Origin: Methanohalophilus mahii DSM 5219
Lineage (GTDB): Archaea; Halobacteriota; Methanosarcinia; Methanosarcinales; Methanosarcinaceae
Assembly: GCF_000025865.1 (NCBI RefSeq)
Contig: NC_014002.1
Span: forward strand, 1,488,001-1,552,000
DNA: 64,000 bases
Direction: 5' to 3'
Shown here: piece by piece, positions 1 through 64,000 of the stretch
Position numbering within the stretch: the first letter of the stretch is position 1
How the letters are laid out: the number at the start of each line of letters is the position of its first letter
The notes under the pieces: model-generated
The model's input: only the letters and a program-made list of their open reading frames with translations
Databases searched by the model: none
Told to the model about the DNA's origin: nothing
Made by a program: the position numbers and the translations under genes

Positions 1-392
1 CACACATAAAAGCAGTTCCGATTCTGAATTCTGAACTTGATCTGGTAGGTATAATATCCGACCGTGACATTATCAGTGCAAGTGTCATAGAAGATTCCCT
101 TGAAATGTCTGATATGTCTGCTGGTTCTGGCGATGACGAATGGACCTGGGAATCCATGCGAGATACTCTCAGCATATATTATAGTGTGTCCAGAATAAAA
201 GTTCCGGATGTGCCTGTAAAAGAAGTGATGGTCACCGATCTGATCAAGGCGTCCAGTAATATGAGTGTTAGTGAATGTGCTCTTAAAATGAAAAGAAACA
301 GGGTCGATCAGGTTCCTGTGGTGGATGCAAACGGTACATTCATTGGTCTGTTGAGAGACCGTTATCTCATGAAAGCACTGATAGATAGCTGA
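1..392 (+). CDS. CBS-domain protein, 3' end (partial)
   Basis: The gene enters from the left edge. Frame 3 is open from base 3, so the Met at 105 is internal and not the start. The visible part is about 129 residues. It holds the end of one CBS motif (VGIISDRDII), an acidic linker, and a complete second CBS motif running from VKEVMVTDLI to GLLRDRYLMKALIDS. CBS pairs bind adenosyl nucleotides and act as regulatory modules. Any catalytic or DNA-binding domain lies outside the window, so the full function cannot be told. The riboflavin reductase gene follows 27 bases downstream on the same strand. Confidence 0.8.
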   Translation, partial: HIKAVPILNSELDLVGIISDRDIISASVIEDSLEMSDMSAGSGDDEWTWESMRDTLSIYYSVSRIKVPDVPVKEVMVTDLIKASSNMSVSECALKMKRNRVDQVPVVDANGTFIGLLRDRYLMKALIDS

Positions 393-419
393 TCTTATAA
401 TTGAAACTGAAGGGATTTC

Positions 420-1100
420 ATGCCCACTCCCTTTACATTTATAAATGCTGCAATGTCCATTGACGGGAAAATATCCACCCGACAGAGGCGCCAGGTAAGG
501 ATATCAGGTGATGTGGATTTTGAAAGAATGGACGAGTTACGAGCAAGTTCTGATGCAGTAATGGTAGGTATTGGAACTGTTCTTGCTGATGACCCCAGCC
601 TCACTGTCAAATCCGATGAAAGGCGGGCTAAAAGGCTTGCAAAAGGACTTGATGAAAATCCCGTACGAATCGTGGTAGACAGTAAAGCACGTATTCCAAC
701 AAATGCTGACATATTCAGGAAGGGTGCTGGCAAAATAATAATTGCAGTTTCTGAAAGTGCAGCTTTTGACAGGGTCGAATCACTGAGAAAAAAGGCTATG
801 GTCATAATGGCTGGCGGAAATCAGGTGGACCTTCCTGAATTGTTATCCATACTTGATGAAATGGGTATACACAGGCTTATGGTTGAAGGTGGTGCAGGCC
901 TCAACTGGGGACTTGTCAAAAACGGGCTTGTGGATGAAATATATTCTTTTATAGGAAATCTCATAATAGGAGGGGGAACCGCTCCTACTCTTATTGATGG
1001 AGAAGGTTTTGATGAAGCAAACATGCCCACATGTTCTCTTATAAGTGCCGAAAAGATGGAGGGTGGGGTGCTGTTGAAGTGGAAACTCAAAAATGCCTGA
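420..1100 (+). CDS. 2,5-diamino-6-(ribosylamino)pyrimidinone 5'-phosphate reductase (archaeal riboflavin pathway)
   Basis: This 226-residue protein matches the RibD C-terminal (dihydrofolate reductase-like) family that in archaea and fungi reduces the ribosyl side chain of the pyrimidine intermediate using NADPH, before deamination. The N-terminus TFINAAMSIDGKIS, the segment DAVMVGIGTVLADDP, and the late GGAGLNWGLVKNGLVDE with IIGGG are typical. The length agrees with stand-alone archaeal reductases that lack the deaminase domain. The gene follows a CBS-domain gene closely and precedes a redox lipoprotein. I assign the reaction from family membership; the substrate is not readable from the sequence itself. 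Confidence 0.85.
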   Translation: MPTPFTFINAAMSIDGKISTRQRRQVRISGDVDFERMDELRASSDAVMVGIGTVLADDPSLTVKSDERRAKRLAKGLDENPVRIVVDSKARIPTNADIFRKGAGKIIIAVSESAAFDRVESLRKKAMVIMAGGNQVDLPELLSILDEMGIHRLMVEGGAGLNWGLVKNGLVDEIYSFIGNLIIGGGTAPTLIDGEGFDEANMPTCSLISAEKMEGGVLLKWKLKNA

Positions 1101-1200
1101 TTTTTTACATCTGGGTTTTGTATAAATTTGGGGATACCATGCATAACACTTATATTTTAATGTACCACTCTCTTAATGGATGATAGCAGGTAACAGAATT

Positions 1201-1683
1201 ATGTATGGATTTGTGCTGATTGTGATGTTACTGGCATTTATGGCTGCTGGCTGCACGACTCCTGAAGTTAACCAGCAACAGGAAACTATTGTACAGGAAT
1301 CAAACACTAAAGATATCGAGCAACTGAACACCATATTGGAAGAGGAACCTGTGCTAATCAAGTTCGGTTCACCGACATGTGCCCCTTGTAGGGACCAGGA
1401 TATTATTCTGGATAGCATTGCAGATGATTATGAAGGAAAGGCCTCTGTGATCATGGTCAACATTAATGAAGAGCGTGATGCAGCCTCGTTTTTCGGAGTG
1501 TATTCAATACCCGATATGAGTGTCATTGCAGGAATCAAGGATGACAGGTACCTGTTCATGGGACCTGATGGCAATGTTTCCTTTGACCGGAGATCCACGC
1601 GCTATGTGGGGTTGACGGATGGTAATATCCTCAGGCAGACACTGGACAATGCTATAGCCTACAGGCAGAATAATACATCATAA
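1201..1683 (+). CDS. Thioredoxin-like lipoprotein
   Basis: I place the start at 1201, giving 160 residues. A TATA-like stretch near 1149-1160 puts transcription initiation close to 1180, and an AGGTAA stretch precedes this ATG, so the in-frame ATG at 1180 is less likely. Residues 2-17 are hydrophobic and end in a lipobox (AAGC, Cys18), indicating a membrane-anchored protein facing outward. After a Gln/Glu-rich linker comes a thioredoxin fold with the active site CAPC at about 60-63 and a cis-Pro segment YSIPDMSV. The CcdA gene lies 18 bases downstream, which suggests that CcdA feeds electrons to this thiol carrier. Likely clients are exported cytochromes c or disulfide proteins, but that is inference. 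Confidence 0.8.
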   Translation: MYGFVLIVMLLAFMAAGCTTPEVNQQQETIVQESNTKDIEQLNTILEEEPVLIKFGSPTCAPCRDQDIILDSIADDYEGKASVIMVNINEERDAASFFGVYSIPDMSVIAGIKDDRYLFMGPDGNVSFDRRSTRYVGLTDGNILRQTLDNAIAYRQNNTS

Positions 1684-1701
1684 TATAAAGGCGGTTTACA
1701 G

Positions 1702-2343
1702 GTGATTACCGATAACATAACTCCCATTGCAATCTTTGTTGCAGGTATTGTTAGCATTGCCTCCCCCTGCATCTTTCCCCTGCTACCCGCCCTCTTCGCC
1801 TCCTCCACAGACAGAGGTCGTTTCAGGCCCCTTGTCATTGTTCTGGGATTGTGCATATCCTTTGTATTGATGGGGATTGTAACTTCTGCATTTGGTTATG
1901 CTCTGCGCGACTACCTTACCTACCTGAATATCCTGGCTGCTGCTGTCATTATTGGTTTTGGCATCGTTATGGTAAGCAATGTAGAAATATTCAATATCTT
2001 TTCAAAGATTCCTGTACCCGCCATTGCAAATAGGGGAGTAGCCGGGGGATTGCTCCTGGGACTATCCCTGGGGGTTTTGTGGCTTCCCTGTATCGGCCCG
2101 ATTCTCGGCGCAGTGCTCACCAGGATAGCAGTTGAAGGCAATATATACTATGGGGCAGCGATGCTTTCCATTTATTCCCTGGGCTTTGCGATACCGATGT
2201 TATTGGTTGCCTATTCCGCCCATTTTACGGGTAGCCTTGGCAACGTTGCAAAATATCAGAATTATATAAAAAAAGGAGCAGGATTGGTGCTGATTATCGC
2301 AGGTATCTGGATGCTCAGCATCAACCCTTTTGTGACCTTCTGA
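1702..2343 (+). CDS. ccdA: CcdA-type thiol-disulfide electron transporter
   Basis: The 213-residue polytopic membrane protein begins with GTG at 1702. It belongs to the CcdA/DsbD-beta family, which moves reducing equivalents from cytoplasmic thioredoxin to extracytoplasmic thiol proteins. The two hallmark cysteines are visible in SIASPCIFPLLP near residue 20 and LWLPCIGPILG near residue 133, each in a Pro-flanked membrane segment. About six hydrophobic segments can be counted. It forms a pair with the upstream thioredoxin-like lipoprotein. The gene ends exactly where the convergent cbiC gene ends, with the two stop codons side by side in TGATCA, so no intergenic terminator fits between them. 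Confidence 0.88.
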   Translation: MITDNITPIAIFVAGIVSIASPCIFPLLPALFASSTDRGRFRPLVIVLGLCISFVLMGIVTSAFGYALRDYLTYLNILAAAVIIGFGIVMVSNVEIFNIFSKIPVPAIANRGVAGGLLLGLSLGVLWLPCIGPILGAVLTRIAVEGNIYYGAAMLSIYSLGFAIPMLLVAYSAHFTGSLGNVAKYQNYIKKGAGLVLIIAGIWMLSINPFVTF

Positions 2344-3057
2344 TCAGTCACAGTTTTCTTCATCCCTTTTGATTGCCACAATTTCATTCACACAGGCCAC
2401 AGCTATAGGCGTCCCACCCCGTGTACCTACACAGGTTATTGAGGGAACATCCCGTTTACGCACTTCTTCCTTGGATTCGGCGGAATTGACAAATCCCACA
2501 GGCGTTCCAATTACAAGAGCTGGTTTTATTCCGTGATCAATCATGCGGCATACTGCAAATGCAGCGGAAGGAGCATTTCCTATGGCTACAATTGCTCCTT
2601 CAAGCCTGTCACGACAATTCAAAAAACCGGCTGCTGTTCTTGTAATGCCATATTTGTGAGCGGTTTGTGCATCTTTATCTTCATCAAGAACGCAGATTAC
2701 CGGGCAATCATGACCCTTTTTGGTAACACCGGCTTTTACCATATTGATATCAACAAAGATGGGAGCGCCGTTTTTGATCGCCTCAACACCTGCTTTTATT
2801 GGATCATTCTTGAAGCGCATTATTTCGGCAACTTCAGGGTCTCCTGTGGATATCATGCATCTCTGTCTGACTCGCCCCTGGGGAGAATCATCTCCAACCA
2901 GTTTGCTGGCAATACGCCTGCTGGTCATGTAAATGGCTTTTGCTTCTTCGGTCTGAGCCCCCAGGTCCTGGCACATATCCACGAGTTCAGGTTCAGCTTC
3001 CATTGTGATTTCCACAAGGTTCTCAAGTTCCTTGCCGCTTTGTTCTTCAGTAGTCAT
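2344..3057 (-). CDS. cbiC: Cobalt-precorrin-8 methylmutase CbiC
   Basis: The 237-residue protein carries the CbiC/CobH signatures RCMISTGDPEVAEIMRF, GAPIFVDINMVKAG and the late GTPVGFVNSAESKEEV. The family moves the methyl group from C11 to C12, converting cobalt-precorrin-8 to cobyrinate. It is the last gene of the minus-strand cobalamin operon and its start overlaps the end of cbiH by 11 bases. A GAGGA Shine-Dalgarno sits just before the ATG. The protein is slightly longer than typical because of an acidic N-terminal extension of some 15 residues. Confidence 0.93.
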   Translation of the reverse strand: MTTEEQSGKELENLVEITMEAEPELVDMCQDLGAQTEEAKAIYMTSRRIASKLVGDDSPQGRVRQRCMISTGDPEVAEIMRFKNDPIKAGVEAIKNGAPIFVDINMVKAGVTKKGHDCPVICVLDEDKDAQTAHKYGITRTAAGFLNCRDRLEGAIVAIGNAPSAAFAVCRMIDHGIKPALVIGTPVGFVNSAESKEEVRKRDVPSITCVGTRGGTPIAVACVNEIVAIKRDEENCD

Positions 3058-3844
3058 ATTTCCTCTGATACCCCCTGGGTGTTATTATCTTTTCCATACC
3101 ATTCCCACCCCATATGCGGGATTCGGGGGTTGTGATCAATATCATTGTCCTCATATCCACCCAGTCGTCATAATCCAGCACCTTGTCAAGGGTGGTTACC
3201 TTCATTTCCTGGGAATCTCCGCGCAGTGCATTCTTCACAAGTCCCACAGGAGATGACCCATCCCTTGTTTTTTGGATTATTTCAATGGCCCTCCGGAAGT
3301 TGGAATTGCGTTGTCTGCTTTTCGGGTTGTAGAGGGATATGATAAAATCCGCCTCAGAGGCAGCCATGAGCCTTTTTTCGATACGTTCCCATGGTGTTAA
3401 CAGGTCACTGAGGCTTATCACTGCAAAATCATTGACAATGGGTGCACCCAACACACTTGCTCCTGCGGTGATGGCGGTAACACCGGGCAGGACTTCGATA
3501 TCCACATCCAGTTCATGATGTTCGGCAACTTCCAGCACAAGACCGGCCATGCCATATACATTGGCATCTCCACCGCTTACCATTGAGACAACATTGTCCT
3601 CTGCAAGTTCCACTGCCTTTTTGGCACGGTCAACTTCCTTTCCCATATGACTCCTGATAATTTTCTGGTCATTGAGGAGCTCCTTGACCTGATCAAGATA
3701 TGTGCCATTACCAATTATATAATCAGAATTCAGGATAGCATCCCTGGATGCAATGGTTAGTTGTTCCACCGAACCGGGTCCGATTCCGATTACATAGAGT
3801 TTTCCTTTTTTATCAGTCTGCGATTGCAATTGTAATCCTTCCAT
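3047..3844 (-). CDS. cbiH: Cobalt-precorrin-3B C17-methyltransferase CbiH
   Basis: This SAM-dependent methyltransferase of the tetrapyrrole methylase family shows the N-terminal GKLYVIGIGPGSVEQLT loop, VVSMVSGGDANVYGMAG and EVLPGVTAITAGASVLGAP. It catalyses C17 methylation and ring contraction in the anaerobic (cobalt-early) route. The 265-residue ORF overlaps the upstream cbiG C-terminal gene by 32 bases. A TTG at 3829 behind a GAAGGA stretch is an alternative start that would reduce the overlap and remove five residues. The upstream and downstream genes are all cobalamin enzymes. Confidence 0.92.
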   Translation of the reverse strand: MEGLQLQSQTDKKGKLYVIGIGPGSVEQLTIASRDAILNSDYIIGNGTYLDQVKELLNDQKIIRSHMGKEVDRAKKAVELAEDNVVSMVSGGDANVYGMAGLVLEVAEHHELDVDIEVLPGVTAITAGASVLGAPIVNDFAVISLSDLLTPWERIEKRLMAASEADFIISLYNPKSRQRNSNFRRAIEIIQKTRDGSSPVGLVKNALRGDSQEMKVTTLDKVLDYDDWVDMRTMILITTPESRIWGGNGMEKIITPRGYQRKYDY

Positions 3845-4166
3845 ATACTTTCTTTTTCATTATCAGATTTTGGTTAGTAGAAAGTGCAAGTGCACAGGGT
3901 TCTGCCACACCTTTAAGACCAAACTTTGATGCTCTGGATTTAGAGGGTACATCTATTTCGTTAAGTTTGGAATGGGGCAGGAAGTGAATTGGCACGCCAA
4001 TGGTTTCGGCTGCGCTTTTAAGTCCCTGTTCATCTTTTTTGAGTTCCGCTGAGGCCAGTGCTTCGATATCTTCCTTTCTGGTATTTGTTGTTTCCAGTGC
4101 CTGAGAAATGGCTTCTAGGACTTCTTCCTCGTGAATTCCCCTGCGGGCACCGATTCCTATAATCAT
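3813..4166 (-). CDS. cbiG: CbiG C-terminal domain protein (split cobalt-precorrin-5A hydrolase)
   Basis: The 117 residues correspond to the C-terminal (CobE/CbiG_C) domain: [15 protein letters not shown] at the N-terminus, then IEALASAELKKDEQGL and ASKFGLKGVAEPCALALS. In many organisms this domain is fused to the CbiG N-terminal domain. Here it is a separate gene whose ATG overlaps the stop of the N-terminal gene in an ATGA arrangement, implying translational coupling and a two-chain enzyme. The family opens the delta-lactone ring of cobalt-precorrin-5A with loss of the C20-derived acetaldehyde. Splitting is seen in the sequence; assembly of the two chains is inferred. Confidence 0.88.
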   Translation of the reverse strand: MIIGIGARRGIHEEEVLEAISQALETTNTRKEDIEALASAELKKDEQGLKSAAETIGVPIHFLPHSKLNEIDVPSKSRASKFGLKGVAEPCALALSTNQNLIMKKKVYGRITIAIAD

Positions 4167-4699
4167 GTATCTTCCTGTTCACTTTTAAGTACGGACACAT
4201 CATTGTCCACGATAACAATTTTCGGTCCTTTTATTCTCAAAACCTCAACATCCTGATCCAGAAGTGCACAATTCACATCCTTTGTGGATTCCTTATTCAC
4301 GATATCGCACCCCATTTTTTTGGCAATACCCTCAACAGAATTGCGGTTATGGACCTCGGTGGCAGTTGTAATAACCGGGGTCGCACCAATTTCAGCAATC
4401 TTTCTGACCAGTTCATTGCCTCCATGATGTCCCCCCAGAACAGGGATTGCAAAATTGAGATTTGAATCCACCACCACAACCGCCGGATCTGTCCACTTAT
4501 CTTTAATTAGAGGAGCAATATCCCGGACGACTATTCCTGTAGCAAAAACAGCAATTATCCAGTCATATTTTTCAAAGGCTTCCCTGAAGATGTTCTTGCT
4601 ATAGATAAGCAGGTCTGCTCCCACATGTTCTGCGATCCTACGAGCCACATCCATATTGCGATTGAAGGTTATTACAGCGGTGGCTGGTGTACTCCGTAT
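4163..4699 (-). CDS. cbiG: CbiG N-terminal/middle domain protein (split), probable AUA start
   Basis: The conventional ATG at 4654 cuts off the family's N-terminus. In-frame codons immediately upstream encode [12 protein letters not shown], which matches the normal start of CbiG N-domains, and continue into [14 protein letters not shown]. The only plausible start there is an ATA at 4699-4697, seven bases after a perfect GGAGGT (4712-4707). No ATG, GTG or TTG is available. With that start the protein has 178 residues and includes [20 protein letters not shown] and [14 protein letters not shown]. The new N-terminus overlaps the end of cbiF by 28 bases. If AUA is not used, a shorter product from 4654 lacking the first beta strand would result. 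Confidence 0.8.
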
Positions 4700-5400
4700 A
4701 GGTGTGACCTCCTGTAATTTTTCGGATCCACCACACCTCCGATAATAATCATGGCAGAGCGCTGGATTCCCGCTTCTTTGACTTTTTGGGCAATTGTTTC
4801 CACGTTTCCGAAGATCACCTGTTCATCATCCCATGATGCATGGTAGATTACAGCAACAGGAGTGTCCGAAGGACATTCCAGTTTATCCATGATCTGTTCA
4901 ATCTTCTGGGTTCCCAAAAAGATTGCCATGGTCTCACCGTGTCTGGAAAGAGCAGGTATTTTGTCTTCTCCCAGTGTTTTGCCTGCGGGCCGGGTTATGA
5001 TGAGCGAGTCGGAAACACCGTTTAATGTCAGCTGGGTGTTAAGAGCTGAAGCAACAGCAAACACAGAGGATACACCCGGGACTCTTTCGACTTCAATATT
5101 GTATTTTTTCAGTTCTTCCATCTGTTCGATGATAGAACCATAAAGGGATGGGTCTCCACTGTGCAGCCGGACAACTTTCTTGCCTTCATTAAGTGCATCC
5201 ACCATCACTTTGGTAGTTTCTTCAAGGGTCATTCCATAGCTGTCTACCTTTTTCCCTTTTGAATATTCAAGCACTTCAGGATTTACCAGTGAACCGGTAT
5301 ATACCACAAGATCGGCCTCTTCCAGTTTTTCCTTGCCAAGTACAGTGATCAATTTGGCATTTCCCGGACCAGCACCGACAAAAGCGATTTTGTCATCCAT
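4672..5400 (-). CDS. cbiF: Cobalt-precorrin-4 C11-methyltransferase CbiF
   Basis: The 242-residue tetrapyrrole methylase has the family loop [16 protein letters not shown], then [29 protein letters not shown] and [15 protein letters not shown]. CbiF adds the SAM methyl to C11, making cobalt-precorrin-5A, the substrate of the adjacent split CbiG. It lies directly after cbiL with no gap, and its last codons contain the Shine-Dalgarno used by the following cbiG gene. The length is close to the usual size for CbiF/CobM. Confidence 0.93.
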
Positions 5401-6018
5401 TTATTTCTCTCCCTTTTCTGCATAGAGAATACTGAAATAATTACCTTTCCCGGGAATGTTCTCCTTGCCCTTAATAATCCTTTCCCGGTCCAGGAACAGT
5501 CTTTCTGCAAATATGAAATTATCATATCCTTCTTCGGTCAGGTTACGGATAATGTCATGTGTATGTTTTGCCTTCAGTACAATCTTTGATTTTTTGTCAG
5601 AACCATCCGATACTTCAAAAGATGAATCGATTTCTGAATCGGTACGTGAGGCAAAAGAAGTAATTGAACTGATACCAGGTATTGTTGCAGTTTCAACGTC
5701 CGGGTAGTATTTATTCATGACTCTTTTTAAATGTGTAAATGTGGAGAAAAAGTTAGGATCCCCGATCAGACCGAATACAACGGTTCCATTTCTTGCTTCA
5801 TTGGCAATGATGTCAGCATTCTTTTTCCATATTTCGTTCAGCACATCATAATCACGCAACATCGGGAAATCCAGAATCTGCGAATCTGTATATGGTTTTA
5901 CCAGTTCTTCTGCCATTTTTCCAGGCACGTATACCTTATCACTGTCTTTTAGTGCATTTACAGCTTTCAGCGTGAGAAGATCCGGGTCACCCGGTCCAAG
6001 TCCTACTCCTATCAACAT
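5401..6018 (-). CDS. cbiL: Cobalt-factor-II/precorrin-2 C20-methyltransferase CbiL
   Basis: The 205-residue protein starts with MLIGVGLGPGDPDLLTLKAV, the SAM-binding loop typical of CbiL/CobI, and contains GTVVFGLIGDPNFFSTFTHL and TIPGISSITSFASRT. It methylates C20 of the cobalt-loaded macrocycle, the first of the peripheral methylations after precorrin-2. Its ATG overlaps the end of cbiT by 7 bases, and a GGTGAT Shine-Dalgarno lies five bases upstream. It is somewhat shorter than bacterial CbiL. Confidence 0.9.
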   Translation of the reverse strand: MLIGVGLGPGDPDLLTLKAVNALKDSDKVYVPGKMAEELVKPYTDSQILDFPMLRDYDVLNEIWKKNADIIANEARNGTVVFGLIGDPNFFSTFTHLKRVMNKYYPDVETATIPGISSITSFASRTDSEIDSSFEVSDGSDKKSKIVLKAKHTHDIIRNLTEEGYDNFIFAERLFLDRERIIKGKENIPGKGNYFSILYAEKGEK

Positions 6019-6587
6019 TTTTTATCACCTTGAATATTACTGTATTTTCCGGATATCATGTACACGGGGTTTTCTGGTTTAAACATAGTTTCCCCGGTAA
6101 TTGGATATCCTCTTGAGATTGATATATTAGTAATAGTGTCAAAAATTCCAAGTTCTTTCATTTGGTTCATTACAGAAACCACAGTTTCAATCCTTACTGC
6201 ATTGACTATAATGCTTCCTGCTTCATGTTTTACAAGAGATTTGAGTATAGCACCAATATTCTTTGTACCGCCTACAAAGGCACAATCAATTTTTTCCTCG
6301 GGAGGTAGTTTTTCCAGAATTTCCGATGATTCACCGTGTATGAGCTTTACACGATCTAGTCCGAAATTCTTGAAATTCTTTTCTGCAACCTCAATGGCTT
6401 CCTGGCGTGCATCAATGGCAGTGAATTTTATATTATTTGCCATCTTTGATGCAGCAATAGAAACTGCACCTGTCCCACATCCTATATCATAAAAGGTGCA
6501 TCCTTCACTCAAGTCAAGTTTAGATAATGATACAGCTATTATTTCGGGTTTCGTAGGCCCGCCGCTTATATGTAGTAGCTCAGACAT
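6012..6587 (-). CDS. cbiT: Cobalt-precorrin-6B C15-methyltransferase (decarboxylating) CbiT
   Basis: The 191-residue Rossmann methyltransferase shows GGPTKPEIIAVSLSKLDL near the N-terminus and the SAM motif FYDIGCGTGAVSIAAS at about residues 33-48. CbiT methylates C15 and decarboxylates the C12 acetate side chain. It is the first gene of the seven-gene minus-strand operon cbiT-L-F-GN-GC-H-C. The intergenic region separating it from the divergent cbiP contains a perfect inverted repeat at 6622-6643 that could control both directions. Confidence 0.92.
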   Translation of the reverse strand: MSELLHISGGPTKPEIIAVSLSKLDLSEGCTFYDIGCGTGAVSIAASKMANNIKFTAIDARQEAIEVAEKNFKNFGLDRVKLIHGESSEILEKLPPEEKIDCAFVGGTKNIGAILKSLVKHEAGSIIVNAVRIETVVSVMNQMKELGIFDTITNISISRGYPITGETMFKPENPVYMISGKYSNIQGDKKC

Positions 6588-6621
6588 TGTTCTCCCAAGT
6601 AAAGTTTATTGGAATTGATTG

Positions 6622-6643
6622 GATATTGTACCTATACAATATC
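6622..6643. promoter_or_regulatory. Perfect inverted repeat between divergent cobalamin genes (candidate operator)
   Basis: GATATTGTA, a four-base spacer, and TACAATATC form a perfect 9+9 palindrome in the 82-base gap between cbiT (minus) and cbiP (plus). The arms are AT-rich and overlap the region where both promoters must lie. Symmetric sites of this size commonly bind dimeric repressors. No regulator gene can be assigned from the window. Confidence 0.6.
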
Positions 6644-6669
6644 ACTAGCTACATAAAAGGTTGTTGTAA

Positions 6670-8142
6670 ATGAAAGGAGATGATATTTCCAAAAGTGTAC
6701 TTGTTCTGGGTACGGCATCGCATGTAGGCAAGAGTGCAATCGTCACCGGACTTTGCAGGATATTTTCCCGCAAATACAGGGTTGCCCCGTTTAAGGCACA
6801 GAACATGAGCTTGAATTCATGGATCACAACGGATGGCAAGGAAATAGGAATAGCACAGGCAATACAGGCAATGGCTGCAGGTGTTGAACCCACAGCTGAG
6901 ATGAATCCCGTGCTTCTGAAACCAAAAGGTGACAGGGTTTCCCAGGTCATACTTATGGGCAAACCTTATGCCGACAAAAGTGCGGGTTCCTACTACGATT
7001 CAATAGAAGAAACTCATGGAGTACTTCGTCAGGCACTCGAAACACTGGGAAACGATTATGAAGTAATCGTAATGGAAGGTGCAGGCGGAGCGGCTGAAAT
7101 AAATCTTTATGAGAGGGATATTGTAAACCTGGGTACTGCAAGGATAACAAATGCGCCAATAATACTTGTCGGTGATATCGAAAGAGGCGGGGTCTTTGCA
7201 AGTCTTTATGGTACTATCCAGCTTCTGCCTGAAGATGTCAGGCAAAATGTCAGGGGAATGATAATCAATAAATTCAGGGGAGACCCCACCATACTTCAGG
7301 CTGGTGTGGAAGAACTGGAACAGATAACCGGCATTCCCGTACTGGGCGTCATGCCATATTCAAAACTCGGTATCCCTTCCGAGGATTCGGTATCCATCGG
7401 GGACAAATCATCTCCATCAGGAATGTATGATGTCGATGTGGCTGTGATCCGGCTTCCCAGAATATCCAATTTTACAGATTTTGAACCCCTGGAGCGCCTT
7501 GTAAATATACGCTATGTGGACCTGGATGAAAAATTAGGTACGCCTGATGCTGTTATTATTCCCGGTACTAAGAACACCATAAGTGATTTGCAGGATTTGC
7601 TTGATAGTGGCATGGCTGAAAAGATCCAATCCCTGTACAGGAAGGTACCTATCCTGGGCATTTGTGGCGGCTACCAGATGCTGGGTAAACAAATAGAAGA
7701 TGCTGCAATTGAGGGCGAAGCAGATGCGACTTACGAAGGACTGGGCCTGCTGGATATCCATACCATATTTGATGCATACAAGAAAAAAACCGTTCAGGTG
7801 ACAAAGAAAGTAAACAGGGCAAGTCCCTTTTTTGATTCAATAAAAGGTGAAACCATAGCTGGTTATGAGATTCACATGGGAGATACTGGTTCAACGGCTC
7901 CTGTATTTGGAGACGATGGTTGCGTGGATGAAAGTGGTATGGTAGTGGGAACCTATCTACATGGTTTGTTTTCCAATGCCAACATAAGGAAAGCCTTTGT
8001 TTCCTATCTTCTGGAGAAAAAGGGGATCGAATACAATGAAGAAGACCTCGAAGATGACCCCTACGAAGAATTGGCACAGTTGATGGAAGAGTTCCTGGAC
8101 ATGGAAACTATATATTCTATTCTGGGTCTGGAAAGGAATTGA
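6670..8142 (+). CDS. cbiP: Adenosylcobyric acid synthase (glutamine-hydrolysing) CbiP/CobQ
   Basis: The 490-residue enzyme amidates side chains b, d, e and g of adenosylcobyrinate a,c-diamide using ATP and glutamine. The N-terminal dethiobiotin-synthetase-like domain has a P-loop variant VLGTASHVGKSAIVTG and the CobQ signature FKAQNMSLNSW with AQAIQAMAAGVEPTAEMNPVL. The C-terminal class I amidotransferase-like domain carries PILGICGGYQMLG with its nucleophilic Cys near residue 335 and a histidine in VGTYLHGLF. It faces the cbiTLFGHC operon head-to-head and shares its control region. Confidence 0.95.
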   Translation: MKGDDISKSVLVLGTASHVGKSAIVTGLCRIFSRKYRVAPFKAQNMSLNSWITTDGKEIGIAQAIQAMAAGVEPTAEMNPVLLKPKGDRVSQVILMGKPYADKSAGSYYDSIEETHGVLRQALETLGNDYEVIVMEGAGGAAEINLYERDIVNLGTARITNAPIILVGDIERGGVFASLYGTIQLLPEDVRQNVRGMIINKFRGDPTILQAGVEELEQITGIPVLGVMPYSKLGIPSEDSVSIGDKSSPSGMYDVDVAVIRLPRISNFTDFEPLERLVNIRYVDLDEKLGTPDAVIIPGTKNTISDLQDLLDSGMAEKIQSLYRKVPILGICGGYQMLGKQIEDAAIEGEADATYEGLGLLDIHTIFDAYKKKTVQVTKKVNRASPFFDSIKGETIAGYEIHMGDTGSTAPVFGDDGCVDESGMVVGTYLHGLFSNANIRKAFVSYLLEKKGIEYNEEDLEDDPYEELAQLMEEFLDMETIYSILGLERN

Positions 8143-8288
8143 ATGTGGATATACAAAGATAGCTTTTGGTTTGCCATGTTCTTTTTTTTGGATTTGTCTT
8201 TGAAAAGCGGCTGCAATATCCAAAAATATCCAATATGAAATTATTATATAGATTAAATACCACTTTCTTCCTGAGAGAGTGAGATCGG

Positions 8289-9104
8289 ATGGATATACTC
8301 GATATATATGAGGATGTACAGAAGGATGTGCAGGCTATCTATAGATCAAGATTGCAGGCACAAATGCTTTTGTCGCTCTATGTGGATAACAACACACTGG
8401 CAAGACTACGTGAAGTTACAGGAAGTACTTCACAGGCCCTGCTGCCAAAGATAAGGATTCTTGAATCCAATAAGTTGATTGAAAGTGTGGAACATGAATA
8501 CAGGCTAACACCCCTGGGTAAAATTGTTGCCTCCAGAGTTGCAGATTCGGTCATGACCATGGGTACGATATTGGAACATAAAGAATTCTGGCAGTCCCAT
8601 TACATGGAAGCTATACCACAACCCCTACTCGAGTCAATAGGTAGTCTTTATGATTCGAAGATCGTCAGTGATACGAACGTGGAAATTTTCAATGTGTACC
8701 ACCACTTTCTGGACATGATCAAAAATGCAAATCACATATATGGAATAACCGCGATTATGAGTTCGGGACATGCTGAGATCCTTGGAAACAGGATACATGA
8801 AGGCATCCCTGTAAAATTAATAGTCACAAAAAGTGTGGTTGAGGAATTAAGACAACAGCCATATATTGAGCAAATTCACCAGCTTCAAAAATCACCCAAT
8901 TTCCAGGTTTTCATGGTCGACAATAATATAAATCTCGGTTTTACTGTCACTGATAAATGTCTTTCTCTTGGTTTGTACAAAAGTGATGGAGTTACATATG
9001 ACACTACAACAGACCTTTTCAGTTATGATGAAACTGCCATCAAATGGGGTGAAAAATTATTTGAATACTATCTGGATGATGCAGTTGAATTGGATTTAAT
9101 CTAA
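8289..9104 (+). CDS. FilR1-domain (DUF1724) winged-helix transcriptional regulator
   Basis: The 271-residue protein has an N-terminal winged helix-turn-helix (about residues 15-80, with TSQALLPKIRILESNKLIE and YRLTPLGKIVASRV) and a C-terminal FilR1/DUF1724 domain (about 125-265) with the features ANHIYGITAIMSSGH and IPVKLIVTKSVVEEL. This architecture is expanded in Methanosarcinales, where members such as the Msr proteins and MreA control methyl-transfer and methanogenesis genes. The promoter has a TATA-like ATTATTATATAG near 8238 and two AATATCCAA direct repeats (8214-8222, 8225-8233) that could be an autoregulatory site. The target genes are unknown. Confidence 0.85.
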   Translation: MDILDIYEDVQKDVQAIYRSRLQAQMLLSLYVDNNTLARLREVTGSTSQALLPKIRILESNKLIESVEHEYRLTPLGKIVASRVADSVMTMGTILEHKEFWQSHYMEAIPQPLLESIGSLYDSKIVSDTNVEIFNVYHHFLDMIKNANHIYGITAIMSSGHAEILGNRIHEGIPVKLIVTKSVVEELRQQPYIEQIHQLQKSPNFQVFMVDNNINLGFTVTDKCLSLGLYKSDGVTYDTTTDLFSYDETAIKWGEKLFEYYLDDAVELDLI

Positions 9105-9109
9105 CTGTA

Positions 9110-9532
9110 TTACCTTTGTAGTATCAGCCTATTGGCAGGAACGCTACATTCAAATGCTTTTTTTTTAAACAAAGTCTCCTGCACCTTTGTTTCAAGTTCA
9201 CAGGGATGGATTGGTTTTTTCAGGTACTCGTCCGCACCGGCCTGTAATCCTTTTTTAATATCAGAACTATCAGAAAGTGCTGAGTACATAAAAACCGGGA
9301 TGTTTTGCGTAGAGGGATTCTGCTTAATTTCCCTGCATAATTCATAACCATTCATCTGAGGCATCATCACATCAAGTATAATTAAATCAGGATGTTCAGT
9401 TTTTGCAATCTCAAGTCCCTCTAACGGAGAAGGGGATGACATTGTCTTGAATTTTTCAAGAAAAATTTCCAGTAATTCGATTATATCGGGTTCGTCATCG
9501 ATTATCAAAATTCTGGGGTCTTCTTTTAGCAT
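9110..9532 (-). CDS. Stand-alone response regulator receiver protein
   Basis: The 140-residue protein is a single CheY-like receiver domain with no output domain. The acidic pocket is in ILIIDDEPDI, the phospho-acceptor Asp is in DLIILDVMMPQMNGYEL (about residue 54), the conserved Ser/Thr is in MYSALSD, and the conserved Lys is in DEYLKKP. Such receivers usually relay phosphate from histidine kinases to other proteins. It is convergent with the FilR1 regulator, five bases apart, and lies near the hybrid-free sensor kinase at 10637-12907, which is a possible partner. Confidence 0.88.
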   Translation of the reverse strand: MLKEDPRILIIDDEPDIIELLEIFLEKFKTMSSPSPLEGLEIAKTEHPDLIILDVMMPQMNGYELCREIKQNPSTQNIPVFMYSALSDSSDIKKGLQAGADEYLKKPIHPCELETKVQETLFKKKAFECSVPANRLILQR

Positions 9533-9725
9533 GTTTTTTACACACCTGTCGTGTTTGAAGGAACCTCCGGAAGTTTACATGACGTAAATCTCCCGGATGA
9601 ACTTTGACCTGTAAAATATAATATAAGCTGAGAACTATACATATATTATTATGACTAAGATTAATCAGATCGATTAATATTAAGAGCCGCAACTAACGTT
9701 TACCCCTACTATAAACATTACATGC

Positions 9726-10640
9726 ATGAGTGAATATAAGTCGCTTGCATACAGGGTGAATCTCGATGGTACAGTTGTTAAAAGAATTCTTGATTTCCTT
9801 ACCTACAGTTCGGTTTATCTTTCGATAGCCGGAGCTGTAATGGCATATATGGCCTGTCAGTTACAGGGGCTTGCCCTATCCTGGCAGACAATGGCTATAA
9901 TGTTCCTTGTCACATATTCTGTCTATAACATCGATCGTAAAGCAGACGAGGATGAAGATTCAATAAACCACTCCGAACGCTATTCTTTTACCAAGAAATA
10001 TGAGAAGTTCTTGTTCCTGTCCTCAATTCTTGCTTATCTCTTTGCTTTCCTGCTTGCATATCCCTACGGATTTAAAGCTCTTCTTGTTACTGCCATTCCT
10101 CTTGTCAGTGGCTTGCTTTACAGTTTTGCATGGCTTCCTTCAGGTTTTCGTTATCGTCGGCTTAAGGAAATCCCATCTGTAAAAAACCTGGTAATAGCAA
10201 CGGCATGGGCATCAACTCCTGCCTTTCTTCCTTCACTGGTATATGGGCAGGCAATGGGAGATCTGGTATTTGTGACCTTTATTTACTTTTTCTCTCTGGT
10301 ATTTGTCAATACTGTAATTTTTGATATGAGAGACATCGAGGGTGACAGTATTTCAGGAATAGACACCATACCAGTGCTGCTTGGTGCAGAAAAAACCCGC
10401 ATATTATTAATATGTCTTACACTGGCATCAGGTTATTTCATGATAAATACCGGTATGCAACAGTTGGGTACTGCATCTTTGTTAGTGCTGGCAGCAGGAG
10501 TTATCTATGCCCTCTGCTATGTTATATTCTTTGGGAGGATTACAGGAAATAATTCCCTGTGCGACCTGATGGCAGATGGCCAGTTTATAATACTCGGTGG
10601 GCTGTTGATAGTTACAACCGGTATGGGTGTAGCCGCTTAA
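9726..10640 (+). CDS. UbiA-family prenyltransferase
   Basis: The 304-residue membrane protein has about eight hydrophobic segments. The first Asp-rich motif is [14 protein letters not shown] (about residues 58-71) and the second is FDMRDIEGD (about 200-208), the Mg-diphosphate binding sites of UbiA enzymes that attach isoprenoid chains to aromatic or lipid acceptors. In Methanosarcinaceae candidate roles include methanophenazine or archaeol lipid synthesis, but the sequence does not identify the acceptor. Its stop overlaps the stop of the convergent kinase gene in a shared TTAA. Confidence 0.78.
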
Positions 10641-12907
10641 CGATCATTTTGCAGGGGGAGGGTGAACTTGAAGGTGCTTCCCTTTCCGGCTTCACTTTCA
10701 ACCCATATCTGACCACCGTGCATTTCTATAATATTCTTTACCAGAGCCAATCCCAGACCTGTTCCCTGATATTGCCTGTTGGAATCAGAATCAATTTGTC
10801 TGAAGGGTTGGAACAGTTTGTCCTGTTCTTCTGGAGGAATACCAATCCCGCTATCAGACACACTAATAGTGATTTCTTCTTCCCCGCAATCAATATCAAT
10901 TGCAATCTTTCCTTTTTCAGGTGTAAACTTGATTGCATTGCTAAGTAAATTGTACAGTACCTGTTTGATCTTCAGCTTGTCTGCATAAACAGGATATTCC
11001 AGACTGGTATCTAAATCCAAAATCAGTTGTTTCTTTTTTACAAGAGGCTCCAGTGTGTTTTTCAATTCGGATATTATTTCTTCGAGTCCAAAATTTTCAG
11101 GATTTAATTCCATTTTTCCAGCTTCTATTTTTGAAAGATCCAGTATATCATTGATTATATCAAGAAGATGGTGCCCACTGGTGTTTATGTTATGAGTATA
11201 TTTCTTTTGTTTTTCATTTAGTTTCCCAAATGCCTCCTCTAACAGCACATCTGAGAAACCGATTATAGAGTTTAGGGGTGTGCGCAATTCATGGCTCATA
11301 TTCGCCAGAAACTGGCTTTTGGTCTGGTTTGCCGCTTCTGCCATCCCTTTTGCTTCAATAATTGCTTTTTCAGCTTCCTTCTTTTCAGTGATATCAAGAA
11401 TGATTCCCTGCAGATATTTTATTTTACCTTTTGCATCCCTCTTGATGAGTGTCCTTTCGTCGACCCACTTGATCTCTCCGGATTTGGTGATTATCCTGTA
11501 TTCCTGTGTGAAATCATTCTGTCCTTCTGCCATCTGTTTATCCAGATTATTCTGAACCCTGTCGAGGTCATCAGGGTGTACAATATCACCATACCACAGA
11601 TGACCTGAACTAAATTCTTCTGGTGAATATCCCAGCAAACTGATGTTATCGGATACAAGCTCTACTGGCCAGCCGGGTGTAGCTTTCCATTTGAATACAA
11701 TAGCTGGGCTGTTGTCTATAACTGTTTTCATTTCCTGAATAGAAGCATTTGATTCCTCAAGGGCATCAAGTATGCTGTTTAATCCCTGTGGAATTTTCCG
11801 GAAATCAATGTCTACATCGGTATTTGCCCGTGTGTCCAGTTTCCCTTCGATTGCTTCATCCGATATCTTATTAAAATTGCCAACTATTCGTTTTATTGGT
11901 TTTGTTATGGAGCGGGCTATTAAGAGTGCCCCTCCCCCCATGAAACAGATTGCTACAAAGGAAATACCTGCAAGTTGTTTTTGGAGTGCATTCGCTCCCG
12001 CAAGCATTTCTTCTTTGGGTACAATCAACAAAAATGAAAATTTGCCTGTTTCCACAGGTTCATAGAAAATTATTACTTCTCTTCCGGTAATCGGGTCAAG
12101 GGTTTCAATATGACCGCTTTTCCCATTATATACGTCCACTTTCAATTTCTGTATGTTTGGTATGTCGAATGAGTTCAATGATTTATGACCGACCCATTCC
12201 TTTTCGGTAGGGTGAGACATCAGGATTCCTGTCCTGCTCACCACAGAAGCATAACCGGTGTCAAATATCTCTATATCACTGACAATATCATCAATATAAT
12301 TCAAAGAAACATCCACACCAGCAATTCCCTGAAAGTTTCCTCCTTTCATTATTGGTGAGACAAAACTGACAATCAATGCCCCTTCATAAAGATAGGGTTC
12401 GGTAACTACATCTTTTTTCAGTTTCTTTGGCAACTGGTAGTAGGAAGATGTCTGGTAATATAAAAGTGGATCGAGTTTCACCTCTCCACCAATTGTATTC
12501 CAGTACGGAATGAAACGACCGGTCTCATCATGGCCGGTTGCGTTTATATATGTTGCATCCATCCCGTCGAAAGCATTTGGTTCAAAACAGGCGTAACTAC
12601 CTATCAAATCTGGATTTTGCCGCAGTATTTGTTCCAGCATAGCATTGGCTTCAGTCCGATTTCGTGTCTCATATTTTTCCAGACTGCTTGCAAGGGTATG
12701 GGCAATGGACATACTTGATTGCATATCCGTATTGAACTGACTGGCATAAGTTTCTGCAGTCTTGATCGATTTGTCGTATGCAAGGTCCCTTTGCTGATCC
12801 GTAACTGTAGAAGTGATAACTAGGGTAGCACCCATCAAAATAATAATAGTTCCGATTGTAATCAGAAATACCAGTTTGGTTTCAAGGTTTATGTTTGTCC
12901 ACTTTAT
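10637..12907 (-). CDS. Cache-HAMP-PAS sensor histidine kinase, probable AUA start
   Basis: The first recognised start is TTG at 12838, but it lies inside the first transmembrane helix. The upstream in-frame codons read [19 protein letters not shown], a typical N-terminus of these kinases, and are preceded by ATA at 12907-12905, eight bases after AAGGGG (12921-12916). No ATG, GTG or TTG is available further upstream in frame. From that start the protein has 756 residues: TM1, an extracytoplasmic double-Cache sensor, TM2 ([17 protein letters not shown]), HAMP, a PAS/PAC module, HisKA with [19 protein letters not shown], and HATPase with [19 protein letters not shown] and [10 protein letters not shown]. 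The ligand is unknown. The nearby receiver protein may be its partner. Confidence 0.85.
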
Positions 12908-13031
12908 GCTAAATGCCCCTTCTACAAAATTAAAAAAATATATTTCAATTGATTTTATTTGATATGTATTGATATATGTCCTATTTAGTATTATTTATGG
13001 TACATATTTATATGTAGATTCTCCAAAGAGT

Positions 13032-14099
13032 TTACAGCCAGGTCTTTTTTTTGAAATAATACAGCATAATTACAGCCATAGTGGCCATAAAAATCATAAC
13101 CGCGGGATAACCCCATTCCCATTTCAATTCGGGCATGTACTCAAAGTTCATTCCGTAGATGCCTGCAATAAAAGTGAGAGGGATAAAAATGGTAGCAATG
13201 ATTGTCAGTACTTTCATCACTTCATTCATCCGGTTACTGACAGTTGAAAGATAAAGGTCCAGCATGCCGGATAACATTTCCCTGTAAGTTTCCACGGTTT
13301 CGATGACCTGTATCGAGTGGTCATAGAGGTCGCGCAAATATATATCAGTACTTTCCTTGATTAAACCGGATTCATCACGTTGCAGGGATGCAATTGTTTC
13401 CCTGAGTGGCCATAGGGACCTGCGTAAAATGATCATTTCCCTTTTAAGCTCATGGATATTTTGCAAGGTTGCAGGTGATGGTTCATTTATTAATTCGTCT
13501 TCCAGCCTCTCAATTTCTTCTCCAATGTCTTCCAGAAGCAGGTAATAATTATCCACAATAGAGTCTATGAGGGAATAGGTAAGGTAATCTACCCCCCTTT
13601 TGCGAATGATTCCTGCAGGCCTTTCCATTCTCTGCCTGATCTTCTTGAATAAATCAGTCTCCATTTCCTGAAATGAGAGAATGAAATTATTACCCAGTAT
13701 TATGCTTATCTGGTCTGAGTTGACCGTATTTTCCAGACGTTCATAAAACAGAGTCCGAATTGTAACATAGATATAATCTTCATAGGATTCGGTTTTGGGC
13801 CGCTGATTGGTATTCAGAATATCTTCCAGCACAATTGGGTGAACCCCAAATAATTTTCCCAGACTTTCAATTAATTCTGTCTGGTGCAGACCATCTACAT
13901 TGATCCATATTTTCCTGTCTTCTGCAAATTCCAGATCTTTAATTATGTCGATGTCCTGACTGACATGTACTTCCAGATTGTCCCCATTGTACTCCACCAA
14001 TGTCAGTTTAGGTTCTTCCACCCTTTTATCCCCAACATGAATCAGTGTACCGGGGGGCATACCTGTCTTTTTGGATAATTCAGAATTATAATCTCTCAC
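13032..14099 (-). CDS. corA: CorA-type magnesium/cobalt transporter
   Basis: The 355-residue protein begins with GTG at 14099 behind GAGGGG. It has the long cytoplasmic funnel with coiled-coil-forming helices (IGEEIERLEDELINEPSPATLQ and on) and two C-terminal transmembrane helices separated by the signature loop YGMNFEYMPEL. The GMN motif forms the selectivity filter of CorA pentamers, which take up Mg2+ and also Co2+ or Ni2+. Cobalt uptake would suit the nearby cobalamin genes, but Mg2+ is the default assignment for the family. Confidence 0.93.
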   Translation of the reverse strand: MRDYNSELSKKTGMPPGTLIHVGDKRVEEPKLTLVEYNGDNLEVHVSQDIDIIKDLEFAEDRKIWINVDGLHQTELIESLGKLFGVHPIVLEDILNTNQRPKTESYEDYIYVTIRTLFYERLENTVNSDQISIILGNNFILSFQEMETDLFKKIRQRMERPAGIIRKRGVDYLTYSLIDSIVDNYYLLLEDIGEEIERLEDELINEPSPATLQNIHELKREMIILRRSLWPLRETIASLQRDESGLIKESTDIYLRDLYDHSIQVIETVETYREMLSGMLDLYLSTVSNRMNEVMKVLTIIATIFIPLTFIAGIYGMNFEYMPELKWEWGYPAVMIFMATMAVIMLYYFKKKTWL

Positions 14100-14164
14100 T
14101 CATTGCCCCTCTGTTTATCATTCGTTTTATTGTATTTTTATTTTGGGTGTTGCATTATGAGAGG

Positions 14165-14204
14165 TATATATTTATACTATGAAATACCTGTACATAAATG
14201 TACA
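14165..14204 (+). promoter_or_regulatory. trp operon promoter with two TGTACA boxes
   Basis: An AT-rich TATA-like element (TATATATTTATA, from about 14165) is followed by two TGTACA hexamers at 14189-14194 and 14199-14204, separated by TAAA. TGTACA is the published TRP-box core bound by the archaeal repressor TrpY in Methanothermobacter. The boxes lie where transcription should start, so binding would block initiation. The short leader before trpD contains no Trp codon cluster, so attenuation is unlikely. Confidence 0.7.
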
Positions 14205-14232
14205 ACTCAATACATTGAAGTATGGTGATTAT

Positions 14233-15294
14233 ATGCAACGGTGCCTGCAAAAAATAGTAAACGGAGAAGACCTGACTGCTACTGAAGCAAAGAAAACTCT
14301 GAAATATATCCTACAGGAGGCAACGGATGCCCAGATAGGAGCTTTTCTTGGAGCTCTGAGTGTCAAAGGGGAAAGTGTTGAAGAAATAAGTGGATTTGTA
14401 GAAGGAATGCTTGATGAGGCTGTCATAATAAAACCCGCAATTGCCGGACCACTCGTGGATATTGTTGGAACGGGTGGAGATCGTCATAACACAATCAACA
14501 TTTCCACATCCGCAGCCATTATAGCTGCAGCTGCCGGAGTGACAATCGCAAAACACGGAAACCGTGCCGTAACATCTCTTTCGGGAAGTGCTGATGTGCT
14601 TGAATCTCTCGGTGTTGACCTGAACTGTTCACCGGTAGAAGTGAAAAAATGTATGGAGTCTGCAGGGATTGGTTTTCTCTTTGCGCCATATTTCCACCCT
14701 GCTATGAAAAGAGTTGCGCCGGTCAGGAAAGAACTTGGATTTCGGTCTATCTTTAATCTGCTGGGTCCCCTCTCAAATCCAACGCTTGCTTCCAGGCAGG
14801 TTGTTGGTGTATACGATAAGGGCCTCTGCAAACCCTTTGCGCAGGTCCTCAGGAAACTTGGCAAAGAAAGAGTACTGGTGGTCCATGGTGACGGGATGGA
14901 CGAAATATCCACCCTCTCGGAAACCTATGTAGCAGAACTAAAGGATGGAGTAATAACTACCTATGAAATCAAGCCCGAAGATATGGGTCTTAAAAGGGCA
15001 TGTGCACCTGATATTGTAGGTGGGACTCCTGAAGAGAATGCAAAGGACATACGTTATATCCTGCAAGGGGAAAAGGGACCCAAAAGGGATATAGTGGTAG
15101 CTAATGCTGCTGCTGCTATCTATGTTGCAGATAAGGCTTCGTCTCTCAAGGAAGCCTCAAGGATTGCTGAAAAAGTAATCGACAATGGCAAAGCTCTTGA
15201 AAAACTCGAAGAACTTGCACAATTCACAAATTCCAGGGGATCAAATGCAACCTGCCACAAGGGTGAAAATCTGCGGAATGAAGTCTGTGGATGA
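14233..15294 (+). CDS. trpD: Anthranilate phosphoribosyltransferase TrpD
   Basis: I choose the ATG at 14233 (353 residues) because GGTGAT precedes it and the upstream in-frame ATG at 14179 lies inside the promoter. The enzyme joins anthranilate to PRPP. The PRPP/Mg site is seen in DIVGTGGDRHNTINISTSA, AKHGNRAVTSLSGSADVLE and the anthranilate-site region FLFAPYFHPAMKRVAPVRKELGF (with NLLGPLSNP following). It is first in trpDFEG. Its last 50 bases overlap the start of trpF. Confidence 0.95.
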   Translation: MQRCLQKIVNGEDLTATEAKKTLKYILQEATDAQIGAFLGALSVKGESVEEISGFVEGMLDEAVIIKPAIAGPLVDIVGTGGDRHNTINISTSAAIIAAAAGVTIAKHGNRAVTSLSGSADVLESLGVDLNCSPVEVKKCMESAGIGFLFAPYFHPAMKRVAPVRKELGFRSIFNLLGPLSNPTLASRQVVGVYDKGLCKPFAQVLRKLGKERVLVVHGDGMDEISTLSETYVAELKDGVITTYEIKPEDMGLKRACAPDIVGGTPEENAKDIRYILQGEKGPKRDIVVANAAAAIYVADKASSLKEASRIAEKVIDNGKALEKLEELAQFTNSRGSNATCHKGENLRNEVCG

Positions 15295-15907
15295 TATAGA
15301 TATTGCAGTAAAGTGTGGTGCTGATGCAGTAGGTTTTATAACAGAAGTGGCGGTGGACACACCTCGCAATCTGGATATGGAGTTCAGCACTGAACTGATA
15401 AACGCCACCCCTCCCTTTGTCACTACAGTTATGGTAATAATGCCAGAATCGATTGCACATGCCAAAAAACTTGTAAGCAATGCAAGACCGGACATGGTGC
15501 AGGTGCATTCCACTGCTGACACGGAATTACTCACCGCACTGCGGACAATGCATGTCCGGATAATACAGAAATTTTCGATTTCTGATAAAACAATGGTTCT
15601 GGAAACGATTAAAATCATCAATGAACTTGCAGAATGTAACCTTATTGATTCGGCAATTCTGGACACTGCCTGTAGCAGTGGCGGAGGTAGTGGCCTGACA
15701 CATGACTGGAAGATAAGCAGCGAAGTGGCAAAAAACATCCCTGTTCCGTTGATTGTGGCAGGTGGACTGAATCCGCAAAATGTGGGGAAATGTGTGGACA
15801 TTGTGTCCCCTTATGGTGTGGATGTTGCCTCCGGGGTTGAAGTGAAAGGTAAAAAAGATTTGAATCATGTTTGCGATTTTATAAGAGCTGTGAGGTGTAG
15901 TAATTGA
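15245..15907 (+). CDS. trpF: Phosphoribosylanthranilate isomerase TrpF
   Basis: From the ATG at 15245, behind AGGGGA, the protein has 220 residues and begins MQPATRVKICGMKSVDD, the canonical TrpF start with the catalytic Cys in KICGMK. Further marks are ADAVGFITEV, LDTACSSGGGSGLTHDW with the second catalytic Asp, and PLIVAGGLNPQNV with DVASGVE at the phosphate-binding end of the barrel. It performs the Amadori rearrangement in tryptophan synthesis. The start lies inside the 3' end of trpD in another frame, implying coupled translation. Confidence 0.94.
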   Translation: MQPATRVKICGMKSVDDIDIAVKCGADAVGFITEVAVDTPRNLDMEFSTELINATPPFVTTVMVIMPESIAHAKKLVSNARPDMVQVHSTADTELLTALRTMHVRIIQKFSISDKTMVLETIKIINELAECNLIDSAILDTACSSGGGSGLTHDWKISSEVAKNIPVPLIVAGGLNPQNVGKCVDIVSPYGVDVASGVEVKGKKDLNHVCDFIRAVRCSN

Positions 15908-17472
15908 TGGAATTTGACATTGGAAGGGATGAATTCATTTCACTTGTAAAAAGGGAAGATGGTCCGGCCCTTGTACAACTGGTAGCCGAAGTGGAAACAT
16001 CCCTATCCCCGCTTGACCTCTATACTCTTCTTGAAAATCATTTTGATTACTCCTATATTCTGGAATCTGTAGAAAAAGAGAGCAGACACGCACGTTTTTC
16101 TTTTGTAGGTGCAGATCCCCTCGCCTTACTTTCCATGAAAGGCAGACGTGTTTGCCTGACAATGTCACATGAATCATCCCTGACAGATTTGATGGAAAAA
16201 AGGCTTGGAGATGTCTGCGATTCTCTTGAATCCAAATCCTGTCATTTTGAAGGAACCATAAAAACAGGATATGAAGTATTAGATGCCCTCAGGAAAGTAT
16301 TTGTGGCTGATGATTCGCTGCCTCTTCTCAATGCAAATAGATTTGACAGGCAGACTTTCCTGGGTGGTGCAATGGGATATGCCGGATATGACATTATTTA
16401 TGACTGCTGGTTGAAACAGGATATTCCAGCAGGGGCAAAGGAGCCTGACATGCAGTTCATGTTCACTACAGGTACCTTTGTTTTTGACCATCTTGAAAAG
16501 AGGACTTATTACGTGAAAACTCCACTTGCAAATTCTTCAAATGCAGCACAGGTTTATGATGATGTACTTGAAGAAGCCCGCAGCATGCAGGTAGTACTTA
16601 ACCGGCCGCCATTTATCGAGGACAATGAATCAGCGAGAAGTGCTAAGAATGAAAATATTTCCTGCACAATGACCGGGGCAGAATATGAAGATGCAGTAAG
16701 CAAGGCAAAGGAACATATTCTGGATGGTGATATTTTTCAGGTGGTTCTTTCGCGGCGCTATGAGTTACCCTACCACAATAGTCCTCTTTACCTTTACAGA
16801 AAACTACGCTCTATTAATCCGAGTCCTTACATGTACGTGCTTTCGTTTAAGGACATGGCTGTGGTAGGTGCAAGTCCCGAAACCCTGATGACTGTGGATA
16901 ATGGGCGTGTGATCACCAATCCTATAGCAGGGACATGCCCCAGGGGTGAAAGCGAAAGTGAAGATTGCAGCTATGCCGAAATAATGCTTCATGATGAAAA
17001 AGAAAGGGCAGAACATGTGATGCTTGTTGACCTGTCCCGCAATGATGTACGTATGGTCTGTGAAGGCGGTTCTGTAAAAGTATCCGATTTTATGAAAGTG
17101 GTACGTTATTCCCATGTCCAGCACATCGAAAGTACAGTGGAAGGTAAATTAAGACCGGAATGTGACCAGTTCGATGCCATTAAGGCACTTCTTCCTGCAG
17201 GAACCCTTTCAGGTGCGCCCAAAATACGGGCAATGGAGATCATAAGAAAACTTGAAAGACTTGGCAGGGGTGTCTACGGAGGAGGGATCGGTTACTTTTC
17301 CTGGAATGGGGATGCAGATTTTGCAATTGCAATACGCACGGTTGTTATGAGAGAGGGAAAAGCAATGATACAGGCAGGTGCCGGCATAGTTGCAGATTCG
17401 GTACCTTCAAAGGAATACGAAGAAACCGAGCGCAAGATGGCTGCAATGCTTAAAGCAGTAAAAGGTGAATGA
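15907..17472 (+). CDS. trpE: Anthranilate synthase component I TrpE
   Basis: The ATG at 15907 overlaps the trpF stop (TGATG) and gives 521 residues. The N-terminal domain keeps the tryptophan feedback motif as ILES followed by ten residues and Ser in YILESVEKESRHARFSFVG. The chorismate-binding domain has DIFQVVLSRRYELP, PSPYMYVLSF, ITNPIAGTCPRG, the segment EERAEHVMLVDLSRND (written here KERAEHVMLVDLSRND) and LPAGTLSGAPKIRAMEII. It makes anthranilate from chorismate with ammonia delivered by TrpG, encoded immediately downstream. Confidence 0.95.
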   Translation: MEFDIGRDEFISLVKREDGPALVQLVAEVETSLSPLDLYTLLENHFDYSYILESVEKESRHARFSFVGADPLALLSMKGRRVCLTMSHESSLTDLMEKRLGDVCDSLESKSCHFEGTIKTGYEVLDALRKVFVADDSLPLLNANRFDRQTFLGGAMGYAGYDIIYDCWLKQDIPAGAKEPDMQFMFTTGTFVFDHLEKRTYYVKTPLANSSNAAQVYDDVLEEARSMQVVLNRPPFIEDNESARSAKNENISCTMTGAEYEDAVSKAKEHILDGDIFQVVLSRRYELPYHNSPLYLYRKLRSINPSPYMYVLSFKDMAVVGASPETLMTVDNGRVITNPIAGTCPRGESESEDCSYAEIMLHDEKERAEHVMLVDLSRNDVRMVCEGGSVKVSDFMKVVRYSHVQHIESTVEGKLRPECDQFDAIKALLPAGTLSGAPKIRAMEIIRKLERLGRGVYGGGIGYFSWNGDADFAIAIRTVVMREGKAMIQAGAGIVADSVPSKEYEETERKMAAMLKAVKGE

Positions 17473-17473
17473 T

Positions 17474-18058
17474 ATGAAGGTACTGTTTATAAACAACCGG
17501 GATTCCTTTGTATGGAACCTTGTGGATGCCTTTTCAGTACTGGGTGTTGAAACCGTAGTTGTTCCAAATACAGTGGAAATGGAAGAAGTCAAAAATATAA
17601 AACCAGATGCAATTGTCATATCACCCGGCCCGGGCATTCCTGAACGACCTGAAGATATCGGCAACTGCCTCCAAATTATTAAGGAATACGGATCAAATAC
17701 ACCTATACTGGGAGTTTGCCTTGGCCATCAGGCTATAAATCGGGCTTACGGTGGCAGTACTGGCAGATGTGCAAATGGCCCGGTCCACGGCAAGGCTTCA
17801 TCAATAATTCACACCGATTCCCTTCTTTTTGAGGGATTTGACAATCCTTTTGAAGGGGGGAGGTACCATTCACTGGAAATTAAAGAGCTTGCCCCACCCC
17901 TAAAATCCATTGCCCATACAGAAGATGGCTCAATAATGGCAATTAAGCATACGGAATATCCTGTTTATGGCATCCAGTTCCATCCTGAATCTGTCCTGAT
18001 GAGTGATGGTTTGAAAATTATTGAAAATTTTCTGGCGCTGGTCATTCGGAAGGATTAA
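17474..18058 (+). CDS. trpG: Anthranilate synthase component II TrpG (glutamine amidotransferase)
   Basis: The ATG at 17474 follows the trpE stop by one base and gives a 194-residue class I amidotransferase. The nucleophile Cys is in PILGVCLGHQAINRAYGG, the oxyanion-side motif is DAIVISPGPGIPERPEDIG, and the catalytic His-Glu pair is in GIQFHPESVLM. It supplies ammonia to TrpE. It ends the trp block; trpC, trpB and trpA are not in this window, so the pathway is completed elsewhere. Confidence 0.94.
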   Translation: MKVLFINNRDSFVWNLVDAFSVLGVETVVVPNTVEMEEVKNIKPDAIVISPGPGIPERPEDIGNCLQIIKEYGSNTPILGVCLGHQAINRAYGGSTGRCANGPVHGKASSIIHTDSLLFEGFDNPFEGGRYHSLEIKELAPPLKSIAHTEDGSIMAIKHTEYPVYGIQFHPESVLMSDGLKIIENFLALVIRKD

Positions 18059-18092
18059 TCCTTAATAATAGAGGCAATTGTAATCAGGACAT

Positions 18093-18632
18093 ATGTTTAT
18101 TGCTTTAACCGGCACCCCTGGATGCGGGAAAACATCTGTATCCAGGCTGCTTGAGAATGAATTTGGGTATCGAGTGGTTCATCTGAACGAACTCATAAGA
18201 TCCGAGAATCTTTTCGTAGAAGAAGATAAACAACGGGACTGTGTGGTTACTGACCTTGATGTGGTTAAAAAACGGCTGTCAGTCATGGAAGAATCTGAAA
18301 AGCCTGTAATCATTGACAGCCACATGGCCCATCTGATTGCAGATGTTTCCATCGTACTACGTACGGCTCCCAATGAACTCAAAAACAGGCTTGAAAAAAG
18401 GGGATATCAACCTGCAAAAGTGGATGAGAACATAGAAGCAGAATGTCTCGATGTTATACTTGTGGAGTCAGTAGAAAACTGTGAGATGGTATTTGAAATT
18501 GGTACCACGGACCGAAGTATAAGTGAAGTTGGTGGGGATGTAAGAGAAATCATCGATGGCATATCCTCAGGACATCCGCCCATTGATAAATTCAAACCCG
18601 GCTCTTTTGATTGGAGCGGAGAAATTTTTTGA
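18093..18632 (+). CDS. AK6/Fap7-type adenylate kinase-like NTPase
   Basis: The 179-residue protein starts MFIALTGTPGCGKTSVSRLLE with a Walker A loop, followed by VVHLNELI and DSHMAHLI. This pattern is that of the archaeal AK6/Fap7 family, which has adenylate kinase activity and in eukaryotes assists small-subunit rRNA maturation with S14/uS11. It follows trpG by 34 bases on the same strand and could be co-transcribed, though its role is unrelated to tryptophan. The C-terminal segment IDKFKPGSFDWSGEIF is characteristic of archaeal members. Confidence 0.87.
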   Translation: MFIALTGTPGCGKTSVSRLLENEFGYRVVHLNELIRSENLFVEEDKQRDCVVTDLDVVKKRLSVMEESEKPVIIDSHMAHLIADVSIVLRTAPNELKNRLEKRGYQPAKVDENIEAECLDVILVESVENCEMVFEIGTTDRSISEVGGDVREIIDGISSGHPPIDKFKPGSFDWSGEIF

Positions 18633-18833
18633 TCATTTTTTCTTTTCCGGAGGTATTTCCTCATCAGGTGTTACGCCGTAGTATCTGGTCCTTGCTTTTC
18701 CCCATATGCAACCTTCCTTGCCAAATATCCTGAGTTCAAGATTCTGGATTGTCTTACAAATAGGGTTTCCAGCTCTTGCTCCCCTGCATACAATACAATA
18801 TTTTTCACAAAATACCGGTGCTTTCTCGGTCAT
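18633..18833 (-). CDS. Small cysteine-rich protein, function unknown
   Basis: This 66-residue ORF starts at an ATG six bases behind GGGGT, and a TATA-like element with ACTATACAATATT sits upstream near 18857-18870. The cysteines occur as FCEKYCIVCRGARAGNPIC and EGCIWGKARTRYYG, which could bind a metal or an iron-sulfur cluster. The tail is PDEEIPPEKKK. I recognise no named family. The Shine-Dalgarno, cysteine spacing and convergent placement against the adenylate kinase gene (stops abutting) support a real gene. Confidence 0.65.
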   Translation of the reverse strand: MTEKAPVFCEKYCIVCRGARAGNPICKTIQNLELRIFGKEGCIWGKARTRYYGVTPDEEIPPEKKK

Positions 18834-18909
18834 TAGATACCCCCTGAATATTCTTTACACTATACAATATTCAACGGACGTACTATAAAAAATTAAGGAC
18901 AGGAGTTTG

Positions 18910-19431
18910 TCAGAAAGTCTGATCGCTGCCGGAGACATTTTTTAATCTCCTGACGCCATCGATTTCTTCAATAACCTCTGTTACAGCTTCAGGAACGAAT
19001 TGCTCCCAATCTTCACCGGCAATCATCTTTTCGCGGATAAGAGTGCCTGAATACTTGTCCCGATGATACATGGGAGGTTGCTTGGTTTCGATGCCTGCTT
19101 CTTCGAAAAGCTCGAGGATTAGAGGATTGTTGGAATAAACTATGTCAAAGGGAGGAGTCCTTGCAGTGACATAGGACACCCAAACTGCGTTTTGCTGGAT
19201 GTCATCTATGGGAACTGCATAATGTTTGATGTCTGTATCTGCAAGAGAATGGCGAATCATCATTATGCGTTCACCGGCAGTAAAGGGATTAGGTGTCTCG
19301 TGGCTTCTCTGAGCGCTTCCGACACCTATTACCAGTTCATCAATATCTTTCCCAATCGTTTTTATGACCGAATAATGGCCTTTGTGGAATGGCTGGAAGC
19401 GCCCTATGTAGAATGCCCTTTTGAGATGCAT
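18910..19431 (-). CDS. nadM: Nicotinamide-nucleotide adenylyltransferase NadM
   Basis: The 173-residue protein has the nucleotidyltransferase signature RAFYIGRFQPFHKGHYSVIK at the N-terminus and the ISxxxIR-like motif YSGTLIREKMIAGEDW. This archaeal NadM family makes NAD from NMN and ATP. It starts three bases after the fpoF stop and so is the third gene of a mer-fpoF-nadM operon. That is a sensible pairing with pyridine/deazaflavin-dependent redox metabolism, though the link may be incidental. Confidence 0.93.
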   Translation of the reverse strand: MHLKRAFYIGRFQPFHKGHYSVIKTIGKDIDELVIGVGSAQRSHETPNPFTAGERIMMIRHSLADTDIKHYAVPIDDIQQNAVWVSYVTARTPPFDIVYSNNPLILELFEEAGIETKQPPMYHRDKYSGTLIREKMIAGEDWEQFVPEAVTEVIEEIDGVRRLKNVSGSDQTF

Positions 19432-19434
19432 GTT

Positions 19435-20462
19435 TTATCTGATGCCACATTCATCGAAGCTGAACTTCTCACAAACTTCAAGATAATGTTGTGAATTGTT
19501 GTTGTGTTTCATGGTTGCCAGTTTTTTGACAAGATCCATTCCAGGTTTTGGATCATCCATAATCTCAAGCTCATCTTCGGCCATCTTGAAGTATTTTTCA
19601 CCTTCGTCTGTACGGATCAGGACACTGTTCCATCCGTCCGGTGCACCTACTGAACCTATTGATATATCTGCTGAAACTGATGTGTAATCACAGCAGTGGT
19701 GGCAGGGGTTCCTGGCATGCGGACCAACTTCTGGAATCTTGACACTGTGGCTTTCGCCATCCTTTGTATATGCCCAGAACTTACCCTTTGCGAAGTCGAA
19801 TTTTACAACATCTTCAGGATTGAGTCCCATTATCTCTTTTATGATTTTTTCGGACATAACATCATGATAGAAACTTTCCATACAAAGAAGCCCTATAATA
19901 ACCACGATCTTATCATTGACATTTTCGGATATCAAACGTGCACCGTGAGCCTGGCAGGGTACACCGATTACACCGATTTTATCATATTTTTCGAAGGGGT
20001 CCCTCAGAGCAGAGAGTACGGAATCATATGTGTATTTGGTACCTTTGGCTCTTTTGATTTGTTCTGAATCGGTGAAGACTTCCAGTTCGGTTTCCCATTT
20101 GTCATTGCGGGTAATTCCCACAAAGCAGTCTACTTCTCCCAATTCAAGCAGTTTGCTTGCGATTGCAGTTGTTGCACCGCCGTCCTGTCCTTCGATGTCA
20201 CTTTTTGCACCAAAGAAACTCCTGACATTTGCGAATTCGTCCTCAAAATAACCATCTACTACAGGACAGATGCGCCCACAGGTATAGCAGCCTTCACAGA
20301 CATTTGGAGCAGCACCTTTGGTGTAAAGCTCCAAATTGTCCGGATCTCTTACTTCGGCCTTTTTGTTCATGACGATAGCACCGGCAGGACATGCTGAAAC
20401 ACATGCCCCACAAGCGGTACAGACGTCATAGTCAATGACCTCTAGTATCTTCGGATGAACCA

Positions 20463-20463
<1 letters not shown>
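19435..20463 (-). CDS. fpoF: F420H2 dehydrogenase subunit FpoF
   Basis: The 342-residue protein belongs to the FrhB/FpoF family of F420-oxidising subunits. Two ferredoxin-type clusters lie near the N-terminus (CTACGACVSACPAGAI and CEGCYTCGRICP), followed by the FAD/F420 domain with GGATTAIASKLLE, GTKYTYDSV and VIGVPCQAHGARL. FpoF docks on the Fpo membrane complex, passing electrons from F420H2 to methanophenazine. In Methanosarcina fpoF is separated from the other fpo genes and next to mer, exactly as here. Its ATG overlaps the mer stop. Confidence 0.93.
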
Positions 20464-21509
<1,046 letters not shown>

Positions 21510-21682
21510 CCTTATTGATTTTGAACGGTATTTTCCTGTTTGCCTTTAGATTGGTAATCTTCCAGACTTATTTCGAAAGGCACGGATATTGATACAGACT
21601 GCTATATTTTCCCAGTCACCGATATGCATAAATAATCATCTCTCCTCTTTTATTATGCAAATAAATACAAGGAGTTAAATCG

Positions 21683-21805
21683 ATGGGAGTTCAAAAAGTA
21701 GGTGAAAAATACGTCTGTAATATCTGTGGCAATGAAGTTGAAGTCACTGAGGTTGGCGGCGGAGTACTTATTTGCTGCGGGGAAGAAATGGAACTTATGG
21801 AGTAA
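21683..21805 (+). CDS. Desulforedoxin-like rubredoxin-fold protein (40 residues)
   Basis: This very short gene starts at ATG 21683 behind AAGGAG and ends at TAA 21803-21805. The product reads [13 protein letters not shown] and then [12 protein letters not shown], giving the Cys4 iron site with CxxC and adjacent CC. That is the pattern of desulforedoxin, also found as the N-terminal domain of desulfoferrodoxin. It would carry one Fe atom and a single electron. It opens the redox gene cluster that runs to 26255. The small length and exact cysteine spacing make the call secure. Confidence 0.88.
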
Positions 21806-21853
21806 TCATCCTGTTTATGTATATTTTGGAATCAATAAGGGAGTGAATCAATA

Positions 21854-22090
21854 ATGAAATGTTATGAATGTGAAAAAGAAAATAAAAGTACTGATACAGT
21901 CGGTATTTGTATCATATGTGGCAGAGGCGTCTGTGAGAATCATCTCGTAAGAGAAAAGATTCCCGTATTGGAAGGGGAATATGAAGCGCGACTTAAATGT
22001 ATGGGAGATGCCTGTGAGTTAAAGGACATGCAACCTCTACTCAAAATACTTTGCAAACCATGCCATGAGGCTTTGAAGGAAAATTTCTGA
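21854..22090 (+). CDS. DUF2180 family zinc-binding protein
   Basis: The 78-residue protein contains MKCYECEKEN, GICIICGRGVCENHL and LCKPCHEAL, a set of paired cysteines and histidines like a small treble-clef or B-box zinc site. This matches the archaeal DUF2180 family, whose function is unknown. It is followed at once by a second family member, so the pair looks like a tandem duplication with divergence. It lies in a cluster of redox proteins and could be a metal or redox sensor, but that is inference. Confidence 0.75.
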   Translation: MKCYECEKENKSTDTVGICIICGRGVCENHLVREKIPVLEGEYEARLKCMGDACELKDMQPLLKILCKPCHEALKENF

Positions 22091-22100
22091 GGTGAGTTCT

Positions 22101-22319
22101 ATGATGAAATGTTATGACTGTGTTGAAGCAGGGAAAGATGTAGAAGCCACTGCAGTATGTATTGTTTGCGGGAAAGGGCTGTGTATGGATCACTCTAAAG
22201 AAGTAAAGCTACAGGTTTCAGTTGGAAAACCACCCGAGGTTAAGCGCCTTCATAAGGGCCTTCCTCACTTTATGTGCAACTACTGCTTCGATAACACGAT
22301 GGAAGATTCCTTTGATTGA
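22101..22319 (+). CDS. DUF2180 family zinc-binding protein, second copy
   Basis: The ATG at 22101 sits behind GAGGTGA (22088-22094), which overlaps the stop of the preceding gene, giving 72 residues. MMKCYDCVEAG, AVCIVCGKGLCMDHS and FMCNYCFDN carry the same cysteine pattern as the upstream gene. The two proteins differ in the middle. Tight spacing and the shared Shine-Dalgarno region imply one transcript. The function is unknown. Confidence 0.75.
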   Translation: MMKCYDCVEAGKDVEATAVCIVCGKGLCMDHSKEVKLQVSVGKPPEVKRLHKGLPHFMCNYCFDNTMEDSFD

Positions 22320-22341
22320 TTATACATAGGAGGTTTAATTA

Positions 22342-22692
22342 ATGGCAGAACATGAGAAAGTAGTAAAGGATATCGAAGATAAGATGGGGTTTGCCCCAAA
22401 TATTCTCCATACACTAAAAGAAATAGATCCCAATTTCGTTAAGAAGTACAGGAGATGTCACGACAAATTGTTGTCAGACGGAGCCATGCCTGCTAAATAC
22501 AAGATACTTATGGCACTGGCAGTCGTTGCGTCCAAACAATGTGAGGCATGCACTGTCTCCCAGATGAAGAGCGCTCTTAAAAATGGCGCCACAGCAGAGG
22601 AAATAATGGAAACAATGGAAGTGATCTCTATCACTTCAGGTGCACCTGCAGTTGCAGCATGCAGGGAGGCACTTAAGTTACTGCAGGAGTAA
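22342..22692 (+). CDS. AhpD-like carboxymuconolactone decarboxylase family protein
   Basis: The 116-residue helical protein starts behind AGGAGG. Its core motif is ASKQCEACTVSQMKSALKNGATAEEIMETMEV, the CMD-fold peroxidatic CxxC. The proton-relay His that normally follows three residues after the second Cys is replaced by Gln in CEACTVSQ. AhpD-like proteins reduce peroxiredoxins or peroxides through the CxxC thiols. Placement in a cluster with desulforedoxin, ferredoxin and flavoproteins supports a redox or oxidative-stress role. The missing His leaves the exact activity open. Confidence 0.82.
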   Translation: MAEHEKVVKDIEDKMGFAPNILHTLKEIDPNFVKKYRRCHDKLLSDGAMPAKYKILMALAVVASKQCEACTVSQMKSALKNGATAEEIMETMEVISITSGAPAVAACREALKLLQE

Positions 22693-22758
22693 GGCAGAAA
22701 GGAGGTGTATAGCCTTCTTCTGATTAATATTGACGGGGATTTCAAGAAGGGGTATGTA

Positions 22759-24132
22759 GTGAAAAATATATCCATATTTATCATTTTGACATTCTTTTTT
22801 GCCTGTGCAGGTATTGTAGCAGATGCTTCTCCCACTGAAGCAGATTCCTTATCGCATGAAGATTTTACTTCATATTCTACATGCAACAGATGCCATGCCA
22901 TCACGACCAGCCAGTGGGAAGGCAGTATGCATTACCATGCTTTTGACGACCCATTTTATCAGGAAGAGCTAAAACTTGCAAGTGAAGAAACAAATGGCTC
23001 TCTTGATGTTTTCTGTACGCGCTGTCACATACCTGTCAGTGTAGTTTCGGGACAGGTCCCTCCTATAGATAACCCCGATATAAGTGAAGAGGCTGATGAA
23101 GGAGTGGGCTGTGATTTTTGTCACAGTGTAAAGGAATCCTCCGAAATAGGCAACGGAGGTTATGCAGTGGCTCCTTCTGAGACAAAATATGGCCCCTTCG
23201 ATGATTCAGAATCTACTTTCCATGAATCACAGTACAGTGAATTCTATACAAAATCAGAGTATTGCGGAATGTGTCACCAGATCACCCATCCAACATCAGG
23301 TGTAGTGCTGGATGACACCTACCAGGCATGGAGTGAAGGCCCCTATGCTGAAGAAGAGGTCCAATGTCAGGATTGTCATATGACACCTGGAATTACTGAA
23401 TTTGAGGCAAATCCCGGGCGTGCTGGATCAGGCGCACCCAAAAGAGACCATATATCGGTGCACAACTTCGCTGGAGCCAATGTTTTTGTTACAGGGATAC
23501 TGGGAGAGGATGATCATAAGGAGATGGCAATCAAAAGACTTCAGGAAGTGGCTACACTGGAAGTAAACATTCCCGAAAATGCGCAACCCGGCGAAGAAGT
23601 TGCCATAAAAGTATCAATTACGAATTCCGGGGCAGGTCATAATTTGCCTACAGGACTTACTGAAGCCAGGCAAATGTGGACACAGGTGGATATAAAAGAC
23701 AGTCAGGGACGCGAAATTTACAGTTCAGGAAATCTGGATGAAGATGGCAATATCGAAAATGGAATTATTTACTGGGCCTTATATTCCGATGCTGACGGAA
23801 ATCATACTCAAAAATTATGGGAAATTACAGATGTAATATCTGATAACAGGATTGCTCCTGAGTCAACTGCTGTGGAGGTTCATAATTTCACGGTACCAGA
23901 AGGTGTAGTCGACCCCATCATTGTGGATACCAAATTGCTCTATAGGTCTGCACCCCAACACCTGATAGATGAACTTTTCGAAGAAAAGGAGTATGAGGTT
24001 CCGACTGTAGAGATGGAGTCCGTTAAAGGCGGAATAAACGGTGAGGTAGAGTCTGAAGGAACACCAGGATTTGGAAGTATTGTTGGCTTGATCTCATTAT
24101 TAACAGTTTATTTGTTTAGAAGGAAAATGTAA
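22759..24132 (+). CDS. Surface-anchored pentaheme cytochrome c with PGF-CTERM tail
   Basis: I take the GTG at 22759 behind GAAGGGGT, giving 457 residues: a signal peptide (about 1-22), then five CxxCH haem sites at about 42-46 (CNRCH), 86-90 (CTRCH), 118-122 (CDFCH), 169-173 (CGMCH) and 203-207 (CQDCH). A beta-rich region follows with GAGHNLPTGLTEARQ, as in cytochrome c554-like multihaem proteins. The C-terminus is TPGFG, a hydrophobic helix, and RRKM, the PGF-CTERM signal processed by archaeosortase A. The protein should therefore sit on the outer surface, anchored by a lipid. Its genes downstream encode cytoplasmic electron carriers. Confidence 0.88.
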   Translation: MKNISIFIILTFFFACAGIVADASPTEADSLSHEDFTSYSTCNRCHAITTSQWEGSMHYHAFDDPFYQEELKLASEETNGSLDVFCTRCHIPVSVVSGQVPPIDNPDISEEADEGVGCDFCHSVKESSEIGNGGYAVAPSETKYGPFDDSESTFHESQYSEFYTKSEYCGMCHQITHPTSGVVLDDTYQAWSEGPYAEEEVQCQDCHMTPGITEFEANPGRAGSGAPKRDHISVHNFAGANVFVTGILGEDDHKEMAIKRLQEVATLEVNIPENAQPGEEVAIKVSITNSGAGHNLPTGLTEARQMWTQVDIKDSQGREIYSSGNLDEDGNIENGIIYWALYSDADGNHTQKLWEITDVISDNRIAPESTAVEVHNFTVPEGVVDPIIVDTKLLYRSAPQHLIDELFEEKEYEVPTVEMESVKGGINGEVESEGTPGFGSIVGLISLLTVYLFRRKM

Positions 24133-24143
24133 GGAGGAAGAAT

Positions 24144-24335
24144 ATGCCACCAGTTGTAGACAAAGATAAATGTATAGGAAGCGGTGAATGTGCTGAAGTT
24201 TGTCCCACAGAAGTTTTTGATCTGGAAGAAGATTCCAACGGGGATACAAAGTCAGTAGTTTCACGGCCTGATGACTGCATAGAATGTGAGCTGTGTGTGG
24301 ATGCCTGTCCGGCTGATGCCATTGTACTTGAGTGA
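24144..24335 (+). CDS. 2[4Fe-4S]-type ferredoxin with one altered cluster site
   Basis: The 63-residue protein starts behind AAGGAGG. The second cluster motif CIECELCVDACP is complete. The first reads CIGSGECAEVCP, where the second cysteine of the usual CxxCxxCxxxCP is replaced by Ser, so that site may hold a 3Fe-4S cluster or a cluster with a non-Cys ligand. The linker between them is unusually acidic (DLEEDSNGDTK). It is followed within 16 bases by an iron-sulfur flavoprotein gene and is the likely electron donor or acceptor for it. Confidence 0.88.
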   Translation: MPPVVDKDKCIGSGECAEVCPTEVFDLEEDSNGDTKSVVSRPDDCIECELCVDACPADAIVLE

Positions 24336-24350
24336 AAGGAGTGTGAATTG

Positions 24351-24974
24351 ATGTCCGACAAGGACATTGTGAAAATACTTGGTATTTCGGGCAGTCCTCG
24401 TAAAAAAGCAACTGCACATGCCGTACAATATGCACTGGATTATGCAAAGGAAAAATACAATGCTGAAGTAGAGTGTTTTTCTGCAAGCGGGAAAGAATTG
24501 AAATTCTGTATCCATTGCGATTATTGCATAAGGACCAAACAGGGATGTATACACAAAGATGATATTTCAGACCTGTATGAGAAAATGCTCTGGGCAGATG
24601 CCTGGATAATAGGCACACCCGTATACCAGGGAAATCTCAGTGCACAGACCAAAACCATTATGGACAGGTGCAGGGCAGTTGTAGCTGCAAATCCCAAAGC
24701 ATTTCAAAATAAAGTTGGTGCTGCACTGGCAGATGGAGGAGACCGTGTTGGAGGACAGGAACCCGCTCTCCAGACTATATTGAATTTTTATGTAATCAGT
24801 GAAATGTTCCCTGTTGCCGGAGGCTCCTTCGGGTCAAATCTGGGAGGTACGCTGTGGTCCAAGGATAAAGGGGCAGAAGGAATAGATGAGGATGAGGAAG
24901 GCCTACGCAGTCTGCGTCGTACAATGAAAAAACTTATTGAGACATCCCGGCAAATGAAAAAACTGGAACAATAA
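24351..24974 (+). CDS. Iron-sulfur flavoprotein (Isf family)
   Basis: The ATG at 24351 follows AAAGGA and gives 207 residues. The flavodoxin-like FMN site is seen in ILGISGSPRKKATA and WIIGTPVYQGNLSAQTK. Between them lies the compact cluster motif CIHCDYCIRTKQGC (CX2CX2CX6C) that defines Methanosarcina Isf. Isf transfers electrons from ferredoxin and can reduce O2 or H2O2. It sits between a ferredoxin gene and an FNR-like gene, consistent with that chain. Confidence 0.9.
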   Translation: MSDKDIVKILGISGSPRKKATAHAVQYALDYAKEKYNAEVECFSASGKELKFCIHCDYCIRTKQGCIHKDDISDLYEKMLWADAWIIGTPVYQGNLSAQTKTIMDRCRAVVAANPKAFQNKVGAALADGGDRVGGQEPALQTILNFYVISEMFPVAGGSFGSNLGGTLWSKDKGAEGIDEDEEGLRSLRRTMKKLIETSRQMKKLEQ

Positions 24975-24987
24975 AGGAGAGGATAAA

Positions 24988-25686
24988 TTGCAATTCAATG
25001 CAAGGCTGATGGAAACTATTCCCAGGACCGAAGATGTGCTAAGTTTCCTTTTTCCCCGGCCTGATGGTTTTGAGTATCTTGCAGGCCAGTACATAATGAT
25101 AGAGCTGGAAATCAACGGCAATAAGGTACGCAAACCTTTTACCATCTCAAGTGCCCCCTCCAATAAGGAAAATATAGAATTCACCAAGAAATTGACCGGC
25201 CATGAATTTTCCAATGCCCTGGCCTCACTTCAACCGGGTGATCCGATAGGCATTGAAGGCCCTTTCGGGAAAATGACCTATTCAGGAGAATATGACAAAA
25301 TTGCCCTTATTAGCGGAGGGATTGGCATTACTCCGATGATCAGTATATCGCGATATTGTACAGATACGGGCATGGATACAGATATTGTTATGATATCCAG
25401 TAACAAAACTGAGCAGGACATTGCCTTTGAAAACGAGCTGGATATTATGCAAAAGCACAATCCCAATCTGAAAGTTGTACATACCTTAACCAGGGCTTCC
25501 GATGATTGGGCAGGTTGCAGGGAGCGTGTCTGTGAAAGCATGATATTGCGTGAAATTCCGGATTACAGGGACCGTATTTTCTACTTATGTGGCCCTCCGC
25601 CAATGGTGAAGGCTGTCAGGGAAATATTATATGAAATGGCTATCGATAAAGCAAAAGTAAAATATGAACTATTTACAGGTTATTAA
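24988..25686 (+). CDS. FNR-family FAD/NAD(P)-binding oxidoreductase
   Basis: The start is TTG at 24988 behind AAAGGAGAGG, giving 232 residues. The FAD domain has AGQYIMIELEINGNKVRKPFTISSAP, with the RxxTxSS-like flavin motif as KPFTISS. The nucleotide domain has ALISGGIGITPMISI and FYLCGPPPMVKAV. The family passes hydride between NAD(P)H and one-electron carriers. No iron-sulfur domain is attached, so the adjacent ferredoxin or flavoproteins are plausible partners. In operon with Isf and an archaeoflavoprotein. Confidence 0.87.
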   Translation: MQFNARLMETIPRTEDVLSFLFPRPDGFEYLAGQYIMIELEINGNKVRKPFTISSAPSNKENIEFTKKLTGHEFSNALASLQPGDPIGIEGPFGKMTYSGEYDKIALISGGIGITPMISISRYCTDTGMDTDIVMISSNKTEQDIAFENELDIMQKHNPNLKVVHTLTRASDDWAGCRERVCESMILREIPDYRDRIFYLCGPPPMVKAVREILYEMAIDKAKVKYELFTGY

Positions 25687-25703
25687 CTTACAGGAGTGAT
25701 AAT

Positions 25704-26255
25704 ATGAAAAGAATCGCATGGGGTATTACAGGCTCAGGTGACCTTATAAAAGAGACGTATGACATAATGGTTGACATAAAGAAAAAAACTGATATCGAGT
25801 TTATGGTATTTCTTTCAAGAGAAGGGGAAACTGTAATGAAATGGTATCGTATGTGGGATGACATACAGAAGGATTTTTCTAACTTCAAAACAGATGCAGG
25901 TCCCAACTCACCTTTTATTGCCGGCCCACTGCAGGTTGGTCACTATGATGCTTTAATAATCGCACCAGCCACAGCCAATTCTGTTGCCAAGATAGCACAC
26001 GGCATTGCCGATACTCTTGTAACGAATGTAGTGGCCCAGACAGCAAAGGGGCAAACACCAATATATGTCCTGCCTGTCGATCAGGTGCGTGGCGATGTTA
26101 CCACCTATGCACCCAGTGGAAGAAAAATGAAGTTGAAGATGCGGGACATTGATGTTACCAATTCAGAAAAACTGGCCGAAATGGAAAACATGAACATATT
26201 GACAAAACCTGATGATATTTATGAACTGTTGAATATAGGAGCAAAAGAGGATTAA
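25704..26255 (+). CDS. Archaeoflavoprotein (AfpA/DmrX-like FMN protein)
   Basis: The 183-residue protein starts MKRIAWGITGSGDLIKETYD and contains DALIIAPATANSVAKIAHGIADTLV and YVLPVDQVRGDV, the pattern of the archaeoflavoprotein family related to flavoprotein decarboxylases. AfpA of Archaeoglobus accepts electrons from ferredoxin and is encoded beside Isf-like genes, as here. A related member reduces dihydromethanopterin, so that activity cannot be excluded. The stop codon overlaps that of the convergent DUF429 gene in TTAA. Confidence 0.85.
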   Translation: MKRIAWGITGSGDLIKETYDIMVDIKKKTDIEFMVFLSREGETVMKWYRMWDDIQKDFSNFKTDAGPNSPFIAGPLQVGHYDALIIAPATANSVAKIAHGIADTLVTNVVAQTAKGQTPIYVLPVDQVRGDVTTYAPSGRKMKLKMRDIDVTNSEKLAEMENMNILTKPDDIYELLNIGAKED

Positions 26256-27055
26256 TAATAAACATCCCCTTCTCTTTTTTCAAGTTCATCCGGATTTTTT
26301 CCTTCCAGTATTTGCATATTTCTAAATACGGCATACGCTGCCAGAATACTGTCCAGAGCGTCTCCTTGAATGTTTGAGATACATATCTCTTTTATTTCAT
26401 CATCAAGCACAATATTGAGTTCTTCTAACTTATCCACAATAATTTTCCTGTTAGTTTCTCTACCACTCTTTTTTCCTTTATACGGCACATATAGACCCTT
26501 TTCTTTCAGGGTGCAGGCCGGACATATCTCAATTATCCAGGGGTTTTCAGGATTCGGAGTTTGTATAGGGAGAACGCAGGCAAGGTTATTCCTTACAAGT
26601 GGATTAATTATCCTTGAGATACCATGATAAGTCTGTTTGTACAACCAGAGATTATATGCAGCAAATGGTGCGCCTTTTTCATTTTCCTTTTTACGCTTGA
26701 ATTCTCTTCCATCTGTTTTCTGGCGATAGTAATCCCTGAAACTTTCTGCAGAATCATGCTTGAAAGGGAAATTGATTATGAAATCCTTCCAGTTGTTTTC
26801 TTCTGTGAGGGAAAATGGTAATGCGAAAGGAAAATCCATTCCAAAAATAGCATGTTTTTCTCTGACGATCATGCTATAAAGAGTAGCAATACAACTCTGA
26901 GTATCATGGTTTTCAGAAAAAAAGAGAGCAGGATGACAGGCGTGGATTTTAAGGAATTTATCGTAAACGGTGCCTTCACTTACCCATATTTTATTGCAGG
27001 CTTTTTTAGAACCGCTAAAATCCACACCAAATATTTTCCTTATTTGATAAGGCAT
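26252..27055 (-). CDS. DUF429-like predicted RNase H-fold protein
   Basis: The 267-residue protein begins with IFGVDFSGSKKACNKIWV, and later HAIFGMDFPFALPFSL, the acidic pattern of the DUF429 family predicted to share the RNase H-like fold. A third acidic cluster is in IQGDALDSILAAYAVFR. These Asp residues could coordinate a metal. Nuclease activity has not been shown for the family as far as I know. It starts eight bases downstream of the inositol-phosphate synthase stop, suggesting co-transcription without an obvious shared pathway. Confidence 0.72.
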   Translation of the reverse strand: MPYQIRKIFGVDFSGSKKACNKIWVSEGTVYDKFLKIHACHPALFFSENHDTQSCIATLYSMIVREKHAIFGMDFPFALPFSLTEENNWKDFIINFPFKHDSAESFRDYYRQKTDGREFKRKKENEKGAPFAAYNLWLYKQTYHGISRIINPLVRNNLACVLPIQTPNPENPWIIEICPACTLKEKGLYVPYKGKKSGRETNRKIIVDKLEELNIVLDDEIKEICISNIQGDALDSILAAYAVFRNMQILEGKNPDELEKREGDVYY

Positions 27056-27063
27056 CTTGTATT

Positions 27064-28167
27064 TCAGTTATCCCTGTTGCCTTCGATGAAATCATTTGTC
27101 ATGAGGAAGGCTTCATCATCGTTGTATTGTTTAGGCGGATGTTTCATGAAATAAGATGCAGGGGAATAGAGAACTCCTCCGGTGTCTCTTTCAAGTGCAA
27201 GCTTGCAACAGCGTATAGCATCGATTACAACACCTGCAGAATTAGGAGAATCCTCAACTGAAAGACGTAGTTCGATATTCATAGGAACATCGCCGAACAG
27301 TTTTCCTTCCATTCTCAGGAAACAAATTTTGTTGTCCTTTTGCCAGGGCACATAGTCACTTGGACCGACATGTATATTTTCATCATCCAGACGGTCCTTG
27401 AGTACGGATTGTACAGCCTCAGTCTTGGATGTTTTCTTGGAAGACAACCTGCTGCGATTGAGCATATTGAGGAAATCGGTATTTCCACCTGTGTTTAGCT
27501 GGTAAGTTTTTTCCAGTTTAACCCCACGTTTGCTGAAAAGGTCTGCCAGTGTCCTGTGAGTAATAGTGGCTCCAAGCTGGGCCTTTATGTCATCACCAAT
27601 TATCGGCAGGTTTTTCTCTTCGAACTTTTGAGCCCATTCAGGATTACTGGCAATGAAAACCGGCATATTGTTAATGAAACCAATTCCTGCCTCCAGAGCA
27701 CAGTCCGCATAAAAACGTGCAGCCTTTTCTGACCCTACAGGCATGAAATTCAAGAGCATTTCAGCACCGGACTCTTTCAGAACCTGCACCACATCATCTT
27801 TTGTGGACTCATTTTCATCACTGGTTATGAACTTGTATTTATCTTCATAATCCGTCATGTGCTCAGAAACACCGTCAAGGATGCTGCCCATAGTAACTTT
27901 TACGCCTTTTACAGGAATGTCGGGACAGAATACATCAGTGCAATTCGGTTCTGCAAAGATGGCTTCTGATATGTCTTTCCCCACTTTTCTCTTATCAATA
28001 TCAAACGCAGCTACAACCTCAATATCAGAGGGTTGGTATCCTCCAATGGTCCAATGCATTAGACCGATAGCATCTGTCTCGGTTTTATCCCTGTAGTAAT
28101 CCAGACCCTGAATGAGAGAGCTAGCGCAGTTGCCAATCCCTGCAATTGCGATCTTTATATTCTCCAT
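27064..28167 (-). CDS. ino1: myo-Inositol-1-phosphate synthase
   Basis: The ATG at 28167 gives MENIKIAIAGIGNCASSLIQG, the Rossmann NAD site of archaeal and actinobacterial inositol-phosphate synthases; a nine-residue in-frame extension is unlikely because the ATG follows GGAAGTG. The 367-residue protein shows EVVAAFDIDKRKVGKDISEAI, MLLNFMPVGSEKAARFYAD, GDDIKAQLGATITHRTLADLF and a NTGGNTDFLNM segment. The product is used for inositol phospholipids in Methanosarcinaceae. A TATA-like AATTATATATG lies near 28213-28225 on the minus strand. Confidence 0.93.
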   Translation of the reverse strand: MENIKIAIAGIGNCASSLIQGLDYYRDKTETDAIGLMHWTIGGYQPSDIEVVAAFDIDKRKVGKDISEAIFAEPNCTDVFCPDIPVKGVKVTMGSILDGVSEHMTDYEDKYKFITSDENESTKDDVVQVLKESGAEMLLNFMPVGSEKAARFYADCALEAGIGFINNMPVFIASNPEWAQKFEEKNLPIIGDDIKAQLGATITHRTLADLFSKRGVKLEKTYQLNTGGNTDFLNMLNRSRLSSKKTSKTEAVQSVLKDRLDDENIHVGPSDYVPWQKDNKICFLRMEGKLFGDVPMNIELRLSVEDSPNSAGVVIDAIRCCKLALERDTGGVLYSPASYFMKHPPKQYNDDEAFLMTNDFIEGNRDN

Positions 28168-28333
28168 AACACTTCCTCGTAAATGTGAATGCAATATGTT
28201 ACCGTAACTATCATATATAATTAATCATCGAGCCATCCTCTTAATGTCGGCATTTGAATAAAAATGTTTCTGAGAATGATTACAGAAAATTACTTTTTTA
28301 TCTCAATTTGGCTTTCCTTTGAGCGCAGTTTGT

Positions 28334-28717
28334 TCATAATTCAAAGTTCAAATCCTTGTATACAAATGCAACCCACAACAAAAAGGGAAATGCTGTCCTG
28401 CCGATAGCATAAATATAGAACAATTCTCCGGCTACAGAGAGGAAATTGAATTGCAGTGCTATGACCACCAGAGTAAATAAGAGGATCAAAACCGACCCCA
28501 CAACGATGAGTTTCAGCCTTCTTTTATTATCTATCGGAGTAGCCATGATAAGTGCAATAAAAGGTACAAGATTCAGAGGCAGATAGAATGTGATAAAATC
28601 AAATGTATTCAATGCATGGCTCGGGGAGGCAAGATATGCCCTGATCGCCGGTATACCCAGGATGAACAAAATTGTCAGGTATAACAGGAATTTGCCTATA
28701 AATACCGAAATCCTCAT
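28334..28717 (-). CDS. Four-helix membrane protein co-transcribed with archaeosortase
   Basis: The likely start at 28717 overlaps the archaeosortase stop (ATGA) and gives 127 residues, so longer in-frame readings are the other gene's shadow. The protein is almost entirely hydrophobic with about four transmembrane helices: FLLYLTILFILGIPAI, FYLPLNLVPFIALIMA, LIVVGSVLILLFTLVVIA and YAIGRTAFPFLLWVAF. Cytoplasmic loops are basic (DNKRRLKL). I recognise no family. Translational coupling to the protease suggests a dedicated partner, for example a lipid-binding or stabilising subunit, which is inference only. Confidence 0.7.
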   Translation of the reverse strand: MRISVFIGKFLLYLTILFILGIPAIRAYLASPSHALNTFDFITFYLPLNLVPFIALIMATPIDNKRRLKLIVVGSVLILLFTLVVIALQFNFLSVAGELFYIYAIGRTAFPFLLWVAFVYKDLNFEL

Positions 28718-29220
28718 CTTTTCACTACTTTCTCTATCCATATCAGAACAACCAGTACTATAATTAGAATCAATGTGACCTGCCATAAGTAATAGTGGAC
28801 ATAGTCGAATATTTCGGGAAACCAGAGCCCTACAAATCCAAGACATACCAGACGCACCATGTTTATACCTAATATTACTGGCACACCAAAGGCTATTCCC
28901 ATAAGTTTTTTCTGATAAGTTGTGGAGTATGCCATCACACAGCCGGAATAGACAAGCACCTCGTATATGCCGGTACATTCATCCACGACTTTCATGGCTG
29001 TTATTCCATTGGTAAAATGTAGTATATTTTCATCAACCGAATTTGTGACACCCAGAAGGCTCATGCTAAACGAGAACACTTCTGCTGTTAAGTTCCTCAA
29101 AAATCCCAGGTCTTCTTTGAAGAAAAGATACATGCCTGTAAAAAGCCCTATATAAAACAGATAGAGAGCAACAAACCTTGCTACCCGGTTATCCGCAAGT
29201 TCTTTTATTCTATATTTCAA
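28714..29220 (-). CDS. artB: Archaeosortase (ArtB-like) for VPXXXP-CTERM proteins
   Basis: The polytopic protein of 168 residues (TTG at 29220) carries the exosortase/archaeosortase catalytic triad: Cys in DECTGIYEVLVYSG, Arg in GINMVRLVCLG and His in DYVHYYLWQ. The two upstream genes encode secreted proteins ending in VPXXXP followed by a hydrophobic helix and basic tail, the known substrate signal of archaeosortase B, so I assign this type from context. An ATA at 29247, eight bases after GGGGG, would add SRKNNSKS before the TTG and is a possible true start. A TATA element lies at 29291-29301. Confidence 0.82.
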   Translation of the reverse strand: MKYRIKELADNRVARFVALYLFYIGLFTGMYLFFKEDLGFLRNLTAEVFSFSMSLLGVTNSVDENILHFTNGITAMKVVDECTGIYEVLVYSGCVMAYSTTYQKKLMGIAFGVPVILGINMVRLVCLGFVGLWFPEIFDYVHYYLWQVTLILIIVLVVLIWIEKVVKR

Positions 29221-29290
29221 TGATTTGGAATTATTTTTGCGGCTTATATTTTATTCCCCCGGAATTCCCCGTAAAAAGAATGCTTTTACG

Positions 29291-29301
29291 TTATTTATAC
29301 T
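29291..29301 (-). promoter_or_regulatory. TATA box of the archaeosortase operon
   Basis: On the minus strand AGTATAAATAA precedes artB by about 45-70 bases. It follows directly after the U-rich tract that should end transcription of the upstream gene, so artB and its partner have their own promoter. Confidence 0.6.
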
Positions 29302-29329
29302 TAGTGTCAAAAAAGAAAAAGGAAAGGGA

Positions 29330-30532
29330 TCAGTCACGGCGTCTCAGCGCGACAAATCCAAGCATTCCAATAAGGGCAACCAGACCAATTGGTGTCATTG
29401 CAGGAACACCATTTGGAGGTTTTTTCTCACAATTGTAGTGAGCCGGGTCACTATCATTAACTGGAACACCGGATATCAATCCGATTCCATTGGTAGTACC
29501 CACATTTGAGTAAGGTACACATGTGTCTGGAACAGTACCACTGTAGTAGCAGACCTCAGTTTCAGATACTGCCAGGTCACCGATATCACAGATAAAGCCT
29601 TCCTTATTGTCTGTGACATTCACATCGACGAGTGGTTCGTCCCCTACGTTGGTCACATTGTACCTCCAGTAAACATCACTTGAATTGTCAAGTATTGGCC
29701 CTGATGCTTGTGTTTGTGCATCATACCAGGTTGAATTGTCGGGAGATACATACTTCTTGATCATGATATCAGGACATGGAAGACGTATAAATGCAGTTGC
29801 AGTGTCTTCCCCAGGGGCATCATCCAGACCACCAGCATATACTTCAACTTTCAGATCTGGCTGACAGGGACCAACATCCCATATTTCACTGACACCGTTT
29901 ATTGAAATTTCATAGACACCATCTTCTGTTGGACTAAATACAGCTTCTACATCATCGTAAGCCAGTGGTCCCTGCTCTACTGTCCAGTTATTATTCTGAA
30001 TTCTGAGTGTGACAGCGGGGTTTCCATCCTGACTAATCCTGATCTTCCATGTTTCAAGGTCACCCATTCCTGTACCTGCAGGGCCCTCATCTCCAACACA
30101 GTCACCATACTCGCTACAGTCTGTGTCTATGCTGCCATCACCGTCAAGATCTCCTGGGATTCCATAGACCGTGCTCATACCGTATAAGGTATCATTGGCT
30201 GCATCGTAGTGACCATAAATCTGTTTTACATCGTAGCCACTTGAGTCTCCAAGCTGGGCCATTGAGTCATCATGACCGGTTCCTGAATCGTTCTTAGGGT
30301 CTTCTTCATACCATGTATTGGTATCTTGACCGAATGCACCCTGTCTTATTTCCAGCCTGTCTCCTACGTCATATATGTCATAGCCAGTACCATTAACCTG
30401 GCCATAACTCCAGTTATCGTTCCATTCATCCGTACTTTTTTCCCCATCCACCGTTATAGCAGATGCTGCGGGAATAGCTATCATTAACATCAATGCTGCG
30501 CACATAGCCAGCACTATCTTCATTTGCTTCAT
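29330..30532 (-). CDS. Secreted VPXXXP-CTERM surface protein, short paralogue
   Basis: I start at ATG 30532, eight bases after GGAG, giving 400 residues; a GTG at 30541 is in frame. A signal peptide ends at ASA. The first 250 residues (ITVDGEKSTDEWNDNWSYG onward) are nearly identical to the N-terminal domain of the giant protein at 31016-37021 and include a Ca-binding-like loop DLDGDGSIDTD. A single DUF11-like segment with YNVTNVGDEPLVDVNVTDN follows. The tail GVPAMTP, hydrophobic helix and RRRD is the VPXXXP-CTERM archaeosortase B signal. Acidic composition fits a surface protein in saline conditions. The function is unknown. Confidence 0.82.
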   Translation of the reverse strand: MKQMKIVLAMCAALMLMIAIPAASAITVDGEKSTDEWNDNWSYGQVNGTGYDIYDVGDRLEIRQGAFGQDTNTWYEEDPKNDSGTGHDDSMAQLGDSSGYDVKQIYGHYDAANDTLYGMSTVYGIPGDLDGDGSIDTDCSEYGDCVGDEGPAGTGMGDLETWKIRISQDGNPAVTLRIQNNNWTVEQGPLAYDDVEAVFSPTEDGVYEISINGVSEIWDVGPCQPDLKVEVYAGGLDDAPGEDTATAFIRLPCPDIMIKKYVSPDNSTWYDAQTQASGPILDNSSDVYWRYNVTNVGDEPLVDVNVTDNKEGFICDIGDLAVSETEVCYYSGTVPDTCVPYSNVGTTNGIGLISGVPVNDSDPAHYNCEKKPPNGVPAMTPIGLVALIGMLGFVALRRRD

Positions 30533-31015
30533 CGTATCCACTCCATTTATACCACCTATTGTAGTAGGATAATATAAACTATGAATTGGATGATTTATAG
30601 TTCTGTAGTAAACTTAGTTTCTAACTATCCGTATACTTTGTTTCTAAACAAAAAGTTGAACTTTAAAAAGGAGCATCAAAGAGATAATTCAAACAATACG
30701 TGTCAATATTAATTATCTTTTTATTAGTTAGAATTCGATCTAGTATTTCTGCCATATTAAAGGTATTTTGGAATCTTATTTTCAGTAGGTTTTTACAGTG
30801 ATGATTACGTTATTCAGCAAAACATAGTTTCTAAATATAAATACGTATTTTCGTTAGAGGCAAAAAGAAGTTTAAAATCCATATGTTGTACAAGATAATA
30901 TGTCGTTGCAAAATAATAACATTGTAGTGACTACACCTTAAAAAGGGATTATTTTAAATGACCAATAACATAAGTTACCAATAAAAATAAAGAATGGATT
31001 TTTACAAACCCATCC
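30533..31015 (-). promoter_or_regulatory. Intergenic region with promoter of the short surface gene
   Basis: About 480 bases without a gene. On the minus strand a TATA box (ACTATAAATC) lies at 30592-30601, and GTTTCTAA boxes occur at 30617-30624, 30640-30647 and 30837-30844 (plus-strand reading). The first 110 bases upstream of the gene closely match the region upstream of the giant paralogue, so the promoter was duplicated with the gene. The rest is AT-rich with no ORF, and it ends in the terminator of the giant gene at 30978-31013. Confidence 0.6.
30978..31013 (-). terminator. Terminator of the giant surface gene
   Basis: Immediately after the stop codon, ATGGGTTT and AAATCCAT can pair as an 8-bp stem (one G-U) around a short loop. 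They are followed on the minus strand by a T-rich run TCTTTATTTTTATT. The position and U-tract suit transcription termination. Confidence 0.6.
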
Positions 31016-34000
31016 TCACTCTTCTTTTCTTCTAAGGAACAATACAATTCCCATTCCTATGAGGGACACTGTTAGCAGTGGATGCGCAGTAGGCACATCT
31101 TTCTCCTCTCCGTAGTAGTGACTTGGATCACTATCTTCTACGGTTTCTCCCTCATATTCACCTGTTGCAGTTGCATTGTTTACATACTGGCCGAATTCTG
31201 CTGTTCCATTGGCTGTATAGGTCCATGTTTCTCCGGGTTCCAGAATATCATCATTGTTGAGATTACTGCTCTGGAATACAGGAATTACACCCTGATCATC
31301 AGTTACATTGATGTTAGTCAGGTTAGCACTTCCAGTGTTAGTAACAACATATTCCCACTCAACTGTTGATCCAACTTCAACCTTAGGACCTTTTGGATCA
31401 TCAGCATCCTGGCCATTTGTCGACTTTTCGATATCAATAGACAGAGGTAGATACATTCCAGCATCCCATGTCCGATCGACTTCACCTGCAAACAGTGAAA
31501 TTGTGGCAGTCCTTCCGGTTGCTACATTTGCATCACTGTCTACTGCGTCGTCAGTTCCCTGATCAGCAGGACTGAATTCATAACCATCCGGCAGCACAAA
31601 CTCGACGAAGTAATCTCCTGCAGCAAGGTCTGTGAATAGGTAATACCCTGTTTCATTGGTGGTTGTACTGTCTACAAACACCTCCCCTCCTGTGTAGAGA
31701 TTGACGGTTACATCAGCAATTCCAGTGCCAGTTTCGTCCTGGATACCATCTCTGTTAAGGTCTTCCCAGACATAGTCACCCAGAGTGGCCCGAGGCGGTT
31801 CCTCACCAAAGTAGTGGCTTGGATCTTCATCAGTAACCTCTGCACCGGTTGGATCAGTTCCTGTAACATTACCGATATTGGCGTACTGACCTTCAGTTGC
31901 AGTACCTGTTACATTGTACATCCAGACTTCATCAGTTTGGAGTATATCGTCACCGTTTGTATCTCCACTTACGTATGCTGGAGTTACACCCATGTCATCC
32001 TGTACATCAATGCTGCTCAGATTGACATTACCGGTGTTTGTGACATTGTACGTCCATACAACATCTCCACCAGCTGTTACATACGGTCCGGTTGGATCAT
32101 CGGCATCTTCTCCATTGGTTGCCTTCTCAATATCGATTGAGGAGTTTACACCGAAGTAGTGGCTTGGATCCTCATCGGTAACCTCTGCACCGGTTGGATC
32201 AGTTCCTGTAACATTACCGATATTGGCATACTGACCTTCAGTTGCAATACCTGTGGCATTGTACATCCAGACTTCATCAGTTTGGAGTATATCGTCACCG
32301 TTTGTATCTCCACTTACGTATGCTGGAGTTACACTCATGTCATCCTGTACATCAATGCTGCTCAGATTGACATTACCGGTGTTTGTGACATTGTAAGTCC
32401 ATACAACATCTCCACCAGCTGTTACATAGGGTCCGGTTGGATCATCGGCATCTTCTCCATTGGTTGCCTTCTCAATATCGATTGAGGAGTTTACACCGAA
32501 GTAGTGGCTTGGATCCTCATCGGTAACCTCTGCACCGGTTGGATCAGTTCCTGTAACATTACCGATATTGGCATACTGACCTTCAGTTGCAATACCTGTG
32601 GCATTGTACATCCAGACTTCATCAGTTTGGAGTATATCGTCACCGTTTGTATCTCCACTTACGTATGCTGGAGTTACACCCATGTCATCCTGTACATCAA
32701 TGCTGCTCAGATTGACATTACCGGTGTTTGTGACATTGTAAGTCCATACAACATCTCCACCAGCTGTTACATAGGGTCCGGTTGGATCATCGGCATCTTC
32801 TCCATTGGTTGCCTTCTCAATATCGATTGAGGAGTTTACACCGAAGTAGTGGCTTGGATCCTCATCGGTAACCTCTGCACCGGTTGGATCAGTTCCTGTA
32901 ACATTACCGATATTGGCATACTGACCTTCAGTTGCAATACCTGTGGCATTGTACATCCAGACTTCATCAGTTTGGAGTATATCGTCACCGTTTGTATCTC
33001 CACTTACGTATGCTGGAGTTACACCCATGTCATCCTGTACATCAATGCTGCTCAGATTGACATTACCGGTGTTTGTGACATTGTAAGTCCATACAACATC
33101 TCCACCAGCTGTTACATAGGGTCCGGTTGGATCATCGGCATCTTCTCCATTGGTTGCCTTCTCAATATCGATTGAGGAGTTTACACCGAAGTAGTGGCTT
33201 GGATCCTCATCGGTAACCTCTGCACCGGTTGGATCAGTTCCTGTAACATTACCGATATTGGCATACTGACCTTCAGTTGCAATACCTGTGGCATTGTACA
33301 TCCAGACTTCATCAGTTTGGAGTATATCGTCACCGTTTGTATCTCCACTTACGTATGCTGGAGTTACACTCATGTCATCCTGTACATCAATGCTGCTCAG
33401 ATTGACATTACCGGTGTTTGTGACATTGTAAGTCCATACAACATCTCCACCAGCTGTTACATAGGGTCCGGTTGGATCATCGGCATCTTCTCCATTGGTT
33501 GCCTTCTCAATATCGATTGAGGAGTTTACACCGAAGTAGTGGCTTGGATCCTCATCGGTAACCTCTGCACCGGTTGGATCAGTTCCTGTAACATTACCGA
33601 TATTGGCATACTGACCTTCAGTTGCAATACCTGTGGCATTGTACATCCAGACTTCATCAGTTTGGAGTATATCGTCACCGTTTGTATCTCCACTTACGTA
33701 TGCTGGAGTTACACCCATGTCATCCTGTACCTGTATTCCGGTCAGATTGACATTACCGGTGTTTGTGACATTGTACGTCCATACAACATCTCCACCAGCT
33801 GTTACATAGGGTCCGGTTGGATCATCGGCATCTTCTCCATTGGTTGCCTTCTCAATATCGATTGAGGAGTTTACACCGAAGTAGTGGCTTGGATCCTCAT
33901 CGGTAACCTCTGCACCGGTTGGATCAGTTCCTGTAACATTACCGATATTGGCATACTGACCTTCAGTTGCAATACCTGTGGCATTGTACATCCAGACTTC

Positions 34001-37000
34001 ATCAGTTTGGAGTATATCGTCACCGTTTGTATCTCCACTTACGTATGCTGGAGTTACACTCATGTCATCCTGTACCTGTATTCCGGTCAGGTTGGCATTA
34101 CCGGTGTTTGTGACATTGTACGTCCATACAACATCTCCACCAGCTGTTACATAGGGTCCGGTTGGATCATCGGCATCTTCTCCATTGGTTGCCTTCTCAA
34201 TATCGATTGAGGAGTTTACACCGAAGTAGTGGCTTGGATCCTCATCGGTAACCTCTGCACCGGTTGGATCAGTTCCTGTAACATTACCGATATTGGCATA
34301 CTGACCTTCAGTTGCAATACCTGTGGCATTGTACATCCAGACTTCATCAGTTTGGAGTATATCGTCACCGTTTGTATCTCCACTTACGTATGCTGGAGTT
34401 ACACCCATGTCATCCTGTACATCAATGCTGCTCAGATTGACATTACCGGTGTTTGTGACATTGTACGTCCATACAACATCTCCACCAGCTGTTACATAGG
34501 GTCCGGTTGGATCATCGGCATCTTCTCCATTGGTTGCCTTCTCAATATCGATTGAGGAGTTTACACCGAAGTAGTGGCTTGGATCCTCATCGGTAACCTC
34601 TGCACCGGTTGGATCAGTTCCTGTAACATTACCGATATTGGCATACTGACCTTCAGTTGCAATACCTGTGGCATTGTACATCCAGACTTCATCAGTTTGG
34701 AGTATATCGTCACCGTTTGTATCTCCACTTACGTATGCTGGAGTTACACCCATGTCATCCTGGACCTGTATTCCGGTCAGATTGACATTACCGGTGTTTG
34801 TGACATTGTAAGTCCATACAACATCTCCACCAGCTGTTACATAAGGTCCGGTTGGATCATCTGCATCTTCTCCATTGGTTGCCTTCTCAATATCGATTGA
34901 GGAGTTTACACCAAAGTAGTGGCTTGGATCCTCATCAGTAACCTCTGCACCGGTTGGATCAGTTCCTGTAACATTACCGATATTGGCATACTGACCTTCA
35001 GTTGCAATACCTGTGGCATTGTACATCCAGACTTCACCAGGTTCGAGAATACTGTCACCATTTCCATTATCGACTAGATTATCGATTTCTCCTGTCACGT
35101 TATCCTGTACATCAATGCTGCTCAGGTTGACATTACCTGTGTTAGTGACATTGTAAGTCCATACAACATCTCCACCAGCTGTTACATACGGTCCGGTTGG
35201 ATCATCTGCATCTTCTCCATTGGTTGCCTTCTCAATATCGATTGAGGAGTTTACACCAAAGTAGTGACTTGGATCCTCATCAGTAACCTCTGCACCGGTT
35301 GGATCAGTTCCTGTAACATTACCGATATTGGCGTACTGACCTTCAGTTGCAGTACCTGTTGCATTGTACATCCAGACTTCACCAGGTTCGAGAATACTGT
35401 CACCATTTCCATTATCGACTAGATTATCGATTTCTCCTGTCACGTTATCCTGTACATCAATGCTGCTCAGGTTGACATTACCGGTGTTTGTGACATTGTA
35501 CGTCCATACAACATCTCCACCAGCTGTTACATACGGTCCGGTTGGATCATCGGCATCTTCTCCATTGGTTGCCTTCTCAATATCGATTGAGGAGTTTACA
35601 CCGAAGTAGTGGCTTGGATCCTCATCAGTAACCTCTGCACCGGTTGGATCAGTTCCTGTAACATTACCGATATTGGCATACTGACCTTCAGTTGCAATAC
35701 CTGTGGCATTGTACATCCAGACTTCACCAGGTTCGAGAATACTGTCACCATTTCCATTATCGACTAGATTATCGATTTCTCCTGTCACGTTATCCTGAAC
35801 AAGGATGTCAGTCAGGTTGGCATTACCGGTGTTTGTGACATTGTAAGTCCATACAACATCTCCACCAGCTGTTACATACGGTCCGGTTGGATCATCGGCA
35901 TCTACTCCATTGGTTGCCTTCTCAATATCGATTGAGGAGTTTACACCGAAGTAGTGACTTGGATCTTCATCGGTAACCACAATTATATCAAATTCACCTG
36001 TGACATTGCCGATGTTGGCATACTGACCCGTTTCAGCAGTACCTTCTGCAGTACATATCATAGATTCACTGACATTGAGTGTTGTTTTTGGGCAATCTAC
36101 AACAACACCCTGATCGTCAGTTACAACAATATTGTTAAGAGGTACATCACCAGTGTTTGTGACATTATATGTCCATGTAACTTCATCCCCGACAGGGATG
36201 AACGGTCCTGTAGGAGTATCGGCATCTTCACCATTGGTAGCCTTCTCTATCATGATATTTGGGCATGGCTGACGTATAAATGCAGTTGCAGTGTCTTCTC
36301 CGGGACCATCATCCAGGCCACCAGTATATACTTCAACTTTCAGATCTGGCTGACAGGGACCAACATCCCATATTTCACTGACACCGTTTATTGAAATTTC
36401 ATAGACACCATCTTCTGTTGGACTAAATGCAGCTTTTACGTCATCATAATCAAGTGGTCCCTGCTCGACTGTCCAGTTGTTGTTCTGCATTCGAAGTGTA
36501 ACGTCGGGGTTTCCTTCCTGACTAATTCTGATCTTCCATGTTTCAAGATCACCCATACCGGTACCTGCCGGGCCCTCATCTCCAATACAGTCGCCATAAT
36601 TGGTACAGTCTGTACTTATGCTGCCATCACCGTCAAGGTCTCCAGGGATTCCATAGACCGTACTCATACCGTAGAGGGTATCGTTGGCTACATCGTAGTG
36701 ACCATAGATCTGTTTTATATCGTAGCCACTTGAATCTCCAAGCTGGGCCATTGATTCATCATGACCGGTACCTGAATCATTTTTAGGGTCTTCTTCATAC
36801 CATGTATTGGTATCTTGACCAAATGCACCCTGTTTTATTTCCAGCCGGTCACCTGTGTCATAAATGTCATAGCCAGTACCATTAATCTGGCCATAACTCC
36901 AGTTATCGTTCCATTCATCAGTATTTTTTTCCCCATCCACCGTTATAGCCGAGGCTGCGGGAATTGTAATAATTAACATTAGTGCTGCACATAGAGCCAG

Positions 37001-37021
37001 CGCTATCTTCATTTGCTTCAT
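31016..37021 (-). CDS. Giant repeat surface protein with VPXXXP-CTERM tail
   Basis: From ATG 37021 (behind GGAG; an in-frame extension to 37147 overlaps the promoter) the protein has about 2001 residues. In order: signal peptide ending ASA; an N-terminal domain of about 250 residues shared with the short paralogue; one divergent repeat; twelve 115-residue DUF11-type repeats beginning SIDIEKATNGEDADDPTG and ending DEDPSHYFGVNS; one SdrD B-like domain (LGDYVWEDLNRDGIQDE); a fourteenth divergent repeat; then DVPTAHP, a hydrophobic helix and RRKEE. The tail is the archaeosortase B signal. It is probably a long stalk on the cell surface. Many NVT/NAT sequons could be N-glycosylated. Confidence 0.85.
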   Translation of the reverse strand: MKQMKIALALCAALMLIITIPAASAITVDGEKNTDEWNDNWSYGQINGTGYDIYDTGDRLEIKQGAFGQDTNTWYEEDPKNDSGTGHDESMAQLGDSSGYDIKQIYGHYDVANDTLYGMSTVYGIPGDLDGDGSISTDCTNYGDCIGDEGPAGTGMGDLETWKIRISQEGNPDVTLRMQNNNWTVEQGPLDYDDVKAAFSPTEDGVYEISINGVSEIWDVGPCQPDLKVEVYTGGLDDGPGEDTATAFIRQPCPNIMIEKATNGEDADTPTGPFIPVGDEVTWTYNVTNTGDVPLNNIVVTDDQGVVVDCPKTTLNVSESMICTAEGTAETGQYANIGNVTGEFDIIVVTDEDPSHYFGVNSSIDIEKATNGVDADDPTGPYVTAGGDVVWTYNVTNTGNANLTDILVQDNVTGEIDNLVDNGNGDSILEPGEVWMYNATGIATEGQYANIGNVTGTDPTGAEVTDEDPSHYFGVNSSIDIEKATNGEDADDPTGPYVTAGGDVVWTYNVTNTGNVNLSSIDVQDNVTGEIDNLVDNGNGDSILEPGEVWMYNATGTATEGQYANIGNVTGTDPTGAEVTDEDPSHYFGVNSSIDIEKATNGEDADDPTGPYVTAGGDVVWTYNVTNTGNVNLSSIDVQDNVTGEIDNLVDNGNGDSILEPGEVWMYNATGIATEGQYANIGNVTGTDPTGAEVTDEDPSHYFGVNSSIDIEKATNGEDADDPTGPYVTAGGDVVWTYNVTNTGNVNLTGIQVQDDMGVTPAYVSGDTNGDDILQTDEVWMYNATGIATEGQYANIGNVTGTDPTGAEVTDEDPSHYFGVNSSIDIEKATNGEDADDPTGPYVTAGGDVVWTYNVTNTGNVNLSSIDVQDDMGVTPAYVSGDTNGDDILQTDEVWMYNATGIATEGQYANIGNVTGTDPTGAEVTDEDPSHYFGVNSSIDIEKATNGEDADDPTGPYVTAGGDVVWTYNVTNTGNANLTGIQVQDDMSVTPAYVSGDTNGDDILQTDEVWMYNATGIATEGQYANIGNVTGTDPTGAEVTDEDPSHYFGVNSSIDIEKATNGEDADDPTGPYVTAGGDVVWTYNVTNTGNVNLTGIQVQDDMGVTPAYVSGDTNGDDILQTDEVWMYNATGIATEGQYANIGNVTGTDPTGAEVTDEDPSHYFGVNSSIDIEKATNGEDADDPTGPYVTAGGDVVWTYNVTNTGNVNLSSIDVQDDMSVTPAYVSGDTNGDDILQTDEVWMYNATGIATEGQYANIGNVTGTDPTGAEVTDEDPSHYFGVNSSIDIEKATNGEDADDPTGPYVTAGGDVVWTYNVTNTGNVNLSSIDVQDDMGVTPAYVSGDTNGDDILQTDEVWMYNATGIATEGQYANIGNVTGTDPTGAEVTDEDPSHYFGVNSSIDIEKATNGEDADDPTGPYVTAGGDVVWTYNVTNTGNVNLSSIDVQDDMGVTPAYVSGDTNGDDILQTDEVWMYNATGIATEGQYANIGNVTGTDPTGAEVTDEDPSHYFGVNSSIDIEKATNGEDADDPTGPYVTAGGDVVWTYNVTNTGNVNLSSIDVQDDMSVTPAYVSGDTNGDDILQTDEVWMYNATGIATEGQYANIGNVTGTDPTGAEVTDEDPSHYFGVNSSIDIEKATNGEDADDPTGPYVTAGGDVVWTYNVTNTGNVNLSSIDVQDDMGVTPAYVSGDTNGDDILQTDEVWMYNVTGTATEGQYANIGNVTGTDPTGAEVTDEDPSHYFGEEPPRATLGDYVWEDLNRDGIQDETGTGIADVTVNLYTGGEVFVDSTTTNETGYYLFTDLAAGDYFVEFVLPDGYEFSPADQGTDDAVDSDANVATGRTATISLFAGEVDRTWDAGMYLPLSIDIEKSTNGQDADDPKGPKVEVGSTVEWEYVVTNTGSANLTNINVTDDQGVIPVFQSSNLNNDDILEPGETWTYTANGTAEFGQYVNNATATGEYEGETVEDSDPSHYYGEEKDVPTAHPLLTVSLIGMGIVLFLRRKEE
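31814..35953 (-). repeat. Twelve tandem 345-bp coding repeats
   Basis: Unit boundaries recur every 345 bases from 31814 to 35953, twelve in all, each coding for 115 residues. Many units are identical over long stretches. Two sub-types occur: three units near the protein N-terminus carry DNVTGEIDNLVDNGNGDS, nine carry DDMGVTPAYVSGDTNGDD. Small alternatives (LSSIDVQ or LTGIQVQ; MGV or MSV) are shuffled among units, as expected from unequal crossing-over and gene conversion. Copy number could be misassembled and could vary between strains. Confidence 0.95.
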
Positions 37022-37080
37022 CGTATCCACTCCATTCCATACCACCGTTATTATTGGATGACTAAATCTATGAAGTGGAT

Positions 37081-37113
37081 GGTTTATACTTATGTAGTAA
37101 ACTAAGTTTCTAA
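37081..37113 (-). promoter_or_regulatory. Promoter of the giant surface gene with GTTTCTAA box
   Basis: On the minus strand AGTATAAACC (37081-37090) is a TATA box about 60 bases upstream of the start codon. TTAGAAAC (plus strand GTTTCTAA, 37106-37113) lies about 17 bases further upstream, the same arrangement as in the short paralogue's promoter. Confidence 0.55.
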
Positions 37114-37202
37114 CTATCCGTATATTTCTTCTAAACAAAAATTGCAAGCAAAAGTAGGCAAGTTGAAAGATGATTCAGGTCAGAAAGGCCAATCTTAATT
37201 GA

Positions 37203-37934
37203 TTATACTTTGGTGAAAATGGAACCATCAAAAATTTGGCTCATAACTTTTATAGCATTATCCGGTATTTGTGTCTTTTTCCCTTTATCTCCGTATTCCA
37301 TGTTCAAATAATCCGAAGGATTTTTACAGACACCATTTTTGGGATCAGAGGGGTCATAGTCCTCAATGAAAATAACACACCCTGTAAATCCCAGATCTTT
37401 TTCCACATGATCCAGTGCATAGTTTACTCCATAAGGGCAACCCACGCCGGGCATGAAATATTTGTATCCTTCTTCTTTCTTCTGTTTAAGCCAGGGAAAG
37501 AGGTTTGAGTCGCTATCAATAATAAAAATCCTGTCGCTTGTAAATTCATATTCCTTAAGAACATCAATCATTTTTCCCAGAGAACATGGAATATTACATT
37601 TTTTGTCATTTAATTTAAGGCAATCCTGACTTTTCCTGCCATCAGAGGGATTATTTAGAGGACATGAATTTTGTCCCAGAGGTTTTGCACAGTAAGGAAG
37701 GAATGACACACATTTATCCAACTCTTCTTCAACAACTCTGCTTATGTCCATTGATGGAGGATAAACAGCAACATTGGGGTTTTTAGGTATTGTTTTTTGC
37801 CTATTCAATCCACATTTCCTTGCCACCATGAATTTGTTGATTGAATAGGGAGTCAAAGCATACACTAATTCTCTGAAAGAAGGGGAACTTTGTTGTTTCG
37901 TGCAGTCTGAGGGAGTAGATTGTGTCATGCTCAT
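37203..37934 (-). CDS. Cysteine-rich protein, possibly DUF116-like
   Basis: The 243-residue soluble protein has about eleven cysteines in the order FLPYCAKPLGQNSCP, SQDCLKL, KCNIPCSLGKM, PGVGCPYG, FTGCVIF and NGVCKN. The arrangement of an early LPYC, a central Cys cluster, an IFIIDSDSN strand and a late GVGCP resembles DUF116 proteins, but the match is weak and I do not claim it firmly. No signal peptide is visible, so it is probably cytoplasmic. The ATG at 37934 has no Shine-Dalgarno, and two TATA-like stretches lie just upstream. It interrupts the run of surface-protein genes. Confidence 0.6.
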   Translation of the reverse strand: MSMTQSTPSDCTKQQSSPSFRELVYALTPYSINKFMVARKCGLNRQKTIPKNPNVAVYPPSMDISRVVEEELDKCVSFLPYCAKPLGQNSCPLNNPSDGRKSQDCLKLNDKKCNIPCSLGKMIDVLKEYEFTSDRIFIIDSDSNLFPWLKQKKEEGYKYFMPGVGCPYGVNYALDHVEKDLGFTGCVIFIEDYDPSDPKNGVCKNPSDYLNMEYGDKGKKTQIPDNAIKVMSQIFDGSIFTKV

Positions 37935-38067
37935 AATTATAATAAGTATTATTATATATCTATTTCTATCTAAAATATTATATATTTGACGGTTTTATTC
38001 TATACATGCAACTGTACTTTTTTGTTACTAACACAGGTTTGACTAATAAAATCCATCGTAACAAAGA

Positions 38068-38086
38068 TTAGAAACACAGTTTCTAA
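38068..38086. promoter_or_regulatory. Perfect inverted repeat of the GTTTCTAA motif
   Basis: TTAGAAAC, three bases, then GTTTCTAA. The same half-site recurs singly upstream of the two VPXXXP-CTERM genes and at 44551-44558. The palindrome lies between the winged-helix gene and the downstream DUF116-like gene. It may be an operator, or in RNA an 8-bp hairpin ending the upstream transcript. Confidence 0.5.
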
Positions 38087-38125
38087 ACATTGTTTTTAAC
38101 TTTGGTTTTTGCTATTAACACATCT

Positions 38126-38371
38126 TTAAAGTTTCAGTATCATTGCAAGATCGTGGAAGGTTTTTCCTTTTTCAGTAGTCACATATTGGTCTCCTTCCTT
38201 ACGTATCAATTCTTTTTTTTCCAGCATTTCCAGATATTTTTTTGCAATACTGAAGTTTAAATTTGCATTATATACAATCTGGGTTTTGTTTGCCCCACTC
38301 ATTGCTGCGTCTAATATCTCAGCCGAAATATCGATTCTGCTTCTTCGTTTAATGGCCACCACCTCCACCAT
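38126..38371 (-). CDS. Small winged-helix transcriptional regulator
   Basis: The 81-residue ORF from ATG 38371 encodes a winged helix: RRSRIDISAEILDAAMSGANKTQIVYNANLNFSIAK is the helix-turn-helix region and YLEMLEKKELIRKEGDQYVTTEKGKTF the wing. Similar small archaeal regulators normally begin MKRRSRIDI. Here that point falls on ATT (38353-38351), placed seven bases after a perfect GGAGGT (38366-38361) that lies inside the longer ORF, so AUU may be the real start giving 75 residues. Its position in the surface gene region makes it a candidate regulator of the GTTTCTAA sites, which is inference. Confidence 0.8.
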   Translation of the reverse strand: MVEVVAIKRRSRIDISAEILDAAMSGANKTQIVYNANLNFSIAKKYLEMLEKKELIRKEGDQYVTTEKGKTFHDLAMILKL

Positions 38372-38450
38372 TTACTCTTTCAAAGGGGACAAACAAATCT
38401 CAATAAACCCCACAAAGTAAAGGCTGAGCATTTCAGACTCCCCATATATT

Positions 38451-38954
38451 TCATTTTGACCGGTACCTGAGCACTACAAATACGGCTATTATAATTATTA
38501 ATCCCAGCAAAACAAATTGGAACATTGAGTTATCCTGAAATGTTTCCATGTTGTCTTTATTCACATTAAGATCCAGTTCGATAGTATCGCCGGGGTTTGC
38601 ATTTACAAGTTTATTCCCGTCATATTCTGCTTCATTTCCGTTTACATAAATTGCTATATCTTCGAAATCTTCAGGTTCAGCTGTCACAATCAGGCCATTT
38701 CCCGAAAGATCACCATAAACCCCTGAGTTACTGGTTTGAACGCTTCCTATAATCTGGTCGTTTATTTTTGCTGTAATGTTTGTACCAGGATCTGCCTGTG
38801 AACCATCAATTGTTACATTTCCTTTGATAATTAATGGTAAAGATGGCATTTGTGGGCTTTCTTCCGCTGTTGCTACTGATATTGCTGATACTGAAAGTAA
38901 CATGAATACTTGTAGTATTATAACCAGCACTCGCCCGGTTCCAGTACATTGCAT
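38451..38954 (-). CDS. Small membrane-anchored exported protein, function unknown
   Basis: The 167-residue protein has a signal peptide (about 8-30, ending ATAEE), a beta-rich outer domain with PSLPLIIKGNVTIDGSQADPGT and a C-terminal helix FQFVLLGLIIIIAVFVVL followed by RYRSK. The outer domain is homologous to that of the next gene upstream (39051-39737), sharing the PSLPLI..G.V opening, PGT, and EPxDxE segments. No VPXXXP motif is present, so it is probably a simple transmembrane anchor. The function is not recognised. Confidence 0.68.
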   Translation of the reverse strand: MQCTGTGRVLVIILQVFMLLSVSAISVATAEESPQMPSLPLIIKGNVTIDGSQADPGTNITAKINDQIIGSVQTSNSGVYGDLSGNGLIVTAEPEDFEDIAIYVNGNEAEYDGNKLVNANPGDTIELDLNVNKDNMETFQDNSMFQFVLLGLIIIIAVFVVLRYRSK

Positions 38955-38979
38955 GGTATCACATCACTTGATTGGGATC

Positions 38980-39003
38980 AGGCCGATCATTAAGGATCGG
39001 CCT
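38980..39003. other. Nine-base-pair hairpin upstream of the small exported protein gene
   Basis: AGGCCGATC, a six-base loop and GATCGGCCT form a perfect stem about 30-50 bases before the start codon at 38954. On the plus strand it is followed by TTTTT, on the minus strand (the direction of the genes) it is not, so for these genes it is more likely an mRNA processing or stability element than a terminator. Confidence 0.6.
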
Positions 39004-39050
39004 TTTTAGCTAATAAGAGGAGCTATTCTGTCTGGCTGAATCTCTTTGTT

Positions 39051-39737
39051 TTACTCCTCTTTTTTGTATTTCAAGAAGGCAATTATTCCCAGAAGTGCCA
39101 CCAGTACTATTGCCATAACACCGATTCCTGTCATTGAAGTGACCGGTGATTCAGGTGCTGGCACATCTTCTCCTGCAGTTTCCCCGGAAGAACTGACTCC
39201 TGCAGAAGCGGTACTGTCTAACTCGCTCTCATCACCTGTGCTTTCACTTGTTGTTGCCTGATCCACACCACCGGTTGAAGTTGATGAACCTGCCATTGCG
39301 CCACTTGATCCATCTGATGATCCTGTATCTTCACTGCCTGTAGACGGTGCTGTAAGACTGAGTTCAATAACGTCACCTGGTTGGGAATCAGCCAGTTCAG
39401 CTGTAGCATATAGACCTGTTTCCATACCGCCTACATAGAACTTCAGATTTTCGTAGTCGCCGGGTTCACAGGTTATTGCAAGCTGATTTTCTTTGCTAAT
39501 AATTCCATCTGATTGCAGGGTGGTTGAACCAACTTCTTTGCCATCAAGTTGTGCTGTTACTTCTGTTCCGGCAGGTGCTGCATTATCTCCCTGGTTTACT
39601 TCTCCCTCCACTATCAGGGGTAATGAAGGAATACTTCCTTCTGAAGCGCTACATGCCGGAATCATTGCTATTGCTAATAATACTATGAATACCTGTAAGA
39701 TTGATTTGTATCTGTTAAAGCTCCCCGTTTCGCTCAT
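39051..39737 (-). CDS. Membrane-anchored exported protein with Ser/Thr-rich linker
   Basis: The 228-residue protein starts at an ATG behind GGTGAT. A signal sequence is followed by an outer domain beginning SIPSLPLIVEGEVNQGDN, related to the downstream neighbour. Then comes a Ser/Thr/Gly-rich stretch of about 60 residues, probably an O-glycosylated spacer. The end is VPAPESPVTSM, a hydrophobic helix and KYKKEE. The VPAPESP sequence resembles but does not exactly match VPXXXP, so archaeosortase processing is uncertain. The function is unknown. Confidence 0.68.
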   Translation of the reverse strand: MSETGSFNRYKSILQVFIVLLAIAMIPACSASEGSIPSLPLIVEGEVNQGDNAAPAGTEVTAQLDGKEVGSTTLQSDGIISKENQLAITCEPGDYENLKFYVGGMETGLYATAELADSQPGDVIELSLTAPSTGSEDTGSSDGSSGAMAGSSTSTGGVDQATTSESTGDESELDSTASAGVSSSGETAGEDVPAPESPVTSMTGIGVMAIVLVALLGIIAFLKYKKEE

Positions 39738-39775
39738 CTAATCACCTATTTAATCTGTATGATCATAAAAATAAA

Positions 39776-39801
39776 AAAGGTGAGTTGATTAACCCACCTT
39801 T
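39776..39801 (-). terminator. Intrinsic-type terminator of the three-repeat secreted protein gene
   Basis: AAAGGTGGGTT and AACTCACCTTT pair (one G-U) around AATC on the minus strand, followed by TTTATTTTTATG. This is a clear stem with a U-tract about 30 bases after the stop at 39831. Confidence 0.75.
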
Positions 39802-39830
39802 ACTTTTCGCTTTTTTTTCTCAGTCTTCAA

Positions 39831-41837
39831 TCAGAACCCGTTAAGGTTGTCTTCCTGAGTCACGTAGACCCAGTAAGCCTCGTATTGTTCCATCTCAAAG
39901 ACGTCTGTTCCTACATGGTTGCCAGAGATTACTCCAGTTTCACCGTTGTGTCCTACCATCTCATATGACATTGTTGCAGGATCGTATGGCCCCTTTACCA
40001 GAGTGTAAGATTCATCGATCGAAGCAAGTGTCACTTCGGCAGACAGAGTGTTCAAAGCTGTGTAACCAATGGTGTTCCAGCCTTCATAGACTGTCATTGA
40101 GGCAGGTGCTGAAGGTACTTCTGGTTCAAGCACGTCCTCGGCAATTACCTGAGTGCAGTCATCGGAACTCTTGATCCAGTATCCCTTGAGTGGTTCGAAG
40201 TCAGTGACAGTGTCCCAGGTGCCTGAAGATGCATTGTAGTATACAAGTGCATCATAGTTGACATCTGCAAGGACATAGCCAACACTGCTGTTGTTCAGTT
40301 CAAATGGTACTGACATGAAGTTCCAGCCGGGCTGGATTGCAATTCCTTCTGGAAGGACCACATCGATTGTGGTTTCCCCACCAACTGGATACTCGTTCAT
40401 CTCGGTGTCAACAACCACACCGTCAAAGGTGTATGTACCTTCTTCATTTGCAGCACTGACAGTGTATTCGAAGCTTGTTTCACCATCAAGGATGAAGGTT
40501 ACTTCGTTACCATCTACAATGCTGTTGGGTACACCGAGTGTGGAACTGACGTACTCGAAGCCCTCAGGAATCGTCTCAACAACACTGGAACCCACGCCGT
40601 CTTCCTCAACTGTGACGCTTACGTTGAACTCATCACATGGCCCGACTTCTGCCGGATCAGGCATGATGTCCCTGGTTGCGTTGACTACAGGTGGTATTTC
40701 AACCTGTGTGTCACAGCTGATATCCTGTACATTTACACCCGGTCCCATATCGAACTCACCGGCAAAGTCAAACATGCCTGGTGTAGCGTCTCCGGGGATC
40801 TGGACAGTGTAACTGTAAGTACCATCTGCGGGAGCAGAAAGTTCTACCCATCTGACCATGTCACCATCTGGAGTACCACCATTGTTTGCACTGGTTACGG
40901 TCCAGCCTGCTGGAGCAGTATCCTCAATGATGAGTTTGGTTGCATCATCGCCTGCTGTGATATCCAGTTCGACGGTAATTTCGTCACCTGGTGCGGCAGT
41001 TGCTGGCAGGTTTCTGCAGACATCTGATTCACCGTTTACTGGTGCTTCACCTGTCACTTCAACCTGTGTGTCACAGCTGATATCCTGTACATTTACACCT
41101 GGTCCCATATCGAACTCACCGGCAAAGTCAAACATGCCTGGTGTAGCGTCTCCGGGGATCTGGACTGTGTAACTGTAGGTACCATCTGCGGGAGCAGAAA
41201 GTTCTACCCATCTTACTGAGCCATCATCTGGAGTACCTCCATTGTCTGCACCGATTACGGTCCAGCCTGCTGGAGCAGCATCCTCAATGATGAGTTTGGT
41301 CGCATCATCACCTGCTGTGATATCCAGTTCGACGGTAATCTCGTCACCTGGTGCGGCCGTTGCTGGCAGACTTCTGCAGACATCGGATTCAACGACAGGT
41401 GCTCCGCCTTCTACTACTTCAACCTGTGTGTCACAGCTGATGTCCTGTACATTTACACCTGGTCCCATATCGAACTCACCGGCAAAGTCAAACATGCCTG
41501 GTGTAGCGTCTCCGGGGATCTGGACAGTGTAACTGTAGGTACCATCTGCTGGTTTTGCAAGTTCAATCCATCTGACCGTGTCACCATCTGGAGTACCTCC
41601 ATTGTCTGCACCGGTTACGGTCCAGCCTGCTGGGGCAGCATCCTCAATGATGAGTTTGGTCGCATCGCCAGCCGCAGTGATATCAAGTTCAACGGTAATT
41701 TCGTCACCTGGTGCGGCAGTTGCTGGTAGTTGCCTGCACACATCGGATTGTGCTGCAGCCGATGAGATCATCGGTATTGCGACTACCAACACCAAAGCCA
41801 TGATGCCGAGCAATCTTAACATATTGTTTATTTTCAT
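39831..41837 (-). CDS. Secreted protein with three 120-residue repeats
   Basis: The 668-residue protein has a signal peptide ending SSAAA, then three tandem repeats beginning SDVCRQLPATAAPGDEITVE (coding about 41747-41388, 41387-41028 and 41027-40689). Each has two cysteines (DVCR and DISCDT) likely to form a disulfide. A further beta domain (DIMPDPAEVGPCDEFNVSV) and a C-terminal region with QPGWNFMSVPF, YNASSGTWDT and LKGYWIKSS follow, a pattern seen in archaeal and bacterial surface proteins. It has no CTERM tail or second membrane helix. It lies 54 bases after the dockerin-like gene and is probably co-expressed and abundant. Confidence 0.75.
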   Translation of the reverse strand: MKINNMLRLLGIMALVLVVAIPMISSAAAQSDVCRQLPATAAPGDEITVELDITAAGDATKLIIEDAAPAGWTVTGADNGGTPDGDTVRWIELAKPADGTYSYTVQIPGDATPGMFDFAGEFDMGPGVNVQDISCDTQVEVVEGGAPVVESDVCRSLPATAAPGDEITVELDITAGDDATKLIIEDAAPAGWTVIGADNGGTPDDGSVRWVELSAPADGTYSYTVQIPGDATPGMFDFAGEFDMGPGVNVQDISCDTQVEVTGEAPVNGESDVCRNLPATAAPGDEITVELDITAGDDATKLIIEDTAPAGWTVTSANNGGTPDGDMVRWVELSAPADGTYSYTVQIPGDATPGMFDFAGEFDMGPGVNVQDISCDTQVEIPPVVNATRDIMPDPAEVGPCDEFNVSVTVEEDGVGSSVVETIPEGFEYVSSTLGVPNSIVDGNEVTFILDGETSFEYTVSAANEEGTYTFDGVVVDTEMNEYPVGGETTIDVVLPEGIAIQPGWNFMSVPFELNNSSVGYVLADVNYDALVYYNASSGTWDTVTDFEPLKGYWIKSSDDCTQVIAEDVLEPEVPSAPASMTVYEGWNTIGYTALNTLSAEVTLASIDESYTLVKGPYDPATMSYEMVGHNGETGVISGNHVGTDVFEMEQYEAYWVYVTQEDNLNGF

Positions 41838-41856
41838 AATGAACCCCCTTGAGTTA

Positions 41857-41881
41857 AAGTTGGGAGGGGCACTCCCAACTT
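41857..41881. other. Perfect 10-bp hairpin between two secreted protein genes
   Basis: AAGTTGGGAG, five bases, CTCCCAACTT. It occupies most of the 54-base gap between the stop at 41892 and the start at 41837, just before the AAGGGGG Shine-Dalgarno. No U-tract follows, so mRNA stabilisation, processing or partial attenuation between the two genes is more likely than full termination. Confidence 0.75.
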
Positions 41882-41891
41882 ACCATGTTCT

Positions 41892-44012
41892 TTAGCAATA
41901 CTCCTCACCTGACAGGAAGTAGTCAATCAGTTCTGAAATTTCACTGATAGACATCTGTCCACCGAGGTAGTCATCTACTGCTGCGGAAATCTCACTGAGT
42001 TCAATTATGCAGTTCTCGTTTGCATCGTACTCATTGTACTCTGGTGTTGGCTCCTGTGGTTCTTCGCCATCATCAATCATGTCCGGTGGGATGAACAGCC
42101 TGATGTCACCGTGGGTGACTGCAAGGTTGTCAGTGCAGAACTCATCATCGATCTGCAGGTACAGTGCATCCACACAGGTCCAATCTCCACTGCAGTCAGT
42201 GTCGAAGTGACCTACTGTAAAGGTATCATCAGATGGGTGTGGTACAACGCTCAGCAGATCGACATTTGACCACATCAGATTTTGATCTGCAGGTTTCAGG
42301 GTCTGTCCAAGATCCAGAGCATGCTGATCCATTACCTTGGTGTTGTTTGGATAGAATGCTTCCTTTATGGAGACATCAGTCAGCCTGACATCGTAGAGTG
42401 TTACAACATCGTTTGCATCCATGTCGATGTATGCGTGGTCTACACCTTCAGTGAACTCTCCATCGTTGTTTCTGTCAACGTATTTTATGAGGTCATAGTT
42501 TGAGAACACCTCAGTGAGTGTATACTCTACATCGATGTTACACAGGCTTACCTTGGTACCGCATTCTGGCCACTCTTCCATTTCAAAGAATGGACTGTTC
42601 GGGTCGTTTACAGGTACATACAGTCTGTGATCTCCAACTGTGACAGCCTTGTCATAATGGAATTCATCTGTCATCTGCTGGAAGTAAAGCTTGTCTGGAC
42701 AGGTCCAGTCTCCGGTGCAGTCAGAATCGATGTAACCCAAGCTTTCATTCAATGGCCCGAGTACTCCAAGTACGTCACCTGTATCTGCATCGTTAGATGC
42801 GACAACAGACCATGCATCATACATGAATGGATCTTCAAATCCTGGCAGGGATGCTTCAACATCCACCAGTCTGATATCTCCCTCATCGACAACAGTGTTA
42901 CCATTTGCATCAAGATAGAGGTCGTCTCCAAGGGTGTATCCTGGAAGTCCGTCGTTGTCGACATACCTGATAAGACTCTGGTCACTCGGTGTGAGGTCGT
43001 GTCCGAGATCGAATTCATCACAAATCTTTACCTTGGTGTTTGGACCATAGTTTGTGGAAACTTCAGTCAATCTTATGTCGCCAAAGGATACTTTTGAGTT
43101 ATTATCCATGTCAACATACCATTCAGTGTCACCACCATAGGTGTAGGATGCAAGTTGTGCATCAAGGTTTGTCATTAACATGTAGGTTGCATCGTGGTCA
43201 CCCTGTACGACCTTGGTACCACATTCAGGTACACATTCATCACCTGGTGGGATGTAGAGTCTGGTGTCACCAATTGTTACAACTTCATCGAACCACCATG
43301 AGTCTTCACCATGTGGCTGAATGAGGTAGAGCTTGTCAGAGCAGGTCCAGTCACCGCTGTTGTCGGCATCAACCCATTTTACAAGGTCGCCGGCACATCC
43401 GCTTCCGATTGCTTCAACTTCCATTCCAAATGCGGGATGGCTACTGTTAATCCTGTCCCATGACTGTCCATCTACTCCCTGTGCCTGTTCAAATTCACCG
43501 GCATTAGATTCATCAAGGGAATAAACATCCACTGCGGGCAGGTCTGTTAAAAGTATGTCCCCTCTTGAAAGTTTTCCGTCATTGTCAAGATCAAAAGCGA
43601 CACCATCATAGAGGTCATACTTTTCGTTGTCATTGACATCAACATAGACGATTGGACAGTTAATTACTTCCTCGATAACATCCTGATTGTCCATGTCTTC
43701 TGGTGCAACCTTTGTGTTTGGATCATAATTTGTGTGCCAGTTAGAAATACGTATGTCACCGGCTGTAATAATCAGTTCTTCCTGACCATTGTAATCGGGC
43801 TCCATGTCAACATAGTAATAGCCGTGTAGTGACTTTACTATAGTAGCATTTGGAGCATCATACAGGACAAACGTAGTCTCCTGATCACATTGTTCTACTT
43901 CTGTGCCGCAGGGTTTTTCCCAGCAGCCTTTTACGTCCTCTGCTGCAGCTGCGCCTGTAAAGGCCAGGCATAACATTGCCACAAGCATAAGAACACTAAT
44001 CTTCCATTGCAT
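41892..44012 (-). CDS. Large secreted calcium-binding-like protein with dockerin-like tail
   Basis: The 706-residue protein has a signal peptide ending GAAAA and starts behind GGAGGT. Three long repeats share ECGTKV, GDIRLT, NYxPNTKV and CTGDWTC-like segments and contain EF-hand-like loops such as DLDNDGKLSRGD and DRNNDGEFTEG. The C-terminus, YDANENCIIELSEISAAVDDYLGG with SISEISELIDYFL, is the dockerin-like module common in methanosarcinal surface proteins. No cohesin is visible in the window. It is strongly acidic. A structured leader precedes it. Confidence 0.75.
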   Translation of the reverse strand: MQWKISVLMLVAMLCLAFTGAAAAEDVKGCWEKPCGTEVEQCDQETTFVLYDAPNATIVKSLHGYYYVDMEPDYNGQEELIITAGDIRISNWHTNYDPNTKVAPEDMDNQDVIEEVINCPIVYVDVNDNEKYDLYDGVAFDLDNDGKLSRGDILLTDLPAVDVYSLDESNAGEFEQAQGVDGQSWDRINSSHPAFGMEVEAIGSGCAGDLVKWVDADNSGDWTCSDKLYLIQPHGEDSWWFDEVVTIGDTRLYIPPGDECVPECGTKVVQGDHDATYMLMTNLDAQLASYTYGGDTEWYVDMDNNSKVSFGDIRLTEVSTNYGPNTKVKICDEFDLGHDLTPSDQSLIRYVDNDGLPGYTLGDDLYLDANGNTVVDEGDIRLVDVEASLPGFEDPFMYDAWSVVASNDADTGDVLGVLGPLNESLGYIDSDCTGDWTCPDKLYFQQMTDEFHYDKAVTVGDHRLYVPVNDPNSPFFEMEEWPECGTKVSLCNIDVEYTLTEVFSNYDLIKYVDRNNDGEFTEGVDHAYIDMDANDVVTLYDVRLTDVSIKEAFYPNNTKVMDQHALDLGQTLKPADQNLMWSNVDLLSVVPHPSDDTFTVGHFDTDCSGDWTCVDALYLQIDDEFCTDNLAVTHGDIRLFIPPDMIDDGEEPQEPTPEYNEYDANENCIIELSEISAAVDDYLGGQMSISEISELIDYFLSGEEYC

Positions 44013-44079
44013 TCCTTTTTACCTCCGTTGAGATCTGATCTTATTTTCATTTCATAGCGGTCAAAAGGGATGCAGTTAA

Positions 44080-44198
44080 CCGGAACAGCCCACTTGCTTT
44101 AAAGGGAAGGAATTAACAGTCCCGATAACAATCGGGAGGTCAACACCTTCAACAACAAACGCTCTCACTTCCTTCCCCTGCAAGTGAAGCTGTTCGGG
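44080..44198 (-). ncRNA. Highly structured leader RNA upstream of the dockerin-like gene
   Basis: Nested complementary segments close a multi-branched fold: 44080-44089 with 44189-44198 (9 of 10 pairs), 44091-44097 with 44180-44186 (7 of 7), and 44104-44112 with 44169-44177 (9 of 9). Inside are two hairpins, CCCGAT-ATCGGG at 44121-44136 with a four-base loop, and AGGT-ACCT at 44137-44148. A minus-strand TATA box at 44247-44256 predicts a start near 44225, so the fold would occupy most of a leader of about 210 bases. I recognise no known riboswitch class. An independent small RNA is also possible. Confidence 0.65.
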
Positions 44199-44246
44199 TA
44201 CCACCACCATACCCCTTACCACTTCACATTAATCTACATCACGAAT

Positions 44247-44256
44247 CCTTATATAC
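44247..44256 (-). promoter_or_regulatory. TATA box for the structured leader and secreted protein operon
   Basis: On the minus strand GTATATAAGG, preceded by TTAAGA, is the best TATA element in this gap. It would start transcription near 44225, before the structured leader. Confidence 0.6.
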
Positions 44257-44675
44257 TCTTAAGAACCGCTGATTAGTACCATAAGTAAGAATCTATAATA
44301 GGTGGATCAAAAAAAAGCAGATTCAGAAAAACACAAGCATTAACCTTGCAGCATTGCTTTTTTGGTTCGTCTATGTCTGCCTATATAATATCTATATGAT
44401 TATGATTATATTCTACAGGTAAATCTTCAGTTCTTGCTAATAAATATTCAGCAATTGCCGAATATTATATTTCATATGTTACAACAACCTCGCAGCAATG
44501 CTTTTTTCCAATAAGCATGCAATATAATCCTTTTTGCTCAAAAAAACAATGTTTCTAAACTCATTTCTTCATTTTGTTTTAGTATAATCAATAAAAATAG
44601 TATAAAGGAGCCTGGGAAAAGTTATTTACATACTAAAAGAGAGTTTATTTGCAGTCATTATCATGGGGGTATTTA
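44257..44675. other. Intergenic region with short repeats, no gene seen
   Basis: About 420 AT-rich bases. Two near-identical 22-base elements (20 of 22 match) lie at 44342-44363 and 44486-44507, each ending in TGCTTTTTT. A 7-bp inverted repeat (AATATTC, GAATATT) is at 44443-44466 and a GTTTCTAA box at 44551-44558. TATA-like stretches near 44578-44605 should drive the nitroreductase gene. Confidence 0.5.
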
Positions 44676-45176
44676 ATGGAAGTTTTTGAAGCAATAGAGA
44701 AGCGCACCAGCATTCGGCAGTTTCTTCCCCGCGAAGTCCCTGCCGATACCCTGGATAAAATACTTTATGCAGGCACCCAGGCACCGAACGCCTTTAACAG
44801 CGAACCCTGGGAATTCATACTTGTCAAAGATGAAAAACTAAGGGCTCGTCTTGCTGATATGAGAAAAAAGGCACCCGAGCAGCAGAAGGCCATTGAGACA
44901 GCGTCCGTTATTGTCGTGGTCTGTTATGACAAGAAATTCGGGGACGAGGCTGTAGGCTCAACATATGCCTGCATAGAGAACATGCTGCTTGCTGCAACTG
45001 CTGAAGGACTGGCAGGTGTAACCCTTACATTCCATGGTAAAAAAGCAATGGACATGTTCGGTATTCCGGATGGTTTTGATATAGCATCCGTAATTCCTAT
45101 GGGATACCCGGCAGAATCTCCTGAAAAACCTACTCGTGTGGCAGTCAGGGATAAAATGCACATAGATAAGTTTTAA
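44676..45176 (+). CDS. Nitroreductase family FMN oxidoreductase
   Basis: From ATG 44676 behind GGGGGT the protein has 166 residues. The N-terminus FEAIEKRTSIRQFLPREVPADTLDKIL with APNAFNSEPWEFILVKD is the FMN-binding pattern of nitroreductases; the C-terminal half has GSTYACIENMLLAATAEGLAGV and IPMGYPAESPEKPTR. Members reduce nitro compounds, quinones or flavins with NAD(P)H or F420H2, and the substrate cannot be told here. It heads a plus-strand run with rubrerythrin-like, FprA and FTR genes, pointing to an oxygen-response role. Confidence 0.88.
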   Translation: MEVFEAIEKRTSIRQFLPREVPADTLDKILYAGTQAPNAFNSEPWEFILVKDEKLRARLADMRKKAPEQQKAIETASVIVVVCYDKKFGDEAVGSTYACIENMLLAATAEGLAGVTLTFHGKKAMDMFGIPDGFDIASVIPMGYPAESPEKPTRVAVRDKMHIDKF

Positions 45177-45226
45177 TTACTCATATTGTCAAATATAATA
45201 GCTACTGATTGTGGGAGTTGAATAAA

Positions 45227-45715
45227 TTGCAAGATATACTCAAAGATGTAGATGTAGAACTCGAGAACATTAGTACGCTTGAAGAGGCAGTGGAAATGGC
45301 GATTGCTCTGGAAGACCAGGGTTATGATTTCTATCTTGAAAGAGCCAAACTTTCCGGCAATCCCGGGGCAAAGAAAACCTATGAGTTTCTTGCCGAGGAA
45401 GAAAAACATCATGCCCAGTATCTTCACAAATTCCTTGAAGGAAAAGAAGTCGAAATACCTGAATCCAGAATCCCTGATTTCCGGGGATCTTTGAATGTGG
45501 AATTCACAGAAAACAATCTGGAAGAGATTGGCATTATGCTTGGTGCACTGCGTTTTGAAAGAAAGAGTGAATATTTCTACCATGAACTCGAAAAGAAAAC
45601 CACCGACAGGGCAGAACAGGAATTTTTCAGCAAGATTGCCAAAGTTGAGCGTGGCCACTATGAACTCATTGATAGTTTGCTGGATGAAGCCACCGGTTTC
45701 AGGATGCAGACATAA
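45227..45715 (+). CDS. Rubrerythrin-like diiron (ferritin-like) protein
   Basis: With TTG 45227 as start the protein has 162 residues and forms a four-helix ferritin-like fold with the repeating carboxylate motifs AIALEDQGYDFYL, FLAEEEKHHAQYL, LRFERKSEYFYHEL and IAKVERGHYELIDSL. There is no C-terminal rubredoxin domain, so it resembles short rubrerythrin or erythrin forms. Such proteins reduce hydrogen peroxide or store iron. The next gene encodes FprA, nine bases after the stop, and the two probably act together against oxygen. Confidence 0.85.
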   Translation: MQDILKDVDVELENISTLEEAVEMAIALEDQGYDFYLERAKLSGNPGAKKTYEFLAEEEKHHAQYLHKFLEGKEVEIPESRIPDFRGSLNVEFTENNLEEIGIMLGALRFERKSEYFYHELEKKTTDRAEQEFFSKIAKVERGHYELIDSLLDEATGFRMQT

Positions 45716-45733
45716 GTTTGGCAGGTGAATTTT

Positions 45734-46936
45734 GTGGATACTCCCGAAGAGCCACTTGAAATTGCCAAAGGGGTTTACTGGGTTGGCGTAATCGACTGGA
45801 ACCTGCGGGATTTCCACGGTTATGAGACTCCCAGGGGTGGCACATATAATGCTTATCTTATAGTCGATGAAAAGATCACCCTCATAGACACTGTAAAAGC
45901 ATCCTTTGCAGACGAGATGATCGAAAGGATCAGCAGGATAGTGGACCCTGCAAAGATCGATTATATCGTGGCCAATCATGTGGAGATGGACCATTCCAGT
46001 GCCCTGCCAAGGATACTGGAAGTTGCTCCGAATGCCAGGATATTTGCTACCGAGAGGGGCAAAACCGGACTCAATGAATATTATGCCGAATCCGGGTGTA
46101 GTGGCTGGAACTTTGAGACCGTGAAAACCGGGGACGAATTAAACACCGGCAAAAGGACCCTGATGTTTATTGAAGCAGTCATGCTCCACTGGCCTGACAG
46201 CATGCAGACTTACCTCAAAGAGGATAATATTCTCTTTTCCAATGATGCATTTGGCCAGCATATTGCCACTTCAAAGAGGTTCGATGATCAGGTAGAAGAC
46301 GTCATGGAAGATGCCGCTATTTATTTTGCCAATATACTGACACCCTTTTCATCCCGAATACTCAAACATCTTGAAACTGTCGGGAAACTAGGATTACAGA
46401 TCGACATGATAGCTCCTTCCCACGGTGTTATCTGGCGCAGTGATCCGCAAAGGATAATTGATGCCTATGCAAAATGGGCTTCTGGGGCAAGTGAGCAAAA
46501 GGTGCTTGTTATCTATGATTCAATGTGGGGCAGCACAGAGATGATGGCAAAAGCAATTGCAGAAGGAGTACGGGCATCAGGCACTGATGTTGGCCTGTTC
46601 CACCTGCGTAAAAATGACTGGAGCATGCTCATCAAGGAATTAATGGAATGCCGGGTCTTTGCCCTTGGATGTCCCACAATGCACAATGGGATGTTCTTCA
46701 CAATGGGTGGTTTCCTGACGTACCTGAAAGGTTTGCGCCCAAAAGACAAAAAAGTATCATTCTTCGGGTCCTATGGCTGGGGTGGCGGTGCAATCAGGCA
46801 GATGGAAGAGGCACTCAAGAATACCAAAATGGAATTTGTGGAAGACCCCTATAAAGTGAAATTCAGACCTGAAAAACAAGATTTAGAGGGATGCAGGCAA
46901 CTGGGAATAAAACTGGGTGAAATCGCCCGGTCCTGA
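45734..46936 (+). CDS. fprA: A-type flavoprotein FprA (F420H2 oxidase / diiron flavoprotein)
   Basis: I prefer GTG 45734, five bases after GGTGA (a GTG at 45725 is in frame), giving 400 residues. The metallo-beta-lactamase domain has the diiron ligands in NHVEMDHSSALPRI, a further His in EAVMLHWPDSM and APSHGVIWR. The flavodoxin domain starts at KVLVIYDSMWGSTEMMAKAIAEG. In methanogens this enzyme reduces O2 to water with F420H2; related proteins reduce NO. Its neighbours are rubrerythrin-like and FTR genes. Confidence 0.93.
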   Translation: MDTPEEPLEIAKGVYWVGVIDWNLRDFHGYETPRGGTYNAYLIVDEKITLIDTVKASFADEMIERISRIVDPAKIDYIVANHVEMDHSSALPRILEVAPNARIFATERGKTGLNEYYAESGCSGWNFETVKTGDELNTGKRTLMFIEAVMLHWPDSMQTYLKEDNILFSNDAFGQHIATSKRFDDQVEDVMEDAAIYFANILTPFSSRILKHLETVGKLGLQIDMIAPSHGVIWRSDPQRIIDAYAKWASGASEQKVLVIYDSMWGSTEMMAKAIAEGVRASGTDVGLFHLRKNDWSMLIKELMECRVFALGCPTMHNGMFFTMGGFLTYLKGLRPKDKKVSFFGSYGWGGGAIRQMEEALKNTKMEFVEDPYKVKFRPEKQDLEGCRQLGIKLGEIARS

Positions 46937-46989
46937 TTGTGCCCAAATATTTTTATTTATATTGAACAAAGACTACAAGGAGTGATATA

Positions 46990-47265
46990 ATGAAATTCGA
47001 AGATGAACTTGAGATGGAATTCTATGAACGTTCCAAGAAAAACGCCGAAACTACTGGATACAGACTTAATTCGGACTATGATGTAATCACCACAGCGGTG
47101 AAAAATATCGCTAACAATAAACGCCAGTATGGTGAATGGTATTGCTTCTGCCAGAAAAGAACAGGGGATAAAGAAAAAGATAAGAAGATAATCTGTCCTT
47201 GTGCACGCCGTTCCCGCGATGTCGAGACACGCGGTGCATGCAAGTGTGGATTGTACATTAAGTAA
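46990..47265 (+). CDS. Ferredoxin-thioredoxin reductase catalytic-subunit family protein
   Basis: The 91-residue protein has the FTR-beta motifs WYCFCQ, IICPCARR and GACKCGLY, which supply a 4Fe-4S cluster and an adjacent redox-active disulfide. In methanogens such proteins reduce thioredoxins with ferredoxin electrons. It starts behind AAGGAG and ends the oxidative-stress run. An inverted repeat with a T-rich tail follows at 47281-47340. Confidence 0.9.
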   Translation: MKFEDELEMEFYERSKKNAETTGYRLNSDYDVITTAVKNIANNKRQYGEWYCFCQKRTGDKEKDKKIICPCARRSRDVETRGACKCGLYIK

Positions 47266-47690
47266 TAAAATATTAGAAAATTGCAAGTATGAACAGATCA
47301 TAATTGAACTACCTGTTTGATCTTGCAATATTTCTGCTTTTTATGATTGTTACCTAATCGGCTTTTACATGTACATTTTTAGTTCTTCGGGGAATTTCAC
47401 AGAGCGGTTATCAGGCATATCTGGAGCTGACAAAAGCAAGTTGTTTCCTGATTCATAAAAATTTCAACCTTACTGGCAATTGCTGTTTGAGTACTCACAA
47501 TATTTCGCTATAAACAGACATTATTCCTGACTCATAATAAGGTAGAAAGTCTGAATGAGTGTGGAAAAATAAACTGTTTATGATGGTTAGATATATTTAT
47601 ATGGGTGGTTCAATCTAAAGTCAGTGTTTACCGACGATTGTCAAACTCATCGGTGTATTACATTATTGTTATCACATGGAGAATATTAAT
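47266..47690. other. Intergenic region between FTR and serA
   Basis: About 425 bases with no ORF. TTGCAAG at 47281-47287 pairs with CTTGCAA at 47322-47328, followed by TATTTCTGCTTTTT, a probable terminator for the upstream run. AGATATATTTATATGG near 47587-47602 is a TATA region that would start serA transcription near 47625. I see nothing else. Confidence 0.55.
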
Positions 47691-49262
47691 ATGAAGGTAC
47701 TAGTCAGTGATTCGTTATCAGAGGAAGGAGTGGCAAAACTTGAAGAACATTTTGATGTGGAGGTTTCAACAGGTCTTTCCGAGGATGAGCTTGTTGAGAA
47801 GATAGGAGATTTTGACGCCCTTGTAATACGCAGTGGAACACAGGTTACTGCCAGAGTAATAGAAGCCGCGGATAAACTCAAGATTGTGGGGCGTGCAGGA
47901 GTAGGAGTGGATAATATCGATATTCCTGCAGCTACAGAGAAGGGAATCATTGTAGTGAATGCACCGGAAGGAAACATGCTTTCAGCTGCGGAACATACAA
48001 TAGCAATGATGCTTTCAATGGCACGCAACATTCCGCAGGCAACTGCTTCACTTAAAGCAGGCAAATGGGAACGCAAGAAATTTTTAGGTGTCGAAGTAAA
48101 TGGAAAGACCCTTGGAGTGATAGGCCTTGGCAGGATTGGTGCTGAAGTGGCCAAAAGAGCGCAGGGACTTGAAATGAATATCCTTGCCTATGACCCGTTT
48201 GTAAACGAAGACAGGGCAAAAGAACTGGGTGTGGAACTGGCATCTGTAAAAGACATTGCAAAACGTGCCGATTTCATTACCGTACATACACCACTGACTA
48301 AGGAAACCCGCAATATTCTCGATACTGAAGAATTTGATCTGATGAAGCCTACTGCAAGGGTAATTAATTGTGCCCGTGGCGGAATCATCAATGAAGATGC
48401 ACTTGGAAAGGCTCTTAAAGATAATAAGATCGCAGGTGCTGCCATAGATGTCTTTACAAATGAACCACCTGTAAACTGTTCTTTTGTTGGATTGGAAAAT
48501 GCTGTTGTCACCCCTCATCTTGGTGCATCTACCGAAGAGGCACAGGTCAATGTGGCCGTATCCGTAGCAGAAGAAGTAATATCTGTATTAAATGGCGGAC
48601 CCGCCCGCAGCACTATCAATATCCCCTCCATTAAACCGGAAATAATGTCCACCATCCGTCCGTATCTTGAACTTGCAGAGACCCTGGGAAGTGCAGTATC
48701 CCAGCTTATGGACGGCAACTATGAAAAAGTGGAAATTGCCTATAAGGGAGATGTTGCCGGCAAGGATACCCGACATCTTACACTTGCAGCCCTCAAAGGT
48801 GTGCTGAAGACCATAATGGGTGCTTCTGTAAATTATGTAAATGCTCCTTCTATTGCTAAATCCCGGGACATTGAGGTCGTGGAAAGTAAATCCGAAAGAG
48901 TAGAAGAATACACATCCAGCGTAACGATCAAACTCAGCAAGGATTCAATTTCCAAGAGTATTACCGGTACGGTTGTTGAGGATGACCTGAGGATAATCAT
49001 GATCGACGGGCAGCGGGTAGACCTTGCACCTTCCGGTTACATGATCGTTTCCAACCACATCAACAGGCCCAATGTAATCGGCCCCTGCTGCATGATACTG
49101 GGAGATCATGAGATCAATATTTCCGGCATGCAGGTCGGCCGTGTCCAAATATGCGGGAAGACCATTATGGCACTGAATGTGGATTCCGAAGTATCAGAGG
49201 ATATCCTGGAACAAATTCGCCACGTTGATGGTATTATAGATGCCAAACTGGTGTCCCTCTAA
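47691..49262 (+). CDS. serA: D-3-phosphoglycerate dehydrogenase SerA
   Basis: ATG 47691 is eight bases after GGAG and gives 523 residues beginning MKVLVSDSLSEEGVAKL. The NAD domain has TLGVIGLGRIGAEVAKRAQ and the active-site segment INCARGGIINEDALGKAL, with the catalytic His in VVTPHLGASTEEAQ. An intervening allosteric substrate-binding domain and a C-terminal ACT domain (FIVSNHINRPNVIG-like segment, here MIVSNHINRPNVIGPC) follow, as in long archaeal and Mycobacterium-type enzymes. It starts serine synthesis from 3-phosphoglycerate. Confidence 0.95.
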   Translation: MKVLVSDSLSEEGVAKLEEHFDVEVSTGLSEDELVEKIGDFDALVIRSGTQVTARVIEAADKLKIVGRAGVGVDNIDIPAATEKGIIVVNAPEGNMLSAAEHTIAMMLSMARNIPQATASLKAGKWERKKFLGVEVNGKTLGVIGLGRIGAEVAKRAQGLEMNILAYDPFVNEDRAKELGVELASVKDIAKRADFITVHTPLTKETRNILDTEEFDLMKPTARVINCARGGIINEDALGKALKDNKIAGAAIDVFTNEPPVNCSFVGLENAVVTPHLGASTEEAQVNVAVSVAEEVISVLNGGPARSTINIPSIKPEIMSTIRPYLELAETLGSAVSQLMDGNYEKVEIAYKGDVAGKDTRHLTLAALKGVLKTIMGASVNYVNAPSIAKSRDIEVVESKSERVEEYTSSVTIKLSKDSISKSITGTVVEDDLRIIMIDGQRVDLAPSGYMIVSNHINRPNVIGPCCMILGDHEINISGMQVGRVQICGKTIMALNVDSEVSEDILEQIRHVDGIIDAKLVSL

Positions 49263-49286
49263 GTAAAATCGAATTGATCCAAAAAC

Positions 49287-49769
49287 ATGATGAAGAAAAG
49301 GATTTACCACCGGTTCCCGCGCAGGGAGGTTCAGTTTGAACAAAAGAACCGCTATTATGCGGATTTGCCCTATCTTGTAAAAGTAATGGCTAATACGGAT
49401 GGCAGATTCGGCATGTTCGTTACCGAATCTGTTACAAGAAGAGGTTACCGAATACAGGCAAAACGTGAAATCAAAGTTGAAATCGTCATGAATGGTATTG
49501 ATTTTTCATCATTGAATTATCGTAATGCTGATTCGGTTGTTGGCACAATTGAACCGGAAGGGATGGTGGATTTCCGTATCTCACTGAAATACAGTTACCT
49601 TGATGGCGAATATAGCAGGGTTCCTTTCAAGGGTGACGTCTTCCTGGTAAGGGCAATTCTTGAAGGGGATGTCCTTACTCTTCGTATCAATCATATTGAT
49701 GGGCCCGGCAGAACCGAATGTGGGAGAATTGCTGATACAATCGTTGATGAATTAAGACGTGGCTCCTGA
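49287..49769 (+). CDS. Archaeal hypothetical protein
   Basis: The 160-residue basic protein begins MMKKRIYHRFPRREVQFEQ and contains YYADLPYLVKVMANTDGRFGMFVTESVTRRGYRIQAKREIKVEI and ends in IADTIVDELRRGS. The alternation of short beta strands suggests a small beta-rich fold. I recognise no family. Its last base is the first base of the next gene's ATG, so the two are translationally coupled and probably co-function. Conservation with that partner would be the best clue. Confidence 0.65.
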   Translation: MMKKRIYHRFPRREVQFEQKNRYYADLPYLVKVMANTDGRFGMFVTESVTRRGYRIQAKREIKVEIVMNGIDFSSLNYRNADSVVGTIEPEGMVDFRISLKYSYLDGEYSRVPFKGDVFLVRAILEGDVLTLRINHIDGPGRTECGRIADTIVDELRRGS

Positions 49770-50233
49770 TGGATGAATTGAAGTGTGTGGTAGCGGGCCC
49801 CTTCAAAAGGAATGAAGGCGGTTCGATGCTACCACAGGATTTTGAATTTTCCCTCTCCTTCGACCTTAAATGGATGACACCCGAACAGGCATCCAAAATA
49901 CTGGATATTGCTTTGAATTCTCATCTACTTTATGTGGAAGACGAACAATTACACCCTGCATTTGATCCATCGACAGTTGATATCCCGAGAGGATTCATCC
50001 CTTCAAAAGATATCCTGCACCAGATAACCCTTGTTGATCAGATTCTGGAATACATCGCATCCTGCAGTAATATGGACCTAAAACAGGTTGTATCTCTTGT
50101 GAATAATCGGCATGAGAATCTTTCAGGCATGGTGGATGTTGAAGTTGCCGCCCTTATTATCGGAAGAGAGCTTGGTTGTGATTTGGACAAATTCTATGAA
50201 AGGGTCCTGCAGAACGTTTCAAGTAACGGTTGA
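49769..50233 (+). CDS. DUF2240 family protein
   Basis: The 154-residue protein matches the archaeal DUF2240 family: LKCVVAGPFKRNEGGSMLPQDFEFSLSFDLKWMTPEQASKIL, then VDIPRGFIPSKDIL and a helical C-terminal part with EVAALIIGRELGCDLD. No catalytic residues are apparent. The middle segment looks like a helix-turn-helix-like module, so nucleic-acid binding is possible but not shown. It is coupled to the preceding gene and precedes the ribosomal protein operon. Confidence 0.72.
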   Translation: MDELKCVVAGPFKRNEGGSMLPQDFEFSLSFDLKWMTPEQASKILDIALNSHLLYVEDEQLHPAFDPSTVDIPRGFIPSKDILHQITLVDQILEYIASCSNMDLKQVVSLVNNRHENLSGMVDVEVAALIIGRELGCDLDKFYERVLQNVSSNG

Positions 50234-50348
50234 CTAATGCACAATCTTTATCTATTAGTAATTTAATTACACCCCACACTCCCTATCTATTCACCATGTT
50301 CGAACGCAAATTGTGCGTGAGTGAGAGATATTCTTGCAGAGGGACATC

Positions 50349-50729
50349 ATGAGTAAAAAAACACAAAACAAAATTGAAAGGAAATCAGATCCTAGGGTTC
50401 CTTCTCTGATCGTCAGCCTTAAGGAACAGGCACGTCAGGAAGATGCTGCGATCTGGAGAGATATAGCCAGAAGACTTGAAAAACCAAGGAAAAACTATGC
50501 CGAGGTAAACCTGAGTAAACTCAACAGGAACGCCACAGACGACGAAATTGTTCTTGTTCCTGGAAAGGTACTTGGTGCCGGCATTTTGAAACGCTCCGTA
50601 GCTGTTGCAGCGCTTGGTTTCAGTGCATCTGCAAAGGAAAAAATCGCAGAAAATGGTGGCAGATGTATCACTATTGAAGAGATAATGAAAGAAAAACCGG
50701 CAGGCTCCGGTATCAGGATCTTGATCTAA
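50349..50729 (+). CDS. rpl18e: Large-subunit ribosomal protein L18e (eL18)
   Basis: From ATG 50349 the 126-residue protein contains PRVPSLIVSLKEQARQE, ARRLEKPRKNYAEVNLSKLNR and VVPGKVLGAG-like LVPGKVLGAGILKRSV, all typical of archaeal eL18. It is the first gene of the conserved archaeal block L18e-L13-S9-RpoN-RpoK-S2. Confidence 0.95.
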   Translation: MSKKTQNKIERKSDPRVPSLIVSLKEQARQEDAAIWRDIARRLEKPRKNYAEVNLSKLNRNATDDEIVLVPGKVLGAGILKRSVAVAALGFSASAKEKIAENGGRCITIEEIMKEKPAGSGIRILI

Positions 50730-50745
50730 AGGCAGGTGTTCTATA

Positions 50746-51165
50746 ATGACAGTTATCAATGCAGATGGACTTATTATGGGAAGGCTTGCAAGCAAGATTG
50801 CACATAGACTTCTTGCTGGTGAAACCATATCCATAGTCAATGCAGAAAAAGCTATAATCTCTGGTGCAAAAATAGCGACCTACGAAGATTACGAGCACAA
50901 AAGATCCCTTGGAAGCCATGAATTTGGCCCATTTTTCCCAAAAAGGGCAGACAGGATTCTTAAAAGATCTGTCAGAGGAATGCTCCCATATAAAAGAGCA
51001 CGCGGGAAAGATGCTTTATCACGCCTCAGGGTTTATATTGGCATGCCTGAAGAGTTTGAAAATGCTGAATTAGAGGTTGTAGAAGGAACAGATATCGACC
51101 GCCTGAGTACTGCAAAATATATTACCATCGGGGAATTAAGCAGAAAAATGGGTTCGAAATTCTAA
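50746..51165 (+). CDS. rpl13: Large-subunit ribosomal protein L13 (uL13)
   Basis: The 139-residue protein has VINADGLIMGRLASKIAHRLL, VNAEKAIISGAK and RSVRGMLPYKRARGKDALSRLRVY, the archaeal L13 signature. It follows L18e by 16 bases within the same operon. Confidence 0.95.
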   Translation: MTVINADGLIMGRLASKIAHRLLAGETISIVNAEKAIISGAKIATYEDYEHKRSLGSHEFGPFFPKRADRILKRSVRGMLPYKRARGKDALSRLRVYIGMPEEFENAELEVVEGTDIDRLSTAKYITIGELSRKMGSKF

Positions 51166-51177
51166 GGAGAATCATAA

Positions 51178-51582
51178 ATGACCAACAAAGTTTGTAATAC
51201 TTCAGGGAAGAAGAAAACAGCCATTGCTCGCGCAACTGTTCGTAAGGGCGTTGGCAAAACCCGTATTAACAAGAAACCTCTGGAAGTTTTGGAGCCAGAG
51301 TTTGTAAAACTTAAAATAATGGAACCCCTCATGCTTGCTGAAGATGCCGTATCAGGAATTGATATCGATGTAACAGTAAATGGAGGCGGAATCATTGGCC
51401 AGGCAAATGCAGTGCGTACCGCTATTGCAAGGGGTATTGTAGAGTGGACAAATGACACCGCTCTTCGTGATGCATACATGGCATATGACCGCAGTCTTCT
51501 GGTAAACGACTTCAGGCAGAAAGAATCCAAGAAATTTGGTGGACCTGGTGCTCGTGCCAGATACCAGAAATCTTACAGGTGA
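51178..51582 (+). CDS. rps9: Small-subunit ribosomal protein S9 (uS9)
   Basis: The 134-residue protein has [20 protein letters not shown] at the start, [24 protein letters not shown] in the middle, and the C-terminal [19 protein letters not shown] whose last Arg reaches the P-site tRNA in S9 proteins. Confidence 0.96.
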
Positions 51583-51590
51583 AAGTATAA

Positions 51591-51779
51591 ATGTTACCAG
51601 TTCGCTGTTTCACATGTGGCAAGGTAATTGCAAATAGCTGGGAAGATTACAAAAGGCGGGTTGATCAAGGAGAAGCACCTGCTGCAGTACTTGATGATCT
51701 GGGTATCAGCCGGTACTGTTGCAGACGCATGATCCTTGCACATGTTGAGCTTATCGATGTAGTTGCACCATACCAGTAA
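51591..51779 (+). CDS. rpoN: RNA polymerase subunit N (RpoN/Rpb10)
   Basis: The 62-residue zinc protein starts [20 protein letters not shown] and has [16 protein letters not shown], giving the Rpb10 zinc site (CxxC and CC). It is part of the conserved operon. Its stop codon directly abuts the 5' end of a tRNA-Pro gene. Confidence 0.97.
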
Positions 51780-51854
51780 GGGACCGTAGGGTAGGCTGGA
51801 CCATCCTTCGGCGTTCGGGACGCCGGTACCTGAGTTCGAATCTCAGCGGTCCCA
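51780..51854 (+). tRNA. tRNA-Pro (anticodon CGG)
   Basis: The acceptor stem GGGACCG pairs with CGGTCCC and the discriminator is A. The D arm is GGGT/ATCC, the anticodon stem CGGCG/CGCCG encloses loop TTCGGGA giving anticodon CGG, and the T arm is CTGAG-TTCGAAT-CTCAG. CCA is not encoded. The gene begins at the base after the rpoN stop, so it is probably excised from the same transcript, as is known for tRNAs inside archaeal ribosomal operons. Confidence 0.93.
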
Positions 51855-51904
51855 TCCTTTTATACTAAAGGAATTGGTAAGTGTATGAATAGTTAGCAAA
51901 CCAC

Positions 51905-51923
51905 ATTCGGAGGGACTCCGAAT
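51905..51923. other. Perfect hairpin between tRNA-Pro and rpoK
   Basis: ATTCGGAG, GGA, CTCCGAAT form an 8-bp stem in the 166-base gap. No strong T-run follows directly. It may be a processing or attenuation element separating the rpoN-tRNA transcript from rpoK-rpsB. Confidence 0.55.
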
Positions 51924-52020
51924 ATCCCTATATTTCCGATTAATATTGATAAATGGACTTTTCTAGATCCAGTAAATCCCACGTCATCCATCCTATTGTA
52001 ACTTCTGCCAGGGTGATTAA

Positions 52021-52203
52021 TTGAGCAATGAGAAATTTACAAAGTATGAACGTGCGAGGATCATTGGAGCCAGATCCCTACAGATTGCAATGGAAGCTCC
52101 TGTGCTGATTGATATCGACAGCAATGATTCCTTACAAATCGCTAAGGTTGAATTTGAAAAGGGTGTCATCCCTATTACAGTAAAAAGAGATATTTCATCA
52201 TGA
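52021..52203 (+). CDS. rpoK: RNA polymerase subunit K (RpoK/Rpb6)
   Basis: The start is TTG 52021 behind GGTGA. The 60-residue protein has [25 protein letters not shown] and PITVKRDI, the Rpb6/omega core that clamps the RNA polymerase assembly. It precedes S2 as in most archaea; the enolase gene often found between them is absent here. Confidence 0.95.
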
Positions 52204-52213
52204 GGTGAATTTT

Positions 52214-52942
52214 ATGGAAGAAGATCAGGTTATTGAAGAAACATTAGATGAACAGATTGAACAAAAGGTGGAGGAGGCCCCTGTAGAAGCAGAGACTCCA
52301 ACTGTCGAAACTACAAAAGAGGAAACAACACAAGCAGATGATCCGGAAGGTCCGGCACCGGATTCAACTTCCCTTGTTCCGATAGACGAGTATCTTGCAT
52401 CCGGAGTACACATCGGTACCCAGCAGAAGACACAGGATATGATGAAATTCGTATATCGTGTGCGTACAGATGGTCTTTATGTCCTGGATATTCAGGCTAC
52501 AGACAGCAGAATAAGACAGGTATCCCATTTCCTCTCAAAATATGATCCTGCAAAAATCCTGGTCGTATCCGCAAGGCAGTACGGTCAGTTCCCTGCCAAA
52601 ATGTTCTCCAAAGCAATCGGGGCAAAGTCAATGGTAGGACGTTTCATCCCGGGTACCCTAACCAATCCTTCAATTGAAGGATTCTTCGAGCCCGATGCAA
52701 TAATGGTAACAGACCCTGCCGGGGATGCCCAGGTAATCAAAGAAGCTGTCAACATCGGAATTCCCGTTATAGGACTTTGTGATACCAATAACATGATATC
52801 AAATGTTGATCTGGTAATTCCGACAAACAATAAGGGACGTAAAGCACTTTCCCTCATATACTGGCTTCTTGCAAGGGAAATCTCAAAAGAAAAGGGCATT
52901 CCATTCAATTATACCATGGAAGATTTCGAAGCAGGCCTGTAA
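52214..52942 (+). CDS. rpsB: Small-subunit ribosomal protein S2 (uS2)
   Basis: ATG 52214 behind GGTGA gives 242 residues. The first 55 are very acidic ([18 protein letters not shown] and on), an extension before the conserved core starting [18 protein letters not shown]. The core has [35 protein letters not shown] and [12 protein letters not shown]. Acidic extensions on ribosomal proteins occur in halotolerant or halophilic archaea. Confidence 0.95.
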
Positions 52943-53027
52943 GTCTCCCGGTTAATTCCGGGACTTACTTCCCCCACCCATATTACTTATATAATTATTC
53001 CCTCCTATCAATAAGAGGGGTATTATT

Positions 53028-53825
53028 ATGAGACAGCCAACAGTAGCAGGCCAGTTCTATCCTCTGGGTATCAAACCCCTTAAGAAAGAGCTGGGCCATT
53101 GTTTCAGGGATTTGGAATTGAGCAGCGAAGATGCATATGGTATAGTTGTTCCTCATGCAGGTTACATGTTTTCAGGCCCGGTGGCGGCTTATGCCTATTC
53201 TAAGTTGCCAAAGGCAGATACCTATGTGATATTCGGTCCCAATCATACGGGATATGGCTCTGCAGTGGCACTATCAACTCAAGCCTGGTCCACTCCACTG
53301 GGAGATGTGGAAGCCGATGAGAAAATGGGAGAAATGCTTGCTGGATCAATAATCGATATGGATGAAATTGCTCATATGTATGAGCATTCAATCGAGGTCC
53401 AGTTGCCTTTCCTGCAATATCGTTTCGGTGATTCATTCAAAATTCTTCCAATCTGCATGGGTTTGCAGGATATAGATACTGCCCGGGAAGTCGGTTTGGA
53501 AGTTGCAAAAGCTGCGGAGAAAACCGGTAAGAAAGTGGTGTTTATCGCATCAAGTGATTTTACCCATTACCAGCCACATGAGACCGCAAAAGAGACGGAC
53601 ATGTATCTGATAGATGCCCTGCTAAATATGGATGTAGAGGAATTTGACCGCAGACGAGAGGAACGTTCCGCAACTGCATGTGGATATGGGCCCATTATAG
53701 CGATGTATACTGCAGCAGAATATATGGGAGCAAACACTGCAGAATTACTAAAATATGCTACAAGCGGAGATATGACCGGTGATTATTCAGCAGTTGTTGG
53801 ATATGCAGCCATACTCGTGAAATGA
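53028..53825 (+). CDS. MEMO1 family protein (AmmeMemoRadiSam component B)
   Basis: The 265-residue protein starts MRQPTVAGQFYPLG and contains GIVVPHAGYMFSGPVAAYAY, EHSIEVQLPFLQ and FIASSDFTHYQPHE, the conserved His/Asp/Cys cavity of MEMO proteins, related to dioxygenases. It belongs with AMMECR1 and a radical SAM enzyme to the AmmeMemoRadiSam set; the radical SAM member is present at the right edge of the window. The biological role is unsettled. It precedes the isoprenoid genes as in other methanogens. Confidence 0.9.
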   Translation: MRQPTVAGQFYPLGIKPLKKELGHCFRDLELSSEDAYGIVVPHAGYMFSGPVAAYAYSKLPKADTYVIFGPNHTGYGSAVALSTQAWSTPLGDVEADEKMGEMLAGSIIDMDEIAHMYEHSIEVQLPFLQYRFGDSFKILPICMGLQDIDTAREVGLEVAKAAEKTGKKVVFIASSDFTHYQPHETAKETDMYLIDALLNMDVEEFDRRREERSATACGYGPIIAMYTAAEYMGANTAELLKYATSGDMTGDYSAVVGYAAILVK

Positions 53826-53850
53826 TCCAATAAAGGGAAAAAGAGTTCGT

Positions 53851-54768
53851 ATGATAACCTGTTCAGCACCGGCAAAGGTGTACCTTTTTGGGGAACACGC
53901 CGTGGTTTATAATGAGTCGGCTATTTGCTGTGCTATAAGTATTCGTACCAGGGTGAATATTGAATATTCTGAAAATATTGTGATCAATTCATCCCTTGGA
54001 ACTACAGGTATTGATTATGAAATCCACCCTTACGTATCTGCCGTTGTGGAAAAAATAAGAAAAAAATCGCCATATAGAGGAGTTTCAATATCCATTGAAT
54101 CGGATATCCCTGTGGGCTCGGGGCTTGGCTCCTCTGCGGCGGTTGTTGTGGCAACTATTTGTGCTTTTAATAACTTGTTAAAACTTGGAATGGATAAGGA
54201 ATCCATAGCATCTCTTGGGCATTCAATCGAAAAAGAAATACAGGGATCTGCAAGTGCTGCGGACACCTATGTTTCTACAATGGGAGGGACTATTTCAATA
54301 CCTATGCGGCAACATTTGAAAAATCCCCGATGTAATCTGGTAATAGGTAACACCAATGTATTTTCCTCCACAGGCCAACTTGTAGCGAAAGTCGCATCTC
54401 TTAAAACTATATATCCGGAAGTAATCACCCCCATTCTCTCTACTATAGGAAAAGCGTCTTTGAGAGGAGAAAGCCTTCTGGAAAATGAGGATTACAGGGC
54501 ACTTGGAGAACTTATGGATGTAAATCAAGGTTTGCTTGAAGCAATTGGTGTGAGTTGTAATGAACTTTCCAGACTGATCCACTCAAGCAGAGCTGCCGGT
54601 GCACTTGGTGCCAAGATTACTGGAGCAGGAGGCGGTGGATGTATGGTTGCCCTTGTGGGTAACGAGAATATTGATGCCATATCCAGGGCGATCAAAAATG
54701 CCGGTGGAGTACCAATTGTAACAGGAGTTACTGATTCAGGTGTAAGGGTGGATTTTGATAATGAATGA
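53851..54768 (+). CDS. mvk: Mevalonate kinase
   Basis: The 305-residue GHMP kinase has CSAPAKVYLFGEHAVVYNE, the ATP loop DIPVGSGLGSSAAVVVA, and the C-terminal KITGAGGGGCMVALVG. Mevalonate kinase makes mevalonate 5-phosphate. It overlaps the next gene, isopentenyl phosphate kinase, by 8 bases, giving a dedicated archaeal mevalonate-pathway operon. Confidence 0.94.
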   Translation: MITCSAPAKVYLFGEHAVVYNESAICCAISIRTRVNIEYSENIVINSSLGTTGIDYEIHPYVSAVVEKIRKKSPYRGVSISIESDIPVGSGLGSSAAVVVATICAFNNLLKLGMDKESIASLGHSIEKEIQGSASAADTYVSTMGGTISIPMRQHLKNPRCNLVIGNTNVFSSTGQLVAKVASLKTIYPEVITPILSTIGKASLRGESLLENEDYRALGELMDVNQGLLEAIGVSCNELSRLIHSSRAAGALGAKITGAGGGGCMVALVGNENIDAISRAIKNAGGVPIVTGVTDSGVRVDFDNE

Positions 54769-55540
54769 GAAAAACAGCGATATTACCATATTGAAGATCG
54801 GCGGCAGTGTCATTACAGATAAGAGCAGTAATGAAGGAATAGTCAGAGAAAAAGCTATAATTCGAATTGCCCGTGAAATTTCATTCTTTGAAGGACCCCT
54901 GATTATCGTACATGGCGCTGGTTCATTCGGCCATCCCCAGGCAAAACGTTACTCTCTTGCATACAAATTTTCAGCGGAAGGCTCCGGGGTCACCCATCGA
55001 TCGGTCGCCTCATTAAATGAATTGTTCGTAAATGCCCTTGCACAAAGGAATGTTAATGCAGTAGGAATACATCCAATGGGATGTTTGGTAGCAAAAGAAG
55101 GGCGCATATCCAAATCATTCCTCCTTGCAATTCAAATGATGCTTGAAAAAGGAATTACACCGGTACTACATGGCGATGTTGTAATGGACACGGTAAAAGG
55201 TTCTTCAGTAATCTCCGGGGACCAGATAGTTCCTTATCTTGCTTCAAAACTCAATGCATACAGGATAGGCGTGGGGAGTGCAGAAGATGGTGTACTTGAT
55301 GAACATGGTCATCCCATTCCACTAATTACTCCGGATAATTTTGAAATTGCCAGTATGCACATAGGAGGATCGGAAAATACCGATGTAACCGGTGGAATGC
55401 TGGGCAAGGTAAAAGAGATGCTTGATATGTCCCGGCAAACAAAAGTACCTTCTTATATCTTCAATGCCAATGCCGGCGGTAATGTAATGAGTTTTCTGAG
55501 AGGGGAAATGATAGGTACTGCAATTAAAGACAAGGCTTGA
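54761..55540 (+). CDS. ipk: Isopentenyl phosphate kinase
   Basis: ATG 54761 gives 259 residues of an amino-acid kinase fold with ILKIGGSVITDKS, the diagnostic IVHGAGSFGHPQAKRY with its catalytic His, and PVLHGDVVMD. It phosphorylates isopentenyl phosphate to IPP in the modified archaeal mevalonate route. It lies between mevalonate kinase and IPP isomerase. Confidence 0.93.
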   Translation: MNEKNSDITILKIGGSVITDKSSNEGIVREKAIIRIAREISFFEGPLIIVHGAGSFGHPQAKRYSLAYKFSAEGSGVTHRSVASLNELFVNALAQRNVNAVGIHPMGCLVAKEGRISKSFLLAIQMMLEKGITPVLHGDVVMDTVKGSSVISGDQIVPYLASKLNAYRIGVGSAEDGVLDEHGHPIPLITPDNFEIASMHIGGSENTDVTGGMLGKVKEMLDMSRQTKVPSYIFNANAGGNVMSFLRGEMIGTAIKDKA

Positions 55541-55555
55541 ATAATTGGGATTTTT

Positions 55556-56647
55556 ATGAGTACTTCCAGCAGAAAACTAGAACATATGCAACTTTGTGCC
55601 CAGCAACAGGTTGAATCCAGAAAAGCCGGACCAGGATTTAAGGACGTGACACTTGTTCATCGTGCACTTCCAGAAATGGACATGGATTCAGTAGACATTT
55701 CCACGAGTTTTCTGGGGAAAAAACTGGATGCACCTTTCATGATAGCCTCTATTACAGGTGGTCACCCCGATACGACACCGATAAACGCGGCACTTGCAGA
55801 AGCTGCCGAAGAAACCGGTATTGGGATCGGTTTAGGAAGCCAGAGAGCTGCTATAGAAGACCCGGTTCAGGAAGAATCATTCAGTGTGGTAAGGGACAGG
55901 GCCCCTAATGCTTTTGTATATGGTAATATCGGAGCAGCTCAGGTAAAGGAATACGGCATAGAAGGTGCGGAAAAACTTGTTGAAATGCTCGACGCTGATG
56001 CTCTTGCTGTACACCTGAATTTTCTTCAGGAAGCAATTCAACCCGAGGGAGACAGGGATGCCACTGGTTGTATTGACGCAATAGAAGAAATCTGTTCAAT
56101 CAATGTACCAGTCATAGTAAAAGAAACCGGTGCAGGTATTTCCAGAGAAGATGCCCTGCTTTTGAAAGAAGCAGGAGTAGCAGCTATAGACGTGGGTGGC
56201 GCCGGCGGGACCAGCTGGGCCGGTGTGGAAGTTTATCGTGCAAAACAAAGAGGAGATCGTATTTCCGGCCATCTAGGGGAACTTTTCTGGGATTTCGGGA
56301 TTCCGACTATCCCCTCCCTGATAGAATGTCGTGTGTCCCTTCCCCTCATAGCTACAGGTGGTGTACGCACCGGACTTGACATTGCCAAATCCCTGGCACT
56401 TGGAGCAAATATGGCCAGTGCAGCCCTGCCTTTTGTAGGCCCAGCCCTTAAAGAAGGAGATTCTGTAAAACAACGTCTTGAATTAATGTTTGAGGAACTG
56501 AAAGTTGCAATGTTCCTCTGTGGCTGCCCTGATATTGAAAGCCTGCGGACCTCGTCGTCTGTGGTACTACAGGGTGAGACCCTCCAATACCTGGACCAGC
56601 GCGGTTTTGATATCCGGGATATTGAATTACGTTCTAACTTACTTTAA
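55556..56647 (+). CDS. fni: Type 2 isopentenyl-diphosphate delta-isomerase
   Basis: The 363-residue FMN enzyme has RKLEHMQLCAQQQVES, FMIASITGGHPDTTPIN, GIGLGSQRAAIEDP, HLNFLQEAIQPEGDRD and VGGAGGTSWAGVE. It interconverts IPP and DMAPP with reduced FMN, unrelated to the type 1 enzyme. It is followed by the RNase J and prenyl synthase genes. Confidence 0.95.
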   Translation: MSTSSRKLEHMQLCAQQQVESRKAGPGFKDVTLVHRALPEMDMDSVDISTSFLGKKLDAPFMIASITGGHPDTTPINAALAEAAEETGIGIGLGSQRAAIEDPVQEESFSVVRDRAPNAFVYGNIGAAQVKEYGIEGAEKLVEMLDADALAVHLNFLQEAIQPEGDRDATGCIDAIEEICSINVPVIVKETGAGISREDALLLKEAGVAAIDVGGAGGTSWAGVEVYRAKQRGDRISGHLGELFWDFGIPTIPSLIECRVSLPLIATGGVRTGLDIAKSLALGANMASAALPFVGPALKEGDSVKQRLELMFEELKVAMFLCGCPDIESLRTSSSVVLQGETLQYLDQRGFDIRDIELRSNLL

Positions 56648-56708
56648 GATTATTACAAAATTGGGATCATTTAACTCAGAAATTGAAAATCATTAAAGAG
56701 GACTATAT

Positions 56709-58052
56709 ATGACAGAACTAGGTATTGTTGCAGTAGGCGGTTACAATGAAATGGGCCGTAACATGACTGCCATAAGAGTTGATGACAAGATCATCATAAT
56801 TGACATGGGACTACGTCTTGACAGGGTGCAAATCCATGAGGATGTAGAAATCGATAAAATGCACTCTCTTGAATTAATTGAGATGGGTGCTATCCCTGAC
56901 GACACAATAATGAAAGAGATTGACGGGAATGTATGTGCAATTGTTTGTACACACGGCCACCTTGATCACATCGGTGCGATCTCTAAACTGGCACACAGAT
57001 ATGCGGCTCCAATAATCGGAACGCCGTACACCTCTGCCCTGATACAACATCAGATCGATTCAGAACGCAAATTTGGTGTGAAAAACAGGATAATATCCGT
57101 AAAGGCCGGTGGCACATATCAGGTTAGTGATGATGTCTCAATCGAAATGATAAGGACACAGCACAGTATAATCGATGCGGTATTTGTTGCAATCCATACC
57201 CCCAGAGGTGCCATTTTGTATGCATGCGATTTTAAACTCGATCGTACACCTACCCTCGGAGAACCTCCGGCATTTGACAGGTTAAGGGAACTTGGCAAGG
57301 AAGGGGTTGTGGCCATGATTGCTGAAAGTACAAATGCGACACGTGCAGGTAAAACCCCTTCCGAAAGAATAGCCCATGATATGGTTCGTGATGTATTACT
57401 TGGAACTGAAGAATCCGATGTGGGCATGATAATAACAACTTTCGCATCCCATATTGCCCGTCTGAATTCCATAATGCAGTTTGCGACAGAAATGAAGAGG
57501 ACCCCGATCCTGCTTGGACGCTCTATGGACAGGTATGTCAATACCGCCCGTGAACTGGGATACATCGAACTTCCGAAGAAAACAGAAATATACGGTAACC
57601 GGAAAGATATTGACAAGGCATTCAGGAAAATTATGGATAAAGGTAAGGACAAATACCTCCCAATCGTTACAGGACACCAGGGTGAGCCAGGGGCAATTCT
57701 TTCCCGGGTTGCCAATGGCGATACTGCCTACAAAATAGAATCCGGAGATAAGGTCATTTTCTCAGCAAACACAATACCTACCCCGATGACACAGGCTAAC
57801 AGGTATGCTCTTGAGACAAAACTCAAAATGAAAGGAGCACGTCTGTATGACAATGTCCATGTTTCCGGACATGCATATCGTGAAGACCACTGGGAATTAA
57901 TCAGACTCGTAAATCCTGAAAATGTAATTCCTGCACACGGCCACATCGATATGCACAGTGCCTATATTGAAATGGCTGAAGATGCAGGTTATGAACTCGG
58001 TCACACCCTTCATCTCTTGAGAAACGGAGAAGAATTATATCTTGAAGATTAA
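56709..58052 (+). CDS. Archaeal ribonuclease J (beta-CASP)
   Basis: The 447-residue protein starts GIVAVGGYNEMGRNMTAI and has the metallo-beta-lactamase motif CTHGHLDHIGAISKL, the later His in TQHSIIDAVFVAI, and beta-CASP elements including VTGHQGEPGAILSRVANG and VHVSGHAYREDHW. Archaeal RNase J is a 5'-to-3' exonuclease acting on RNA. Its position inside the isoprenoid block is common in euryarchaea. Confidence 0.93.
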   Translation: MTELGIVAVGGYNEMGRNMTAIRVDDKIIIIDMGLRLDRVQIHEDVEIDKMHSLELIEMGAIPDDTIMKEIDGNVCAIVCTHGHLDHIGAISKLAHRYAAPIIGTPYTSALIQHQIDSERKFGVKNRIISVKAGGTYQVSDDVSIEMIRTQHSIIDAVFVAIHTPRGAILYACDFKLDRTPTLGEPPAFDRLRELGKEGVVAMIAESTNATRAGKTPSERIAHDMVRDVLLGTEESDVGMIITTFASHIARLNSIMQFATEMKRTPILLGRSMDRYVNTARELGYIELPKKTEIYGNRKDIDKAFRKIMDKGKDKYLPIVTGHQGEPGAILSRVANGDTAYKIESGDKVIFSANTIPTPMTQANRYALETKLKMKGARLYDNVHVSGHAYREDHWELIRLVNPENVIPAHGHIDMHSAYIEMAEDAGYELGHTLHLLRNGEELYLED

Positions 58053-58079
58053 CCTGCAATCATAATTGGTTGGGATAAT

Positions 58080-59045
58080 ATGGATTTAATTGATGAATTA
58101 AAAAAACGCAGTACACTGGTCGATGAATCTATACAGGAATTCCTGCCCATCGACCACCCGGAGGAATTGTACCGTGCAACACGGTACCTTCCGGATGCTG
58201 GAGGGAAAAGACTTCGTCCGGCAGTCCTCATGCTTTCCGCTGAAGCAGTGGGTGGGGATTCTGATTCCGTTCTTCCTGCTGCTGTTGCCCTTGAACTTAT
58301 CCATAACTTCACACTTATACACGATGATATTATGGACAGGGACGATATTCGCCGCGGAATGCCGGCACTTCATGTAAAATGGGGTACTGCAGGAGCAATT
58401 CTGGCCGGTGATACCCTTTATTCCCGTGCCTTTGAGATCATTTCAAAAATGGATGCCGATCCACAAAAATTACTCAAGTGCGTGGCCTTATTGTCCCGTA
58501 CCTGTACCAAAATCTGCGAAGGGCAGTGGCTGGATGTTGATTTTGAAAAAAGGGATATTGTGGATGTGGATGAATATCTGGAAATGATAGAAAACAAAAC
58601 ATCTGTGCTTTATGGGGCTGCTGCCAAGGTGGGTGCCATCCTTGGAGGGGCATCCGATGAAGTTGCTGATGCAATGTATGAATTCGGCCGTCTTACAGGT
58701 ATAAGTTTTCAGATACATGATGATGTGATCGACCTGGTTACTCCGGAGGAAATTCTGGGCAAATCAAGAGGTAGTGACCTGAAAGAAGGTAAAAAGACGC
58801 TTATTGCACTTCATGCCCTGAATAATGGCGTTGAACTGGAATGCTTTGGCAAAGCTGATGCGACCCAGGATGAGATCAACAATGCAGTCGCAAAACTGGA
58901 AGAATCAGGAACGCTTGCCTATGTCAGGGAAATGGCTGATAACTATCTTGAAGATGGTAAAAGCAAACTTGACTTGCTGGAAGATTCCCCGGCAAAAGAA
59001 ACATTGATTGAAATTGCCGATTATATGGTCAGTAGAGAATACTGA
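58080..59045 (+). CDS. idsA: Geranylgeranyl/farnesyl diphosphate synthase
   Basis: The 321-residue trans-prenyl synthase has the first Asp-rich motif in LIHDDIMDRDDIRRG (about residues 80-94) and the second in FQIHDDVIDLVTPEE, plus GGKRLRPAVLML near the N-terminus. It condenses IPP with DMAPP and longer chains to give C15-C20 diphosphates for archaeol. Chain length cannot be fixed by eye; the residue pattern before the first motif (ALELIHNFTLIHDD) is consistent with archaeal bifunctional enzymes. Confidence 0.93.
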   Translation: MDLIDELKKRSTLVDESIQEFLPIDHPEELYRATRYLPDAGGKRLRPAVLMLSAEAVGGDSDSVLPAAVALELIHNFTLIHDDIMDRDDIRRGMPALHVKWGTAGAILAGDTLYSRAFEIISKMDADPQKLLKCVALLSRTCTKICEGQWLDVDFEKRDIVDVDEYLEMIENKTSVLYGAAAKVGAILGGASDEVADAMYEFGRLTGISFQIHDDVIDLVTPEEILGKSRGSDLKEGKKTLIALHALNNGVELECFGKADATQDEINNAVAKLEESGTLAYVREMADNYLEDGKSKLDLLEDSPAKETLIEIADYMVSREY

Positions 59046-59127
59046 CCACCTTTTTTGTGAAAAATACATATATATTATTCTCCCCATATTAACTTGAGTT
59101 ATACTTTATTCTTTCAAGGAGAATGGT

Positions 59128-60774
59128 ATGAAAGATTTGGCGCATAGTATAGAAGATTATAATCAGGCATGCCTATATAACAGGTCTTTTCTTGATAAAT
59201 TACAGTTTTGGAAAAAGGACCCTGAATCAATACCTGCTTATAAGCCTGAAATCCATGGTGATCTGGTATATTTTGAGATTCCAGAAGGATATGAGGAAAT
59301 TGAACGCTATTGGGTCGATGAACCCTATGTATTCGTAAGCATTCTCAAAAGACTGGGTATATGCCGTTATGTGGTTGTGGAACCTTCGCTTTCTGTATAT
59401 GAAAAGGAAATTCTGGAGCGCACCTATAGCGATCTGAAAGACGTCCTCACAATCGATGAAACAACGTATGCCGATTATGACAGAGAGATTATCCTTGTTT
59501 CAAAGGCACTTTCTCTTTTCAAACGTTACCATATTCCGCTGGAAATCGCTTCTAAGTACAAGATTCTCTATTATTTGAGGCGTAATTTTCTGGGATTTGG
59601 AAAAGTCAACCCTCTTATGATGGATTCTGATATCGAAGATATTTCATGTGATGGGATAGATATTCCCATATATCTTTATCACCGTAGATATCTGAATATC
59701 GAGACAAATATTTCATATACAGAGGACAAACTTAACTCTTTTGTGATCACTCTCTGCCAGAGATCAGGGAAACACATCTCAGTGAGTGAACCCCTTGTTG
59801 ATGCTACTCTTAATGACGGATCCAGACTGCAGGCTACCCTGGGAAAGGAAATTACTACCAGGGGTAGTTCTTTTAATGTACGTAAGTTCAGGGGGGACCC
59901 GATTACTCCTGTAGACCTTATCAATTTCGGAACCTGTAATCTGGAAATAATGGTATATTTCTGGCTGGCAATTGAAAACGGTTTCAGTGCCATTTTTGCA
60001 GGAGGAACGGCGTCGGGTAAAACCACAATGCTCAACGCGATCTCATTGTTCATACCGCCGCTTTCCAAAATTGTGTCCATCGAGGATACCAGAGAAATCA
60101 TGATGCATCATGACAACTGGATAGCAGGTGTCAGCAGGGATTCTATAAGCAGAAGTGGAGCGGGAGAAGTTTCAATGTATGATCTTCTCAAATCTTCCCT
60201 TCGTCAGAGACCAGAATACCTGATTGTAGGAGAAGTCAGAGGCAAGGAAGCCCTTACGCTTTTCCAGGCCCTTTCAACGGGACATACAACCTATTCAACT
60301 ATGCATGCAGGTGATGTGCAGACGGTGGTTAACAGACTTGAAAATGAACCTATCAATGTACCGCATGTAATGCTCCAGTCCCTTGACATCCTCTGTATAC
60401 AAAGACAGGTATACCTGGATGATAAAAGAGTACGCAGACTGGACAACCTGGTCGAATTTACAGGAATTGATCCCAAGAGTGGGGATATAAGAATCAATGA
60501 ATTATACCAGTGGGATTCTACCAAAGATGAATTTTACAACAATGGCCAATCCAATGTATTAAAACTCATCGTGCAGAAAAAAGGTTGGTCTCCCAAAAAA
60601 TTGCGAGAAGAAACGCAGAATCGTCATATGATCCTTGAATATCTTCTGGATCATGATATCAGAGACTACATAAGTATTTCACTACTGGTGAAAACCTATG
60701 CTACATCTCCTGAAATCGTGCTGGATGCAATTGAAAATGATGCCCTTTTAGACCTGCTGCAGCAGGAAAGGTGA
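59128..60774 (+). CDS. Type II/IV secretion ATPase (GspE/VirB11 family, pilus type)
   Basis: The 548-residue ATPase has an N-terminal regulatory region, a central segment DIEDISCDGIDIPIYLYHRRY, the Walker A loop FAGGTASGKTTMLNAI, an Asp box around IVSIEDTREI, the Walker B region RPEYLIVGEVRGKEALTLFQ and the His box TGHTTYSTMHAGDV. It powers assembly of archaeal type IV pili or related filaments. The two following genes supply the membrane platform and a pilin-like protein. A TATA box lies near 59066-59078. Confidence 0.92.
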   Translation: MKDLAHSIEDYNQACLYNRSFLDKLQFWKKDPESIPAYKPEIHGDLVYFEIPEGYEEIERYWVDEPYVFVSILKRLGICRYVVVEPSLSVYEKEILERTYSDLKDVLTIDETTYADYDREIILVSKALSLFKRYHIPLEIASKYKILYYLRRNFLGFGKVNPLMMDSDIEDISCDGIDIPIYLYHRRYLNIETNISYTEDKLNSFVITLCQRSGKHISVSEPLVDATLNDGSRLQATLGKEITTRGSSFNVRKFRGDPITPVDLINFGTCNLEIMVYFWLAIENGFSAIFAGGTASGKTTMLNAISLFIPPLSKIVSIEDTREIMMHHDNWIAGVSRDSISRSGAGEVSMYDLLKSSLRQRPEYLIVGEVRGKEALTLFQALSTGHTTYSTMHAGDVQTVVNRLENEPINVPHVMLQSLDILCIQRQVYLDDKRVRRLDNLVEFTGIDPKSGDIRINELYQWDSTKDEFYNNGQSNVLKLIVQKKGWSPKKLREETQNRHMILEYLLDHDIRDYISISLLVKTYATSPEIVLDAIENDALLDLLQQER

Positions 60775-60780
60775 TTCTTG

Positions 60781-62706
60781 ATGATGCCTTTTCAGGATAT
60801 TGCATACAGGTTATTCGGCAAACATGCATACCAAAAAAAGGATGAGTATCCGAAATTATATCATTCCCTGAAAAGTGCACGTTTTCCTATTCCTGCAGAT
60901 CAGTATATCTCAACAGGATATTTCTATTCACTAATTTCTTTTTTTATCACGGGTATTATATTTTATTTTATTGCATCGCGCCTTTTCAAGATTCTTGATA
61001 TATCCATCATCGATGATATGCGCATAATTGCTATTCTATCATCCCTGATCATAGCCCTGTTATTTTCCACAATTCTGTTTAATATCCAGATGAAACTCCC
61101 GCTCCTCTGGGCAAGCACTCGCAAGGCTTACCTTGACCAATCATTAACCCATGCTGTGGCATACCTGTATGCATTGAGCAAAGGCGGAGGAATGAGCCTT
61201 TTTGATATATTTAAATCTTTGAGCCAGCAGAGGCATATTTATGGAGTCGCTGCAGATGAATTCGGATACATAATCAGGGATATGGAATACTTTGGCTATG
61301 ACATGCTCACAGCACTGAAAAATGCAAATGACAATTCTCCCTCTGAAAAATATAAGAATTTCCTGGATGGCATGCTTTCAATTGTATCCAGTGGTGGGGA
61401 TGTTACCTCATACCTCAAAAATAAAAGTGAAGAATATCGTTTTCTTGCAAGCAGAGAACAAAAGACCTTCCTTGAAACACTAGCAATACTTGCAGAAGTT
61501 TATATTACAGTATTTGTAGTGGGCCCTATTTTTCTCATAACGATACTTATCGTATTGGGCTTTATGGGATCGAACTCATTAGACGTACTGTACACTTTAG
61601 TTTACGTCCTCATACCGATAGGCACAGTTTTATTCATAGTTTTCTTATCCACAATATCGGATAATCTGGAAGGAAAAAGTATTCAAACTTCACAGCAAAT
61701 TCTCAATGAATTCGACAATGTAAGAGTTAATGAATATTCAACTTTCGATGAAAAGATGTTGAAGAAAATTTCCTGGTACTACAGGATAAATAATATTATT
61801 GACAAGGTTACCAATCCTATTAAGTGGTTGACCAGTAAACCTCATTATTCTCTTATATTAAGTATTCCTGCAGGCCTTATTTGCATTTTATATGGTATCC
61901 GGGAAAACCTGACCGTATTGTCGTCACTCGATTTTTCAAGCATCAGTTTAAGTTACATCAATGTAGAAGCAGCGGCTGCGATCGATGATTACATTGTTTT
62001 TTCATTTTTCATCATAAGTATCCCTTTTATTGTATTTTATGAAATAAAGAGAAGATGGGTTTCAAAAGTTGAAAGTGAAATGCCTGAGTTCTTAAAAAAA
62101 CTTGCAAGTATCAATGAAGCAGGAATTCGCCTCTCCAGCGCAATAACCCTGGTTTCACGTTCAAAAATCGGAGTCTTGAATATAGAAATTAAAAAAATGG
62201 CCTCCCATCTTTCCTGGGGTGGCAATCTTGAGGAAGTTCTCAAAAAATTTGAATACAGGGTCAGGACTGAATTTAACAGTCGAATTATTACTTTTATCAT
62301 AAAAGCCAGCGAATCAACAAGCGATGTTATCAGTGTACTCAATATAGCTGCATCAGAAGCCGAGATGCAGAGTCAGCTTAAAAGGGAACGTTCAGCTGAA
62401 ATGACAGTATATGTATTCATAGTTTATGTGGCATTTCTGGTGTTTCTTTTCATCGTTTATGTGCTTGCTGCCTACTTCCTTCCGGCAGTACCCTCTTCTG
62501 CAGCAGATGCAGTGGCAGGCATGCCACTGAATATTCAATTTGACATGGAAGCTTATATATTGCTGTTCTTCCATGCATCCCTTATACAGGGCGTGTGTTC
62601 CGGGCTGGTTGCCGGGAAGATGGGATCAGGCAGTGTCTTGGCGGGCGTGAAACATTCACTGTTCCTGGTATTGATAGCTTATATCACATTTACGCAATTC
62701 ATCTGA
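60781..62706 (+). CDS. Type IV pilus-type membrane platform protein (TadC/GspF family)
   Basis: With start ATG 60781 behind GGTGA the protein has 641 residues. It holds two GspF-like domains, each with KAARs of the type YLYALSKGGGMSLFDIFKSLS (residues about 125-145) and LPEFLKKLASINEAGIRLSSA-like segments (here MPEFLKKLASINEAGIRL), and about nine transmembrane helices. Archaeal pilus platforms commonly have this double-domain form. It follows the ATPase by three bases and forms the inner-membrane base of the filament machine. Confidence 0.88.
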   Translation: MMPFQDIAYRLFGKHAYQKKDEYPKLYHSLKSARFPIPADQYISTGYFYSLISFFITGIIFYFIASRLFKILDISIIDDMRIIAILSSLIIALLFSTILFNIQMKLPLLWASTRKAYLDQSLTHAVAYLYALSKGGGMSLFDIFKSLSQQRHIYGVAADEFGYIIRDMEYFGYDMLTALKNANDNSPSEKYKNFLDGMLSIVSSGGDVTSYLKNKSEEYRFLASREQKTFLETLAILAEVYITVFVVGPIFLITILIVLGFMGSNSLDVLYTLVYVLIPIGTVLFIVFLSTISDNLEGKSIQTSQQILNEFDNVRVNEYSTFDEKMLKKISWYYRINNIIDKVTNPIKWLTSKPHYSLILSIPAGLICILYGIRENLTVLSSLDFSSISLSYINVEAAAAIDDYIVFSFFIISIPFIVFYEIKRRWVSKVESEMPEFLKKLASINEAGIRLSSAITLVSRSKIGVLNIEIKKMASHLSWGGNLEEVLKKFEYRVRTEFNSRIITFIIKASESTSDVISVLNIAASEAEMQSQLKRERSAEMTVYVFIVYVAFLVFLFIVYVLAAYFLPAVPSSAADAVAGMPLNIQFDMEAYILLFFHASLIQGVCSGLVAGKMGSGSVLAGVKHSLFLVLIAYITFTQFI

Positions 62707-62743
62707 AAACAGGGTTACATATAATCAGGAGTAATGAAACTAT

Positions 62744-63643
62744 ATGAATTCAGTAAAACAGTTTTTCAAATCCGAATCTGCAGTATCAACAGTAGTTTCA
62801 TTTGTCCTTTTGTTGGGCCTTTTTGTGACAGTCCTGGCTGTTTTTAACGTTCATTACATACCAGAATGGAAAGCAGATGCTGAAAAAGCCCATATGGATG
62901 ATGTCTATGATGATATGTCCCAGTTAAAGGCCAGGGCTGATATGCTTTCCCTTGCCAGTCGCCTTTCCAGTTCCCTTAATGAAGATATCACTGTTTCTTT
63001 GAGTATACCCATCAAGATGGGAGGAGGAGATATCCCCATAGTGGGCCCCACCAAATCAAGTGGTGTACTTTCGGTGAATGATAGTATTTACAAGGTAGAT
63101 ATTACGGGAACAAATTCTACAGACTCTTCCATACCACTTGGCTCATATGATCTTGGTACCATTAGTTATACTTCAAATAATGGTTATTACATTGACCAAA
63201 CCTTTACCTATGAAAACGGTGCAGTGATCCTTTCGCAAAGAGACAAATCCCTTATGAAACTGGACCCGTCCATTTCAATAAAAAACCAATCTGGAAACCT
63301 ATTAGTTGATTTAACTTTAATGGAAATTGCCGGGGATAGGGTAGTGATTACCAGCAACGGTCTCGAAGAGATAAAACTTACAAGTAATGATTGGGTAGAA
63401 GAGTTTACTCCAACTAAAAATGAATCACTTACCAACCTTACAATTTCTATGAATACCAGTTATCCTTCAGCATGGGCGAAATATCTCAATAACTCTGCTG
63501 AAGATGCAGATCTTGTTCATTCCGTTGATTACAATATTGATGAAAGAGACGATTATGTAGTCTTTAATCTGAATTCATCAGATGGAAATATCGATTTTTA
63601 TCTTAACAAGGCAACAGTGGATGCAAAGGTTGGAACATTCTAA
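62744..63643 (+). CDS. Type IV pilin-like exported protein
   Basis: The 299-residue protein starts with a short basic leader and FKSESAVSTVVSFVLLLGLFVTVLAVF, the type III signal and hydrophobic stem of archaeal pilin-like proteins (DUF7289-like), which would be cleaved near Ser/Glu before ESAVS. The rest is a beta-rich ectodomain with several Asn-glycosylation sequons (NSTD, NESL, NLTI, NTSY). Its location after the ATPase and platform genes suggests a minor pilin or adhesin. The exact family is uncertain. Confidence 0.75.
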   Translation: MNSVKQFFKSESAVSTVVSFVLLLGLFVTVLAVFNVHYIPEWKADAEKAHMDDVYDDMSQLKARADMLSLASRLSSSLNEDITVSLSIPIKMGGGDIPIVGPTKSSGVLSVNDSIYKVDITGTNSTDSSIPLGSYDLGTISYTSNNGYYIDQTFTYENGAVILSQRDKSLMKLDPSISIKNQSGNLLVDLTLMEIAGDRVVITSNGLEEIKLTSNDWVEEFTPTKNESLTNLTISMNTSYPSAWAKYLNNSAEDADLVHSVDYNIDERDDYVVFNLNSSDGNIDFYLNKATVDAKVGTF

Positions 63644-63700
63644 TCTATTGTCAGATAGTTTTTTATCATTCAAAGTACCCATTTAAACGGGGGTATAAGT

Positions 63701-64000
63701 TTGTTAAAAGAAGCTATGTTCTATGAGCAACTTGAGGATAAAAAGGTACGTTGCAATTTATGTAATCACAGGTGTCATATAGCAGAAGGTAAAACCGGAA
63801 TTTGCAGGGTGCGACAGAATAAGGAAGGAAAACTATATAGCCTGATCTATAATACGATTTCAAGTGAAGCCGTTGATCCGATCGAAAAGAAACCCTTATT
63901 CCATTTTTATCCGGGCACTTACTCATATTCACTCGGAACCATCGGATGTAATTTCCGCTGTAAATATTGCCAGAACTGGACCATCTCGCAGGTCAACCTG
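63701..64000 (+). CDS. AmmeMemoRadiSam radical SAM enzyme, 5' end (partial)
   Basis: The frame from TTG 63701 behind GGGGT is open to the window edge (100 codons). The N-terminal region has CNLCNHRCHIAEGKTGICRVRQN, then YSYSLGTIGCNFRCKYCQNW with the radical SAM CxxxCxxC motif. This matches the AmmeMemoRadiSam radical SAM family. The MEMO gene at 53028 on the same strand is a probable partner. The 3' end lies outside the window. Confidence 0.9.
   Translation, partial: MLKEAMFYEQLEDKKVRCNLCNHRCHIAEGKTGICRVRQNKEGKLYSLIYNTISSEAVDPIEKKPLFHFYPGTYSYSLGTIGCNFRCKYCQNWTISQVNL

What the first reader, a model, noticed from the sequence alone, without database searches (positions are those of the whole stretch)
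44080..44198. Unassigned multi-branched RNA structure in the leader of a major secreted-protein operon
Three nested stems totalling 25 pairs close around two hairpins, in a leader of about 210 bases between a TATA box (44247-44256) and the start of the gene at 44012. Such pairing over 119 bases is not expected by chance. It is not a tRNA or a riboswitch I know. It could sense a ligand, salt or temperature, stabilise an abundant mRNA, or be a separate small RNA.
Basis: partly seen in the sequence, partly recalled or inferred. Interest (0 to 1): 0.72.

Follow-up and report, generated by a model that had tools for sequence, protein, structure and literature searches.

The report
Conserved structured mRNA leader, methanogen surface-protein gene
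In salt-loving methane-producing archaea, the messenger RNA of one large secreted protein begins with a long stretch that folds back on itself almost completely; this folded start is better conserved than much of the protein it precedes and matches no RNA family in Rfam, so it is probably a real control or protection element whose exact job is not yet known.

Summary
The minus strand at 44080-44198 folds at -56.4 kcal/mol (z -6.5, 0 of 200 shuffles). At -79 kcal/mol over 176 nt it is more stable than all 1452 sampled windows of the 64 kb. The genome is Methanohalophilus mahii by size. The leader occurs once there and only ahead of this secreted-protein family: 12 copies in 8 genomes by a covariance model made without the M. 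mahii group. Within the genus it is 94-97% identical, against 84-86% for the upstream spacer and 92-93% for neighbouring coding DNA. Methanomethylovorans(?)- and Methanosalsum-type leaders are also structured but not alignable; Methanosarcina-type leaders are not. Covariation is real but modest (P3: 2 double, 2 single compensations). No Rfam match, conserved ORF or terminator; the Shine-Dalgarno site lies outside the domain. Best reading: a cis-acting structured 5' UTR that protects or tunes a surface-protein mRNA. A switch between two folds is the main rival. It is a new, undescribed member of a known kind.

The parts
44247..44256 (-). TATA box (TATATAA 44249-44255); predicted transcript start about 44227-44230
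   Evidence: Sequence. TATA to closing-helix spacing is 24-27 nt in the leaders where the scan found a clear TATA box. TATA lies about 19-22 nt from the TSS in Methanolobus psychrophilus (PMC5378194).
44218..44223 (-). P1 5' strand AGUGGU, pairs with 44056-44061
   Evidence: MFE; invariant in 9 leaders of two genera except one U-A to U-G change
44056..44061 (-). P1 3' strand ACCGCU
44212..44217 (-). P1b 5' strand AAGGGG, pairs with CCCUUU 44064-44069
   Evidence: kept in Methanohalophilus, re-registered (AUGG/CCAU) in Methanococcoides
44064..44069 (-). P1b 3' strand
44203..44207 (-). P2 5' strand GUGGU, pairs with ACUGC 44072-44076
44072..44076 (-). P2 3' strand; part of the most conserved block AACUGCAUCC(C/A)UUUUGRCCGCU
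44188..44199 (-).
   Evidence: 2 double and 2 single compensatory changes plus one repaired C-C mismatch in G033
44079..44090 (-). P3 3' strand
44180..44186 (-). Stem 2 5' strand CACUUGC, pairs with GCAAGUG 44091-44097 in the MFE fold
   Evidence: mismatched in G034 and G036
44091..44097 (-). Stem 2 3' strand
44169..44179 (-). Stem 3 5' strand AGGGGAAGGAA, pairs with 44102-44112
44102..44112 (-). Stem 3 3' strand
44137..44148 (-). Apical hairpin AGGU-GUUG-ACCU
44121..44136 (-). Apical hairpin CCCGAU-UGUU-AUCGGG; its loop (44128-44130) varies among relatives while the stem does not
44162..44190 (-). Alternative local hairpin Pa: GCUUCACUU 44182-44190 with AAGUGAGAGC 44162-44171; competes with stem 2
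   Evidence: Counterpart hairpin with different bases in G033 and Methanococcoides; 9-14 kcal/mol less stable than the rod in the M. mahii group without a pseudoknot
44021..44026 (-). Shine-Dalgarno GGAGGU, outside the leader domain
41892..44012 (-). Secreted protein, 706 aa, signal-peptide-like N-terminus, tandem Cys/Asp-rich repeats, C-terminal dockerin/EF-hand-like segment (weak, by eye and E 0.09 match); no Pfam or NCBIfam match

Best explanation
44056-44223 on the minus strand is a self-contained structured 5' untranslated region of the mRNA for a large secreted protein. Shown: it is real, stable, strand-specific, conserved, tied to one gene family, and starts at the promoter-proximal end of the predicted transcript. 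Inferred: because a closing helix locks the 5' end within a few nucleotides of the expected transcript start, while the ribosome site lies downstream and outside, the element most likely acts in cis to keep the mRNA alive (blocking 5'-end attack by RNase J-type 5'-to-3' nucleases) and to keep the ribosome site clear of the rest of the leader, giving steady output of a surface protein. Structured or long leaders that set mRNA life or output are known in the same archaeal family (mta, cdh).
For: Stability: core z -6.5; whole domain -79.1 kcal/mol, below all 1452 tiled windows. RNA-strand specific: sense folds about 12-28 kcal/mol better than antisense in all 14 leaders, with conserved G-U pairs. 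Purifying selection: leader 94-97% identical against 84-86% for the upstream spacer and 92-93% for neighbouring CDS. Homology beyond the genus: the model R1, made from Methanococcoides plus G033, finds the M. mahii group at E 4e-5 to 1e-3 per genome, as the single hit in each, and all 12 hits below E 0.01 lie ahead of this gene family. P3 covariation: 7 substitutions all keep or repair pairing; simulated chance 0.001. TATA-to-P1 spacing about 24-27 nt in leaders of different sequence. No terminator, no conserved ORF. RBS outside the domain. Three RMMBL nuclease genes, including an RNase J-like ORF at 56709-58052. Precedents: PMC5378194, PMC3600222.
Against: No transcript, half-life or probing data. 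Protection from 5' decay is inferred from position only. Covariation rests mostly on one lineage comparison, and P1 is invariant, which is uninformative. Stem 2 loses pairs in two of three close relatives. The Shine-Dalgarno site is predicted to pair largely with early coding sequence. Methanosarcina-type orthologues lack a structured leader (z about 0), so the element is dispensable in some relatives.
Confidence: 0.5

Rival explanations
1. A regulatory switch. The 5' strand UUCACUUGC can pair either with the nearby AAGUGAGAG (hairpin Pa, possibly with a pseudoknot GGGAAGG/CCUUCCC) or with the distant GCAAGUGG (long rod); a ligand, protein, salt or temperature shifts the balance and so changes stability or translation.
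For: Both partners are present in all four M. mahii-group leaders. A Pa counterpart exists with different bases in G033 and Methanococcoides and is in the MFE or within 2 kcal/mol there. Rod stem 2 accumulates mismatches while Pa does not change. G033 has a similar choice between P3 and a local GGACA/UGUCC hairpin.
Against: In the M. mahii group the Pa fold is 9-14 kcal/mol worse without the pseudoknot. The structural register of Pa between genera was set by hand. No RBS, terminator or other output device is coupled to the choice. No Rfam riboswitch matches.
Confidence: 0.25
2. A separate small RNA, made from its own start or cut from the mRNA leader, acting in trans.
For: Compact, stable 170-nt domain; many intergenic sRNAs are known in Methanosarcina and Methanolobus (PMC5378194).
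Against: No oligo-U terminator after the domain. It is always directly upstream of the same gene family, one per gene with one tandem duplication. The start would coincide with the gene's own promoter.
Confidence: 0.07
3. A translated short upstream ORF: an AUG at leader position 12-17 is present in all 14 leaders and its translation would unfold the 5' side of the rod.
For: AUGG lies 12-17 nt into every trimmed leader.
Against: The peptides are 3-44 residues long and mostly unrelated; frame-changing indels separate even M. mahii from its closest relatives. There is no well-spaced Shine-Dalgarno site ahead of it.
Confidence: 0.06
4. A DNA-level inverted repeat (protein-binding palindrome or cruciform) or a chance hairpin without function.
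For: Any inverted repeat also folds as DNA, and the antisense strand folds well too.
Against: G-U pairs and strongly better sense folding in all 14 leaders; conservation above neighbouring coding DNA; single copy, so not a mobile repeat.
Confidence: 0.07

Closest known systems
Long 5' UTRs of mtaA/mtaC methanol methyltransferase mRNAs in cold-adaptive Methanosarcina (contribute to transcript stability; cited in PMC5378194)
   Same: Same archaeal family; a long leader of a highly needed mRNA, proposed here to set mRNA life
   Different: Different genes; no sequence relation was tested here; the present leader is a single almost fully paired domain tied to a surface-protein gene
cdh (CODH/ACS) 5' leader of Methanosarcina (Anderson et al. 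2009, as described in PMC3600222)
   Same: cis-acting methanogen leader that affects expression after initiation
   Different: That one is substrate-dependent, by early termination or cleavage; no U-tract terminator follows the domain here
Bacterial 5' stabilising stem-loops such as E. coli ompA (from general knowledge)
   Same: Closing helix at the extreme 5' end; mRNA for an abundant surface protein; RBS outside
   Different: Bacterial, much smaller hairpins, different nucleases; no homology
Hsp20 leaders of Methanolobus psychrophilus with RBS-masking stem-loops (PMC5378194)
   Same: Structured methanogen 5' UTR
   Different: There the ribosome site is buried in the hairpin; here it lies outside the domain

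Membership tests
Any Rfam 15 family (including riboswitches, SRP, RNase P, tRNA-like) | covariance-model score at or above the gathering cut-off | tested here: not met
   no gathering-score hit in the window; only sub-threshold chance matches at E 0.28 or worse
Structured, cis-acting 5' UTR leader of methanogens | lies between promoter and start codon of one transcript | tested here: inconclusive
   TATA box and spacing fit; the transcript start was not mapped
Structured, cis-acting 5' UTR leader of methanogens | structure conserved with its gene in relatives | tested here: met
Structured, cis-acting 5' UTR leader of methanogens | changes mRNA half-life or output | not testable with these tools
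   needs an experiment
RNA thermometer of the RBS-masking type | Shine-Dalgarno or start codon sequestered in the structure | tested here: not met
   the domain ends at 44056; the SD at 44021-44026 pairs, if at all, with early coding sequence
Transcription attenuator or intrinsic terminator | U-tract after the hairpin | tested here: not met
   only a UUUU within the closing helix region; not shared by the G029/G030 and Methanosalsum-type leaders
Independent small RNA | own terminator or discrete transcript, free of one host gene | tested here: not met
   no terminator, and only found in cis to this gene family; a processed species was not testable

The most novel reading that the evidence does not exclude
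A new archaeal leader-RNA class, outside Rfam, that flips between a long rod and a local hairpin/pseudoknot to sense a cell-surface-related signal (a protein, an ion or osmotic state) and sets surface-protein output. The leader has been kept constant while the protein coded behind it has been exchanged between species.
Probability: 0.18. Interest if true: 0.75.

Novelty: new member of a known kind. Interest (0 to 1): 0.46.

Why it matters
Few conserved structured leader RNAs are described in archaea, although methanogens have unusually long 5' UTRs. This one is compact, strongly conserved, tied to one surface-protein gene family and has structured counterparts in several lineages. That makes it a good test case for whether archaeal 5' structure protects mRNA from 5'-end decay, and for how output of cell-surface proteins is set. 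The constant leader ahead of a diverged mature protein also suggests expression control is under stronger selection than the protein itself.

Tried and rejected
tRNA or known RNA families: no Rfam match at gathering score; weak matches at E 0.28 or worse are chance. Mobile or repeated element: single copy in the genome. Short upstream ORF: AUG shared but peptide and frame not. Terminator/attenuator: no U-tract. Anti-SD model (ACCUCC at 44135-44140 pairing with the SD GGAGGU): not kept in G033, G016a or the Methanosalsum type, and buried in hairpins. Leader outside the family: 186 genomes of the order gave no further hits at E 0.1. The weak R1 hit in G056 (E 0.23) was not followed up. The G023 match to the Methanosalsum leader was chance inside a coding gene. 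Methanosarcina-type orthologues: leader not structured. Sequence alignment of the G029/G030 and Methanosalsum leaders with the M. mahii leader was not convincing, so these count as analogous architecture, not proven homologues.

Full report
WHAT IS THERE. The window lies in a single-contig genome of 2,012,424 bases, the size published for Methanohalophilus mahii SLP (PMC3017947). On the minus strand a TATA box at 44249-44255 is followed about 240 nt later by the start codon of a 706-aa secreted protein at 44012. The 119-nt core folds at -56.4 kcal/mol against a shuffled mean of -32.6 (z -6.5, 0 of 200).

THE DOMAIN IS LARGER. Folding the whole leader adds three outer helices (44218-44223/44056-44061, 44212-44217/44064-44069, 44203-44207/44072-44076), giving 61 pairs from 44223 to 44056. 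The 176-nt segment has MFE -79.1 kcal/mol. Of 1452 tiled 176-nt windows on both strands of the 64 kb, the best reaches -67.3. The closing helix starts about 25 nt after the TATA box. In Methanolobus psychrophilus the TATA box lies about 19-22 nt from the start (PMC5378194), so the helix probably begins 3-7 nt from the mRNA's 5' end. The start itself is not mapped.

CONSERVATION WITHIN THE GENUS. Three other Methanohalophilus genomes keep the full leader. G032 is M. halophilus (2,022,959 bp, as published in PMC5313614), G034 is probably M. portucalensis by size, and G036 is Methanohalophilus sp. RSK. The leader is 94-97% identical, the upstream spacer 84-86%, neighbouring coding DNA 92-93%, and the stretch from the domain to the start codon 97-100%. 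In M. halophilus and M. portucalensis the mature protein drops to about 47-50% DNA identity soon after the signal peptide, so the leader is kept while the protein behind it differs.

BEYOND THE GENUS. Orthologues or partial relatives of the protein occur in 18 other Methanosarcinaceae genomes. A covariance model built only from Methanococcoides and the diverged G033 leaders finds the M. mahii-group leaders at E 4e-5 to 1e-3 per genome, as the only hit in each. It finds 12 leaders in 8 genomes at E below 0.01 (one further hit, G056 at E 0.23, is weak), and no more in 186 genomes of the order at E 0.1. All 12 stand before this gene family, including two tandem copies in Methanococcoides seepicolus. 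Genus members without the gene (G031, G035, G037) lack the leader. G029/G030 (probably Methanomethylovorans, from genome size and my own knowledge) and the Methanosalsum leaders have other sequences but are also structured (z -2.5 to -4.3), with a helix closing at a similar distance from the promoter. Methanosarcina-type leaders are not structured (z about 0 to +1).

RNA RATHER THAN DNA. In all 14 leaders the sense strand folds about 12-28 kcal/mol better than the antisense strand, owing partly to G-U pairs kept in the closing helices.

COVARIATION. On the 9-sequence alignment 91% of cells pair, against 32-52% when the partner strand is slid. P1 hardly varies. In P3, G033 differs from M. mahii at 7 of 24 positions; two pairs change on both sides, two change on one side and one C-C mismatch becomes C-G. 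Random placement of 7 substitutions gives full pairing with probability 0.001. Between Methanosalsum leaders at 90% identity, 50 of 54 pairs are unchanged and only one is broken. This is support, but from few lineages.

UNSETTLED INTERIOR. Stem 2 (44180-44186/44091-44097) has one mismatch in RSK and two in M. portucalensis. Its 5' strand can instead pair with 44162-44171 as hairpin Pa, whose counterpart in G033 and Methanococcoides uses different bases at most positions, in a register I set by hand. In the M. mahii group the Pa fold is 9-14 kcal/mol less stable unless a pseudoknot (GGGAAGG with CCUUCCC) forms, which the programs do not score. Two alternative folds are therefore possible.

WHAT IT IS NOT. 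No Rfam family matches. There is no U-tract terminator. The shared AUG near the 5' end opens mostly unrelated peptides of 3-44 residues with frame changes even within the genus. The Shine-Dalgarno site lies 30 nt beyond the domain and pairs, if at all, with early coding sequence.

HOW IT PROBABLY WORKS. Shown: a stable, conserved, strand-specific leader in cis to one secreted-protein gene family. Inferred: its 5' end is locked in a helix, the ribosome site is free of it, and the cell has three RMMBL-type nuclease genes, including an RNase J-like ORF at 56709-58052. The likeliest role is protecting and insulating the mRNA of a surface protein. Long leaders that stabilise or control mRNAs are reported in the same family for mta and cdh genes (PMC5378194, PMC3600222). 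A switch between two folds is the main rival. Abundance of the protein is assumed, not tested.

VERDICT. The element is a previously unclassified conserved leader RNA, of a known general kind. Confidence that it is a real structured 5' UTR element is about 0.9; for mRNA protection or insulation as the mechanism, about 0.5.

Noticed in passing
43858-40680 against L088 (M. halophilus) and L089 (G034): Leader, signal peptide and flanks stay similar, but the mature part of the secreted protein and the start of the next gene drop to about 47-50% DNA identity or do not align, then similarity returns to 82-89%: looks like allelic replacement of a surface-protein segment behind a constant leader.
   Followed up: partly
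L074 about 1363-1836 (Methanococcoides seepicolus, G022 C148:59818-60289): The leader is duplicated in tandem before one paralogue; both copies have small defects in the closing helices, as if decaying.
   Followed up: partly
44342-44363 and 44486-44507: A 22-nt direct repeat (91% identical, spacing 144) upstream of the TATA box, possibly a regulator binding site.
   Followed up: no
L032, L049, L050 upstream of TATA: Repeated TACTTAC-like words upstream of the promoter in Methanococcoides; a similar word stands at about 44262-44290 in M. mahii.
   Followed up: no
31016-37147: 2043-aa protein with many near-identical DUF11-type repeats and a VPXXXP-CTERM sorting signal; the repeats match several places in relatives.
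   Followed up: no
58081-58256 (+) and 41713-41888 (+): Other stretches with unusual predicted folding (z -6.7 and -5.8); the first lies at the start of a predicted coding ORF (58080-59045), the second holds a perfect 10-bp hairpin between two genes of this operon.
   Followed up: no
L105: A contig binned as Candidatus Fermentibacteria carries a 33%-identical relative of the secreted protein, a possible binning error or transfer.
   Followed up: no
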